Shown here: piece by piece, positions 1-36,402 of the stretch
Layout: the number at the start of each line of letters is the position of its first letter
Position numbering within the stretch: the stretch's first letter is position 1
Source: Myxococcaceae bacterium
GTDB taxonomy: Bacteria; Myxococcota_A; Polyangia; Polyangiales; Ga0077539
DNA: 36,402 nt
Assembly (NCBI GenBank): GCA_028287085.1
Contig: JAQBQI010000500.1
Coordinates: 1-36,402, forward strand
Direction: 5' to 3'
Position numbers and translations under genes: made by a program
The notes under the pieces: model-generated
Seen by the model: the letters and a program-made list of their open reading frames with translations, nothing else
The model's database searches: none
What the model was told of the DNA's origin: nothing

Positions 1-552
1 GCCGTCGCGCGCCTCTGGCGCACGGCGGACGACGAGTTCGAAGCGGACGCCCTCGCTCTCCTGACGGCGGTCGCGCGCGCCGACCGTGACTTCGAGCCCC
101 GCATCGCCGCCCGCGGTTGGCTGGCGACGATGGAGACCGACCCGATTGAACCCGGCGACGTCGAGGTGCTCGCGTTCAGGGCCAGCTCCGCGCGCGTGCC
201 ACGCACCATCGAGGTGCTCACGACCCACACGCTGGTCGACCTCGTCTCCGCCGTCGTGACCGTGTTCTCCTGGGACCACGACCACCTCTGGGCGCTCACG
301 CTGAGCACCGAGTTCGAGCAGGAGGACTTCTACGTCTCGCCCGAGGGCGATCCGTGGGAGGTCGACGACGGCCCCGCGGCCGCGACGCTCGGAGTTCTGG
401 GCATCCCCGTCGGCCACTGCTTCGAGCTCGTCTACGACCTCGGTCGACGGCACCGCGTCGCCCTCCAGCGGGTCGCCACCGCGCCGAAGCCGAAGCCGCG
501 CGCGAAGTACCCGCGGGTCGCGGTCACGGCCGGCAAGCCCTCGACGCGATAG
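1..552 (+). CDS. pRiA4b ORF-3-like protein, 5'-truncated by window edge
   Basis: The frame is open from base 1, so the N-terminus lies outside the window; the first ATG at 130 is probably internal. The visible C-terminal 183 residues carry two stretches typical of the plasmid pRiA4b ORF-3-like fold: DHDHLWAL in the middle, and FELVYDLGRRHRVALQRV near the end. In this family the second stretch usually reads as an aromatic-Tyr-Asp-(Phe/Leu)-Gly strand. The tail is Lys/Pro-rich (APKPKPRAKYPR). No biochemical activity is established for the family; its members are common on plasmids and mobile islands. Base composition is high-GC like the rest of the host-type DNA, unlike the element that starts at 814. 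The antisense frame over its last 120 bases is only the run-on tail of the integrase ORF. Confidence 0.6.
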   Translation, partial: AVARLWRTADDEFEADALALLTAVARADRDFEPRIAARGWLATMETDPIEPGDVEVLAFRASSARVPRTIEVLTTHTLVDLVSAVVTVFSWDHDHLWALTLSTEFEQEDFYVSPEGDPWEVDDGPAAATLGVLGIPVGHCFELVYDLGRRHRVALQRVATAPKPKPRAKYPRVAVTAGKPSTR

Positions 553-2096
553 TACGGGAGGCGTACGATGTTCCAACGAAGTGCGGGGACGTCGCGACGG
601 CGTGGTTCCGATCGCGACTCAGCCGCAGCTCCGAGCTCCTGCGCTACGACCTGACCCACGCCGAGGGCGAGGACCCGGCGCTCTTCCTGTCCGGCAGAAC
701 GTCCCGCAGGACCTCCACGCGGTGTCACCGGTGTGTCAGACACAGGGGACGCAGCCGGGCTATTTGGGCGACCCGCCCCCCGGCGTCGATCGCTCAAATT
801 CGCTTGTTTTCCAGTGCCCAGAGACGGAGTCGAACCGCCGACACGGGGATTTTCAAGGCAATTACGCGCAGTTACGATCATATTCCCTCGGGAATCTTCG
901 GCACTGTTTTCCGAGGGCTGCCCCAATTGACCGTCAGCGTGTCCCTTTAGTGTCCCCCGGTTTCCGTCGCCGAAGACGAGTCCTCTTCTCAACTCTCCGA
1001 GTTCAGGGTCACCTGGAGGTGGTGATGCCAAACCGTCTCTGAGCTCCGAAGCCTGAAAAGTGGAAGCGATGCGTGCTTCAAGGGTCTGAGCAGCCAGCTT
1101 TCCATACACTAGCTCAACCATTCTCGTAGTTCTGTGCCCCATAATCGGGGAGATAAGCTCCAGGGGAACAGAGTCTCTCCGCATCCACTGGGCAAAGGTA
1201 CGGCGCAGGTCGTTAGGGCTACAAGGAGCGATCCCTGCGGCTTTGCAGGAGCCATTCAGGTCCCTAAACCTGTTTCCGTCCAGCCAAGGACCGAATAGCA
1301 GCCCATCCTTTCCCTCGGCGTGACGCAAGGCATACGTCAACAGATTGAACTGCCATTTGGCAACGATGGGAACCACCCTGCGTGCATCGGAGGTCTTTGT
1401 TCCTGGAAGATGGACCTGCCAGCGAACCTGATCAACGTGCGCCCAGCGGGTAGAATGGGCTTCACTGAGCCTCGCTCCGGTCGCAACGATGAATGCCACA
1501 AGGGCTGCACGATCCGGAATCAGTTCCCCAAGCAAGCCGTGGAGTTCTTCGTGGCTGAGACTACGGCTCCTGGGTCTATACTCCGAGGAAAAGCCAACTG
1601 GGAATACTCGATCAATCTCCCCGTTCCACATTCCAGAGCGCTTGGCCAGCTTGACCGCACATCTGAGCGTGACGATCTCCTTGAAGACCGTGGTATCCTT
1701 TCGTCCCAGCTTCCTTCTTCCGTCGATGTAGTCGTCGATAACCTTGCCGCACAAGTCCCTGAGAAGAAGGTCCTTTCCGAGAGCAGCCTCCAGAACCTTC
1801 CTCTTGCTGTTGTAGCAGCCAACAGTTGCAGAACTCGTCTTCCCCGAGCGAACTCTGCCCGCTCTGTCCTTCAAGAGAAGGTCGAGCGCCTGAGATAGTG
1901 TTGCAGTGGCCTGGAGGTGTTTCTCGGGATACTCAGCCCGTTCCACAGCCTCACGCTCCATCTTGATAGCCAAAATCTCCGCCGTCTTACGGTCAGTAGT
2001 ATTGGCACAGCGCTTGATGCGCTTCTTTTGCTCACCAGACCTAACCCAATACCAGAAATACCAGTTGGGGTTGCCTTTCTTCTTGAAGAGTTTCAC
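432..2096 (-). CDS. int: Tyrosine recombinase (integrase) reading through the attachment core
   Basis: Site-specific recombinase that would integrate and excise the element. The N-terminal 60 residues are basic and aromatic (arm-binding type), a SAM-like core-binding region covers about 65-160, and the catalytic domain about 175-345. Visible catalytic residues are R209 in ATGARLSEA, K234 in GTKTSDARR, N295 and R298 in SPNDLRRTF (Asn replaces the usual His), H321 in MGHRTTRM and nucleophile Y331. The start is a GTG with a weak ribosome site, 13 bases after the stop of the small upstream gene, so the two are probably co-transcribed. Oddity: there is no stop codon between Y331 and the core. The frame passes through the 44-bp core (residues 414-428) and ends at 432 inside flanking DNA, giving 554 residues. 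In the excised circle the same frame would stop at the TAG at 11366-11368, giving 449 residues. The tail beyond about 350 is probably not part of the fold. Confidence 0.9.
   Translation of the reverse strand: MKLFKKKGNPNWYFWYWVRSGEQKKRIKRCANTTDRKTAEILAIKMEREAVERAEYPEKHLQATATLSQALDLLLKDRAGRVRSGKTSSATVGCYNSKRKVLEAALGKDLLLRDLCGKVIDDYIDGRRKLGRKDTTVFKEIVTLRCAVKLAKRSGMWNGEIDRVFPVGFSSEYRPRSRSLSHEELHGLLGELIPDRAALVAFIVATGARLSEAHSTRWAHVDQVRWQVHLPGTKTSDARRVVPIVAKWQFNLLTYALRHAEGKDGLLFGPWLDGNRFRDLNGSCKAAGIAPCSPNDLRRTFAQWMRRDSVPLELISPIMGHRTTRMVELVYGKLAAQTLEARIASTFQASELRDGLASPPPGDPELGELRRGLVFGDGNRGTLKGHADGQLGQPSENSAEDSRGNMIVTARNCLENPRVGGSTPSLGTGKQANLSDRRRGAGRPNSPAASPVSDTPVTPRGGPAGRSAGQEERRVLALGVGQVVAQELGAAAESRSEPRRRDVPALRWNIVRLPYYRVEGLPAVTATRGYFARGFGFGAVATRWRATRCRRPRS
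814..857 (-). repeat. Left attachment core: 3' half of tRNA-Phe
   Basis: The 44 bases match 11433-11476 exactly. On the minus strand the segment starts in the anticodon loop and ends two bases past the acceptor stem (CTGGGCAC). The next bases are TGG, so no CCA is encoded here. The 5' half of the tRNA is absent next to it. The whole core is translated as residues 414-428 of the integrase reading frame. Crossover in an anticodon loop is a known class of integrase target. Confidence 0.92.
940..960. repeat. Putative integrase arm-type site, left end
   Basis: The sequence TGTCCCTTTAGTGTCCCCCG lies 83 bases inside the left core. A copy in the same direction at 11346-11366 matches 17 of 21 positions. 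Both hold two GTCCC units and lie at a similar distance from their cores, as expected of arm sites bound by the integrase N-terminus. Function is inferred. Confidence 0.4.
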
Positions 2097-2109
2097 TGCC
2101 TGACCGCTC

Positions 2110-2430
2110 TCAGCCGACCACAGATGTACCGAAGAGCCGATCGAGCACCTCCGAGCGAACTTCCTTCTGCGGCTGAGGCTTCTGCCCGCCCTTGAGGTAC
2201 TTCTCCACCTCCTCCACAGTTACACCTGCGTTGCTCAGGATGGGACCGAGGGACTGGGCCAGGAGCACCGAGATACGAGTCCCCTGAAGCTTGGAGGTGG
2301 CATGGAGCACCTTCCAGACCGTAGAGGGCAAGGCGACGCTAACCTGCTCGCCGTCTCCCCGAGCCTTGCGAACGGTCTTCTGGGTCGAAACCTTCGTAGC
2401 AGCCTTCGTATCCGTGGTGCTCTTCGCCAT
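2110..2430 (-). CDS. Small ribbon-helix-helix-like DNA-binding protein, integrase partner
   Basis: A 106-residue protein with a Lys/Thr-rich N-terminus (MAKSTTDTKAATKV), then a segment from about residue 29 (QVSVALPSTVWKVLHATSK) that looks like the beta strand and first helix of a ribbon-helix-helix fold, and a second helix (ISVLLAQSLGPIL). The C-terminal third is charged. The ATG is preceded by GGGAGG at good spacing. It lies 13 bases upstream of the integrase start, so one transcript is likely. In that position it could be a directionality factor or an autorepressor; the 12-bp inverted repeat just upstream (2444-2506) would suit an operator. No close family is recognised, so the fold call is moderate and the role is inference. 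Confidence 0.65.
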   Translation of the reverse strand: MAKSTTDTKAATKVSTQKTVRKARGDGEQVSVALPSTVWKVLHATSKLQGTRISVLLAQSLGPILSNAGVTVEEVEKYLKGGQKPQPQKEVRSEVLDRLFGTSVVG

Positions 2431-2443
2431 GATCAGCCTCCCT

Positions 2444-2506
2444 TGGTTGTTTCGTAGTGCCGTGCAAGAGGCTCATTCCCCTCACACAGCAACAACGAAA
2501 CAACCA
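2444..2506 (-). promoter_or_regulatory. 12-bp inverted repeat upstream of the integrase operon
   Basis: TGGTTGTTTCGT at 2444-2455 and its exact reverse complement at 2495-2506, 39 bases apart, sit immediately upstream of the ribosome site of the small DNA-binding gene. The AT-rich stretch beyond it contains several ACAAC units. This suits an operator/promoter controlling the 2430-to-432 transcription unit, but no clear -35/-10 pair was identified. Confidence 0.5.
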
Positions 2507-2639
2507 TACAACATTCATTGAGCGAATACAACAGGTAAGGCAGGAGAATACATAGATCTTCGAGCATCGTGTCATCACGAAGGTTTCAGCCACAGACGGG
2601 CCAACTGTGACCCCAAAGCCCATACTGAAGGGCGTTTGC

Positions 2640-4595
2640 TCAAAGCGCAGCGAACTGCCTTTCAATGTCGAGCCTGGACCTCTCCTCTTGCTCGGCTGAA
2701 GTCTCTCCAAGAGCATTCGTCCACAGTCGATCACGTTCCAATTGCTGCGGAGAACGAGTCACAGGACGAAGCAACCGCTCCCGAGCCTCTCTCAACGCCT
2801 CCGTGGTCCTCGCAACCCTCTCCCCCAGGTCCGACACCTTCTCGTAAGCCTCCTCTGTGGCAGGAGGGGACTCTCCCGGAACCAGAGCAGCTTCCGTGTC
2901 GTTTGCGGGCGCTACTGAGGCGGTGGGAGGGCTCGGGAAGTGATGCTGAACGGGGGTTGAGCTCCCCTTGATCCGTGCGTATTCGTCCTGAAGAACCCGG
3001 ATCTGACGAAAAACATAGGCTTTTGGCAGGGGAATGCTCTGAATATTCCTGGGGAGCGAGTTGACGCTCACGTTCCAGTATCTTCGCTGGACGCCATCGA
3101 TCTTCCTCCGACTAACAGAAAATCCCTCCGCTCGAAGTACGTCAGCAACAACGTTTGGATCGATCTTCTTCTTGAACTTCCATCCACAGAGATTCTCCAG
3201 CATTTGCTGGTAAGCATCTGCGATCTCACTGAGGCTGGCTTCGTACCCATTGCTCTTCTCCAGGGGACCCATGAAGGCGTCTTCTTCTGGAGTTGGCTCA
3301 TACTCTTCACCCGCGGACAGTCTTCGCTTGGTCGTCTTCTGCGCTTGAAACTTCGAAGCACTTTTGACAATGGTCTCGATCTCAGCGTTGGAAAACGACT
3401 TTGGTGCCTCCATAGAGCTCGCTCGCAATCTATCCAGGAATCTCCCAATACCGTCCTTCTCGTAAGCTCGGTGAACCCGAAGGTAGCAGGCAATCCTATA
3501 GGCGGCTCTGTTGCGACAGCCAGAAGGCACACAGAAAGGAATATCGTTCTCCGTCCATTCCACCATCTTCTTGGCGGCGCCTCTCTGCACACACCAGAAG
3601 GCTGACTCGGGCACCGATGCCTTACCCTCAGCCCTGGGCAGGGTGACACCTAAATCAGGGGAGGGGGAGAAGGAATAAGCAACACCTCTCTCTTGAACAG
3701 AAGAGACAGGAGAAGAAAAGGATGAGGAAAGAATCCTTGTCTCCATCTCCTTACCAAGAAAGCCTATCTCATCCGAATAGCAGTGAGAATCTCTTGCAAA
3801 TCCGTAGGTCCCCTTAGCCCCCCTCGACCCAGGAATCACTCCCTGTCCACCTTTGCCACGAGTATCCACACAATGCATGAATCTGACCGTATTAGCGATC
3901 TCCACCGCTGAAAGGTAGTAAAGATGGAGGCCGCCGCTCTGGGTCTTCACCACCACAGTCTTCTGCGCCTCCAATTCTCGCAAGATGCTCCACTGTCTCC
4001 ATGGATCGTCCGTGTCTAGGTCAACGATCACAAGATAGACTGGCTTCTCACCTTCGAAGCCCAGGAGCCCCGTCTTGACCCCAACGTTGATCCCACAGCC
4101 CCAGAAATACAGCCAATCTGCCAAGACAAAGACGCTGGCGGTTCCCTTCTCGGAACTGGTCCAGTCCAGAATTCTGGGGTGCTTCCCCGGCTTCTCGCAC
4201 CTTATTCTTCCTCTACATGTACAGACACCATCGGAATCCACCCCATAAAGAGGGATCAGCCTGATGTTCGGATGAATATCTAGGATAGGCTTCAGGTTCT
4301 CGGCCATGGCTACCAGCGACAATAGAACTCTCTCTGCATCTACAAGAGTTGGCGAGGGAACCTTGCCCCTTGGGTTCCAGGCAAGGCTCCCATGACTCTT
4401 CAGCAGTCGGGAGAGCAGTTGCTCTGCCGTAACGCTTCGAACCTGATCCAATCGAACATCTTGAAAGCCAGCTTCCATGAATTCCTCCAGTACAAGTGGC
4501 GCCCTGCGGCGCCGTACCAGAGCATGACATCTAGCCGCCTCACCTTGAACCCAATTTCCCCAGTCTTCTTCGGCAGATGGGAAGGCATGGTTCAC
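2640..4595 (-). CDS. PrimPol-type bifunctional DNA primase/polymerase
   Basis: A 651-residue replication protein. The N-terminal 100 residues are unassigned. A Cys/His cluster follows at 125-139 (CTCRGRIRCEKPGKHP), as in many PrimPol proteins. The archaeo-eukaryotic primase core shows the metal-binding acidic motif VIVDLDTDD (D192, D194), the basic motif SGGLHLYY (220-227) and VDTRGKGGQGVIPGS (243-257). Residues about 345-425 look like a primase C-terminal helical domain, and the C-terminal 100 residues are charged and coiled. No helicase Walker motifs are present in this protein or elsewhere in the element, so unwinding would have to come from the host. Such proteins start replication of plasmids, satellites and integrative elements. 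The start is a GTG after a GGGGGG run. It stands alone on the minus strand with gaps on both sides. Confidence 0.87.
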   Translation of the reverse strand: MNHAFPSAEEDWGNWVQGEAARCHALVRRRRAPLVLEEFMEAGFQDVRLDQVRSVTAEQLLSRLLKSHGSLAWNPRGKVPSPTLVDAERVLLSLVAMAENLKPILDIHPNIRLIPLYGVDSDGVCTCRGRIRCEKPGKHPRILDWTSSEKGTASVFVLADWLYFWGCGINVGVKTGLLGFEGEKPVYLVIVDLDTDDPWRQWSILRELEAQKTVVVKTQSGGLHLYYLSAVEIANTVRFMHCVDTRGKGGQGVIPGSRGAKGTYGFARDSHCYSDEIGFLGKEMETRILSSSFSSPVSSVQERGVAYSFSPSPDLGVTLPRAEGKASVPESAFWCVQRGAAKKMVEWTENDIPFCVPSGCRNRAAYRIACYLRVHRAYEKDGIGRFLDRLRASSMEAPKSFSNAEIETIVKSASKFQAQKTTKRRLSAGEEYEPTPEEDAFMGPLEKSNGYEASLSEIADAYQQMLENLCGWKFKKKIDPNVVADVLRAEGFSVSRRKIDGVQRRYWNVSVNSLPRNIQSIPLPKAYVFRQIRVLQDEYARIKGSSTPVQHHFPSPPTASVAPANDTEAALVPGESPPATEEAYEKVSDLGERVARTTEALREARERLLRPVTRSPQQLERDRLWTNALGETSAEQEERSRLDIERQFAAL

Positions 4596-5003
4596 CTACA
4601 CCCCCCATTGTACCTTCCGCTAGACTGACTCTGAACCCCATTTGCAGATTTCTGTCCCACAGACCGATCGAGACGTAGAAACCTCTACGTTTCAAGGACT
4701 TTGGCGTCGCAAGGAGAGGTGGGGCGAGCCCTTCAGATAGACCACCCTTTCCCCGGCCCTCGTTCCAACCATCCGTCAGGAACACAGCTCAACGCATCCT
4801 ACGGACCAAAATCTTCGAATTTTGTCAAATGACGAGTCTTTTTGCGGTCGGCAACGACGGTGGAACGTCGTAGCCAACCCGAGCAGGTTCATGCCTCTTG
4901 GAGAGAGAACGAAGATCAACTCCAGTAAAGGTCAGACTCCAAAGCATTCATCACTTCAATGATCCGGGCCAAGGATGGTGAGTTTGAGCGTTTGTGGAAT
5001 ACG
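4596..5003. other. Intergenic region upstream of the primase gene, with an AT-rich hairpin
   Basis: About 400 bases with no convincing gene. A short antisense frame reaching into the primase start shows no recognisable features. It contains a hairpin at 4807-4824 (CAAAAT, six-base loop, ATTTTG) next to an AT-rich tract, the most AT-rich spot here. Its place just upstream of a PrimPol gene makes it a possible replication origin or promoter zone, but no iterons were found. Confidence 0.35.
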
Positions 5004-5360
5004 CTACTTGGCTAGGCGAACCAGAAGCACTTCTCCAGCATGACGACCGAGAAGCCACTCAGTCAGTCGAATCTCTTGTTCCATAGAGGGATCTTGGGCA
5101 ATGAACGATTCAGAAATCCCATCCCACATGCCTTCAAAGAAATCGAGGCCGTCGAACCCGTTGTTCTTCAGGTCTTCAGTGATCGGCTCTAGCTCTTGGT
5201 GGCTCATTGTGCAGACCGCTGCGATCTGGTCCTTCCGCAAGCAGGAGAATCGAGATGCAAACTCCTCGAATCCACCTGGATACGAACGAACCGAGAACGC
5301 ATCCAATCTCACAATGAGGAAGCAGAACATGACCTTGATTTCATCGCCATTGGGTGTCAT
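5004..5360 (-). CDS. Hypothetical acidic 118-residue protein
   Basis: The protein is not recognised. It starts MTPNGDEIK and has a hydrophobic stretch near the start (VMFCFLIVRLDAF), too short and interrupted for a sure membrane segment. The rest is mixed and acidic (ELEPITEDLKNNGFDGLDF, then EQEIRLTEWLLGRH). No catalytic motif stands out. Composition matches the element rather than the flanks. The ATG at 5360 has only a weak ribosome site, so the exact start is unsure. Its neighbours are the primase downstream and the membrane-protein gene upstream on the same strand, with gaps on both sides that argue against tight coupling. Confidence 0.5.
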   Translation of the reverse strand: MTPNGDEIKVMFCFLIVRLDAFSVRSYPGGFEEFASRFSCLRKDQIAAVCTMSHQELEPITEDLKNNGFDGLDFFEGMWDGISESFIAQDPSMEQEIRLTEWLLGRHAGEVLLVRLAK

Positions 5361-5663
5361 GGAACCTATGATGCATCATTGGTGTTCGGTTGTGCTCCAA
5401 GGCGGACAGTTCTTCAGACCGCTACGTCCTCCACTCTCGGCCTAGAAGACCTAACGAGAGCCCCGTAGTGCTCCAACAGGGGCTTCCGTACCCACCTAGG
5501 GGGGAGCCGCTGCCAACATCACCAGACCCCCCTACTCCCTTCTGAGAGGGTCAGACCCCAAAGCGTACAAAGGAACCAAAATTCCAGGGGAGGGAGGCTC
5601 CTCCCAGTTCTGGTCTCAGTTTCAAAAATTCTGGATGGGAGAAATTGACGGCTACAGCGGACT
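5361..5663. other. Intergenic region without a supported gene
   Basis: About 300 bases of the element between two minus-strand genes. It holds a short hairpin (AGCCCC at 5459-5464 and GGGGCT at 5479-5484, 14-base loop) without a clear T tract, so it is at best a weak terminator for the 7602-to-5664 unit. Nothing else was seen. Confidence 0.3.
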
Positions 5664-5969
5664 CTACCGCCGGGAACGGTGTCTCCGGGCGCTGCCATGA
5701 GAATTCGCAGGGGATCTAGAGTTCGACGGGGATGGTTGAACGGCTGGAAAGACAGAACTTGTTCCGGCATCCTGTCCCTCTCTGGTCGGTTCAGAGGGCT
5801 CGGAAGGCCGAGATCTTTCCGCTGGGAATTCACCGAAGAGGTTCCCATGCACCCATGAACTGCATGTGCAGACCCCAATCGATCCAACAACGATGATGAA
5901 GGTGAGGCATCCGAAAACGGACCCACAACCATCGGGAAGGTTGAATCCCACCATCTTGTAATGGCTCAA
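5664..5969 (-). CDS. Small single-pass membrane protein
   Basis: A 101-residue protein with one hydrophobic segment near residues 19-36 (VFGCLTFIIVVGSIGVCTCS) followed by a long polar Ser/Pro/Arg-rich tail (RPSEPSEPTREGQ). The TTG start at 5969 is favoured because GGAG lies six bases upstream; the ATG at 5954 has no such site. It follows the lipoprotein gene by 13 bases, so the two are probably co-transcribed and may act together at the envelope. No family is recognised. The disordered tail and small size leave some chance that this is not a real gene. Confidence 0.5.
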   Translation of the reverse strand: MSHYKMVGFNLPDGCGSVFGCLTFIIVVGSIGVCTCSSWVHGNLFGEFPAERSRPSEPSEPTREGQDAGTSSVFPAVQPSPSNSRSPANSHGSARRHRSRR

Positions 5970-5982
5970 GGTCTTCTCCGTC

Positions 5983-7602
5983 CTACAGTCCCAGGATGTC
6001 TCCCAAGTCCGGCCCTGGCCTTGGGTTCCTCGGCCGGGCCCGGTGGTGATGCCTCGGCCTCCCTACTGCATCAATAGCGGCTCCCGAGGAGGCAGCCCCA
6101 GCGTCCACCCCAGGGCCTCCAGCGTCCGTAGAAGCAGATGGAGCTGCTGGCGGAGGTGTTGGTTCCTGCCTTCTCGGGCTGCCAGCGAGGTCTACCTCAA
6201 GAACGGCTCTGGGCCGTGGCAGTCCTCCAAAGTCATCCTGCCACCATCCCGGAAGGTTATCCGCAGGCACATAGATCAGCTTGTAGCCGACCGGCAGGGG
6301 GCCTTGCGGCAGTGGTTGCGGCAACAGGAACGTGCATGAGCCATCTGTCGGTTGATTCGGCCTCGGATGTGGCCCGCCAGCCCTTGTCGGGACCAGTCGG
6401 TTGCCATCCGGGAATTGGAGCATAATCCCCTGCCCTGCAAACAGCCGCCGGTCACTGCACACGAACCTGACAATCCGCTCCGTCGTCAGAGCAGTCCATC
6501 GAACGGTCAGCCTGAGACCATTCCCGGAAAGTTCAGCCCCAGACACGGAAACGGTAATGGGCGTGATCGCCCGTCGTGCATCATGTCCGAAGTAGCGTCG
6601 GATTCCGATGAAGGTGTTTCCGCCCGAGCTCCAGACCAGTGGGAATGTTACCTCTTGCCCAAGTTGGGTGACCACCGGATAGACCGTTGCCGGAGGTGGC
6701 GGAAGTGAACATCCAGCCCTCGGCGTCTCTGCGACTGTGATTCCAGCCAGCGGAACCGCGTCCCATTGCCAGTGTCCGGCCGTCTTGCGAAGAATTTGCT
6801 GACCATGAATACGAAGGAGGCTCCCGACTCCCAGATCCGCCAGAACTCCACCGGGAGCGACTGATTCCTGAGGCACTCGGATCTGGAACGATGAAAGACC
6901 TTCGCCTCCAAGGCACGTCACGACACCTGAACCGTTTTCGATAGCTGCACTCAGAGCAATGCAGTTCTGGTCTTGCTCAGGGTGAAGATTTTCAGCGTCT
7001 CGGAGGCGTCGAGTCAGTTCAGGCTCTTGTGGTTGACCATTCACAAGGTAGGGATTTCCACTTCCGGCGGGGGTTCTGACACGCCAGAAGTGGCTACACA
7101 TCCCGGCAGACCGATTGACACAGGATGCCTGTGAACCGGCGGTCTCCCAAAAGCCCCTGCGGCTGCCAGCGTTCCATCCCCAATCGCACCAACATCCGTA
7201 CGTTGCTGGAATGTCGACCATCCGAGTCTGCCAGTTAGTATCCCAGGTCCAAGCGATCGATGGATCAGAGTGGTCTGGTGAGACGTGTCCATCCATGAGG
7301 TGTTGCAGTGCGACCAGCAACCGTCCGGTGGCGTTTGCACTGGCCACACCCTCAGGAGAAAGACAGGGCGAAGCAATGATGCGTTCGGTAGCGGTACCAG
7401 CGTCCACCGAAGCACCTTCTCTCTGACGAGGGAGGCCGTGAACTGAAGAGTACGAGATCTCGGGAGTCCCTCGGGAGCCTCGACCAGCCCCCGTTTCGGG
7501 CTGATCGTGTCCAAGGGCATGACCGGCTTGCTTACATCCGCCTACTAAGACCCACACTAGAATTTGAGTGGCATGAAGTGTTCTTAGGCCATTGATATTC
7601 AT
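5983..7602 (-). CDS. Predicted lipoprotein, 539 residues, element cargo
   Basis: The start is placed at the ATG at 7602 because GGGAGA lies eight bases upstream and the protein then opens with a lipoprotein signal: a hydrophobic stretch ending VLVGGC with C23 as the lipidated residue. A frame 12 codons longer exists but would bury the signal. The mature part is Cys- and Trp-containing (YGCWCDWGWNAG), then has several beta-rich stretches such as TFPLVWSSGGNTFIGIRRYF, and ends in a Pro/Ala-rich low-complexity tail and a His/Arg/Pro-rich terminus. No enzyme motif is recognised. It is divergent from the XRE regulator gene (about 50 to 100 bases apart) and lies upstream of the small membrane protein. 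It may be a surface or exclusion-type function of the element; that is speculation. Confidence 0.75.
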   Translation of the reverse strand: MNINGLRTLHATQILVWVLVGGCKQAGHALGHDQPETGAGRGSRGTPEISYSSVHGLPRQREGASVDAGTATERIIASPCLSPEGVASANATGRLLVALQHLMDGHVSPDHSDPSIAWTWDTNWQTRMVDIPATYGCWCDWGWNAGSRRGFWETAGSQASCVNRSAGMCSHFWRVRTPAGSGNPYLVNGQPQEPELTRRLRDAENLHPEQDQNCIALSAAIENGSGVVTCLGGEGLSSFQIRVPQESVAPGGVLADLGVGSLLRIHGQQILRKTAGHWQWDAVPLAGITVAETPRAGCSLPPPPATVYPVVTQLGQEVTFPLVWSSGGNTFIGIRRYFGHDARRAITPITVSVSGAELSGNGLRLTVRWTALTTERIVRFVCSDRRLFAGQGIMLQFPDGNRLVPTRAGGPHPRPNQPTDGSCTFLLPQPLPQGPLPVGYKLIYVPADNLPGWWQDDFGGLPRPRAVLEVDLAGSPRRQEPTPPPAAPSASTDAGGPGVDAGAASSGAAIDAVGRPRHHHRARPRNPRPGPDLGDILGL

Positions 7603-7648
7603 CTGGAATCTCCCCTGTTTCCGGTAGAGAGGTCCCACAAAGCTCGAC

Positions 7649-8023
7649 TTGCGTCAAGATCTATGTTGGCTCAAGGCGCAAGTTTGTACTCCGCTACGGG
7701 TGAAGCGGACTCGCAGGAACCAAGAGGAAAGCCGGAGTTCGGAGGTATGGAAACGCCCCGATCTGGTTGCTCAGATCGAGCTAGAACAGAAGAGGCTTGG
7801 AGAACGCTTTCGAGAACTACGAACTCTTTGCAAACTGACCCAAGAGCAAGCCGCAGAGAAGGCAGGGCTTCATGTGACCCATCTCTCTCGGATTGAAGGA
7901 GGACTGGTGAATATCAGTTTTGGAACCCTTGTTTCTCTCGCAAGGTCGTACGAAGTTTCCCTTCGAGAGCTGTTTCCCGAATCCGCGGTCACATCTGCTG
8001 AAGAGAGCGCACTCAAACGCTGA
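7649..8023 (+). CDS. XRE-family helix-turn-helix transcriptional regulator
   Basis: Residues about 45-108 form a Cro/C1-type domain: LGERFRELRTLCKLTQEQ, AEKAGLHVTHLSRIEGG and FGTLVSLARSYEVSLREL match the five-helix pattern, with TQEQAAEKAG as helix 2 and VTHLSRIEGG as the recognition helix. The first 40 residues are basic and may not be translated. The longest start is a TTG at 7649; a GTG at 7700 is an alternative and neither has a strong ribosome site. It is divergent from the lipoprotein gene and 216 bases upstream of the HEPN-type gene on the same strand, so it is placed to regulate either or both. The family usually acts as a repressor of mobile-element or defence operons. Confidence 0.85.
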   Translation: MRQDLCWLKAQVCTPLRVKRTRRNQEESRSSEVWKRPDLVAQIELEQKRLGERFRELRTLCKLTQEQAAEKAGLHVTHLSRIEGGLVNISFGTLVSLARSYEVSLRELFPESAVTSAEESALKR

Positions 8024-8239
8024 GACGAGAGTCCTACGAAGCGCCGAGGCTTCACAAAGATGTCAGACACGTCAGCCATATTCCTGACTGTTTCAGTTCG
8101 GTCCATGGCCAGGCCTTGTGTTCTGCCCTTCAGTTCCCCCCGTCCTTGCTCCGGGGCGGAGTAAAACGGTTCGAACCTTCCCGGCCTTCCACGGAAAACT
8201 GGACAACATGCGGAGGCAACCCTAATCTGCGAAAACAAC
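8024..8239. other. Gap between regulator and HEPN-type gene
   Basis: No gene is supported here. It is the likely promoter/leader of the downstream HEPN-type gene. No clear inverted repeat or promoter pair was found. Confidence 0.3.
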
Positions 8240-10093
8240 ATGCTACAAATCGCTTCCGGCAAGTTTTTCAGCGGCAGAGATCGTCACATCCACAGCTGCA
8301 AGGGCATTCTTTATTCTAACTATTCTTGGATTGGCCCCATCGAGACCGTGGCTGGCACTTTGGAACCTGTGGGCCCTTATTCATCTTCTGTTACGGGGTA
8401 TGTCCTCAATTATATCAATCAAATCGAGAGAACTGATGGGCCCGGAGGCATCGTACAGGTCGGTGACTCGGAGATCGTCGAGCAATTCCGACTTCTGTCG
8501 ATGTTTGGCCTTCAGGCTCACTTTGGGCATGACCGTCGTGAGGTAGAGGAGAATTGTCGTAGTCGCCCATCTCGCCCCAGCGATTCGTTTCTGCCTTCTC
8601 AATTTGTCCCACGGTTCTTTACGCCCGCAATTCACGGCAGTCTTGACGAGGTCGAGCGCTTTCAGTCCTTTTTAAGGAAGGCGATCGGTCTTCCACGAAA
8701 GGTCTACCAATCCCTGATCTCTTGTCTTTCAAACCTCGATCATGCTCTTGAAGTCCTTAACTACAACGTTGACCTTGCATATTCAATGCTTGTGTACTGC
8801 CTTGAGTCGCTGTGTCAGAGCTTTGGCGAGCAGCCTGATGCCGCATGGGAGGATTACGACGAGAAGACGAGGTCGTCTCTCGACATCGAACTCGCTAAAA
8901 TTGATCCAAATGCAGCCAAAGTCCTTCGAGATATCTTGCTCCGAGAGGCGCATCTCAAACTCCAGGCAAAATTTCTGGAGTTCGTGATCGGGCATACGTC
9001 ACCGACCTACTATACCACTGAAGCGACTGGAGTTGAACGTCCGGTGCGTCGCAGCGAACTGCGTCAAGCCCTGAAAAACGCCTATCTCTTCCGTTCTCTC
9101 TATGCTCACAAGCTCCAGCAGATGCTTCACCAACTACGTGTGCCTACCATTGCCAAGTCAGAGATATTCACATGGGAGAATCAGCCCTATTTGACATTCC
9201 GAGGCTTGCTCCGCCTCGTGCTCCATGTGTTTCGCAATTTTATTGAGTCTCAGCCGTCCATGGACACCGAAGAATACAACTGGAGAGGCGACCTTCCGGG
9301 GGTGATTCGCCTGAAGGCCGCGCCTCAATATTGGATTTGGCAGGCAGATGCGCTTGGGCAACCGATGACTAAGCAATTCCGAGAAGAGGCCGTTCGCTCT
9401 CGATTCAATGGTTTTCTAGAGCATCTCCAAGAAGCCATCATCACAAAGGGTGCTTTGACTGACCTTAGATCACTGCTTGAAAAGTACGAGGAGATATTCC
9501 CACAATCGCCTGCCAATGATCGCCTTAGGATGCTCGTACCCTATATTCTCTACAATCGCATCATTACACCTGACGGAAGATCAACGAACTGCGATGAATT
9601 TATCAACAAGCACTCTTCGATTTTGGACAATTGCAGCATTGATAGCATGATTGTGCACCTTATTCTTACAGAGGACTTTCCCTGGCAATATTCTGAAGCC
9701 CGCGAGGTCTACGACGCCTATGCCAAACAGCGATTTTCACCCAAAGCGATTCGGCTTCCTTTTCTATTTGAGATGAAGCTGGTTCTTGCTCTGGCGAACA
9801 AGGCGCTGGCGCAAGGCGAGGTCGGTAGTTACCGTACTCTTCTGGACGCTGCGATAAGCGAAGCGGCCGGCAATACTTCGCTCCAAGACATGGTCATTGC
9901 AGCCATGAAGGACGAGGTTGCAGCCCCGCACCGACAAGTTTTCACGATACTGTCCGACCCTACGCCTCAGCAGCCGGGTATGGAACCGGAACCTACCGCC
10001 GTGGCGGCAGAAGATGCGCCTTCTGGTTCAGAAGTAGAATCGGTGCCACCTCAGGCTCCTGAGGTTCTCTCAAAAGACAGTTTCAACGACTGA
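8240..10093 (+). CDS. HEPN-type 617-residue protein, candidate defence effector
   Basis: A large soluble protein with no signal peptide. The N-terminal third (1-130) begins with a beta-rich module (SGKFFSGRDRHIHSCKGILY, then IETVAGTLEPV). A helical core follows at about 140-335. Within it LEVLNYNVDLAYSMLVYCLE (170-189) and AYLFRSLYAHKLQQM (281-295) resemble the two central helices of HEPN domains. R285 and H290 give an R-x4-H signature, the catalytic motif of HEPN ribonucleases. The C-terminal half (340-560) is helical and may be a sensor. The last 50 residues are Pro/Glu-rich and disordered. The layout recalls ApeA-like HEPN proteins, but that is structural inference without a search. The ATG at 8240 has no good ribosome site. 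Third-position usage is less GC-rich than the host, fitting the element. It is probably cargo regulated by the XRE protein upstream. Confidence 0.7.
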   Translation: MLQIASGKFFSGRDRHIHSCKGILYSNYSWIGPIETVAGTLEPVGPYSSSVTGYVLNYINQIERTDGPGGIVQVGDSEIVEQFRLLSMFGLQAHFGHDRREVEENCRSRPSRPSDSFLPSQFVPRFFTPAIHGSLDEVERFQSFLRKAIGLPRKVYQSLISCLSNLDHALEVLNYNVDLAYSMLVYCLESLCQSFGEQPDAAWEDYDEKTRSSLDIELAKIDPNAAKVLRDILLREAHLKLQAKFLEFVIGHTSPTYYTTEATGVERPVRRSELRQALKNAYLFRSLYAHKLQQMLHQLRVPTIAKSEIFTWENQPYLTFRGLLRLVLHVFRNFIESQPSMDTEEYNWRGDLPGVIRLKAAPQYWIWQADALGQPMTKQFREEAVRSRFNGFLEHLQEAIITKGALTDLRSLLEKYEEIFPQSPANDRLRMLVPYILYNRIITPDGRSTNCDEFINKHSSILDNCSIDSMIVHLILTEDFPWQYSEAREVYDAYAKQRFSPKAIRLPFLFEMKLVLALANKALAQGEVGSYRTLLDAAISEAAGNTSLQDMVIAAMKDEVAAPHRQVFTILSDPTPQQPGMEPEPTAVAAEDAPSGSEVESVPPQAPEVLSKDSFND

Positions 10094-10262
10094 TTTCGAC
10101 ACCCGAGATGTTGAGTTGGTGCTGGTCGTTACGTCGAACTCATGCGTTGGGGAGTCCGATAAATTTGAGATCGCTTTTCCGGATCTAGGTGGAACCTATC
10201 GGTTCTCTTCGGATCTGTTTCAATTCTAATGGTTTGGAACACCCCCAAACCTGCACCGCAGG

Positions 10263-10922
10263 TCACTTGTTTTCGGGCATTTCAGAAGGGGGCTGACGAG
10301 GGGGATTTGGAACAGCGTCCTGAGCAGCCTTGAGAGCCCTGTGAACGTTGGTCGGACTGGTGCCCAGGGTCTTGGCAAGCTGTCGCACCGACATCCCCTG
10401 TCCCTTCATGGCCAGTACCTGCTTTGGGTCCAGCCGAAGACCTGGACGGCCGAGCACCACGCCCCTCCGCTTGGCGGCCTGGAGACCGGAGTGAACCCTG
10501 GACACGATCACGTCACGCTCAAAGGCAGCGAAGGCTGAGACGAGGTGGAGCAAGAGGCGTCCGGTGGGAGTTGTCATGTCGAACGGCTCCGTCACAGACA
10601 CGAAGTCGATCCCCAAGGAAGCGAGCTCCTCCAAGCACATGACCATGTGCCTCATCGAGCGGAAGAGTCTATCCGAGCGGTAGACCACCAAGACATCGAA
10701 CTTCCTTGCATGGGCTGCCTTCATGAGCCGGTCGAGCTCTGGTCTCCGGTCTTTTGTGCCGGAGACTCCCTTGTCTTCGAACGTGTCCGCCAGCTTCCAT
10801 CCTCTGCGCTCGATGAACTCGACAGTTTCGTCTGATTGAAGAGCTGTGTCCTGCTCCTTGGTGGAGACCCTCAGGTACCGAGCAGCTCGGACAGTCTTGG
10901 TGGAGAGGCCTGCGTTTGCCAT
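10263..10922 (-). CDS. Small serine recombinase (resolvase/invertase family)
   Basis: A 219-residue enzyme. The catalytic domain opens with ARYLRVSTKEQDT, with S20 the nucleophile, then GVSGTKDRRPELDRLM, VVYRSDRLFRS and GRLLLHLVSAFAAFERD, all classical resolvase/invertase motifs, leading into the long E helix. The C-terminal 55 residues carry a helix-turn-helix (GMSVRQLAKTLGTSPTNVHR), so the length fits the small-serine class that resolves dimers or inverts segments. It is divergent from a ribbon-helix-helix-like gene across an AT-rich spacer with an inverted repeat (10938-10975) that could be its crossover or operator site. A second recombinase besides the integrase suggests dimer resolution for a replicating form of the element. 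Confidence 0.92.
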   Translation of the reverse strand: MANAGLSTKTVRAARYLRVSTKEQDTALQSDETVEFIERRGWKLADTFEDKGVSGTKDRRPELDRLMKAAHARKFDVLVVYRSDRLFRSMRHMVMCLEELASLGIDFVSVTEPFDMTTPTGRLLLHLVSAFAAFERDVIVSRVHSGLQAAKRRGVVLGRPGLRLDPKQVLAMKGQGMSVRQLAKTLGTSPTNVHRALKAAQDAVPNPPRQPPSEMPENK

Positions 10923-10937
10923 CGAGCCACTTTAATA

Positions 10938-10975
10938 TATGATATCAAAAACATCAACGTATTGTTGATATCATA
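10938..10975. promoter_or_regulatory. Divergent promoter/operator or res-like site
   Basis: TATGATATCAA at 10938-10948 and its reverse complement TTGATATCATA at 10965-10975 form a perfect 11-bp inverted repeat with a 16-base spacer, in the only strongly AT-rich intergenic spot at this end. An extra ATCAA/TTGAT half-site lies inside. It sits between the start codons of the serine recombinase and the ribbon-helix-helix-like gene, suiting either an operator or a recombination site. Confidence 0.6.
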
Positions 10976-10986
10976 AATGGTGCTCT

Positions 10987-11277
10987 GTGACAAAATCGAA
11001 GACGAGTCCACCCCGAGGTAGAGGCAGGCCCAGGAAGCAGGAGGGCGAGGTGCAGCCGTTCCTGCTCAGGCTGCCCATGGAGCTTCACCGTCAGCTCCGA
11101 CACCATGCTCTGGATGCGGGCAGCAGCCTCCAGGATGTTCTGGTCGAGGTGATCGAGGGATGGTGGAGCGAACAGAGGGCGAAGCAGCCCGCCCCACCCA
11201 AAGCCTCGGATGCGAGCCCTCAAGATGGACTGGACGGCCCCGGAGTCTCTCCGACGCCACTTTCTGAGCCCAGGTAG
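10987..11277 (+). CDS. Ribbon-helix-helix-like small DNA-binding protein
   Basis: A 96-residue basic protein. The N-terminus is Arg/Gly/Pro-rich (PRGRGRPRKQEG, AT-hook-like). Then VQPFLLRLPMELHRQLRHHA and SSLQDVLVEVIEGWWSEQ look like the beta strand, helix A and helix B of a ribbon-helix-helix domain (about 25-70), followed by a Pro/Ser-rich tail. The start is a GTG, 12 bases after the inverted repeat in the divergent promoter, so autoregulation is plausible. The stop codon TAG lies inside a fragment matching the 5' half of tRNA-Phe (11268-11297), so the tail may have been set by a recombination event. The DNA composition is more GC-rich than the centre of the element. Confidence 0.65.
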   Translation: MTKSKTSPPRGRGRPRKQEGEVQPFLLRLPMELHRQLRHHALDAGSSLQDVLVEVIEGWWSEQRAKQPAPPKASDASPQDGLDGPGVSPTPLSEPR

Positions 11278-11297
11278 CTCAGTTGGTCGAGCAGGGG
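11268..11297 (+). other. 5' half of a tRNA-Phe gene, inverted relative to the 3' fragments
   Basis: The first 20 bases, GCCCAGGTAGCTCAGTTGGT, continued by CGAGCAGGGG, match the 5' acceptor strand, D arm and anticodon 5' stem of bacterial tRNA-Phe. The acceptor strand GCCCAGG pairs with the TCTGGGC of the nearby 3' fragment (six pairs plus G-T). That 3' fragment lies on the opposite strand at 11433-11476, and the sequence after 11297 does not continue as a tRNA. This is a relic, not a functional gene. Confidence 0.65.
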
Positions 11298-11345
11298 GAC
11301 GGAACCAGCAGGAGCAACCCAAGGGCATCCCCAGAGGCCGCTTCC

Positions 11346-11366
11346 TGTCCCCCTGGTGTCCCCCGC
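11346..11366. repeat. Putative integrase arm-type site, right end
   Basis: A direct-repeat partner of 940-960 (17 of 21 positions), 66 bases inside the right core. It also overlaps the TAG that would end the integrase frame in the excised circle. Confidence 0.4.
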
Positions 11367-11396
11367 TACGTCGGGGACTTCTTCCGGTGGTGGGGG

Positions 11397-11426
11397 GTCC
11401 TCGGAATTGGCAGCAATTCCAAGGAC
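11397..11426. repeat. 13-bp imperfect hairpin beside the right core
   Basis: GTCCTCGGAATTG at 11397-11409 pairs with CAATTCCAAGGAC at 11414-11426 with one mismatch and a four-base loop (GCAG). It ends six bases from the attachment core. There is no T tract, so an architectural or recombinase-binding role is likelier than a terminator. Confidence 0.5.
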
Positions 11427-11432
11427 TTGTTG

Positions 11433-11476
11433 GTGCCCAGAGACGGAGTCGAACCGCCGACACGGGGATTTTCAAG
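11433..11476 (-). repeat. Right attachment core: 3' half of tRNA-Phe
   Basis: Identical to 814-857. Here the acceptor strand is followed by CCA on the minus strand (CTGGGCACCA), so this copy has an encoded CCA end that the left copy lacks. The bases preceding the anticodon loop on the minus strand are CGGGGC, not a tRNA 5' half, although four of them could still pair with the CCCC of the anticodon stem. Confidence 0.92.
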
Positions 11477-11689
11477 CCCCGCGGAGCGGCGACGCCGCAG
11501 CGGGAAAACAAGGGCATTGAGAGCGCCGCAGGAGGTGACGTCACAGATACGTCACAGCGCCCTCGGAGCGTAGGAAAGCGCGGGAAGACAGGGTCGATCG
11601 AGGAGGCGATCCCGCCGGTGCGGGCGGGGACTACGGGAGCTCGTGCGGCGCGGGCGGTGGTCCCGCTGAAGGCGATCACAGCGCCCAAG

Positions 11690-11854
11690 ATGAAGAGCCC
11701 GACCGGGGGCACGGGGGTGGCGAGCCCGAGGGCGACGCTTATCGGGTCGCTCACAGACGCCATCCGGGACGCGAGCGGGGCGGGCGACACGGGCGCGGCG
11801 CAGGTCGCGTTGGAGGCGCTATCGCGCCTGCTGGGTCGAAACGAGCGGCGGTGA
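11690..11854 (+). CDS. Small helical protein or tail of a truncated gene
   Basis: The frame is open well upstream across the attachment core, but only the last 54 codons look natural: GC-rich third positions and an amphipathic helix (SLTDAIRDASGAGDTGAAQV, then ALEALSRLLG). The ATG at 11690 lacks a ribosome site, so this may be the C-terminal remnant of a longer protein cut by element insertion. The stop overlaps the GTG of the DUF5996-like gene (GTGA), indicating translational coupling. No family is recognised. The 210 bases before it (11477-11689) show no supported gene. Confidence 0.4.
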   Translation: MKSPTGGTGVASPRATLIGSLTDAIRDASGAGDTGAAQVALEALSRLLGRNERR

Positions 11855-12246
11855 TCGACACCTTGGACGCCATTGCACGCGAGATCACCGTTCTGCCCTT
11901 GTCTCTCTACGCGCAGGTGATCCGGAAGATCCGACTCGCGCTGACGCCGACCGTCAACGAGTGGTGGACCGTCCCGCTCTACGTGACCGCGCACGGCCTC
12001 ACGACGTCGCCGATGCCGTACCTCGACCGCACGCTGTCCATCGACTTCGACTTCATCGACCACCGCCTGGTCGTGCTCGACTCCGACGGGCACGTCCGCG
12101 GGTTCCCGCTCACGGCGCGGCCGGTGGCGGCCTTCTGCGCCGCGGTGTTCGCCGAGATGGGCGTGCGCAAGACGAGCGACTTGCCGATCGTCGCGCCCAT
12201 GGTGGGCAAGGCGAAGCACGACCTCTATGAGGGCGTGCCCGCGTGA
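11851..12246 (+). CDS. DUF5996-family protein, short (N-terminal portion only)
   Basis: The 131 residues match the start of DUF5996 proteins: YAQVIRKIRLALTPTVNEWW, VPLYVTAHGLTTSPMPY, then LSIDFDFIDHRLVVLDSDGH. Family members, as I know them, are usually about 300 residues; the second half is missing. The frame ends at TGA overlapping the GTG of the next frame. GTG start at 11851, coupled to the preceding small frame. Function of the family is unknown. Either this is a short variant or a 3'-truncated copy whose end was replaced; the unrelated sequence of the next frame favours truncation. Confidence 0.7.
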   Translation: MIDTLDAIAREITVLPLSLYAQVIRKIRLALTPTVNEWWTVPLYVTAHGLTTSPMPYLDRTLSIDFDFIDHRLVVLDSDGHVRGFPLTARPVAAFCAAVFAEMGVRKTSDLPIVAPMVGKAKHDLYEGVPA

Positions 12247-12710
12247 GCGCCCTGTTCGAGGCCGACAAGGTGACCCTACCCGCATCGCCGACCCACGAGC
12301 TCGGCGGCGGCGAGGAGGACCCGCGCGGGATGGTCGACACGTTCGTGTCCGAACTGCACGGCCTCGGGCGCGAGGGGCACGACGACTGGGTGATGTGCAT
12401 GTGGGCCGGGGAGACCTGGGCGCGCCGCTTCATCCGCACGGAGGAGAGGCGGCGGAAGTTGAAGCGCCCGACACCCGACCTCACGCGGCTGCGGCGCGTG
12501 GCGGGGCGGTGGACCTCGCGGCGTAGGAATGCGCGGCGTTTGTGGGGGCGCCGTCTGAAGAACCGCGTGGGCTCTCAGGTCGACCAAAGTCGCGAGACGA
12601 GCGCGATCGCCTCCCGGAGCAAGGCCGCGTCGCTGACAGAGAACGTGTCGGTTCGCCAGAAGTCGCTCGTGATGGATTCGCCCCGTCGCAACCTCACGTC
12701 CTCGGGCTGA
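12243..12710 (+). CDS. Hypothetical protein with doubtful 3' end
   Basis: A GTG start overlaps the stop of the DUF5996-like gene. The first 95 residues have host-like codon use and look real (GMVDTFVSELHGLGREGHDD, then WVMCMWAGETWARRFIRTEE). After about 12510 the composition changes and the frame runs 136 bases into the end of the convergent nuclease gene, so the natural 3' end has probably been lost. No family is recognised. Best read as the front of a truncated gene. Confidence 0.4.
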   Translation: MSALFEADKVTLPASPTHELGGGEEDPRGMVDTFVSELHGLGREGHDDWVMCMWAGETWARRFIRTEERRRKLKRPTPDLTRLRRVAGRWTSRRRNARRLWGRRLKNRVGSQVDQSRETSAIASRSKAASLTENVSVRQKSLVMDSPRRNLTSSG

Positions 12711-13576
12711 CGGATGGCCACGCGGCAGTGGTTCTGAAACTCCGTGATGCGGACGACTTGCAGTCGCCCGCGGCACAGCGTCGCCCGGCCGTGCGAGTCC
12801 TCGTCAACGTTGAGGCCAGCATCGCGTACCTCGGACTTGATCGCCCGAGCGACCGAACCCGCGGAGTCGAACCGAACGCGCTCGAGTCGGTCGACCACCA
12901 GGCGGACGGGGTCAGCACGAGGCGTGCCGGGATCAGCCTTCGGGGGGGCCGAGAGGCGCCGGAAGGACATCGGTTCGCGTTGGACCGCCGACGGCAGGTT
13001 GCGGTCCAGCGGCGGCGCCGAGAGGGCGTTCAAGCGCGCGAAGACGCGGTCCATCGTCGCGCGGCAGGTGGCTGCGGCCGTGACGATGGACAGCAACTGG
13101 CCTTCCAGAGGCTGATTGAAGGCGTGGGGGTTGATATGGCCGAGCGAAAAGTCGGAGGCGAGTAGGTTGCGCCGCCTGCCTTGCAGACCGTCGCCCGCGA
13201 ACGGGTACTCGTCGGTGGCCGCGTAGATGACGCGGTATTCAAAGCCGTTGGTCAGAAGGCAGGCGCACTTCAGATCGCTGGCGTAGTTCCGCGCCTGGTC
13301 GACGTGCTCAACCTTGAGTTCGGGGTGTCGATTGGGGTCCTTCAGCTCGATTGCCAGGCAATGGACGCCCGTATTGGGCTCCGACACGAGGATGTCCGCG
13401 CCGCGGTTGAGGCGACGCAGGTGAAGGCGCGGCGTGCCTTGCAGGCTCCGCCAAGGCCCCTCGCTCAGCACCTCTGCGAACGTGTGCAGCATCACCGCTT
13501 CGGTGAAGGTGGGCTTGGCCCGGATGGCAGTGAGACGTGTCGCAATCGTGTGGAACGGCGCGGTGATTTCGTTCAT
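12575..13576 (-). CDS. PD-(D/E)XK nuclease-like protein (HsdR N-terminal type)
   Basis: A 333-residue protein. The N-terminal 120 residues resemble the nuclease domain found at the N-terminus of type I restriction subunits and stand-alone restriction-like proteins: D61 in NRGADILVSEP, then E77-L-K79 in CLAIELKDP, and Q94 in DQARNYASDL, giving a D...E-x-K...Q pattern. The C-terminal half has no clear family. The start is taken at the ATG at 13576 with GGGAGC close upstream; a GTG four codons earlier is possible. It faces the truncated genes on the plus strand and is separated from the HEPN-like gene by a dead transposase. A defence role is likely by family and context, but no methylase or helicase partner is visible. 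Confidence 0.62.
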   Translation of the reverse strand: MNEITAPFHTIATRLTAIRAKPTFTEAVMLHTFAEVLSEGPWRSLQGTPRLHLRRLNRGADILVSEPNTGVHCLAIELKDPNRHPELKVEHVDQARNYASDLKCACLLTNGFEYRVIYAATDEYPFAGDGLQGRRRNLLASDFSLGHINPHAFNQPLEGQLLSIVTAAATCRATMDRVFARLNALSAPPLDRNLPSAVQREPMSFRRLSAPPKADPGTPRADPVRLVVDRLERVRFDSAGSVARAIKSEVRDAGLNVDEDSHGRATLCRGRLQVVRITEFQNHCRVAIRQPEDVRLRRGESITSDFWRTDTFSVSDAALLREAIALVSRLWST

Positions 13577-13809
13577 GACAGCTCCCACTGCACGCTACGC
13601 CTAGGGTCGGTCGCGTGTCGAGGAAGGGAGCGCCGCGATCAAGACCTCCCAACGAATGCGTTCAGGTATCGAGGCACGGTCGGGAGGCGGTGTTCTGCCG
13701 TCCCGCGGACGGAGGTCTCCCTCCCCTCGCGACGAGACTGCATGGTGGTGAGGTGATTCGGACGGGACGGGGCGGTCGGTCGTGGAGGGTCCCGACGGAC
13801 CCTCATCCA

Positions 13810-14300
13810 AGTGGCAGCAGCATCAACTCCATCTCCAGGGCGTTGGGCACCGGACAGAGCACGCCGCAGCGCATCGCGCAGCTCCGACCACGTCAGGCGC
13901 GACCGCAGACGCACCCGCAGCAGCCAACCCAGCACGTTGTACGCCAGCATCCGCAGCCAGCTCAGCGTGCGAAGCGGCTGGTGCGAGACCACCTCCTTGG
14001 CGTTCGTCGCCCACGACGTCGTGTCCTCCGTTCACGCCCCGTCGAGCCCCCAAATTGCAGTCGTTCTCGATGCACCAGTGGCCGCGCACCACCGCCGGGA
14101 TCTGCCGCCCCGTCAGCGCGTTCCACGGCAGGTTCGTCAGGTACCAACCAGCGCTTTGTCACGACCTACTCCCGCCGGTCCTCGTGCCGCACCAGCCCAC
14201 CCCGCCTGTGCCGGTGCAGTTGGTGGTCGACGGGCGCGTGCTCACGACCGCCGTCGCGCGACAGAACGAGAGCGACCGCCTGCGGCAGGGACGGTCGGGC
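13810..14300 (-). pseudogene. Frameshifted DDE transposase remnant (ISAs1/IS4-like)
   Basis: On the minus strand the reading jumps between frames. One frame gives LTNLPWNALTGRQIPAVVRG followed by HWCIENDCN, the HW-x-IEN signature holding the catalytic Glu. Another gives SHQPLRTLSWLRMLAYNVLG and then LTWSELRDALRRAL, the usual C-terminal helices. An in-frame stop separates the first part from the region upstream. No terminal inverted repeats were found. It lies between the nuclease-like and HEPN-like genes and is not functional as read. Confidence 0.6.
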
Positions 14301-14312
14301 TGAGAGATGGAG

Positions 14313-15347
14313 TCAGGGTGCGCGCGAGATGTCCCGCGCGAGCGCCTCAAGCCACGCGATGCACGCGTTCATCTCGGGTTCCTCGGGGCGCATGTCCTTC
14401 TGCGCCTGCAACTTCGGGTGGATCATGTTGCGGAACTCGCGAAGTACCTTGTGAACCATCTGCGCCGAGTGGGGCTTCAGCAGGCCGAGGTCGACCGCCA
14501 CCTCGATGTACTCGAAGAACTTCCATTCTTCCGTCTCGATATCCTTCACTCCGCCCTTGCTCTTCGGTGCTTTCGGCGACGCCATCGCGAGCGCCTTCCG
14601 CGTTAGCAGCGCGTCGTAGAGGATGCCCTCGCTGATCGCACCGGCGAGAACCACCGATGCCATCGGAAGCACCGCTTCCCTCGCGATCGCGAGCTCGGCA
14701 GCCTTCGCTTCGAGGACTGCGCGCACCTCGGGGTCGCGCACGAAGGTCAGGTCCAACGTCCAGTCGGAGACCGACTGCGCGCGGCGCCCCCGCTGGGCCG
14801 ACGCAAGGTACTTCGGCTCTTCAGCAGCCCACTCGCGGCCCGACGACGTAACGAGAAGATGGCGCCCCCGCTCCGCCGCTCCCGTCTTCTTCTTGACCAG
14901 TTCGCGATCGAGGGCCCAGTCGATGAGGGTCGCCACCTCCTCCCTCCGCCAGCCCGTGTCCTCCTCGATCCCACGCTCGGTCGCGATGTAGCCCTCGGGG
15001 ACCCGTCTCACGTGCTCGACCAGCGCGAACCGCCTCTCGGGCTCCGTGCGGCCGCGGACGGCGGCATGCCCGTCCGAACGTACGATCCGCTCCAGCGCCT
15101 CCAGATGCCATGCGAGGAGCCGGTCGTTTTGAGAGTCCGCCTCGCGCGCCTTCGCTGCCGAAACTTCGAAGGCCTGCCGCCCCTCGTCCGCGAGCCAGGA
15201 CCCTTGCCCGGCCCTCGCGATCCAGTCCGCAACCAGATCCCTCCATCCGTCGGTACTGCCGTGCTTCGTCTCCTTCCACTGACGCGCCAATCGTGACGCC
15301 TCGTCGGCGACGTCGACTCTTCCGAAATGGGTCTTGAGCCAATCCAT
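14313..15347 (-). CDS. Winged-helix plus HEPN-like protein, candidate defence gene
   Basis: A 344-residue protein from the ATG at 15347, which has GGAGGGAC five bases upstream; an open frame extends 63 codons further but is not needed. Residues about 105-180 look like a winged helix (VPEGYIATERGIEEDTGWRR, then VATLIDWALDRELVKKKTG, then a wing). The C-terminal third (235-335) is all helical and ends VHKVLREFRNMIHPKLQ. The Arg residues R303/R306 with N307 and H310 fit the R-x(4-6)-H, often RN-containing, motif of HEPN domains. Many such HEPN proteins are toxins, RNases or RNA-binding sensors. No antitoxin-like partner is adjacent. Function is inferred from fold. Confidence 0.55.
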   Translation of the reverse strand: MDWLKTHFGRVDVADEASRLARQWKETKHGSTDGWRDLVADWIARAGQGSWLADEGRQAFEVSAAKAREADSQNDRLLAWHLEALERIVRSDGHAAVRGRTEPERRFALVEHVRRVPEGYIATERGIEEDTGWRREEVATLIDWALDRELVKKKTGAAERGRHLLVTSSGREWAAEEPKYLASAQRGRRAQSVSDWTLDLTFVRDPEVRAVLEAKAAELAIAREAVLPMASVVLAGAISEGILYDALLTRKALAMASPKAPKSKGGVKDIETEEWKFFEYIEVAVDLGLLKPHSAQMVHKVLREFRNMIHPKLQAQKDMRPEEPEMNACIAWLEALARDISRAP

Positions 15348-15420
15348 GCTGTCCCTCCAGCCGAAGGTCGTAGCACGCGAACGATCGGCCCTCGCTTCGT
15401 TGAGGGCCGCGCGAAGGGCG

Positions 15421-15904
15421 ATGCCCCCCGTCGCCCGCGGAAAGCTGGTGGACCTCGTGACGAACGAGGAGCTGCCCTTCGAGTCCAACCCCGAGGAGTT
15501 CGAGCTCACCCTGGGCGCGGAGTGGCACGCCGACACGCCGCACGGCGCCTCCCACGCCCGCCGCAGCTACCGAGGCGGCGAGGGCCGCGCGACGCCCTGA
15601 CGCTGGTCTTCCTACGGGAGACCCTCGACGCCTCAGACATGGAGGCCTCTCGCGTCGGCTGGGGGCGCTGCACTTCGCGGACTACGCCCCGGACGGGCGC
15701 CTGCGCGGCGGCGCACACCCGGTGCGTCTGCACTTCGGCGCGTGGAAGACCCTTTGCTGCACCGTCGGCAAGATCGAGCTTGGGTTCGGGCCGTGGTTCG
15801 ACCCGGAGACCCTCCGGTCGGGCGGCACTAAGGCGACGATCGCGCTCGACGAGGCGCCCGCCGCGGGCGACCTGTCGGCCGACGACGTGCGGCGCGGCGC
15901 GTGA
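15421..15904 (+). pseudogene. Contractile-injection-system tube-type (LysM-like) gene, frameshifted relic
   Basis: Three successive frames each carry part of one protein: GKLVDLVTNEELPFESNPEE and LTLGAEWHADTPHGASHARR, then DALTLVFLRETLDASDMEAS, then PVRLHFGAWKTLCCTVGKIE and LGFGPWFDPETLR up to DDVRRGA and a stop at 15904. This order matches the CIS tube/LysM-type protein of contractile injection systems and tailed phages. At least two frameshifts and a small deletion after DMEAS make it non-functional. The next relic overlaps its stop by GTGA, as such genes do in intact clusters. No sheath, spike or AAA+ genes of that system remain in the window. Confidence 0.62.
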
Positions 15905-16238
15905 ACCTCCTGCGGTCGAGCCCTTGGGCCCGCGAGCCGCGCTACTGGGAAGCGCGGACGGGCGAGGTCTTCTTTGGCCCGCGGCAGCCCGTGCGCCTCG
16001 TGCCGTCGGCCGACGACGCGCTGCACACTTGGCGCGCGGGCGACCGGCTGGGCCTGCTCGCGCACGCGGCGTGGACGACGCGAACCTCTGGTGGCTGCTC
16101 TGCGACCTCAACGACGTCGTTGACCCCTCGGCGATCGAGGTCGGGGCCGTGCCCCACGTCCCGTCGCGCGCCCGCATCGAGCTCGTCGTTCTGGGAAAGG
16201 TCTGGGTGGGATCTTGTCGGTTGAAGATCCGTGGCTAG
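15901..16238 (+). pseudogene. Baseplate protein (gp53-like) relic, frameshifted
   Basis: The GTG at 15901 opens MNLLRSSPWAREPRYWEART, then VRLVPSADDALHTWRAGDRL and GLLAHAAW. A frameshift follows and the rest reads DDANLWWLLCDLNDVVDPSA, IEVGAVPHVPSRARIELVVL to a stop at 16238. The pattern of a short protein placing a residue-rich NLWW-LCD-N motif before a LysM-like strand is typical of gp53-type baseplate wedge proteins encoded next to the tube/LysM gene. Together with the preceding relic it marks the remains of an injection-system operon. Confidence 0.55.
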
Positions 16239-16247
16239 GCTTCGACC

Positions 16248-16553
16248 ATGCCATCGTCGAGCAGCGATTTTCGGGCGTGGATTGGGGATCATGTCAGCGA
16301 GGACGCCCATCCGGCGGAACCCGCGTGGCTTTACAACGCGCTTGATCGCGTCGAGTCCTTGGGGTCGCCGTTCTCCTGCAAGCGCCTTGCGGGCGACCGC
16401 TATGGCGTGTCTCGTGAAGGCACGGACGAGCAGCTCACCATCACCGATCCGGAGCGCATCGAGATGATGGCGTATCTGGAGGAGGAGTACATGGGCGGGA
16501 TGGATGGCGAGAGTTATGAGGGTTACGAGCACGCGATCTCGAAGGACGACTGA
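16248..16553 (+). CDS. Hypothetical acidic 101-residue protein
   Basis: Starts ATG at 16248 (MPSSSSDFRAWIGDHVSE) and is rich in Asp/Glu, ending MAYLEEEYMGGMDGESYEGY then EHAISKDD. A central part (DRYGVSREGTDEQLTITDPE) looks like a short beta hairpin. No family is recognised. GC3 is host-like and the frame is clean, so it is likely real. It lies ten bases after the baseplate relic and converges with the FGE-fold gene. A strongly acidic small protein could be an inhibitor or immunity type, but there is no direct evidence. Confidence 0.6.
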   Translation: MPSSSSDFRAWIGDHVSEDAHPAEPAWLYNALDRVESLGSPFSCKRLAGDRYGVSREGTDEQLTITDPERIEMMAYLEEEYMGGMDGESYEGYEHAISKDD

Positions 16554-16645
16554 GGCGGGCCACGTCGGGTGACGCCCGCAATGCGAGGTTCGTTCTCGAA
16601 CAGCGTCTGTCTGAGCGCCACGTTTCGGTTCTCGATTCTCGCCTC

Positions 16646-17443
16646 CTACTCGCCTCCTCGAGCCAGTCGAAACCCGACGGTGGGTCTGCCGTCACGCGGA
16701 TGGAGCGCATCGCGCACCGAGGCGCGAACGGCCCTGGGATGATCCTCCCACGAGCCCCCACGGATGACCCGCGTCGCGCCTTTCGACGGTCCGGTGGGAT
16801 CGACCGCGGGTCTCCCGTCGTAGGCCCCGTGCCAGTCCGAGCACCACTCCCAGACGTTGCCCAGCATGTCGTAGAGGCCGCGGGGATTCGGCGCCTTCCC
16901 TCGAACGGCGTGCGACGTGTTGCCGCTGTTCGCCGCGTACCATGCGATCGAGTCCAGTTCCTTCGCGCGAGTGCCGTTCGCCGTCAGGGTCAAGGCCCCG
17001 GCCCAGGTTGCTGCCGTGGTCCCCGCGCGGCACGCGTACTCCCACTCCGCCTCGGTCGGCAGGCGAACCCCAAGGCCATCCACGCCATCGTTGAGCGCGC
17101 GGACGAAGTCGGAGCAGTCCTCCCAGCTCACAAGTTCCACCGGCCAATCGGCACCCTTGAATCGGGCGGGATCCGCTCTCATGACTGCCTCCCACAGCGC
17201 TTGCGTCACGGGCGTGTCGCCGAGCCAGTAGCCCCGCGTGATCACCACCGAGTGTCTGGTCTCGTCTCGCCGCCGCCCCGCCTCGATTCGGGTCGAGCCC
17301 ATCTCCAGGCAGCCCGGCGGGACCCATCGCATCCGTTGCTCTGCCCCAGCCACCGCAAAGGCCACGAAGGGGCCGTAGCGGTCGTCGCCCCAGGCAGTAG
17401 CCCACCGCGGCGGTAGCCCTGAGCGCAAGGGGTTCGCGCTCAT
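16646..17443 (-). CDS. FGE/SUMF1-fold protein, catalytic cysteines absent
   Basis: A 265-residue protein with a full formylglycine-generating-enzyme fold: MRWVPPGCLEMGSTRIEAG, HSVVITRGYWLGDTPVTQAL, VRLPTEAEWEYACRAGT, GLYDMLGNVWEWCSDWHG, RVIRGGSWEDHPRAVRAS and GFRLAR. The RGGSW motif is followed by EDHPRA, where true aerobic sulfatase-activating enzymes have a Cys pair, so formylglycine formation is unlikely; a binding or EgtB/PvdO-like role is possible. The ATG at 17443 (MSANPLRSG) is preferred over a longer open frame. It lies 183 bases downstream of the FGE fusion gene on the same strand and is its short paralogue, so it probably belongs to the same system. Confidence 0.82.
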   Translation of the reverse strand: MSANPLRSGLPPRWATAWGDDRYGPFVAFAVAGAEQRMRWVPPGCLEMGSTRIEAGRRRDETRHSVVITRGYWLGDTPVTQALWEAVMRADPARFKGADWPVELVSWEDCSDFVRALNDGVDGLGVRLPTEAEWEYACRAGTTAATWAGALTLTANGTRAKELDSIAWYAANSGNTSHAVRGKAPNPRGLYDMLGNVWEWCSDWHGAYDGRPAVDPTGPSKGATRVIRGGSWEDHPRAVRASVRDALHPRDGRPTVGFRLARGGE

Positions 17444-17626
17444 AGCACCGCCGCGCAATCGGTCGAGAAGCGCCGGTCTTGCTCCCGCTCGTAGGTCTCG
17501 CAACGGCGGACGGGGATGGTCGTGGCGTGCCGTCTCAAACGCTCGCGCTCCTACCCCGGTCGATACCCTCGGCGTCCCTCTCCGTGAGCGTCCGAACGCC
17601 CATCTCTTCTGACCTCTTACCGATCG

Positions 17627-20428
17627 TCACTGCGGACCTCGACCGAGCCGGAGACCGACCCCGTGAACACGTTCGTCAGGGCTGTGTGCGAAGCGAGCCG
17701 CCGCCCGGAGGCTCCGCGCGTGGTCGATCCAGGAGCCGCCACGAGCGACCCGCGCCGAGCCCGTCGATGGCCCGATGGGATCAACCGCAGGCGATGCGTC
17801 GTAGGGGCCACTCCAGTCCGCACACCACTCCTGAACGTTGCCAAGGAGATCGTAGAGGCCGTGCGGATTCGGCACCCTCCTGAGACCATCGCTCGTTCCG
17901 CCGACGATGTCCCCACCGTACCTCGCGATCGCGTCCAGCTCCTTCGCACGAACGGCATCGTCCGACAGCGTGAGGTTTCCCACCCAGGTCGCCGTCGCGG
18001 TCCCTGCGCGGCATGCGTACTCCCACTCCGCCTCCGTCGGCAGGCGAACTCCGAGACCTTCGACACGCTCGTTGAGCACGCTCACGAACACCGCGCAGTC
18101 GCTCCAACTGACACCGTCCACCGAGCGATCCGAGTCTCCGAATCGAACTGGTTTCGGTAGGGGTTCGACCGCGCGGATCGCGGGCTCCGGCTCCCGCTTG
18201 GGCGGGGGTTCCACGCGTCTCAGCTTCTTCACGCCCGGGGCGACCTCGACCTCCACGAACTGCGCTTGCTTCTCGCGAAGCAGCACTGTTCGGATCTGGT
18301 CGAGGTACGCCGCGTCGACCTTGGACATCTTGTTCCTCGCTTCGATCCCGAGCGCGCGGATCTTCTGCAGAACGGCGTCGGTATCCACCTTGAGATCCTC
18401 CGCGATCTCATAGACCCTGACTGTCGCGGTCGGAGTCAGCCCCATCACCGCCGCCCACAGTCCATGCGTCACCGGGGTCTCTCCAAGCCAGTACCCGCTC
18501 GTCAGCGCCACCTGGTGCTGCGGTCCTTCCTCCGAGAGGCGCCCCGCCTCGTCCTCGGGCGAGCCCATCTCGAAGCGGCCTGGTGGGATCCATCGCATCC
18601 GATACTCCACCCTGCCCACCGTGAACAACGCCCAGAGGCCGTGGCGATCACGACCTGCCGCGCGAGCCCATCGGTCCCGCGACCAGCGCCGCAGCTGCAA
18701 CGCCCCGCGGGCCGCATCGAGCGTCAGCTGCTCCGCCCCACCGAGCGACGTGGTGAGACCCCGATGAATCATCTGCTGCAGGCGGGAGACAGGCCGAGAC
18801 AGCAGCAGCTCCGGCCCCGACGCCTCCAGCGTCGCGACGGGGCTTCCGGGGCGCACGTGGTCGGCCTGCGATGCGTCGCCGAGCGGAGCGTAGGTCAGCG
18901 CACCGCCCACCTGACGCAGCGCCCAGGCCATCGTCGGCCTCTCGCCGCGCCTCGCCGCGCGCAGCGCCGCGATGTCGACGCCTTCGGGCGGTTCGACCTC
19001 GTCCGTCCCTTCGTGCGCCGCGTCCCAGATACGCGCGAGAGCGGGTACCTCGCGGTAGCCCGAGGCCGGCATTCCGTCGAGCATCGCACCGCCGTAGTGC
19101 CGGAGGCCGTCGCGCTCCATCGAACCGCGCTCGGGCCGCGATAGCGTGACGGCAAGGCGCTCCATGTAGCTCACCGCTTCCGCGTGGTCCGCGCGACCCA
19201 CCGCGGGCGAGGCGAACTGTCGCCACGCGATCGCCTCCGCGTAGCGCAGTTCTGCGGGCGCTCGCGCGCGCCACCGACGCAGAACTTCGTCCACGCGCCG
19301 TTGGAGGCTTTCATCGAGCTCACGAAACCGCGCGCGCAACGTCGCGCGCATCTTCGAGCGCAGCAGCAGGCCCGTCCCGTCGGCGGCCTCGACGGCCGGA
19401 TGGTTCCACGCCTCAAGCTCGGTCCCGACGGTGGCCTCCGGGAGCAGCCAGCGCAGCGCGCGCAGAAGCCCGGGCGGCGCCGTCGACGCCGCGGAGGCGA
19501 TCAGCATGAGACGATCGAGTGCGGCGGGGTCATCATGCGAGGCGCGCATCTCCCAGGACACGACGCGCGCAGACGACTGGTCCATCTCGCGCGCGGACTG
19601 CGGCACCAGCGCTGTAGCCTGGACTCCCGCCGCGTGGAGGGCTCGCAGCGCCTCGCGCCAGCGCTGACGGTCCACCTCGGCGCGCCCACCCAGGTCACCG
19701 AGAATCAGGACCGGCCGCACGGGGTCGGGCCGGTGTCCCTCGATCCATCCTCGCGGCGACCGCGCCGCCCGCGCATGCGCCGCTCGGTCGAGCCAGCGGA
19801 CGTCGAGCGCCCGACCAAACACGGCGCGCAACCCGCGCTCCACGCGCCGCTGGTCATGCCACAGCGGAACCAACTTGGGATTGCGATCGATCCACAGCGA
19901 CGCCCGATCGGCCCATGCGCGCCGCTGCACGCGCGGGACGACCACCACCGGCTCGCCCCGCAACCAGCAGCGGACCAGTTCGTTCACGTCGGGTTCCTTC
20001 GCCGCGCGCACCGCGTGGAGTGCCGACTGCAACACGGGCCACAATCGTCGCCAGGGCGTGAGCGGAGGAGGTTCTGGGGCCGCGAAGAGCGAATCTCCTT
20101 CGCCCCGGGCTTCCGCGGAGCTGAGGCCGACGGCTTCGTCGCGCGGCGTGCCCTGTTCGGAAGCGGCGGGCGGCAGGTAGCGCTCAGCGCGCCAGAAAGA
20201 TGCGGGTTCGTCTGTCGGCGTGGTTTCCAGGCCTGCTACCGCATCGTCAAAGCGTTGCTGTGGCGAGGGCTGGGGTTGGTACCGCTCGCGCGGCGGTACT
20301 TCTGGAACGTCGACGGCAGGGGTCTCCGCCCGATCGAAGCCCACGACCGTCACCGCGTCGCACGCTTCATCGCGTGGGAACGAGGCCACGACCCGAGCAA
20401 GATCGACGAGCCCGACGAGCGACCTCAA
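17627..20428 (-). CDS. Large FGE-fold fusion protein with an inserted IF2_N-like domain
   Basis: A 933-residue protein started by TTG whose codon overlaps the stop of the MoxR gene (TTGA), so translation is coupled. Order: a short N-terminal segment (1-30), a Pro-rich linker (40-125), an alpha/beta region (about 150-290) with VRPVLILGDLGG followed by helix and VQATALVP, vWA- or Rossmann-like but without a DxSxS metal site, then a long helical region (300-580), and an FGE fold (605-931). The FGE fold is split. After WLGETPVTHGLWAAVMG comes an insertion (667-762) starting VRVYEIAEDLKVDTDAVLQ and IRALGIEARNKMS, matching the N-terminal IF2_N domain of translation initiation factor IF-2, plus a Pro/Glu linker. 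The fold then resumes at VRFGDSDRSVDGVSW. RGGSW is followed by IDHARS, so the catalytic Cys pair is missing. It is likely the recognition or scaffold protein of the MoxR system. Confidence 0.8.
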   Translation of the reverse strand: MRSLVGLVDLARVVASFPRDEACDAVTVVGFDRAETPAVDVPEVPPRERYQPQPSPQQRFDDAVAGLETTPTDEPASFWRAERYLPPAASEQGTPRDEAVGLSSAEARGEGDSLFAAPEPPPLTPWRRLWPVLQSALHAVRAAKEPDVNELVRCWLRGEPVVVVPRVQRRAWADRASLWIDRNPKLVPLWHDQRRVERGLRAVFGRALDVRWLDRAAHARAARSPRGWIEGHRPDPVRPVLILGDLGGRAEVDRQRWREALRALHAAGVQATALVPQSAREMDQSSARVVSWEMRASHDDPAALDRLMLIASAASTAPPGLLRALRWLLPEATVGTELEAWNHPAVEAADGTGLLLRSKMRATLRARFRELDESLQRRVDEVLRRWRARAPAELRYAEAIAWRQFASPAVGRADHAEAVSYMERLAVTLSRPERGSMERDGLRHYGGAMLDGMPASGYREVPALARIWDAAHEGTDEVEPPEGVDIAALRAARRGERPTMAWALRQVGGALTYAPLGDASQADHVRPGSPVATLEASGPELLLSRPVSRLQQMIHRGLTTSLGGAEQLTLDAARGALQLRRWSRDRWARAAGRDRHGLWALFTVGRVEYRMRWIPPGRFEMGSPEDEAGRLSEEGPQHQVALTSGYWLGETPVTHGLWAAVMGLTPTATVRVYEIAEDLKVDTDAVLQKIRALGIEARNKMSKVDAAYLDQIRTVLLREKQAQFVEVEVAPGVKKLRRVEPPPKREPEPAIRAVEPLPKPVRFGDSDRSVDGVSWSDCAVFVSVLNERVEGLGVRLPTEAEWEYACRAGTATATWVGNLTLSDDAVRAKELDAIARYGGDIVGGTSDGLRRVPNPHGLYDLLGNVQEWCADWSGPYDASPAVDPIGPSTGSARVARGGSWIDHARSLRAAARFAHSPDERVHGVGLRLGRGPQ

Positions 20429-21426
20429 CCGCCGCGCTCTCGCGGATGTTTGCGGGTCGCCAGGCGCTTCACTTCCTCAAGTAGAGCGAGCTGCGCCTCG
20501 ACGTTCCGTGCCGACTCGACGACGACGCGCAACAAGTCGACGTACTCGGCCACGCCGGGCAGACACACACCGGTTCCTTGGAGTTCCGCGCGATCGTCCG
20601 CGAGGATCTCGGCCGTTCGGCGGAGCACCTCGGGCTGGCAGCCTTCGACGTTGGCTGCCCCGCGCGACATGAGCAAGGCGATGAGTGCCTCGCGCCCGCT
20701 GGGGAGCTCGATTTGCAGCACGAGACAGCGACGCACGAAGGCATCGGGCAGGGCGCGGTCCTCGTTGGTGGTGATGATCACCAGCGGGCGCGGCTTCGCG
20801 GCGGTGACGACGACGCGTCCCTCGACGTCGAAGCGGCCGTGGCCGAAGGCGTCGAGGAGGCCGTTGGGCACCGAGGGGTCGGCCTTGTCGATCTCGTCGA
20901 CGAGCAGCACGACACCCTCCACGTTGGGGTCGTCGGCAGTGGGCGGAGGCGGCATCTGCGCGACCTTCGCCTGCTCGCTCGCGGAGGCCCAGTCGTAGGC
21001 CCACCAAAGCGGACCCGGTTGGACGAAACGCATCACGTCGATCTGATCGAGTGCGTTCTCGGAGCCGCGACCGAGCGAGCCGGCGAGCTGCGCGCGGGCG
21101 AGCCGCGAGACGGCATCGACCGAATAGAGGAGATCGCGGGTCTCGGTGCGCGAGTCGACCGTGAAGGGCAGAAAGCGTCGTCCGAGGAGCTGAGCAGCGG
21201 CGCGCGCGAGCTGACTCTTGCCCGTGCCAGGCTCACCACGCACGAGGAGGGGGCGCTCGGCGGCGAGAGCGGCGTTGACCGCGAGAGCAGAGGCGCGATC
21301 GAGCACGTGCGCGGTCGCCGGGTGCGCGCCGAAAGCGGGGAGATGAACCAAGGTGGACCGGGGCGGTTGGCCTTCGTCCACCCTGGGAGGTACGTCGATG
21401 CGTCTGAGCTGGGTCGGCGGGTTCAT
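20425..21426 (-). CDS. MoxR-type AAA+ ATPase
   Basis: A 333-residue ATPase started by an ATG that overlaps the stop of the metallophosphoesterase gene (ATGA). Walker A is GEPGTGKS (64-71), Walker B LLVDEID (174-180), sensor 1 ITTN (218-221) and the arginine finger RR at 232-233, all in the order of MoxR/RavA-type AAA+ proteins; PFTVDSRTETRDLL (87-100) is the usual pre-Walker-B segment. The C-terminal lid is short. MoxR ATPases act as remodelling chaperones, often paired with vWA proteins; none with a clear metal site is visible here, so the FGE fusion may be the partner. Position in the middle of a three-gene overlapping operon supports a joint complex. Confidence 0.9.
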   Translation of the reverse strand: MNPPTQLRRIDVPPRVDEGQPPRSTLVHLPAFGAHPATAHVLDRASALAVNAALAAERPLLVRGEPGTGKSQLARAAAQLLGRRFLPFTVDSRTETRDLLYSVDAVSRLARAQLAGSLGRGSENALDQIDVMRFVQPGPLWWAYDWASASEQAKVAQMPPPPTADDPNVEGVVLLVDEIDKADPSVPNGLLDAFGHGRFDVEGRVVVTAAKPRPLVIITTNEDRALPDAFVRRCLVLQIELPSGREALIALLMSRGAANVEGCQPEVLRRTAEILADDRAELQGTGVCLPGVAEYVDLLRVVVESARNVEAQLALLEEVKRLATRKHPRERGG

Positions 21427-23441
21427 TCTCTTCTCCGAGGGAGCAGATCCATGACGTGCTGAACGATCGTGGCTTCGTCCGGGTTGGCCGATCCGGCGAG
21501 CTTTACCAAGCGGAGGCTGGGGAGGCCGTCGCGCCCGCGGTGCGCCGCACGCGCGATCTCCCAGAGTCCGTGATCGCGTTCCCCGAAGGTCACGTAGTAG
21601 GGCCTCGCGGCACCGAGCGGACGCTCGTAGCCCAACGCGCGCAGCGTGCCTTCCACGTCGGCGATCGCGGCTTTCGAGTCGGGCTGCTCCTTCGCCTCCC
21701 GGAGATGATTGAAAGCCGCCACTTCCATCGTGAGGTGCCGAACCATCGCCTCGACGAAGCGCTCGCGCGTCGGGATCACCGCCCCACGTAGGACCACAGG
21801 CAGCTCGACCTGCGTGACCCCGACGGGCAGGTCGTCGCCGCGGCGGGCGAACTCGGGCGCGCGCGAGTCCGCGTCCGCGAGAATGAGTTCTGCGAGGGTC
21901 TCTTTGCGCAATGGCAGTTCCACGTCGTTGGTTCCGTCCGACCCCAGCGCTTCCCTCACCCGATCGCTGAGTTCGCGCCAGTCGACCGCGCGGGGAAGAC
22001 ACAGCCCCAAGAGCGCGGAGGCCGCGCGGCGATCTTCCGTCGTCGCGGCGGGATCGTATTCCAGCGCAGCCGAGGCCGCGTTGAGGCGGCGCGCGACGGT
22101 GCGTGCAGTTTGGCCGAGGAGTTCTCGCGCGACCGTCTCCGCGTCGACGTCAACACCTCCTACCGAGAAGCAGGCCAACAGCCGTGGTCGCGCCGCGAGC
22201 AAGCCCCGGAGAGTACGGTCGGCCGCTGCGACTCGGTCGGACACCACCCCGGCTTCCGTGGTCGCGGGCGGGACGCCTGGCCCAGTGCTCCCCTGCTCGC
22301 TCTTGGAAGAGGCGCCCGCGTCGGCCGCAGCGCCGGACTGCACGATCTGCTCGGGCGGCGTCGTAGCAGGTAGCTTCACTCGCGGGAGCGGGTGGGTTGC
22401 GTAGCCCGTCTCATCGTCCGCCGCGTCGTTGTCGCGCTGGAAGCGTCGCTTCGGATCTGACCACTTCCGCGGCCACACGCGCACCACGACCTCGTCGCCC
22501 GGCGCGATGATGGCCCCAAAGCTGTACCCATGCCGCGCCGCCCCTCCTGAAGATTCCTTCTCTCCATGCGCTGCTCCGGCGGAGATGTGAACGAAGTCCT
22601 GCCCTGCACCTGAACGCGTCTGTTGGTTGCTCGCCTCGTGCACGTGGCCGGACAGGTGGATGTGTGCGTGCCGCCTCGTCCACGCACTTGCTTCCTTCTC
22701 GTCGTGAAGCCAGCCCTCGATGAAGGGGTGATGGCTCATGACGATCACGACCTCGCCGGCCGCGGCGGCCTTCGTAAAGGCATCTGCCAGTTGGCGCTTG
22801 CCGAGACGCAACCTTCCCCGGTCCGCCTCGAACACCTTCTCGTCCGCCGCAAGTAACGCGGTGTTGAAGCCGACGAGCCGGACCTTGAGGCCGCCACGAC
22901 CGGCAACTGTGTGCGTCCAGTACGGCATCGGCGACTCCGTGGTCGTCCGACAAGCGTTCGCGTGTTGCGCGGCAAACGCGAGGTAGTTCGACTGTCGCCG
23001 CATCAGATAGGCGCGCGCGTTCGTGTCCTCCAGCGCCTGGTCCAGTTCGCGCGTACCGGCTCTGAGCACCTGCAGCACTGCGGCGTCATTGAATGGCTTG
23101 TCCTCCGAGCGCTGCACGTCGTGATTGCCCGGGACGAGGTACACCGCCTCGGGTCCGACCCCCGCCGCCGCGGCCACCTCGCGGAGCCAGCGCGCCGCAC
23201 GGTCGTACTCGTCCTTCGCCACACACGAGCCGCTGAAGGCGATGTCGCCGGTCACGAGGATCACGTCGGGCCTCGGATGACCTGCGTCGATCTGCGCGGC
23301 GACGTCGTCGCGCAACGCACCCAATACGAGCTGCTGGTCGGCCACGTGGCTCGCTCCCCCGTGGCCGATGTGGATGTCCGAGAGGTGGATCCAGCTGAAG
23401 AGCAGGGTCGGGTTCACGCGGGGATGCTCGCCTCCGCGCAC
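21423..23441 (-). CDS. Calcineurin-like metallophosphoesterase with long C-terminal region
   Basis: A 672-residue protein. The N-terminal 310 residues show all dimetal phosphoesterase motifs: HLSDIHIG (D22, H24), VTGDIAFSG (D66), VPGNHDVQ (N106, H107), MSHHPF (H237) and LSGHVHEA (H266, H268). An acidic linker follows (about 375-405). A helical region (405-560) has LACFSVGGVDVDAETVAREL and a C-terminal helical part ends near VQHVMDLLPRRRE; neither matches a family I can name. The family hydrolyses phosphodiesters, including nucleotides and nucleic acids. GTG starts at 23441 and 23417 are both possible; GGAGG stands upstream of the second. It heads the operon with the MoxR ATPase and FGE fusion and is the likeliest effector enzyme. 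Confidence 0.85.
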   Translation of the reverse strand: MRGGEHPRVNPTLLFSWIHLSDIHIGHGGASHVADQQLVLGALRDDVAAQIDAGHPRPDVILVTGDIAFSGSCVAKDEYDRAARWLREVAAAAGVGPEAVYLVPGNHDVQRSEDKPFNDAAVLQVLRAGTRELDQALEDTNARAYLMRRQSNYLAFAAQHANACRTTTESPMPYWTHTVAGRGGLKVRLVGFNTALLAADEKVFEADRGRLRLGKRQLADAFTKAAAAGEVVIVMSHHPFIEGWLHDEKEASAWTRRHAHIHLSGHVHEASNQQTRSGAGQDFVHISAGAAHGEKESSGGAARHGYSFGAIIAPGDEVVVRVWPRKWSDPKRRFQRDNDAADDETGYATHPLPRVKLPATTPPEQIVQSGAAADAGASSKSEQGSTGPGVPPATTEAGVVSDRVAAADRTLRGLLAARPRLLACFSVGGVDVDAETVARELLGQTARTVARRLNAASAALEYDPAATTEDRRAASALLGLCLPRAVDWRELSDRVREALGSDGTNDVELPLRKETLAELILADADSRAPEFARRGDDLPVGVTQVELPVVLRGAVIPTRERFVEAMVRHLTMEVAAFNHLREAKEQPDSKAAIADVEGTLRALGYERPLGAARPYYVTFGERDHGLWEIARAAHRGRDGLPSLRLVKLAGSANPDEATIVQHVMDLLPRRRE

Positions 23442-23512
23442 TCTCGGCGCAATATTTGATCGTCGGTGGCGAGTACGCTGCGCGGTTGGTGCTGTCGAAG
23501 CGGGCGCTCTTC

Positions 23513-23696
23513 CTAGAACACCCCTCGGGTTAAATCTGGTTGACCCTGAAAAAGGCTAAAAGGCCGCGAATTCTCGGTCTTCTGCCTCGCAGTTCGTAGC
23601 CCTTGATCGTGCCGATCGTGAGGTCTCCCACGCCAAGATCCCTGCTTCTCTCGGGTGCTGGGAGGTCAACCAGATTTAACCCGAGGGGTGTTCTAG
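23513..23696. mobile_element. MITE-like element, 184 bp, perfect 33-bp terminal inverted repeats
   Basis: The arm 23513-23545 (beginning CTAGAACACCCCTCGGG) is the exact reverse complement of 23664-23696. The 118-bp interior has no coding potential. The outermost CTAG is itself palindromic and may be a duplicated TA or CTAG target; this cannot be told from one copy. Such long perfect ends with a short non-coding middle are typical of miniature transposable elements moved in trans. It lies upstream of the phosphoesterase operon, about 70 bases before its start. Confidence 0.85.
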
Positions 23697-23698
23697 TA

Positions 23699-23908
23699 CT
23701 ACAGCCGCATTTGACTGAGGAGGTTCAGTGACCGGCCCCGCGGGACCGGCCGCAGCCCCATTCGGCGGGAGCGGCAGCGCCTCGCCCGCTCGCGGTGGCG
23801 TCGTCGCCATGCGATCCAGCGGATGTGCGGCTCGATCTCGTCGGTGCCGAGCGGGAGCGGGTAGATCAGGAGGCGGCGGAGTTCGGAGGTCGACCACGGG
23901 GGCTGCAT
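23699..23908 (-). pseudogene. C-terminal fragment of a transposase
   Basis: A minus-strand frame beginning MQPPWSTSELRRLLIYPLPL and continuing EPHIRWIAWRRRHRERARRC resembles the C-terminus of transposases of the IS701 type, where a leucine-rich helix is followed by a WRRRHQ-ARA-like basic segment. The catalytic part is absent. It abuts the MITE-like element and the stop of the secreted-protein gene overlaps its ATG, so it is a decayed fragment. Confidence 0.45.
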
Positions 23909-24378
23909 CACCCCTCGGGCTGCGCGATACCCTGAGCGGTCGAGGCTCGCGACGGGACGTCCCCCACGGCGTGGCAGCGCGAGACGCCAGTCGGGGGCGG
24001 GAGATCGGGCGTGCCCGGCTGGTGTGGCGGCGGCGGCGTTGTCAGCCGACGTCGTTCCGCCCGGCAGAGCGCGGCCGTCGGCGCGCACCGCACGTAGGGG
24101 CCCCACCGCCACTCGACGCGCAGACAGTGCGCGGTGGTCCGCGACGGGCCGCAGCTATACGCGACGTGCACGTGCGGCGCGATCGCGCCGCTCAGGGTGT
24201 CCCCGCAGAGGCCTGCGCGACGGAAGCAGCCGCCGGCGCGGCGATGCGTGAAGCAGAACCACCCGCGCCCGGTCGGCATCTCCGCGGGGACGAATAGCGG
24301 GTCGGGCGGCTCGCGCTGGGCCGACGCGGGCCCCGCGAGGGCGAGGGCGGCGAGCAGCAGCACAGGTGCGGGGCGCAC
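23908..24378 (-). CDS. Secreted cysteine-containing protein
   Basis: A 156-residue protein with a clear signal peptide (MRPAPVLLLAALALAGPASA, cleavage before Q). The mature part holds many Cys residues (WFCFTHRRAGGCFRRAGLCG, YSCGPSRTTAHCLRV, VRCAPTAALCRAE), suggesting disulfides outside the cytoplasm, then a Pro-rich tail. GTG start. The final 20 residues may be foreign sequence added where the transposase fragment joins. No family name can be given; small Cys-rich secreted proteins are common in myxobacteria. It is followed upstream by a separate truncated gene on the same strand. Confidence 0.65.
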   Translation of the reverse strand: MRPAPVLLLAALALAGPASAQREPPDPLFVPAEMPTGRGWFCFTHRRAGGCFRRAGLCGDTLSGAIAPHVHVAYSCGPSRTTAHCLRVEWRWGPYVRCAPTAALCRAERRRLTTPPPPHQPGTPDLPPPTGVSRCHAVGDVPSRASTAQGIAQPEG

Positions 24379-24392
24379 CTGGGGACGATACC

Positions 24393-24850
24393 TCAGTCGA
24401 CCGTCGACACGGTGAGCGCGCTGCGCGGCAGCAGCGGCCCGAGCTCGCGTTGGAGTCGCCCGACCGCGGCCCAGAACATCCTCTGCGTGGCTTGGCGCGA
24501 GGTCCCGCGGCCGGTGCCGATCTCAGCGCGGCTCGCCCCGTCGAGGGACTGGCCCACCACGGCCTGCTGCGTCAGCACGGCCGTCGCCGCGCGCAGCCGC
24601 GCCCCGCCGTAGCGCGTGACGACCACGGGCCAGAGGTCCTCGGGCTCGTCCGCGAGGAGGGCCTCGGGCATCGTCATGAACTGCTCATCGACGCCGCGGC
24701 CCTCCACGAGCGCGCGGGAGGAGACCTCGTTCCAGACCGGAACGTCCTCCACCGGTACGAGGCGGGCGAACAGGGCGCAGGGCGCGCGACATCGGGCGCG
24801 TTTGAGGCAACCTTCACAGGGTCGCGCGGGGCCAGGCCGCCGACGCCCGA
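24393..24850 (-). pseudogene. Helix-turn-helix protein lacking its 5' end
   Basis: The frame contains a Cys cluster (CEGCLKRARCRAPCALF), then VPVEDVPVWNEVSSRALVEG, MPEALLADEPEDLWPVVVTR and a C-terminal helical part with GASRAEIGTGRGTSRQATQR and MFWAAVGRLQREL that looks like a sigma-region-4-type helix-turn-helix. No ATG, GTG or TTG occurs in frame for at least 45 codons before the Cys cluster. The likely N-terminal continuation (ALVQFERPFDAARPRRLRLL) is in another frame, so a frameshift near 24830 is probable. It is divergent from the DUF362 gene. Confidence 0.45.
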
Positions 24851-24992
24851 CGGGACGAGGAGGCGCAGGCGCCTGGGGCGGGCAGCGTCGAAGGGGCGCT
24901 CGAACTGGACTAGCGCGGCCCTGGCCGGGGGCGCCGACGACGCAGTCGATGCGCCCCTCGTCGACGAGCCCGCCGTGCCGGTGCCCGGGGGC

Positions 24993-25951
24993 ATGGCCGC
25001 CGTCGGCGTGGTGGGGTGCGACGACGTCGCGGCCGCCGTCGAGCGGGCCGTCGCGCTCTTGGGGGGGATCAACGAGATCCGCCCCGGGCCGACGGTGTTC
25101 ATCAAGCCCGACGCGGTGGACCCGATGTCGGCCTCGGCGGGCTCCCCCGCGGTGACCACCAGCATCGCGGCGCTCCAGGCGGTGATCCGCCTCGTGCGCC
25201 GCAGCCGCCCGGCGAAGATCATCGTAGGCGACCGCTCGGCGGGAATCTTTCAGTCGAACTTCGTGTTCCGGCCCACGGGGATGCGCGAGGCGGCGCTGGC
25301 CGCCGGTGCGGACGAGGTCTACGAGGCGCCGCGGCCCAACCAGGACGAGGCCGCGTGGCGCATGGTGCAGCCGCCCGGCTGGGAGGAGACCTGGCGCGCG
25401 CAGGGCGGCATCCTGGCGATGCGGAAGATCCTCGAGGCCGACCACTTCATCGACCTGCCCGTGTGCAAGAACCACCGCTGGGCGGTGATCTCGCTCTCGA
25501 TGAAGAACCTCATCGGCGCCATCGGCGACGAGTCGCGCGACCCGATCCACGACGCCGAAGGGGACGCCGACCGCATCTCGCGCGACATCGCGATCCTCAA
25601 CGGGGCCTTCCGGCCGCTGATCTCCATCGTCGACGCGCGAGCGGCCCTCATCAATGGCGGTCCCGAGGGCAGTGGCACCGACCGCGTGACCGTCTCGCCC
25701 GGGCTCATCTTCGCGAGCCGCGACCGCGTGGCCGTCGACGCCGCCGCGGCCTCGATGATGAAGTTCGAGCTCGGGCGCACCGCCGCGCCGATGCCCGACC
25801 CGCTCCACGCGCTGCTCACGAGTACGTGCGTGGGCCCTGCCGCAGATCGTGCACGGCGCCGAGTGCGGCCTCGGCGTGGCCAGCGCCGACCGCGTGGCGC
25901 TTCGAGGGGGCCCGCGTCGCCGCCGCGATCGAGGCGGTCTTCCCGGCGTAG
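24993..25951 (+). pseudogene. DUF362 family gene with frameshifted 3' end
   Basis: From the ATG at 24993 the frame reads AAVGVVGCDDVAAAVERAVA, RPGPTVFIKPDAVDP, AKIIVGDRSAGIF, DHFIDLPVCKNHRWAVISLS, MKNLIGAIGDESR, ISIVDARAALINGGPEGSG and FASRDRVAVDAAAA, the ordered motifs of DUF362. After PDPLHALL (about 25818) the homologous end continues in another frame (ALPQIVHGAECGLGVASADR) and then a third (FEGARVAAAIEAVFPA, stop 25951). Two shifts in the last 130 bases mean a damaged gene or sequence errors. As it stands the in-frame product would have a wrong tail. The start could be an earlier GTG. Confidence 0.75.
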
Positions 25952-25966
25952 GGCCGGCGGAGGGCC

Positions 25967-26467
25967 CTACTGCAGTCCGTAGCTGACCCCGGAGCCGGCC
26001 GGCACGCAGCGGCGCAGGGTCGTGGCCGGGTCGTACGGGTCGGTCGGATCGAAGGGCCCGCACTCCTGCCCGGCGGGGCAGGCCCGTGCGCCCGCCTCGC
26101 AGGTCTGGCCGTCGCGCGGGATGCACCGCCAGCCCCCGGGTCCGAGGTTGCTGAAGTACATCCGGACGAAGTTCACGCACATCTGCGTCGGGTCGGAGCA
26201 CCCCACAGCCGGGTCGCACCGCGGGTGGCACCGCCGGTCGCCGCGAATGCGTTCGCAGTCGTAGAAGCAGGCCGCGTCGACCGCGAAGTACGACCGGGGT
26301 GTGGGCCCGACCGCCCCGGGGCAGTCGCGAGCTTCACAGCACTCGCTCCCGTCCGCATGGCACTGCGCGATCCACTCCTCCTTGGTCGCGCGGAGCGGTT
26401 CGGACTCGCACGCGCCGAGCGAGAGCAGGGCGGCCGACAACATCCACGATCGGGCGTGATGAACCAT
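25967..26467 (-). CDS. Cysteine-rich lipoprotein
   Basis: A 166-residue protein. The ATG at 26467 gives a lipoprotein signal, MVHHARSWMLSAALLSLGAC, with C20 as the lipid-bearing residue; an open frame 19 codons longer would spoil it. The mature part has many paired Cys (GSECCEARDCPGAVG, FYDCERIRGDRRCHPRCDPA, SDPTQMCVNF, TCEAGARACPAGQECG), suggesting a disulfide-rich surface module of the kind frequent in myxobacteria. It converges with the end of the DUF362 gene 15 bases away and is downstream of the DUF3160 gene on the same strand. No function can be assigned. Confidence 0.75.
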   Translation of the reverse strand: MVHHARSWMLSAALLSLGACESEPLRATKEEWIAQCHADGSECCEARDCPGAVGPTPRSYFAVDAACFYDCERIRGDRRCHPRCDPAVGCSDPTQMCVNFVRMYFSNLGPGGWRCIPRDGQTCEAGARACPAGQECGPFDPTDPYDPATTLRRCVPAGSGVSYGLQ

Positions 26468-26558
26468 CTTACGTCCCACCGAAGTTCCGGCTCGACGCGC
26501 GAACACCTCGGGCGCCGACGCCACGCCCGACGACCAGAACCGGGGCCCGTGGACGACG

Positions 26559-29249
26559 TTACGGTTCCGGCGGGTGCGGCAGGGTGTCGACGTCGACGTC
26601 CATGAGCCACGTCGCCTCGCAGTCCCGGTTCGGTCGCGGATGATCGAAGCGGACGTCGACCCAGCGGTCCAGCCGCAGCCGACGGCCGCACACGAGGCCG
26701 GACGGCTCCTCTCCCCGCGACGGCGCGAGCGCGCGCAGCACCGAGGGCAACCAGCTCACCGTCAGCCGCGTCTGGCGCGGACCGACCGCCGCTGCGCCGC
26801 GCGCCACGACGCTCCCCGCCCGGTCGAGGAACTCCACGCTCAAGGTCCCGGTCGCCCCCGCCGTGCGGACCAGCAGGCGGCGGGCGACCGCGCGCGGGAC
26901 CGCCCGACCGAGGCGCTCGTCCTCCAGCGAGGTCTCCACGGTCATCGCGGGCGCGGCAAAGGGCGCCACCGTGTACGACGCCGCCCAGGGCGCGCGGCGC
27001 TCCGCGAGGTCGACCTGCGCCATCGACGCGTCGTCGGCCCTCCGCGCGAGCGGGCCCGTGTACTCGTAGGCGTCTGCTACCGGCCCGACCATCAGTCGCG
27101 GTGGACCGCCGCGGTCGACCACAAAGAGCCCGAGGGCGGTGCCGCGAACCCCGAGGTACGCGACCCGGTTGGCGTTGACCGACGCGTACCAGTCGGCCAC
27201 GAAGGACGCCGGCGCCATGGCGACGTCCTCGCCCGGGAAGAGGTCGAGGTACCAGCCCGTGCGCAGGGGATAGCCCATCGACGAGGGGAGCACCTCCACG
27301 ACCGAGCCGACGAAGCGCCGCTGCGCCGCCGTGAGCTCGTGCCCCGCGAGCTCGTCGGCCACCACCCGGCGCAGGACCCTGTAGGTGCGCTCCGCCTCGT
27401 CGAAGTAGCGCGTGAGGTCGCGGCGCGCGTCGGCGCCCAGCCAGTCGCCTTCCCGCGCCATCATCGCCCTCGCCCGTGCGACGTACACGAGGAGCGCGTC
27501 GTAGAGGTCGGGCGTCGGGTCGACGTACGCGTCGGGGATGGCGCACGAGCGGCCGTCGTAGCTCGACGCCGCCACCAACACGTTGGCGTGGCGGAGCTGC
27601 CCAAAGGCGGCGACGATCGAGTTCATTCGTAGGTCGCCCCACGCGGCGCCCTCCGCGAACGACGGCGCCACCCCGGCCGGTCGTCGCGCGAGCGAGCGCA
27701 CGCCCTCGAACCACGCGCCGTAGAGGTCGGCCCCGCTCAGCGGGCCCAGGGCGATCGCGCGGGCCCGAGTGAATCCCTCGCGCAGTCCGGGAAACGCCGC
27801 GAGGTCGGCGGCGAGGTAGCGGCCCGCGGGCTCGTGCCCGAGCGCGAACGCGACGTCGGCGGCGCCGAGCATGTAGCGCCCCGCGACCGCGTCGTGGACG
27901 AGGGGAAACGTCATGGCGGCGTCGGGCACGACGCGCGCCCCGAGCACCGACGCGGTGACCGGGAGGCGCACCACGCCCGCGGGCATCGGGTGGGTCCGCG
28001 CGGTGCGGGGGAAGCCGTCGCCGACGGCGCGCGCGAGGCGCTCGAAGGCGCCGGGCTCGTCGAGGCGGGCGATGTTGGCGGCAGCGCGCAGGCCCGTGAG
28101 CTGCGCCGGGGTGACGTCGTCACCGTGTCCCGCGAGCGACGACCAGATGCCCTCGGCGCGGTCGATGGTCTCGCGCACGCCATCGCCGTCGAGGAGCTCG
28201 GCGAGGGCGAGCGCGTCGAGAGCCTCGCGCGGCGTCTCGCGCGGGTCGCGGGCGGCGCCCAGGTGCGAGCTGCGGCAGTCGCGCGACACCACGTTGAACT
28301 CGACGCGAGAGAGCCAGCTCGCCCCGCGGAACCATCGCCGACGGGCCTCGTCGTCGGCGTATGGTCCGCGCGGCGCGAAGGCCGTGAAGTCGACCACGCG
28401 CACGCGGCCGAACAGCTCGAGTTCGCTCATCTCGCCCGCGTCGGTGGCGAGGGCGACGAGGCGACTGGCGGGCGCGCGGGTCTCCTCGAAGGCGGGCGCG
28501 ACCTCGGCACCGGAGAGCAGCGTGCGGGCCACGGTGAGGTGCAGGTCGACGTCGCGGCCGACCTCGGGCGGCCAACGCGCCGAGGCTCCGGGGAGCGCGG
28601 CGTGGGCGCGGGCGAGGGCCGCGGCGAGGCGCTCGGCGAGGGGCGCCTCGAGCGACGCGACGAGGCGCTCGTGGCTGCGGAACACCGCGTGGAGCACCGC
28701 GTCGGCCGTCACGTAGAGCGGCAGCTCGCGGACGTAGATGTCGCGCAGGACCTCGTAAGGGGACTCGCCGCCCTCGCTGGCGAGCACCGCGAAGCCGTTG
28801 CGGCGCAGGGCGTCGAGCACGCGCGCGTCGAGCCCCAGGCGGTCGGCCACGCCGCGGACGCCGGGCGGGAGGGAGCGCCGGTCCCAGGAGGCCCACGGGG
28901 TCGCGCGCGGCGGGCGGGGCGGGGCGTCGAGGATGGTCCGAGCGTCGCGTTCGAGGAGCGCCTGCGAGAGGTAACGGTCGTCGGGCTCGCACCGGTCGAG
29001 GGCACGATCCTCGTCGCTGCAGGTGTCGGGGGCCTCGTTGCGAACCCGCCCGAAGGGGCCGTTGGACTCGGGGAGGCCGGGATCACGCTCGGCTACCGCG
29101 GGCGCGTCGCTGGCGCCGTCGGCGTCACGGACGGTCGCGGCGTCGTGGGGCTCCGCCGTGCGCGTGGGGGTGGCTGCCGTGGACGCAAGCGGTCGCGCGC
29201 AGGCCGGTGCGAGCACGAGCAGCGCGAGCGCCACGAGCCGGGTGAGCAT
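26559..29249 (-). CDS. DUF3160 lipoprotein
   Basis: An 896-residue exported protein. The N-terminus MLTRLVALALLVLAPACARP is a lipoprotein signal with C17. A linker rich in Ala/Asp/Pro follows to about 110. The DUF3160 part starts around 135 (LDALRRNGFAVLASEGGESP, YEVLRDIYVRELPLYVTADA and VLHAVFRSHERL are its usual opening) and runs to about 730, including RYMLGAADVAFALGHEP, FGQLRHANVLVAASSY and GYPLRTGWYLDLFPGEDVAM. The last 150 residues form a beta-rich tail. DUF3160 proteins are found outside the cytoplasm in several phyla and have no established activity. ATG start at 29249. It is the best preserved long gene of this region. Confidence 0.9.
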   Translation of the reverse strand: MLTRLVALALLVLAPACARPLASTAATPTRTAEPHDAATVRDADGASDAPAVAERDPGLPESNGPFGRVRNEAPDTCSDEDRALDRCEPDDRYLSQALLERDARTILDAPPRPPRATPWASWDRRSLPPGVRGVADRLGLDARVLDALRRNGFAVLASEGGESPYEVLRDIYVRELPLYVTADAVLHAVFRSHERLVASLEAPLAERLAAALARAHAALPGASARWPPEVGRDVDLHLTVARTLLSGAEVAPAFEETRAPASRLVALATDAGEMSELELFGRVRVVDFTAFAPRGPYADDEARRRWFRGASWLSRVEFNVVSRDCRSSHLGAARDPRETPREALDALALAELLDGDGVRETIDRAEGIWSSLAGHGDDVTPAQLTGLRAAANIARLDEPGAFERLARAVGDGFPRTARTHPMPAGVVRLPVTASVLGARVVPDAAMTFPLVHDAVAGRYMLGAADVAFALGHEPAGRYLAADLAAFPGLREGFTRARAIALGPLSGADLYGAWFEGVRSLARRPAGVAPSFAEGAAWGDLRMNSIVAAFGQLRHANVLVAASSYDGRSCAIPDAYVDPTPDLYDALLVYVARARAMMAREGDWLGADARRDLTRYFDEAERTYRVLRRVVADELAGHELTAAQRRFVGSVVEVLPSSMGYPLRTGWYLDLFPGEDVAMAPASFVADWYASVNANRVAYLGVRGTALGLFVVDRGGPPRLMVGPVADAYEYTGPLARRADDASMAQVDLAERRAPWAASYTVAPFAAPAMTVETSLEDERLGRAVPRAVARRLLVRTAGATGTLSVEFLDRAGSVVARGAAAVGPRQTRLTVSWLPSVLRALAPSRGEEPSGLVCGRRLRLDRWVDVRFDHPRPNRDCEATWLMDVDVDTLPHPPEP

Positions 29250-29291
29250 CGGCGCGAGGATGCCAGCGATGCGCGAAGGCGGGTGCGTGTG

Positions 29292-29455
29292 TCAGCGAAA
29301 CCGTCGACCGCCGCCCCAGCGGCCACCCCCACCACCGCTACCCCAGCGCGACGTCGGATACGCCGGCCGCGCGGGCCGATAGGTCGGCTGGGCATAGCCC
29401 GGCTGTCCATAGCCCGACTGCCCATAGCCCGACTGCCCATAGCCCGGCTGCGTCG
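29292..29455 (-). pseudogene. Tyr/Gly/Gln-repeat protein, N-terminus lost to IS91-type DNA
   Basis: The C-terminal 50 residues read as QPGYGQSGYGQSGYG repeats, then QPTYRPARPAYPTSRWG and a Gly/Arg-rich end (GGGGGRWGGGRRFR, stop at 29292). Upstream of about 29455 the sequence becomes the front of an IS91-type transposase read on the other strand, so the original N-terminus is gone. The frame continues to an ATG at 29534 but that part is antisense to the transposase. Such repeat tails occur in secreted, low-complexity surface proteins. Confidence 0.55.
29393..29452 (-). repeat. Four tandem 15-bp repeats
   Basis: Units CATAGCCCGGCTGTC, CATAGCCCGACTGCC (twice) and CATAGCCCGGCTGCG on the plus strand encode the pentapeptide pattern Q-(P/S)-G-Y-(G/A) on the minus strand. 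The phase is a multiple of three, so copy number can vary without breaking the frame. Confidence 0.9.
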
Positions 29456-29514
29456 ATCTCCTCCGCCAGCGACTCCTCGCCGCAGGAGCCACGCCTTCAC
29501 ACAAACTGCGGGAG

Positions 29515-30531
29515 AGCCACAACTCGTATCGCAACCGGCACTGCCCGACCTGCCAGAGTCTCGACCAGCACCGCTGGCTCGAAGCCCGCCGCGAGCGGAT
29601 CCTGCCGACGCGCTACTTCCACGTCGTCTTCACGCTGCCCGCGACGCTGCGGGCGATCGTCCGGTACAACCGCGAGGCGCTCTTCGCGATGCTCTTCCGG
29701 GCGGCGTCGCAGACGCTCCTGGCGCTAGCGCGCGACCCCCGGCGCCTCGGCGCGCTGCCCGCCATCACGATGGTGCTGCACACCTGGACGCGGGAGCTGC
29801 TCTTCCATCCCCACGTCCACGCCGTCGTGAGCGCGGGTGGTCTGTCGCCGGACGGCGCGCGCTGGGTGTCGACGAAGGGCGACTACCTCTTCCCGGTGAA
29901 GGTGCTGGCGAAGCTCTTCCGCGGGAAGCTGCGCGCGGCGCTGATCGAGGGCCTCGCCTCGGGCGCCGTGACGCTGCCGCCGAGCAGCGCGCCCGACGTA
30001 CTCGATCAGCTCTGCACGGCGCTCTACCGCACCGACTGGCTGGTCTACGCCAAGGCGCCCTTCGGCGGCGCCGAGCAGGTGTACGCGTACCTCGGTCGGT
30101 ACACCCACCGCGTCGGCATCTCGAACGCGCGACTCCGCTCGATGGACGAGCGCGGCGTGACCTTCGCCACGAAGGGCGGCGGTCAGTGCACGCTCTCGGG
30201 CGTCGAGTTTCTCCGGCGCTTCGTCGACCACGTGCTCCCCAAGGGCTTCACCCGCATCCGGCACTACGGGCTGCTCGCGCCCTGCCACGCGACGACCACG
30301 CTGGAGCGGGCGCGTGTGCTGCTCACGCCGAAGCCGACCACGCCGAAGCCGACGGCGACCGGCCCCGCGGCCACGGTGCCGAGCGTCGATGGCGGGCCGC
30401 CGACCTGGGTGGAGCGGCTGCTGGCGTTGACCGGCATCGACGCCGACCGGTGCGCGCGATGTGGCGCCGGACGCCTGGTACGACGGCCGCTCGACGCACG
30501 ACCGACGTCGTCCTCTTGGGACACCTCGTGA
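29515..30531 (+). CDS. IS91-family HUH transposase, 5'-truncated
   Basis: Rolling-circle type transposase. It begins abruptly inside the N-terminal zinc-binding part (SHNSYRNRHCPTCQSLDQHR), then YFHVVFTLPATLRAIVRYN, the HUH metal site in FHPHVHAVVSAGGLSPDG, and the tyrosine region YAYLGRYTHRVGISNARLRS. It ends with a C-terminal CARCGAG. The earlier Cys pair of the zinc motif lies in another frame (TNCGR), so a frameshift or junction near 29510 removed the true start; the first ATG in frame is 29689. A start codon with a ribosome site is missing, so it is likely inactive. It truncates the repeat-protein gene on its left. Confidence 0.85.
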   Translation, partial: SHNSYRNRHCPTCQSLDQHRWLEARRERILPTRYFHVVFTLPATLRAIVRYNREALFAMLFRAASQTLLALARDPRRLGALPAITMVLHTWTRELLFHPHVHAVVSAGGLSPDGARWVSTKGDYLFPVKVLAKLFRGKLRAALIEGLASGAVTLPPSSAPDVLDQLCTALYRTDWLVYAKAPFGGAEQVYAYLGRYTHRVGISNARLRSMDERGVTFATKGGGQCTLSGVEFLRRFVDHVLPKGFTRIRHYGLLAPCHATTTLERARVLLTPKPTTPKPTATGPAATVPSVDGGPPTWVERLLALTGIDADRCARCGAGRLVRRPLDARPTSSSWDTS

Positions 30532-31481
30532 CGGCGCACCGACGACCCACCGGGACACCCTCTGGCGCTCGCGTGCGAGGCGTCCGGTGCACGGCTGCGC
30601 GCGCCGCGCGCGACGCCGCGGCCCACAGACTCCGCGGCGGCTCTCGGGTCACACAACAGAGCCCTCCCGAGGTCGCGCCGACAGGTCGCGGTCGCTGGCA
30701 GCGCGGCCCACTGCACCGCCGTGGGTGCGCCGGTCGATCGATGGCCAGGCCTCTTCCCACATAGACGACTGACGGCGCCGCGGAGGCTCCGCGGCTTCGT
30801 TCATCCGCGCTTTGGCGAAGCGCCCGACGCCTCGTCGTCGGCCGTCACCCGCTCGCGGAGGCGCTTCGCCAAACCGCTATCTCTTACCCGCAACTCACGG
30901 TGTCACGGCGTCGTCGAGAGTTCCGGGTGTGGCCGCTGGAGAGCTCGCTGGCCACCGCTCGTAGCCGTGGACCTCCGGGACGCGACAGAAGGGCTCTCCG
31001 AAGGTCATCACCGCACAGAGCAGATCGCCCGCGCTCAGCAGGGACGAGACCGGTCGGAGGGGCGAACCCGCGGCGCCCGGGGGCGGAGGGAGCACGCGGG
31101 CCGTGGGTCGCGTCTCGGGGTGAGCGGCGCGAGTCGGCGGGGTGGGGGAAGATCGCACGAGGATGCCGCGAACCCGCATGTCGCCAGCACCGCGAAGGGG
31201 AGCCTGACCGCTGCGGCGATCCCCCGGGTCGCGCGCTGGCCGAGCGCCATCGGCCGGGCGATCGACCCAGCGCTCAGGGGACCCCGCGGCGGCGCTCGAT
31301 CCTCCACCACCGCCACGTTACGCCCCGGGCCGGATCGGCGTCGATCACCCCAGCGCGGCGCGGCGAGCGGCTCGACCAGGAGCCGGCGTGTCGAGAGCGA
31401 CGAGACTGGGCCCGTCGCCGCGACCTTGCGGAAGGGCCACATCGCGCGACGCTCTGGGTTGCGGACGGCGCACGCACACCC
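30532..31481. other. Long region with no supported gene
   Basis: About 950 GC-rich bases between the IS91 transposase and the Wzz-like gene. Open frames exist on both strands but are Arg/Pro/Ala-rich shadows without recognisable motifs. A short minus-strand stretch near 30900-31030 (AVMTFGEPFCRVPEVHGYER) looks protein-like and may be a relic. The right end of the IS91-type element should lie near the start of this region, but its terminal sequence could not be recognised. Confidence 0.4.
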
Positions 31482-32558
31482 TCACGGGGGAACGGAACAC
31501 GCGGACCGATTAAGGACGCGAATCGACTCGAGGTCGCTCGAGGTCGCGCGGTGGAGATCGGACTCGAGATCGAGTCTGCGGGTGAGGGCCTCCCGGTAAA
31601 GGGCGCGCGCAGCCGTAGCGTCGGCGGTAAGGCGGTCGTACTCGGCCTCGACCTCGACGAGGTTCGAGCGCGTGAGCGAGGGGCGCGTGCCCGGGGCCGA
31701 TGGACGGTCGCCCGCGGCGGCGTCCTCGCATTGGCTCTCCTCGAGCGCGACGCGCGCCTGCCGGAGGTCGCGCTCGAGCCAGTCGATGCGTTGTTCACGT
31801 TCGGCCGACGAGAGGCGCGGTGACAGCCGTACGTCGCGCAACGACCCGAGGACCTCCGCAAGCTGCCCGAGGCGCGCCTCGATGCGCCGGGTGCGGAGCG
31901 ACGCGAGGCGGACGTCCGCGCGATGGGGAGCGCAGCTCCGACAGTCGTGGGGGCGCAACTCTCCGACCATGGCCTCGTTGGCGAGAACGAACTCGTCGAG
32001 CGATTGCTGACGCGCGGCCAGTACCCCGTCGAGCGCCTCGATCCCCGCGTCGGCGGCCGCGAGCGCGGCGCGCGCCCGCCCGACCGCGGCGTCGCGCCGG
32101 GCGTGGACGAACAGCTCGATGAGCCCCTGCACCGCGCGCCGCGCGCCCTCGGCGTCGCTGTCGGTAAACCCGAGCCGAACCGTGTCGCCCTCGACCTTCC
32201 AGGCGAGGCCCTCGGAGAAGCGTGCGGCGAGCGCGGCGTCGGACTCGGTCTCGCGCAGTTGCGGGTACAGGCGCAGCCGGTCGATGAGCGCGATGACGTT
32301 GGCGCGGGTGCCGAACGCTTGCGCGGCCCGGCGCTCGATCGAGCTCGGTCCGCCGTCGGGAGGCCCCTGCGTCCGCACTTGGAAGCACGCCTCAGCGCGA
32401 CATTTGCGCGGCCGCATCCGCGCCGCCGCGATGCCGACGAGGAGCAAGACCGCGAAAAAGGCGCGGCCCCGCCATCCCCGACGCAGGCGGCGCACGAGGC
32501 CGCAGTCGACTTGTCTCGGGCCATGGAAGGGCAGCGACCCCGGCTCTCTCCCGGTCAT
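31482..32558 (-). CDS. Wzz/GumC-like polysaccharide chain-length protein, probably lacking its C-terminal membrane segment
   Basis: A 358-residue protein. A membrane segment at about 32-47 (AFFAVLLLVGIAAARM) is followed by a Wzz-type periplasmic start (RAEACFQVRTQGPP, then ANVIALIDRLRLYPQL, ALAARFSEGLAWKVEGD and TVRLGFTDSDAEGARRAVQG). Long coiled-coil helices follow at 130-330. Normal chain-length proteins end with a Pro-rich stretch and a second membrane helix; here the frame stops after SIRVLNRSACSVPP with no such helix, so the 3' end seems truncated or frameshifted. ATG start at 32558. The partner tyrosine kinase or polymerase is not in the window. Confidence 0.6.
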   Translation of the reverse strand: MTGREPGSLPFHGPRQVDCGLVRRLRRGWRGRAFFAVLLLVGIAAARMRPRKCRAEACFQVRTQGPPDGGPSSIERRAAQAFGTRANVIALIDRLRLYPQLRETESDAALAARFSEGLAWKVEGDTVRLGFTDSDAEGARRAVQGLIELFVHARRDAAVGRARAALAAADAGIEALDGVLAARQQSLDEFVLANEAMVGELRPHDCRSCAPHRADVRLASLRTRRIEARLGQLAEVLGSLRDVRLSPRLSSAEREQRIDWLERDLRQARVALEESQCEDAAAGDRPSAPGTRPSLTRSNLVEVEAEYDRLTADATAARALYREALTRRLDLESDLHRATSSDLESIRVLNRSACSVPP

Positions 32559-32912
32559 GGGACGGACTCTCCAGCGCGCCGATCCGATCCGGTAGACCCC
32601 CCGAGCTGGCCTGCGCGGGGAGACAGGTGAGCGGCGCGCCGGCGCGGCTCACCGGCGCGGGGCACCCGACGGGCGTCGCGGGGCCGACGGCAGGCGATGG
32701 GAGAAGCGGGTCGGTCGATGGCCCGACACGCCCTGGCCAGCGCGGCCTGCCGGGGTGGCGGTGTGGGGCTCGGCACGCCGACGGAGGCGAGCGCGAGGAC
32801 GACCGAGGTGAGGCTGCGGGGGCGCGACGACGGCGGGAGCCGAGAGGCAAAACGAGGGCCTCCGCGCGTGACGGTCGCTGTGACCCCGGGCGCGCTTGCT
32901 CTCCGCGGGGCC
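32559..32912. other. Intergenic region without a supported gene
   Basis: About 350 very GC-rich bases between two minus-strand genes. Only Arg/Pro-rich shadow frames are open. No hairpin or promoter pair stood out. Confidence 0.3.
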
Positions 32913-34124
32913 TCACCGGAGCAGCACGAACGCCCACGTCACCCCCAGCGGCGCGGTCGCGAGCAGGAGCACGATGAGCGCGTTCGCGCCGCGGGCTGCG
33001 GGCTCGCGACGACGGGAGGGCGCCAGCCACGCGAGCGCGGCCACCGCGGCGAGCACCGCCGCTTGGAGCGCCCCACGCTGAACGACGCGCACGGTATCGA
33101 GGCTCGGGTCGGACCGGACCGCGCGCCCGCTGAAGCGGTGCAAGACGGTCCGATGCACCAGCTGGATGATCGGCTGGGAGTGGGCGCTTCGCTCTCCGAG
33201 GACCATCGGACGGTGCTGCGAGTCGCTCCCGTCGCAGACCACGAACCAGCGAGCCCGCGCGGGGTCGTCGTAGAGGCTCACCCGCAGCCCCGCATCGGCG
33301 TAGCTGAGACAGCGCAGGAGCACGGCGCCCGCCGCCGGCAGACCGGGGCCCGTGATGGGGAGCGGTGCTCCGAGGGTGGCCCGCGTGACCGGCCCGAGGG
33401 TGAAGGGCCCGAGCGCGTGCGCGCGGCGAAGGTCCGTCGGGGGGTCGCTCAGCCGCACCGACGAGGCCAGGGGCAACCGGGCGATCTCCTCGGCGGCGGC
33501 GTTCTCCGCATCGTCGCCCGCCATCCAGTCGGCCTCGTCGGCGATCGGCTCGACCAGGAGTTCGAGCGCCCCCGTCGTGGTCATCCCCGAGCGCGGCGGC
33601 CGCACGAGCGCGCCAGCGACCATCACCGCCGTTAGGACGACGAAGCTCCACGCGGCCACCCGGGGCCAGCGGCCGCGCGGCGCCCGCGTCGCGAGAAACA
33701 GCGCCACGCTCATGACCCCACCGACGCCGGAGAGGAGTCCCGACGGCCCCGCCGCGGCGCCGCTCGTGCCCTCGAGCCGCAGGCGATGGTGGAGTGCGGC
33801 CCACGCGACCGCGTAGATCCACGGCATGGCGGCCACGACGACCGGCAGCGCCGCCGCGGCGGCCCGCCCGGAGCCGCCCGCCGCGGGCGCGCGACCGACG
33901 GACCCGAGACCGACGAGCACCAGGAGAGCGAGGCCAGCCGACCAGGCGACGGTGGCTGGAAGGAGCCCCGTGGCGAGTCCCGCGTGGGCGGCGCCGACGA
34001 GAGCGACAAGCGCACCACGAGCCGGCGCCAAAGGTGGTTGCCCCTCGAGGGGCTCGTTCGGTCCATGGCCGCTGACGTGGTGTGGGGGCGGCGGAGGCTG
34101 CAAGGTCGGTCCTCCATTCGACAC
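32913..34124 (-). CDS. Multi-pass membrane protein of unknown function
   Basis: The frame has about seven hydrophobic segments: five in the first half (for example LVALVGAAHAGLATGLLPAT, ALPVVVAAMPWIYAVAWAAL, AAWSFVVLTAVMVAGALV) and two at the C-terminus (AAVLAAVAALAWLAP and ALIVLLLATAPLGVTWAFVL). Between them is a soluble loop of about 180 residues with AGLRVSLYDDPARARWFVVC and DGSDSQHRPMVLGE. The GTG at 34124 is taken as the start; the frame stays open to 34340 but that part is Arg/Pro-rich and unlike a protein start. No family is recognised. No ribosome site decides the start. Confidence 0.6.
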   Translation of the reverse strand: MSNGGPTLQPPPPPHHVSGHGPNEPLEGQPPLAPARGALVALVGAAHAGLATGLLPATVAWSAGLALLVLVGLGSVGRAPAAGGSGRAAAAALPVVVAAMPWIYAVAWAALHHRLRLEGTSGAAAGPSGLLSGVGGVMSVALFLATRAPRGRWPRVAAWSFVVLTAVMVAGALVRPPRSGMTTTGALELLVEPIADEADWMAGDDAENAAAEEIARLPLASSVRLSDPPTDLRRAHALGPFTLGPVTRATLGAPLPITGPGLPAAGAVLLRCLSYADAGLRVSLYDDPARARWFVVCDGSDSQHRPMVLGERSAHSQPIIQLVHRTVLHRFSGRAVRSDPSLDTVRVVQRGALQAAVLAAVAALAWLAPSRRREPAARGANALIVLLLATAPLGVTWAFVLLR

Positions 34125-34347
34125 GACAAGGCGCTCGGCTGCAACGACACCTCGTTCGCGGCTCAGTTGCGTCCGCACGGCACGCGGTGCGCTGGGCGCG
34201 GACAGCCTAGTCGGAGCCTTGTCACGTGAGGAAGGTCGGAAGTCCGTCGGCCGTCCCACACGCGGCGACGCGACCGGGGGCGGGCGCCGCGACGGCCGCC
34301 ATCCCCGGCGGGTTGCGAGCCCCCCACCCGTCGACGACACTCGTCCG

Positions 34348-34671
34348 ATGCTCCCGAAGGTGGGTCCCGTCCCGCGATCGCGTCCGGTGGAGATCTTCGT
34401 CTATCGGTACACGGAGAAGGTCGGCCGCGGCCGGCGGCGGAAGCTGCTCCGAAATTTCACCGCCGCGAGCGACATTCCCGAGGTGTTGTTCACGTTGGCG
34501 TTTGGACGCTACCGGCTGGAGTGGCGCGACCACGACCGATGGGTCTGCCACCACGACCGATGGGTCTGCCACGTCGAGGTGTGGGTGTTCGACGCGGAGG
34601 GTGCGCGACGCTCGTCGCCGAAAGGCCGCCGGGCGAAGGCGCGTAGGGTGCCCCCGCCCACCGCCCCATGA
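34348..34671 (+). CDS. Small basic protein with an internal seven-residue duplication
   Basis: A 107-residue protein from the ATG at 34348. The core RPVEIFVYRYTEKVGRGRRR, KLLRNFTAASDIPEVLFTLA and FGRYRLEWRD is followed by a duplicated HDRWVCH unit and VEVWVFDAEG, then a basic tail. It looks like a small alpha/beta protein; I know no name for it. The duplicated 21-bp unit (34529-34570) keeps the frame. It is divergent from the membrane-protein gene, with a spacer of about 220 bases. Confidence 0.6.
   Translation: MLPKVGPVPRSRPVEIFVYRYTEKVGRGRRRKLLRNFTAASDIPEVLFTLAFGRYRLEWRDHDRWVCHHDRWVCHVEVWVFDAEGARRSSPKGRRAKARRVPPPTAP
34529..34570 (+). repeat. In-frame 21-bp tandem duplication
   Basis: ACCACGACCGATGGGTCTGC plus one C occurs twice in direct succession (34529-34549 and 34550-34570), inside the coding sequence and in phase. 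The two copies are identical, so the event is recent. Confidence 0.95.
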
Positions 34672-34762
34672 ACGGCCCGAGGGCTGCCGGGTCAGGCGAG
34701 CCGAGCAAGGTTGTGACCGCGCTCCTCGGGGTGGGTGCAGGGGCACCCGCAGGCGCACGGCG

Positions 34763-34890
34763 TCACCGCCCCGGCTCGGCCTCGCGCTGACACATCGGGA
34801 CGCAGGAGTAGCCGTTCTGATGGCAGGGGTACGTCGCGTGGTTCGCCCCACAGTTCGCACGATACGCGCCGCCAGGCGCTGCTCGACGTC
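34763..34890 (-). pseudogene. Possible C-terminal fragment of a cysteine-rich protein
   Basis: One minus-strand frame reads AYRANCGANHATYPCHQNGY then SCVPMCQREAEPGR and a stop. The Cys spacing resembles the disulfide-rich exported proteins elsewhere in the window. There is no start codon or upstream part, so at most it is a relic. Confidence 0.3.
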
Positions 34891-34892
34891 AA

Positions 34893-35147
34893 CTACCTCT
34901 CCCCATCGTAGGGGCGGTAGTTCGGGAACTCCACCGCGGCCCGCTGCCCGGTCGCAGGGTCGAAGGCGCCTACCGAGAACGTGGTTCGGAGGATCGCGCT
35001 GGAGTCGAGCCCGTTGGAGCCCGAGCCCATGTCCGTGCTTGAGCCGGTGCGGTTGACCCTGAAGGGCACGTAGACCTGTGCGAGCTTGCGGTAGCCCTCG
35101 ACCGTGGCCTTCCTCACCGCGACGACGAACCCATCGACGTCCGACAT
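34893..35147 (-). CDS. Hypothetical 84-residue protein
   Basis: Starts ATG at 35147 (MSDVDGFVVAVRKATVEGYR) and continues KLAQVYVPFRVNRTGSST, SSAILRTTFSVGAFDPATGQ and AVEFPNYRPYDGER. The mix of an N-terminal helix and short beta strands looks natural and codon use is host-like. No family is recognised. It lies 60 bases downstream of the TPR-protein gene on the same strand, so it may be the last gene of that unit. Confidence 0.55.
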   Translation of the reverse strand: MSDVDGFVVAVRKATVEGYRKLAQVYVPFRVNRTGSSTDMGSGSNGLDSSAILRTTFSVGAFDPATGQRAAVEFPNYRPYDGER

Positions 35148-35207
35148 GGCGAGTGTTCTTTCACTACCCGCTGGCGGGATTCCGGGTGGGACAGCGGAGC
35201 GTCGCCG

Positions 35208-36402
35208 TCAACGGGTGGTGGGCAAAGCATCCGACCGCCGCCCGCGGCACAGCGCCGCCTTGCAGCGGATCTCCGGCGCGAGCGCGGGCTCAGCGTCATC
35301 ACGCAGGGCTTCGAGGTACGCGGCATCGCAGGCGTCGCCGGCTTCGAAGAGCGCCTCGGCCTGGTACAGCGACCGCAGCTCGGGGCGCCCGGGGAAGACA
35401 GACCGCGACCAGTTCGGGACAAGCGAGCGCCACGCTGTCCCGACGAGCGCGTAGAGCCGCGCCGCGTCGCGCAGTTGCTCCCGGTCGGGGGGCGTCGCTC
35501 GCAGCGCCTCCCGGTGCCACCGCGCCGCGGCGACGTAGATCGGGTGCCAGAGCGAGGAGAAGCTCCCGCGCTCGGACGTCGTGCGGAGCAGCCGGTCGTA
35601 CGCCGCGATGGCCTCCCGGCGCGAGGACAATTCGCCGAGCAGCAGCGCTTCGTCGAGCGCCCACTCCGCGTTCTCGGGGTCGACCCGGCGCAGGTGTCGG
35701 AAGCCCGCGAGCGCCCAGTCGATTCGGCCCGCTGCGGCGAGTGCGACCAGCACGTCCGCGAAGACGCGGTACTGCTCCCACGAGCGGACGGCCGCGCCGA
35801 TGCGCGTCGCGGTCTCCTCGGGCGACCACGTTCCGCGCGCGAGCAGCAGCCGCGCGTTGGCGAGAGCGTAGCCACGCTCGTTCTCCCCGAGCTGCGCGGC
35901 GGCCATCGACGCTTCGAAGTGCGCGACGGCACCGAGGTGATCTCCGGCCTCCAGGCGCAGCAACCCCAGGCGGTGGTTCGCCTGGCCGACGAGTTGCGGG
36001 TCGTCCGTGGCGGAGAGCGCCCGCGCGAACCAGCGCGCGGCCTCCGCGGAGAGGCCTCGCTCGTCGAGGTGATGCGCGACGTTGTAGAGGGCCCACGGGT
36101 TGTGGCAGCGCACCGCCAGTCCCTCCCCCGCGGCGAAGTCCTCGTCCGCCAGGAGCAACCCGACGAGAACGGAGCATCCATACGACTCGTTCGGCGAGCC
36201 CGGGTGCTCGCGCAAGAGCGTCTCCAGCGCGACGCGCGCGTATCCGCAGGACGTCGTGATCGTCTCGCGCAACGGCGACGACGGCGCGCCGGGCAGCAGC
36301 CAGCCCATCGAGCGCCAGAGCTCGCGCGCGCAACCGAAGCCGTTCGCGGGTGGGTCGTCGTCGATCGACTCCGCGCGGTCGTTCGCGATCGAGATGGCTT
36401 CG
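35208..36402 (-). CDS. TPR-repeat protein, 5'-truncated by window edge
   Basis: The frame is open through the right edge; the ATG at 36308 is probably internal because the codons before it (ANGFGCARELWRS) read naturally. Helical pairs of about 34 residues repeat along the protein: ALYNVAHHLDERGLSAEAAR, WFARALSATDD, QANHRLGLLRLEAGDHLGAV, AHFEASMAAAQLGEN, WALAGFRHLRRVDPENAEWA and LDEALLLGELSSRREAIAAY fit the TPR consensus of small residues and aromatic positions. The C-terminus is less regular. TPR proteins act as scaffolds; the partner cannot be told. No membrane segment is seen in the visible part. Confidence 0.7.
   Translation of the reverse strand, partial: EAISIANDRAESIDDDPPANGFGCARELWRSMGWLLPGAPSSPLRETITTSCGYARVALETLLREHPGSPNESYGCSVLVGLLLADEDFAAGEGLAVRCHNPWALYNVAHHLDERGLSAEAARWFARALSATDDPQLVGQANHRLGLLRLEAGDHLGAVAHFEASMAAAQLGENERGYALANARLLLARGTWSPEETATRIGAAVRSWEQYRVFADVLVALAAAGRIDWALAGFRHLRRVDPENAEWALDEALLLGELSSRREAIAAYDRLLRTTSERGSFSSLWHPIYVAAARWHREALRATPPDREQLRDAARLYALVGTAWRSLVPNWSRSVFPGRPELRSLYQAEALFEAGDACDAAYLEALRDDAEPALAPEIRCKAALCRGRRSDALPTTR

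Follow-up and report, generated by a model that had tools for sequence, protein, structure and literature searches.

A probable myxobacterial integrative element whose integrase gene contains the attachment site: an atypical, probably inherited case of the Mx8-type arrangement

A 10.6-kb stretch (positions ~814-11476) in a contig of an uncultured myxobacterium is probably an integrative element, in which the frame of the tyrosine integrase gene would cross the attP of the element, both its core and its integrase-side arm, as in the arrangement known from Mx8. Because the attachment site lies inside the integrase gene, each integration or excision would change the integrase tail; this tail swap is a structural fact that follows from the sequence if the two cores recombine. 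The element would descend from a lineage in which the integrase frame reads a tRNA in antisense, its own core being reversed, and the swap would be a consequence of this inherited architecture. The explanation as a whole, including the nature of the 10.6-kb stretch, is given a probability of about 0.72. The window, i.e., the whole stretch of 36,402 nucleotides that was analyzed, corresponds to an entire contig from a draft genome in 876 contigs, with a completeness of 64.6%.

The stretch is bounded by an exact 44-bp direct repeat (44/44 identity), with no second occurrence of this core elsewhere in the assembly beyond the pair, and its G+C content is of ~55% against ~70% around. Besides the tyrosine integrase encoded on the minus strand, the element carries genes for a Prim-Pol protein, a helix-turn-helix protein and a small serine recombinase, together with further, unassigned ORFs (Table 1). 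The serine recombinase (10263-10922), encoded alongside the tyrosine integrase, could resolve dimers or have inverted a part of the element. Both repeats correspond to the 3' half of a tRNA-Phe, CCA following the right copy only, and relatives have a hairpin at the position equivalent to 11397-11426. In the computed circle, an 11-bp TGTCCC doublet flanks the core on both sides. Matching sites on either side of a core are the expectation for an attP, and these doublets can be inferred to be arm-type integrase sites. Given the 44/44 identity, and given that the doublet flanks the core left and right, chance does not account for the two repeats. A separate 5' fragment of tRNA-Phe also lies on the plus strand of the right end (11268-11297); taken with the right core, it makes up a tRNA that is divided at the anticodon stem and has its halves on opposite strands. 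A mechanism was sought for this fragment, which could not be tied to any one.

Table 1. Positions of the integrase gene, attachment site and neighboring features in the window
Feature	Coordinates	Strand	Evidence or remark
Tyrosine integrase frame, integrated form, 554 aa; start GTG 2096, stop 432-434	435..2096	-	PF00589, E 1.2e-12; phrog_1, E 1.9e-37
Residues 429-554 of the integrated form, a tail encoded by flanking host DNA	435..813	-	Negative codon score
Left flank resembling the integrase-side end of another element	718..813	+	~80% identity to G001:C15
Left attachment core, tRNA-Phe 3' half (positions 32-74), encoding residues 414-428	814..857	-	Sense relative to int
Integrase tail from Tyr to core, 82 codons; also holds the integrase-side attP arm	858..1103	-	Open only in the int frame; codon signal weak
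Integrase-side arm doublet TGTCCC-N5-TGTCCC, 11-bp period, sites 940/951	940..956	+	Putative arm-type integrase sites
Catalytic Tyr331 codon, GHRTTRMVELVYGKL	1104..1106	-	Invariant in alignments
Prim-Pol replication protein	2640..4595	-	PF09250, E 6.1e-13
Small serine recombinase (resolvase/DNA invertase type)	10263..10922	-	PF00239, E 1.1e-44; phrog_125 DNA invertase
Separate tRNA-Phe fragment, positions 1-30, in the right end of the element	11268..11297	+	Sequence match
Distal-arm doublet TGTCCC-N5-TGTCCC, sites 11346/11357	11346..11362	+	Putative arm-type integrase sites
TAG terminating the 449-aa integrase of the circular form	11366..11368	-	Read 11368-11366
Hairpin GTCCTTGGAATTG-CTGC-CAATTCCGAGGAC, directly past CCA and the 3' end of the tRNA; resembles a terminator but has no T-run	11397..11426	-	Read from sequence
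Right attachment core, identical 44 bp	11433..11476	-	CCA next on the element side

The integrase is assigned to the tyrosine recombinases by its match to the catalytic-domain profile and by its conserved catalytic residues, including the Tyr. R298 and Y331 are invariant in an alignment including Mx8 Int, and H321 is also invariant in the family alignments built without Mx8. The initial annotation had reported that no in-frame stop separates Y331 from the 44-bp core, that this core encodes residues 414-428, and that the frame yields 554 residues when integrated (stop at 432) and 449 in the circle (TAG at 11366-11368); the open frame and all coordinates are reproduced here. The integrated and circular integrases computed from the sequence are identical up to residue 428 and differ thereafter. 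Strand exchange in the core would join residues 1-428 either to an element-encoded tail of 21 residues, as at the computed circle junction, or to a tail encoded by the flank. In the window, the latter comprises 126 residues of unrelated flank devoid of coding signal according to the codon score. The circular form ends with ...HHRKKSPT and the integrated form with ...RCRRPRS.

Taken alone, the window is suggestive but not compelling as to a maintained frame, because the 82-codon run from Tyr to core would be open by chance with P = 0.027 (shuffles) and because the codon score of this tail, which beats shuffles (p = 0.009), is matched by that of frame +1. In a structure predicted from a shallow alignment of eight sequences (mean pLDDT 66), residues 1 to ~349 are folded and confident, pLDDT being mostly >80 up to residue 330, and residues 350-554, covering both tails, are disordered with pLDDT <50. 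The tail swap would thus alter a flexible region well outside the catalytic domain. The two tails had also been suggested to differ in stability; an ssrA-like ending was looked for on both and neither has one, so that a stability tag finds no sequence support.

Homologous integrases were collected from related genomes, GTDB contigs and IMG/VR, keeping distinct integrases with an alignable Tyr; the relatives that can be named are myxobacterial draft genomes. The survey set consists of the 62 integrases followed, within 600 bp after the Tyr, by an antisense tRNA gene or 3' fragment thereof. In 58 of them, no stop interrupts the int frame between the Tyr and a point 30 bp into the antisense tRNA, compared with 13/62 and 11/62 when the other two frames are read. 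The homologues thus do not display a stop conserved ahead of the core, which the initial annotation had named as an observation that would contradict its proposal. When the tRNA is intact, the frame nearly always terminates at the TGA of the conserved D-arm on the antisense strand, located at tRNA position 15-16 in 31 cases; these integrases finish with sequences such as VPRDGVEPPTRGFSIPCSTN or YRRSELNQRPWDYDSPALTD, and their median tail length past the Tyr is 77 residues. The remaining 27 open frames mostly meet a 3' fragment only (phage contigs, tandem or displaced copies), with a median tail of 99. Some integrase lineages end 15-30 residues after the Tyr. On these sequences, an attachment site placed inside the integrase gene is the usual arrangement across a broad group of integrases, most of them from Myxococcota.

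Both forms can be computed for two relatives of which the two ends are known, with 79 residues after the Tyr when integrated and 110 in the circle for G043:C145, and 78 and 103, respectively, for G007:C38. They carry doublets of their own at matching places, GTGCAGCACATGTGCAGCA in G043:C145, where the distal copy is slightly different, and TGTCACGCATGTGTCAC in G007:C38. Six-base doublets with 11-bp spacing are found between Tyr and core in 37/62 homologues; other spacings mostly occur in 2-10 of 62, the 9-bp one occurring in 32/62. This second doublet with a 9-bp period (e.g., TGGACTCCCTGGACT ), present in L109, L136, L157 and others, is possibly the site of another protein; it was looked for in the window tail and is absent there. 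In the family norm, the frame would cross the 3' half of the target tRNA in antisense and find its stop in the D-arm of the host tRNA; since this stop is supplied by the host tRNA, integration would lead to a short defined tail and excision to a longer one. No stop avoidance was detected past the core in the family frames (37.6 codons to the first stop versus 52.7 and 32.7), so that visible conservation of the frame ends at the tRNA and the tail of the excised form is not visibly selected. A degradation tag on the circle-form tails was considered and rejected, no consistent hydrophobic ending being found, as was a basic circle-specific tail, the net charge of which is not above that of the frame +1 control (0.160 vs 0.153).

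Other configurations were observed among the relatives. In G043:C145 (L069 and L102), elements are arranged in tandem at a single tRNA-Phe; the first, of 10.05 kb, is followed by a second integrase, the frame of which uses a displaced tRNA fragment and enters the distal end of the first element. L080 (G005:C211, 5616 bp) may be a circular element, its contig ends joining into a complete tRNA-Phe (ARAGORN c[5565,26]); it also has an isolated tRNA 5' fragment at 2056-2079.

The integrases of Myxococcota ending in a tRNA (e.g., G001:C29, G043:C145, L109, L136) are homologous to that of the window, with ~30-45% identity, and no close phage relative of the latter was found, the best reaching 25-30% identity. 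The window shares with them the open frame from Tyr to core, the 11-bp arm doublets and, for most, the tRNA-Phe target. However, the frame of these relatives enters an intact tRNA in antisense and ends at its D-arm TGA, whereas the window integrase reads a displaced fragment in sense (CLENPRVGGSTPSLGT) and stops in the flank; the core is antisense in all 58 overlapping homologues. In a tree of 67 homologues, five others have a sense tRNA match, of which two are clear (L114, L124) and the rest weak or to other tRNAs, and int stops before the match in all five; no other int in this tree overlaps a sense-oriented core. The window is nested among overlapping antisense lineages, on a long branch, and the simplest reading is therefore that its core block has been reversed relative to int. 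By sequence, the window is an atypical member of the Mx8-type arrangement, without the antisense core and the intact tRNA target typical of the family.

The landing site is also peculiar. No intact tRNA gene is present in the window, and no tRNA-Phe was found among the 30 tRNA loci scanned in this incomplete genome. The 5' half of the tRNA is missing from both flanks, and just four more tRNA bases lie beyond the right core. Positions 1-574 have 89% identity to G001:C106. In G001:C15 (window 718-813; L083 8391-8605), a relic of an integrase C-terminus, GHRDARMVERVYGRL, is seen just upstream of the same tRNA-Phe 3' fragment. As only four tRNA bases remain on the right and the left flank is like G001:C15, the element seems to have inserted into the remnant of an old attachment site and would thus sit in a displaced fragment of tRNA-Phe. 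A contiguous empty site was looked for but not found, the homologues of the left flank (G001:C106) and of the right flank (G001:C207) being on separate contigs, and no tRNA stands beside the homologous part in either. A 10-bp inverted repeat (CTTGTTTTCC / GGAAAACAAG, 803-812 and 11503-11512) would lie on either side of the core in an empty site.

Several known systems offer points of comparison. According to two reports, the attP of Mx8 lies within int and integration replaces the C-terminus of Int (PMC6070905, PMC4701971), the prophage form being described as less active (PMC4701971) or modified in specificity (PMC6070905). This documented arrangement supports the claim of the initial annotation that an attP inside int must change the C-terminus upon integration. 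Mx8 (AF396866) and the window have in common the attP within int, the swap of the C-terminus and an 11-bp arm doublet after the catalytic Tyr; in Mx8, TGTGACAGCGG occurs twice at 11 bp after the Tyr, and the motif GTGACAGC is found again past the core. In the window, likewise, the core is read in an uninterrupted frame, putative arm sites are placed on both sides of it and the C-terminus is replaced in the computed proteins. The two integrases are not close kin in sequence, with 19% identity in the alignment and no Mx8 match in a BLAST search with the window integrase. Moreover, integration shortens the Mx8 tail, from 112 to 13 residues, whereas it lengthens that of the window, and no integration into an intact tRNA gene is seen in the latter.

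Streptococcal elements in rumA also have the att site within the integrase gene, with C-termini swapped on integration (PMC4701971), but they rely on a serine integrase and on a protein-coding target. In mycobacteriophage BPs, attP lies within a regulatory gene and integration changes the protein (PMC4557955). The BPs immunity gene, however, encodes a repressor, the longer form of which has an ssrA-like tag, whereas the window gene encodes an integrase and no such tag is seen on either form. Integrases reaching across attP are listed as a known exception for Islander (PMC4383910).

Different explanations can be weighed against an inherited swap. The open frame could reflect an incidental read-through, the core having been flipped or the element having landed in a relic, with the stop context lost and the tail past residue 349 functionless here. 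This is a genuine possibility, held at somewhat less than even odds: it fits with a core reversed with respect to all 58 overlapping homologues, with the P of 0.027 for the absence of a stop and with a flank tail that is non-coding by codon score and predicted to be disordered, but the closest lineages mostly keep the frame open into the core, and the frame crosses an intact-looking two-arm attP. An evolved integration sensor, in which the 449-residue and integrated forms differ in activity, specificity or stability and thereby bias the element toward integration or maintenance, would have a precedent in Mx8, as described in PMC4701971 (less active form) and PMC6070905 (modified specificity), and would be consistent with the family-wide conservation of the frame, with a stop coming from the host tRNA. 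It is nevertheless unlikely, as the integrated tail depends here on an arbitrary flank, neither form has an ssrA-like ending and no stop avoidance exists past the core in the family. Of the proposal put forward in the initial annotation, the tail swap itself is retained, as deduced from sequence, whereas an evolved switch is not supported for this element, given the arbitrary, non-coding and disordered flank tail, the relic site and the reversed core.

It is very improbable that the repeat does not stem from the tyrosine integrase at all, either because a serine recombinase moves the element or because the junction is an assembly artefact. Indeed, although a resolvase/invertase gene is present on the element and the metagenome draft is fragmented (64.6% complete, 876 contigs), the core is a tRNA 3' half accompanied by paired 11-bp doublets, recurrent in relatives, and the G+C content shifts from ~0.55 to ~0.70 near both repeats. 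A core made of a tRNA 3' half and paired arm doublets both characterize the sites used by tyrosine integrases. The preferred explanation, an Mx8-type swap inherited with an atypical, reversed core, is favored by the exact repeat and the frames, the two-sided doublets, the 58/62 of the survey, the two relatives with both ends known, the plan of Mx8 and the nesting in the tree. It is weakened by the weak coding signal in the window tail, the 2.7% chance of openness, the unique sense core and the lack of stop avoidance past the core, and neither an excised circle nor an empty site was seen. By analogy with Mx8, the tail swap may alter activity or specificity, and the long integrated tail is probably incidental here.

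Mx8 has so far been cited among very few elements with an att site inside their own integrase gene. The principle being already known from Mx8, what is new is the survey, especially the family-wide regularity that the host tRNA usually supplies the stop codon of the integrase. A frame kept open into the tRNA and a stop supplied by the host lead to the testable hypothesis that integrase C-termini report the integration state. That the integrases of Myxococcota elements and phages do sense this state, the host D-arm TGA setting the C-terminus and excision giving a longer, element-encoded tail, with the window as a flipped-core derivative, is a tentative proposal that leans toward the doubtful; under it, the tail swap of the window would go in the opposite direction because the core is flipped. 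With its reversed core, the window is an odd case through which the contribution of the open frame can be told apart from that of a tail encoded by the tRNA.

Follow-up and report, generated by a model that had tools for sequence, protein, structure and literature searches.

The window analysed here is a whole contig (C441) of 36,402 bases, from a parent assembly of 5.7 Mb that is 64.6% complete. Two genes, P0001 and P0002, lie on the same strand 737 bp apart, with both open reading frames (ORFs) intact and decayed DNA between them (Table 1), an arrangement that the earlier note had described and that ORF reading and GC content by codon position confirmed. Both frames look like real genes because their GC content is strongly periodic by codon position (0.67/0.49/0.83 in P0001 and 0.69/0.47/0.84 in P0002), whereas the profile of the intervening stretch is flat (0.72/0.66/0.69). 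Shine-Dalgarno-like purine runs lie upstream of the ATG of each gene. A residue check found the signature residues named in the note at their positions, namely D61, E77 and K79 in P0001 and R303, R306 and H310 in P0002. The whole window was without a match in Rfam.

Table 1. Coordinates of features in the window
Feature	Position	Strand	Details	Basis
44-bp perfect direct repeat	814-857 and 11433-11476		bounds the segment below
Repeat-bounded segment	814-11476		10.6 kb, lower GC
DUF5996, N-terminal part only	11851-12246
P0001	12575-13576	minus	ATG 13576 to 12575, 333 aa; alternative start GTG 13588
P0001, PD-(D/E)XK-like features	12575-13576	minus	D61, E77-x-K79, Q94xxxY98; C-terminal part about 215-333 unassigned	motif, model, hhalign
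Decayed, frameshifted DNA, read as IS4/ISAs1-type transposase C-terminus	13640-14300	minus		three-frame reading by eye
P0002	14313-15347	minus	ATG 15347 to 14313, 344 aa
P0002, predicted HEPN domain	14316-14759	minus	residues 197-344; R303, R306, H310, helix-2 acid E240	model, fold alignment, conservation
P0002, N-terminus	14760-15347	minus	residues 1-196, helical, possible winged helix ~100-175	model
Frames resembling broken tail-tube/baseplate genes	15420-16240	plus
Four-gene run, candidate defence operon	16646-23441	minus
Gene for a 933-aa protein	17627-20428		FGE-sulfatase match 611-928, IF2_N match 667-713

Three minus-strand frames in the decayed DNA together read as what we take to be the C-terminus of a transposase of the IS4/ISAs1 type. 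Four ORF fragments between the two genes had no Pfam match at E ≤ 0.1, and the genome itself holds no second copy of this transposase-like DNA, so that the "dead transposase" of the earlier note stands as a decayed C-terminal remnant in the three-frame reading, with neither a Pfam match nor another genomic copy behind it. Its placing of the genes next to an integrative element was borne out: the perfect 44-bp repeat bounds a segment of lower GC that contains a small serine recombinase, and both genes lie beyond this segment, in DNA of host-like GC. The repeat resembles the 3' end of a tRNA and its second copy runs on to CCA; ARAGORN and Rfam found no whole tRNA at the repeats. For the truncated DUF5996 gene, a same-genus relative has a longer frame, and an empty-site test through this fragment yielded one same-genus genome, in which only 250 bp align and no synteny was gained. 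The plus-strand frames listed in Table 1 resemble broken tail-tube and LysM-type baseplate genes; one ORF from them had no Pfam match.

The four-gene run encodes an FGE-sulfatase, an IF2_N/FGE protein, a MadB-like AAA ATPase and a metallophosphoesterase, the last of which resembles the N-terminus of the anti-phage protein DS8. The FGE-sulfatase match in the 933-aa protein spans its IF2_N match, as if a domain of a translation factor had, unusually, been inserted there. The position of the FGE-sulfatase, AAA and DS8-like metallophosphoesterase genes further along the same strand fits a defence island. At E ≤ 0.001, P0002 had no match in the six same-family genomes sampled and P0001 none in 12, as expected of accessory genes.

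The two regions of P0002

The C-terminal domain of P0002 is very probably a HEPN domain, which would make P0002 an RNA-cutting suicide enzyme. Residues 201-344 were modelled with pLDDT above 80, mostly above 90, and in a VIA-align comparison 23 of the first 26 aligned solved chains (Z 10.8 to 6.7) are HEPN toxins or families, as counted by chain name or by the families in Table 1 of PMC3710099, with some assignments made from titles. The remaining three comprise 1wty and a pair of HepS entries, and the rows beyond these 26 have Z of 6.5 or less. The alignments include HepT 6m6u (Z 10.8, 2.7 Å over 116 residues), the sacsin HEPN domain 3o10 (Z 10.6, 3.1 Å over 123 residues) and AbiA 8oz7 (Z 10.0, 3.5 Å over 121 residues), values near 10 being moderate for a helical domain. 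Foldseek alone returned nothing significant for the model (best HEPN chain, E = 0.73); the HEPN assignment therefore rests on the uniform VIA-align list together with the motif and the acid described below.

The HEPN hallmark, as set out in the relevant part of PMC3710099, consists of an Rx4-6H motif where helix 3 ends and an acid in helix 2. In P0002, R303-x6-H310 fits this spacing, and the helix at 292-309 stops just ahead of H310; R306-x3-H310, with a spacing of three, falls outside it, though R306 is conserved. The helix-2 acid is E240, within the helix at 228-249, and is invariant in 12 of 12 domains; it occurs as E240-x3-Y244, the common Ex3[KR] form being absent. Across the alignment of these 12 related domains, the members of which came from a whole-protein search without motif selection, E218, G236, E240, R306, H310 and P311 are the same in every member, with R303 and N307 nearly invariant. 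The plain pattern R[NDHE]x3-5H arises in 2077 of 5000 shuffles of P0002, and RxxRNxxH followed by P, E, G, S or A in two of 5000. Searches of Pfam, NCBIfam, PADLOC and PHROG gave no useful family match for P0002; within Pfam there was no match at E ≤ 1, DUF4145 (PF13643) and the AbiJ N-terminal domains included, and a later scan likewise found none of the latter at E ≤ 0.01.

The N-terminal region (~195 residues) was modelled with pLDDT mostly between 35 and 67. It contains predicted helices at 102-115, 124-131 and 135-151, at low pLDDT (about 50-67), and a wing-like motif, VTSSGREW, which together make the winged helix proposed in the earlier note plausible only: the wing-like motif and the helices speak for it and the low confidence of those helices against it. 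This region had no relatives in the other 376 phylum-sample genomes, and a comparison with 1290 genes from related HEPN loci gave none at E < 0.1. Its similarity to two other HEPN proteins with a possible HTH (BLASTP E = 0.71 and 0.027) was unconvincing and was set aside.

Relatives of P0002 and their neighbours

Relatives of P0002 occur in six of the 376 other phylum-sample genomes, with all matches within residues 180-342, and on plasmids of Streptomyces, Deinococcus, Paraburkholderia and Prevotella. A motif-seeded scan yielded 361 confirmed family loci in species genomes from many phyla, together with 21 in viral contigs. The 80 species loci that were fetched, one of them from an archaeal MAG, were selected with the pattern [LV]R[DE][FYH]RNx[IV]HP, so the invariance of R303, R306 and H310 in them is by construction; the alignment of 12 domains is free of this effect.

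To tally neighbours, 101 loci (80 species, 21 viral) were reduced to 87 by dropping eight near-duplicates and six without a clean core gene. Adjacent genes (n = 113; same strand, at least 100 aa, within 250 nt of the HEPN gene) were set against 116 control genes from the same loci (either strand, more than 5.5 kb away; one open-ended gene was dropped from 117), with genes over 1200 aa shortened to 1200 for the scan. The adjacent genes included HsdS (13), MmeI methyltransferase-like (7), HSDR_N (4), RhuM (3), AbiH (2) and Abi_C (2) genes. HsdS was found in 13 of 113 adjacent versus 2 of 116 far genes (Fisher P = 0.003), whereas ResIII (6 versus 7) and N6_Mtase (4 versus 5) were not enriched. 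Nearly contiguous same-strand neighbours, at 30 nt or less from the HEPN gene, were present in 46 of the 87 loci. This association with restriction-modification (R-M) genes is known in kind, since solo AbiJ-type HEPN proteins in R-M operons were already reported in 2013 in part of PMC3710099; our literature search for a description of the family took up nothing beyond that paper and PMC10799925. Together with the fold comparison, the motif and the conserved acid, the R-M neighbourhoods of its relatives bear out the description of P0002 as HEPN-like. On three Streptomyces plasmids a large AAA-domain gene precedes the HEPN gene with a 4-base overlap or a gap of 1-2 bases, and in P. fungorum a PIN-domain gene comes next after it. 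A caspase-like ORF was noted by eye downstream of the HEPN gene on a Prevotella replicon (locus L010, 3479-4700).

A family alignment (A7) was built from 102 rows: P0002, 88 core genes of two scans (L137 kept among them), four loci with the start codon set by eye and a further nine members that other searches had supplied. At E ≤ 0.01, 17 of the 102 match DUF4145 (best E = 1.3e-4) and seven match the PADLOC AbiJ model. The PADLOC Stk2 kinase model matches 35 of the 102, although these are HEPN proteins; such matches probably arise through a common N-terminal domain, and annotation with the Stk2 model may mislabel HEPN proteins of this kind. A loose SKA.(R/K)(L/M)R-like motif is carried by 41 of the 102 members, and the N-terminus of P0002 is not of this type. 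The family is often found next to restriction systems, yet Pfam and PADLOC miss nearly all of it, and P0002 represents one further sensor-like N-terminus on it.

P0001, a putative nuclease

P0001 is probably a DNA-cutting enzyme, a putative PD-(D/E)XK nuclease as judged from its sequence. Beyond the residues named in the earlier note it contains an extra motif, QxxxY (Q94xxxY98). The pattern D..[DE]xK alone is not above chance, arising in 1854 of 5000 shuffles of P0001; with a downstream QxxxY it arises in 13 of 5000, and in the strict form with hydrophobic neighbours in none of 5000. The strict motif is found in 18 of 901 genes of related HEPN loci. A low-confidence model (mean pLDDT 39.5) predicts a helix, three strands, a helix and two strands; the elements H24-38, E51-56, E60-65, E72-78, H90-98 and E104-109 come in the order expected of the alpha-beta-beta-beta-alpha-beta core of PD-(D/E)XK nucleases. 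In this low-confidence prediction D61 falls on strand 2, E77-x-K79 on strand 3 and Q94xxxY98 on the helix that follows. Alignment by hhalign with four HsdR N-termini placed the D and ExK in register and ran through QxxxY, with a single-sequence E of 0.013 and a probability of only 3.4; with six MmeI N-termini, E was 0.35. P0001, only 333 aa long, had no match in Pfam, HSDR_N included, and none to a helicase. Foldseek found no significant match to the model, and the best VIA-align rows of this poor model are not nucleases (frataxin-like at 235-333, Z 6.4; flagellar FliF-like at 43-120, Z 5.3). What supports the PD-(D/E)XK assignment is thus the extended motif and the order in which the elements are predicted, and no trustworthy model.

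Credible relatives of P0001 were found in none of 377 phylum genomes, 183 order genomes, plasmids, phages, viral contigs and species genomes, nor in 50 genomes that carry HEPN relatives (of 80 loci of this kind, 50 were searched); several of these were close-relative searches, which distant relatives could escape. The best other match in the order genomes had E = 0.001. The single other match in the phylum genomes (E = 2e-4) was rejected, as it is interrupted by a stop and other frames at the same place hold more likely genes. A resemblance of P0001 to one HEPN protein of a related locus (phmmer E = 3.7e-5) was attributed to chance: one of 200 shuffles reached 4e-5, hhalign gave E = 0.58 and the G..E signature is absent.

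Two accessory genes or one system

Our preferred reading, to which we assign a probability of roughly 0.6, is that P0001 and P0002 are separate accessory genes in one island, both of defence types already known, with extra domains that are orphans; of the two options offered in the earlier note, two independent defence genes fit best. P0002 would be an effector of the abortive-infection type, with an AbiJ/DUF4145-like C-terminal HEPN endoribonuclease that its own N-terminal region may keep inactive. This region may serve as the infection sensor, possibly through DNA binding by a winged helix; on such a trigger it would free the RNase, and translation would stop. P0001 would be a separate PD-(D/E)XK nuclease, with a catalytic part like the N-terminus of HsdR, that cuts foreign DNA and acts without helicase, specificity or methylase partners. 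The transposase debris would simply lie between two defence genes gathered in the same island.

The other option is that a DNase, P0001, and a suicide RNase, P0002, form one two-component system into which an insertion sequence landed and then decayed. The genes share a strand and are separated only by 737 bp of decayed DNA; in 7 of 87 loci a gene no more than three genes away from the HEPN gene has a P0001-type nuclease motif, and five of these carriers exceed 1000 aa; HsdR and HEPN genes co-occur in R-M operons; and part of PMC3710099 proposes, for R-M-linked HEPN proteins, a logic in which a DNase is backed by an RNase. Nevertheless, the phylum, order, species and HEPN-relative genomes searched included none that carries the two genes together, whether the transposase is present or not, no HsdM, HsdS, methylase, specificity subunit or sensor was found in the subset of window ORFs scanned, and defence islands gather unrelated genes, so that we regard a single system as unlikely. 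A more specific proposal, in which an AbiJ/DUF4145-like HEPN RNase bears a new infection-sensing domain at its N-terminus and forms a methylase-free pair with the HsdR-like DNase P0001, appears more doubtful still; if P0001 proves to be the partner of P0002, DNase and RNase would be coupled without a methylase.

P0002 might also be a winged-helix DNA-binding regulator with a HEPN domain that only binds RNA or a ligand and does not cleave, a role that has been proposed for MtlR. MtlR is among its fold matches (Z 7.3), its N-terminus has the wing-like motif, and non-catalytic HEPN domains are noted in part of PMC3710099; but P0002 keeps R303, H310 and E240, unlike inactive HEPN domains, its family adjoins R-M genes and its winged helix is of low model confidence, which leaves such a regulator quite improbable. 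Least probable of all is a lone toxin with the antitoxin of its pair lost or unrecognised nearby: although the best fold matches of P0002 are HEPN toxins of HEPN-MNT pairs, no short nucleotidyltransferase ORF was seen by eye beside it, none of the 25 families most often found next to its relatives is a nucleotidyltransferase, and the large extra N-terminus suggests self-control.

Among known systems, EC042_2821/DUF3644 HEPN proteins appear in Table 1 of PMC3710099 as fusions with wHTH and REase domains and as members of R-M operons, whereas the nuclease and HEPN candidates here are separate genes and P0002 has no DUF3644 match. The anticodon nucleases PrrC and RloC are, like P0002, HEPN RNases by assignment, proposed in the same paper as a second line of defence; they have ABC ATPase N-termini, and P0002 has neither such a domain nor adjoining hsdMSR among the ORFs scanned. 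BxaP, as presented in part of PMC10799925, is an anti-phage protein with a DUF4145-type HEPN domain, the kind to which P0002 is likened, and is tied to another defence system; unlike P0002, it has an N-terminal HEPN domain and a HEAT-like C-terminus and is linked to BREX. P0001, unlike HsdR, is 333 aa long, with no helicase, Pfam match or methylase and specificity subunits among the ORFs scanned, and it shares with the HsdR N-terminal nuclease domain (HSDR_N) the order and spacing of D..ExK..QxxxY. P0002 itself matches neither AbiJ nor DUF4145, and its N-terminus matches no AbiJ N-terminal domain in Pfam; as in the AbiJ-type/DUF4145-like proteins of PMC3710099 (Table 1 and accompanying passages), some of which lie in operons with R-M systems, a C-terminal HEPN domain with Rx4-6H is joined to an N-terminal region of a variable kind.
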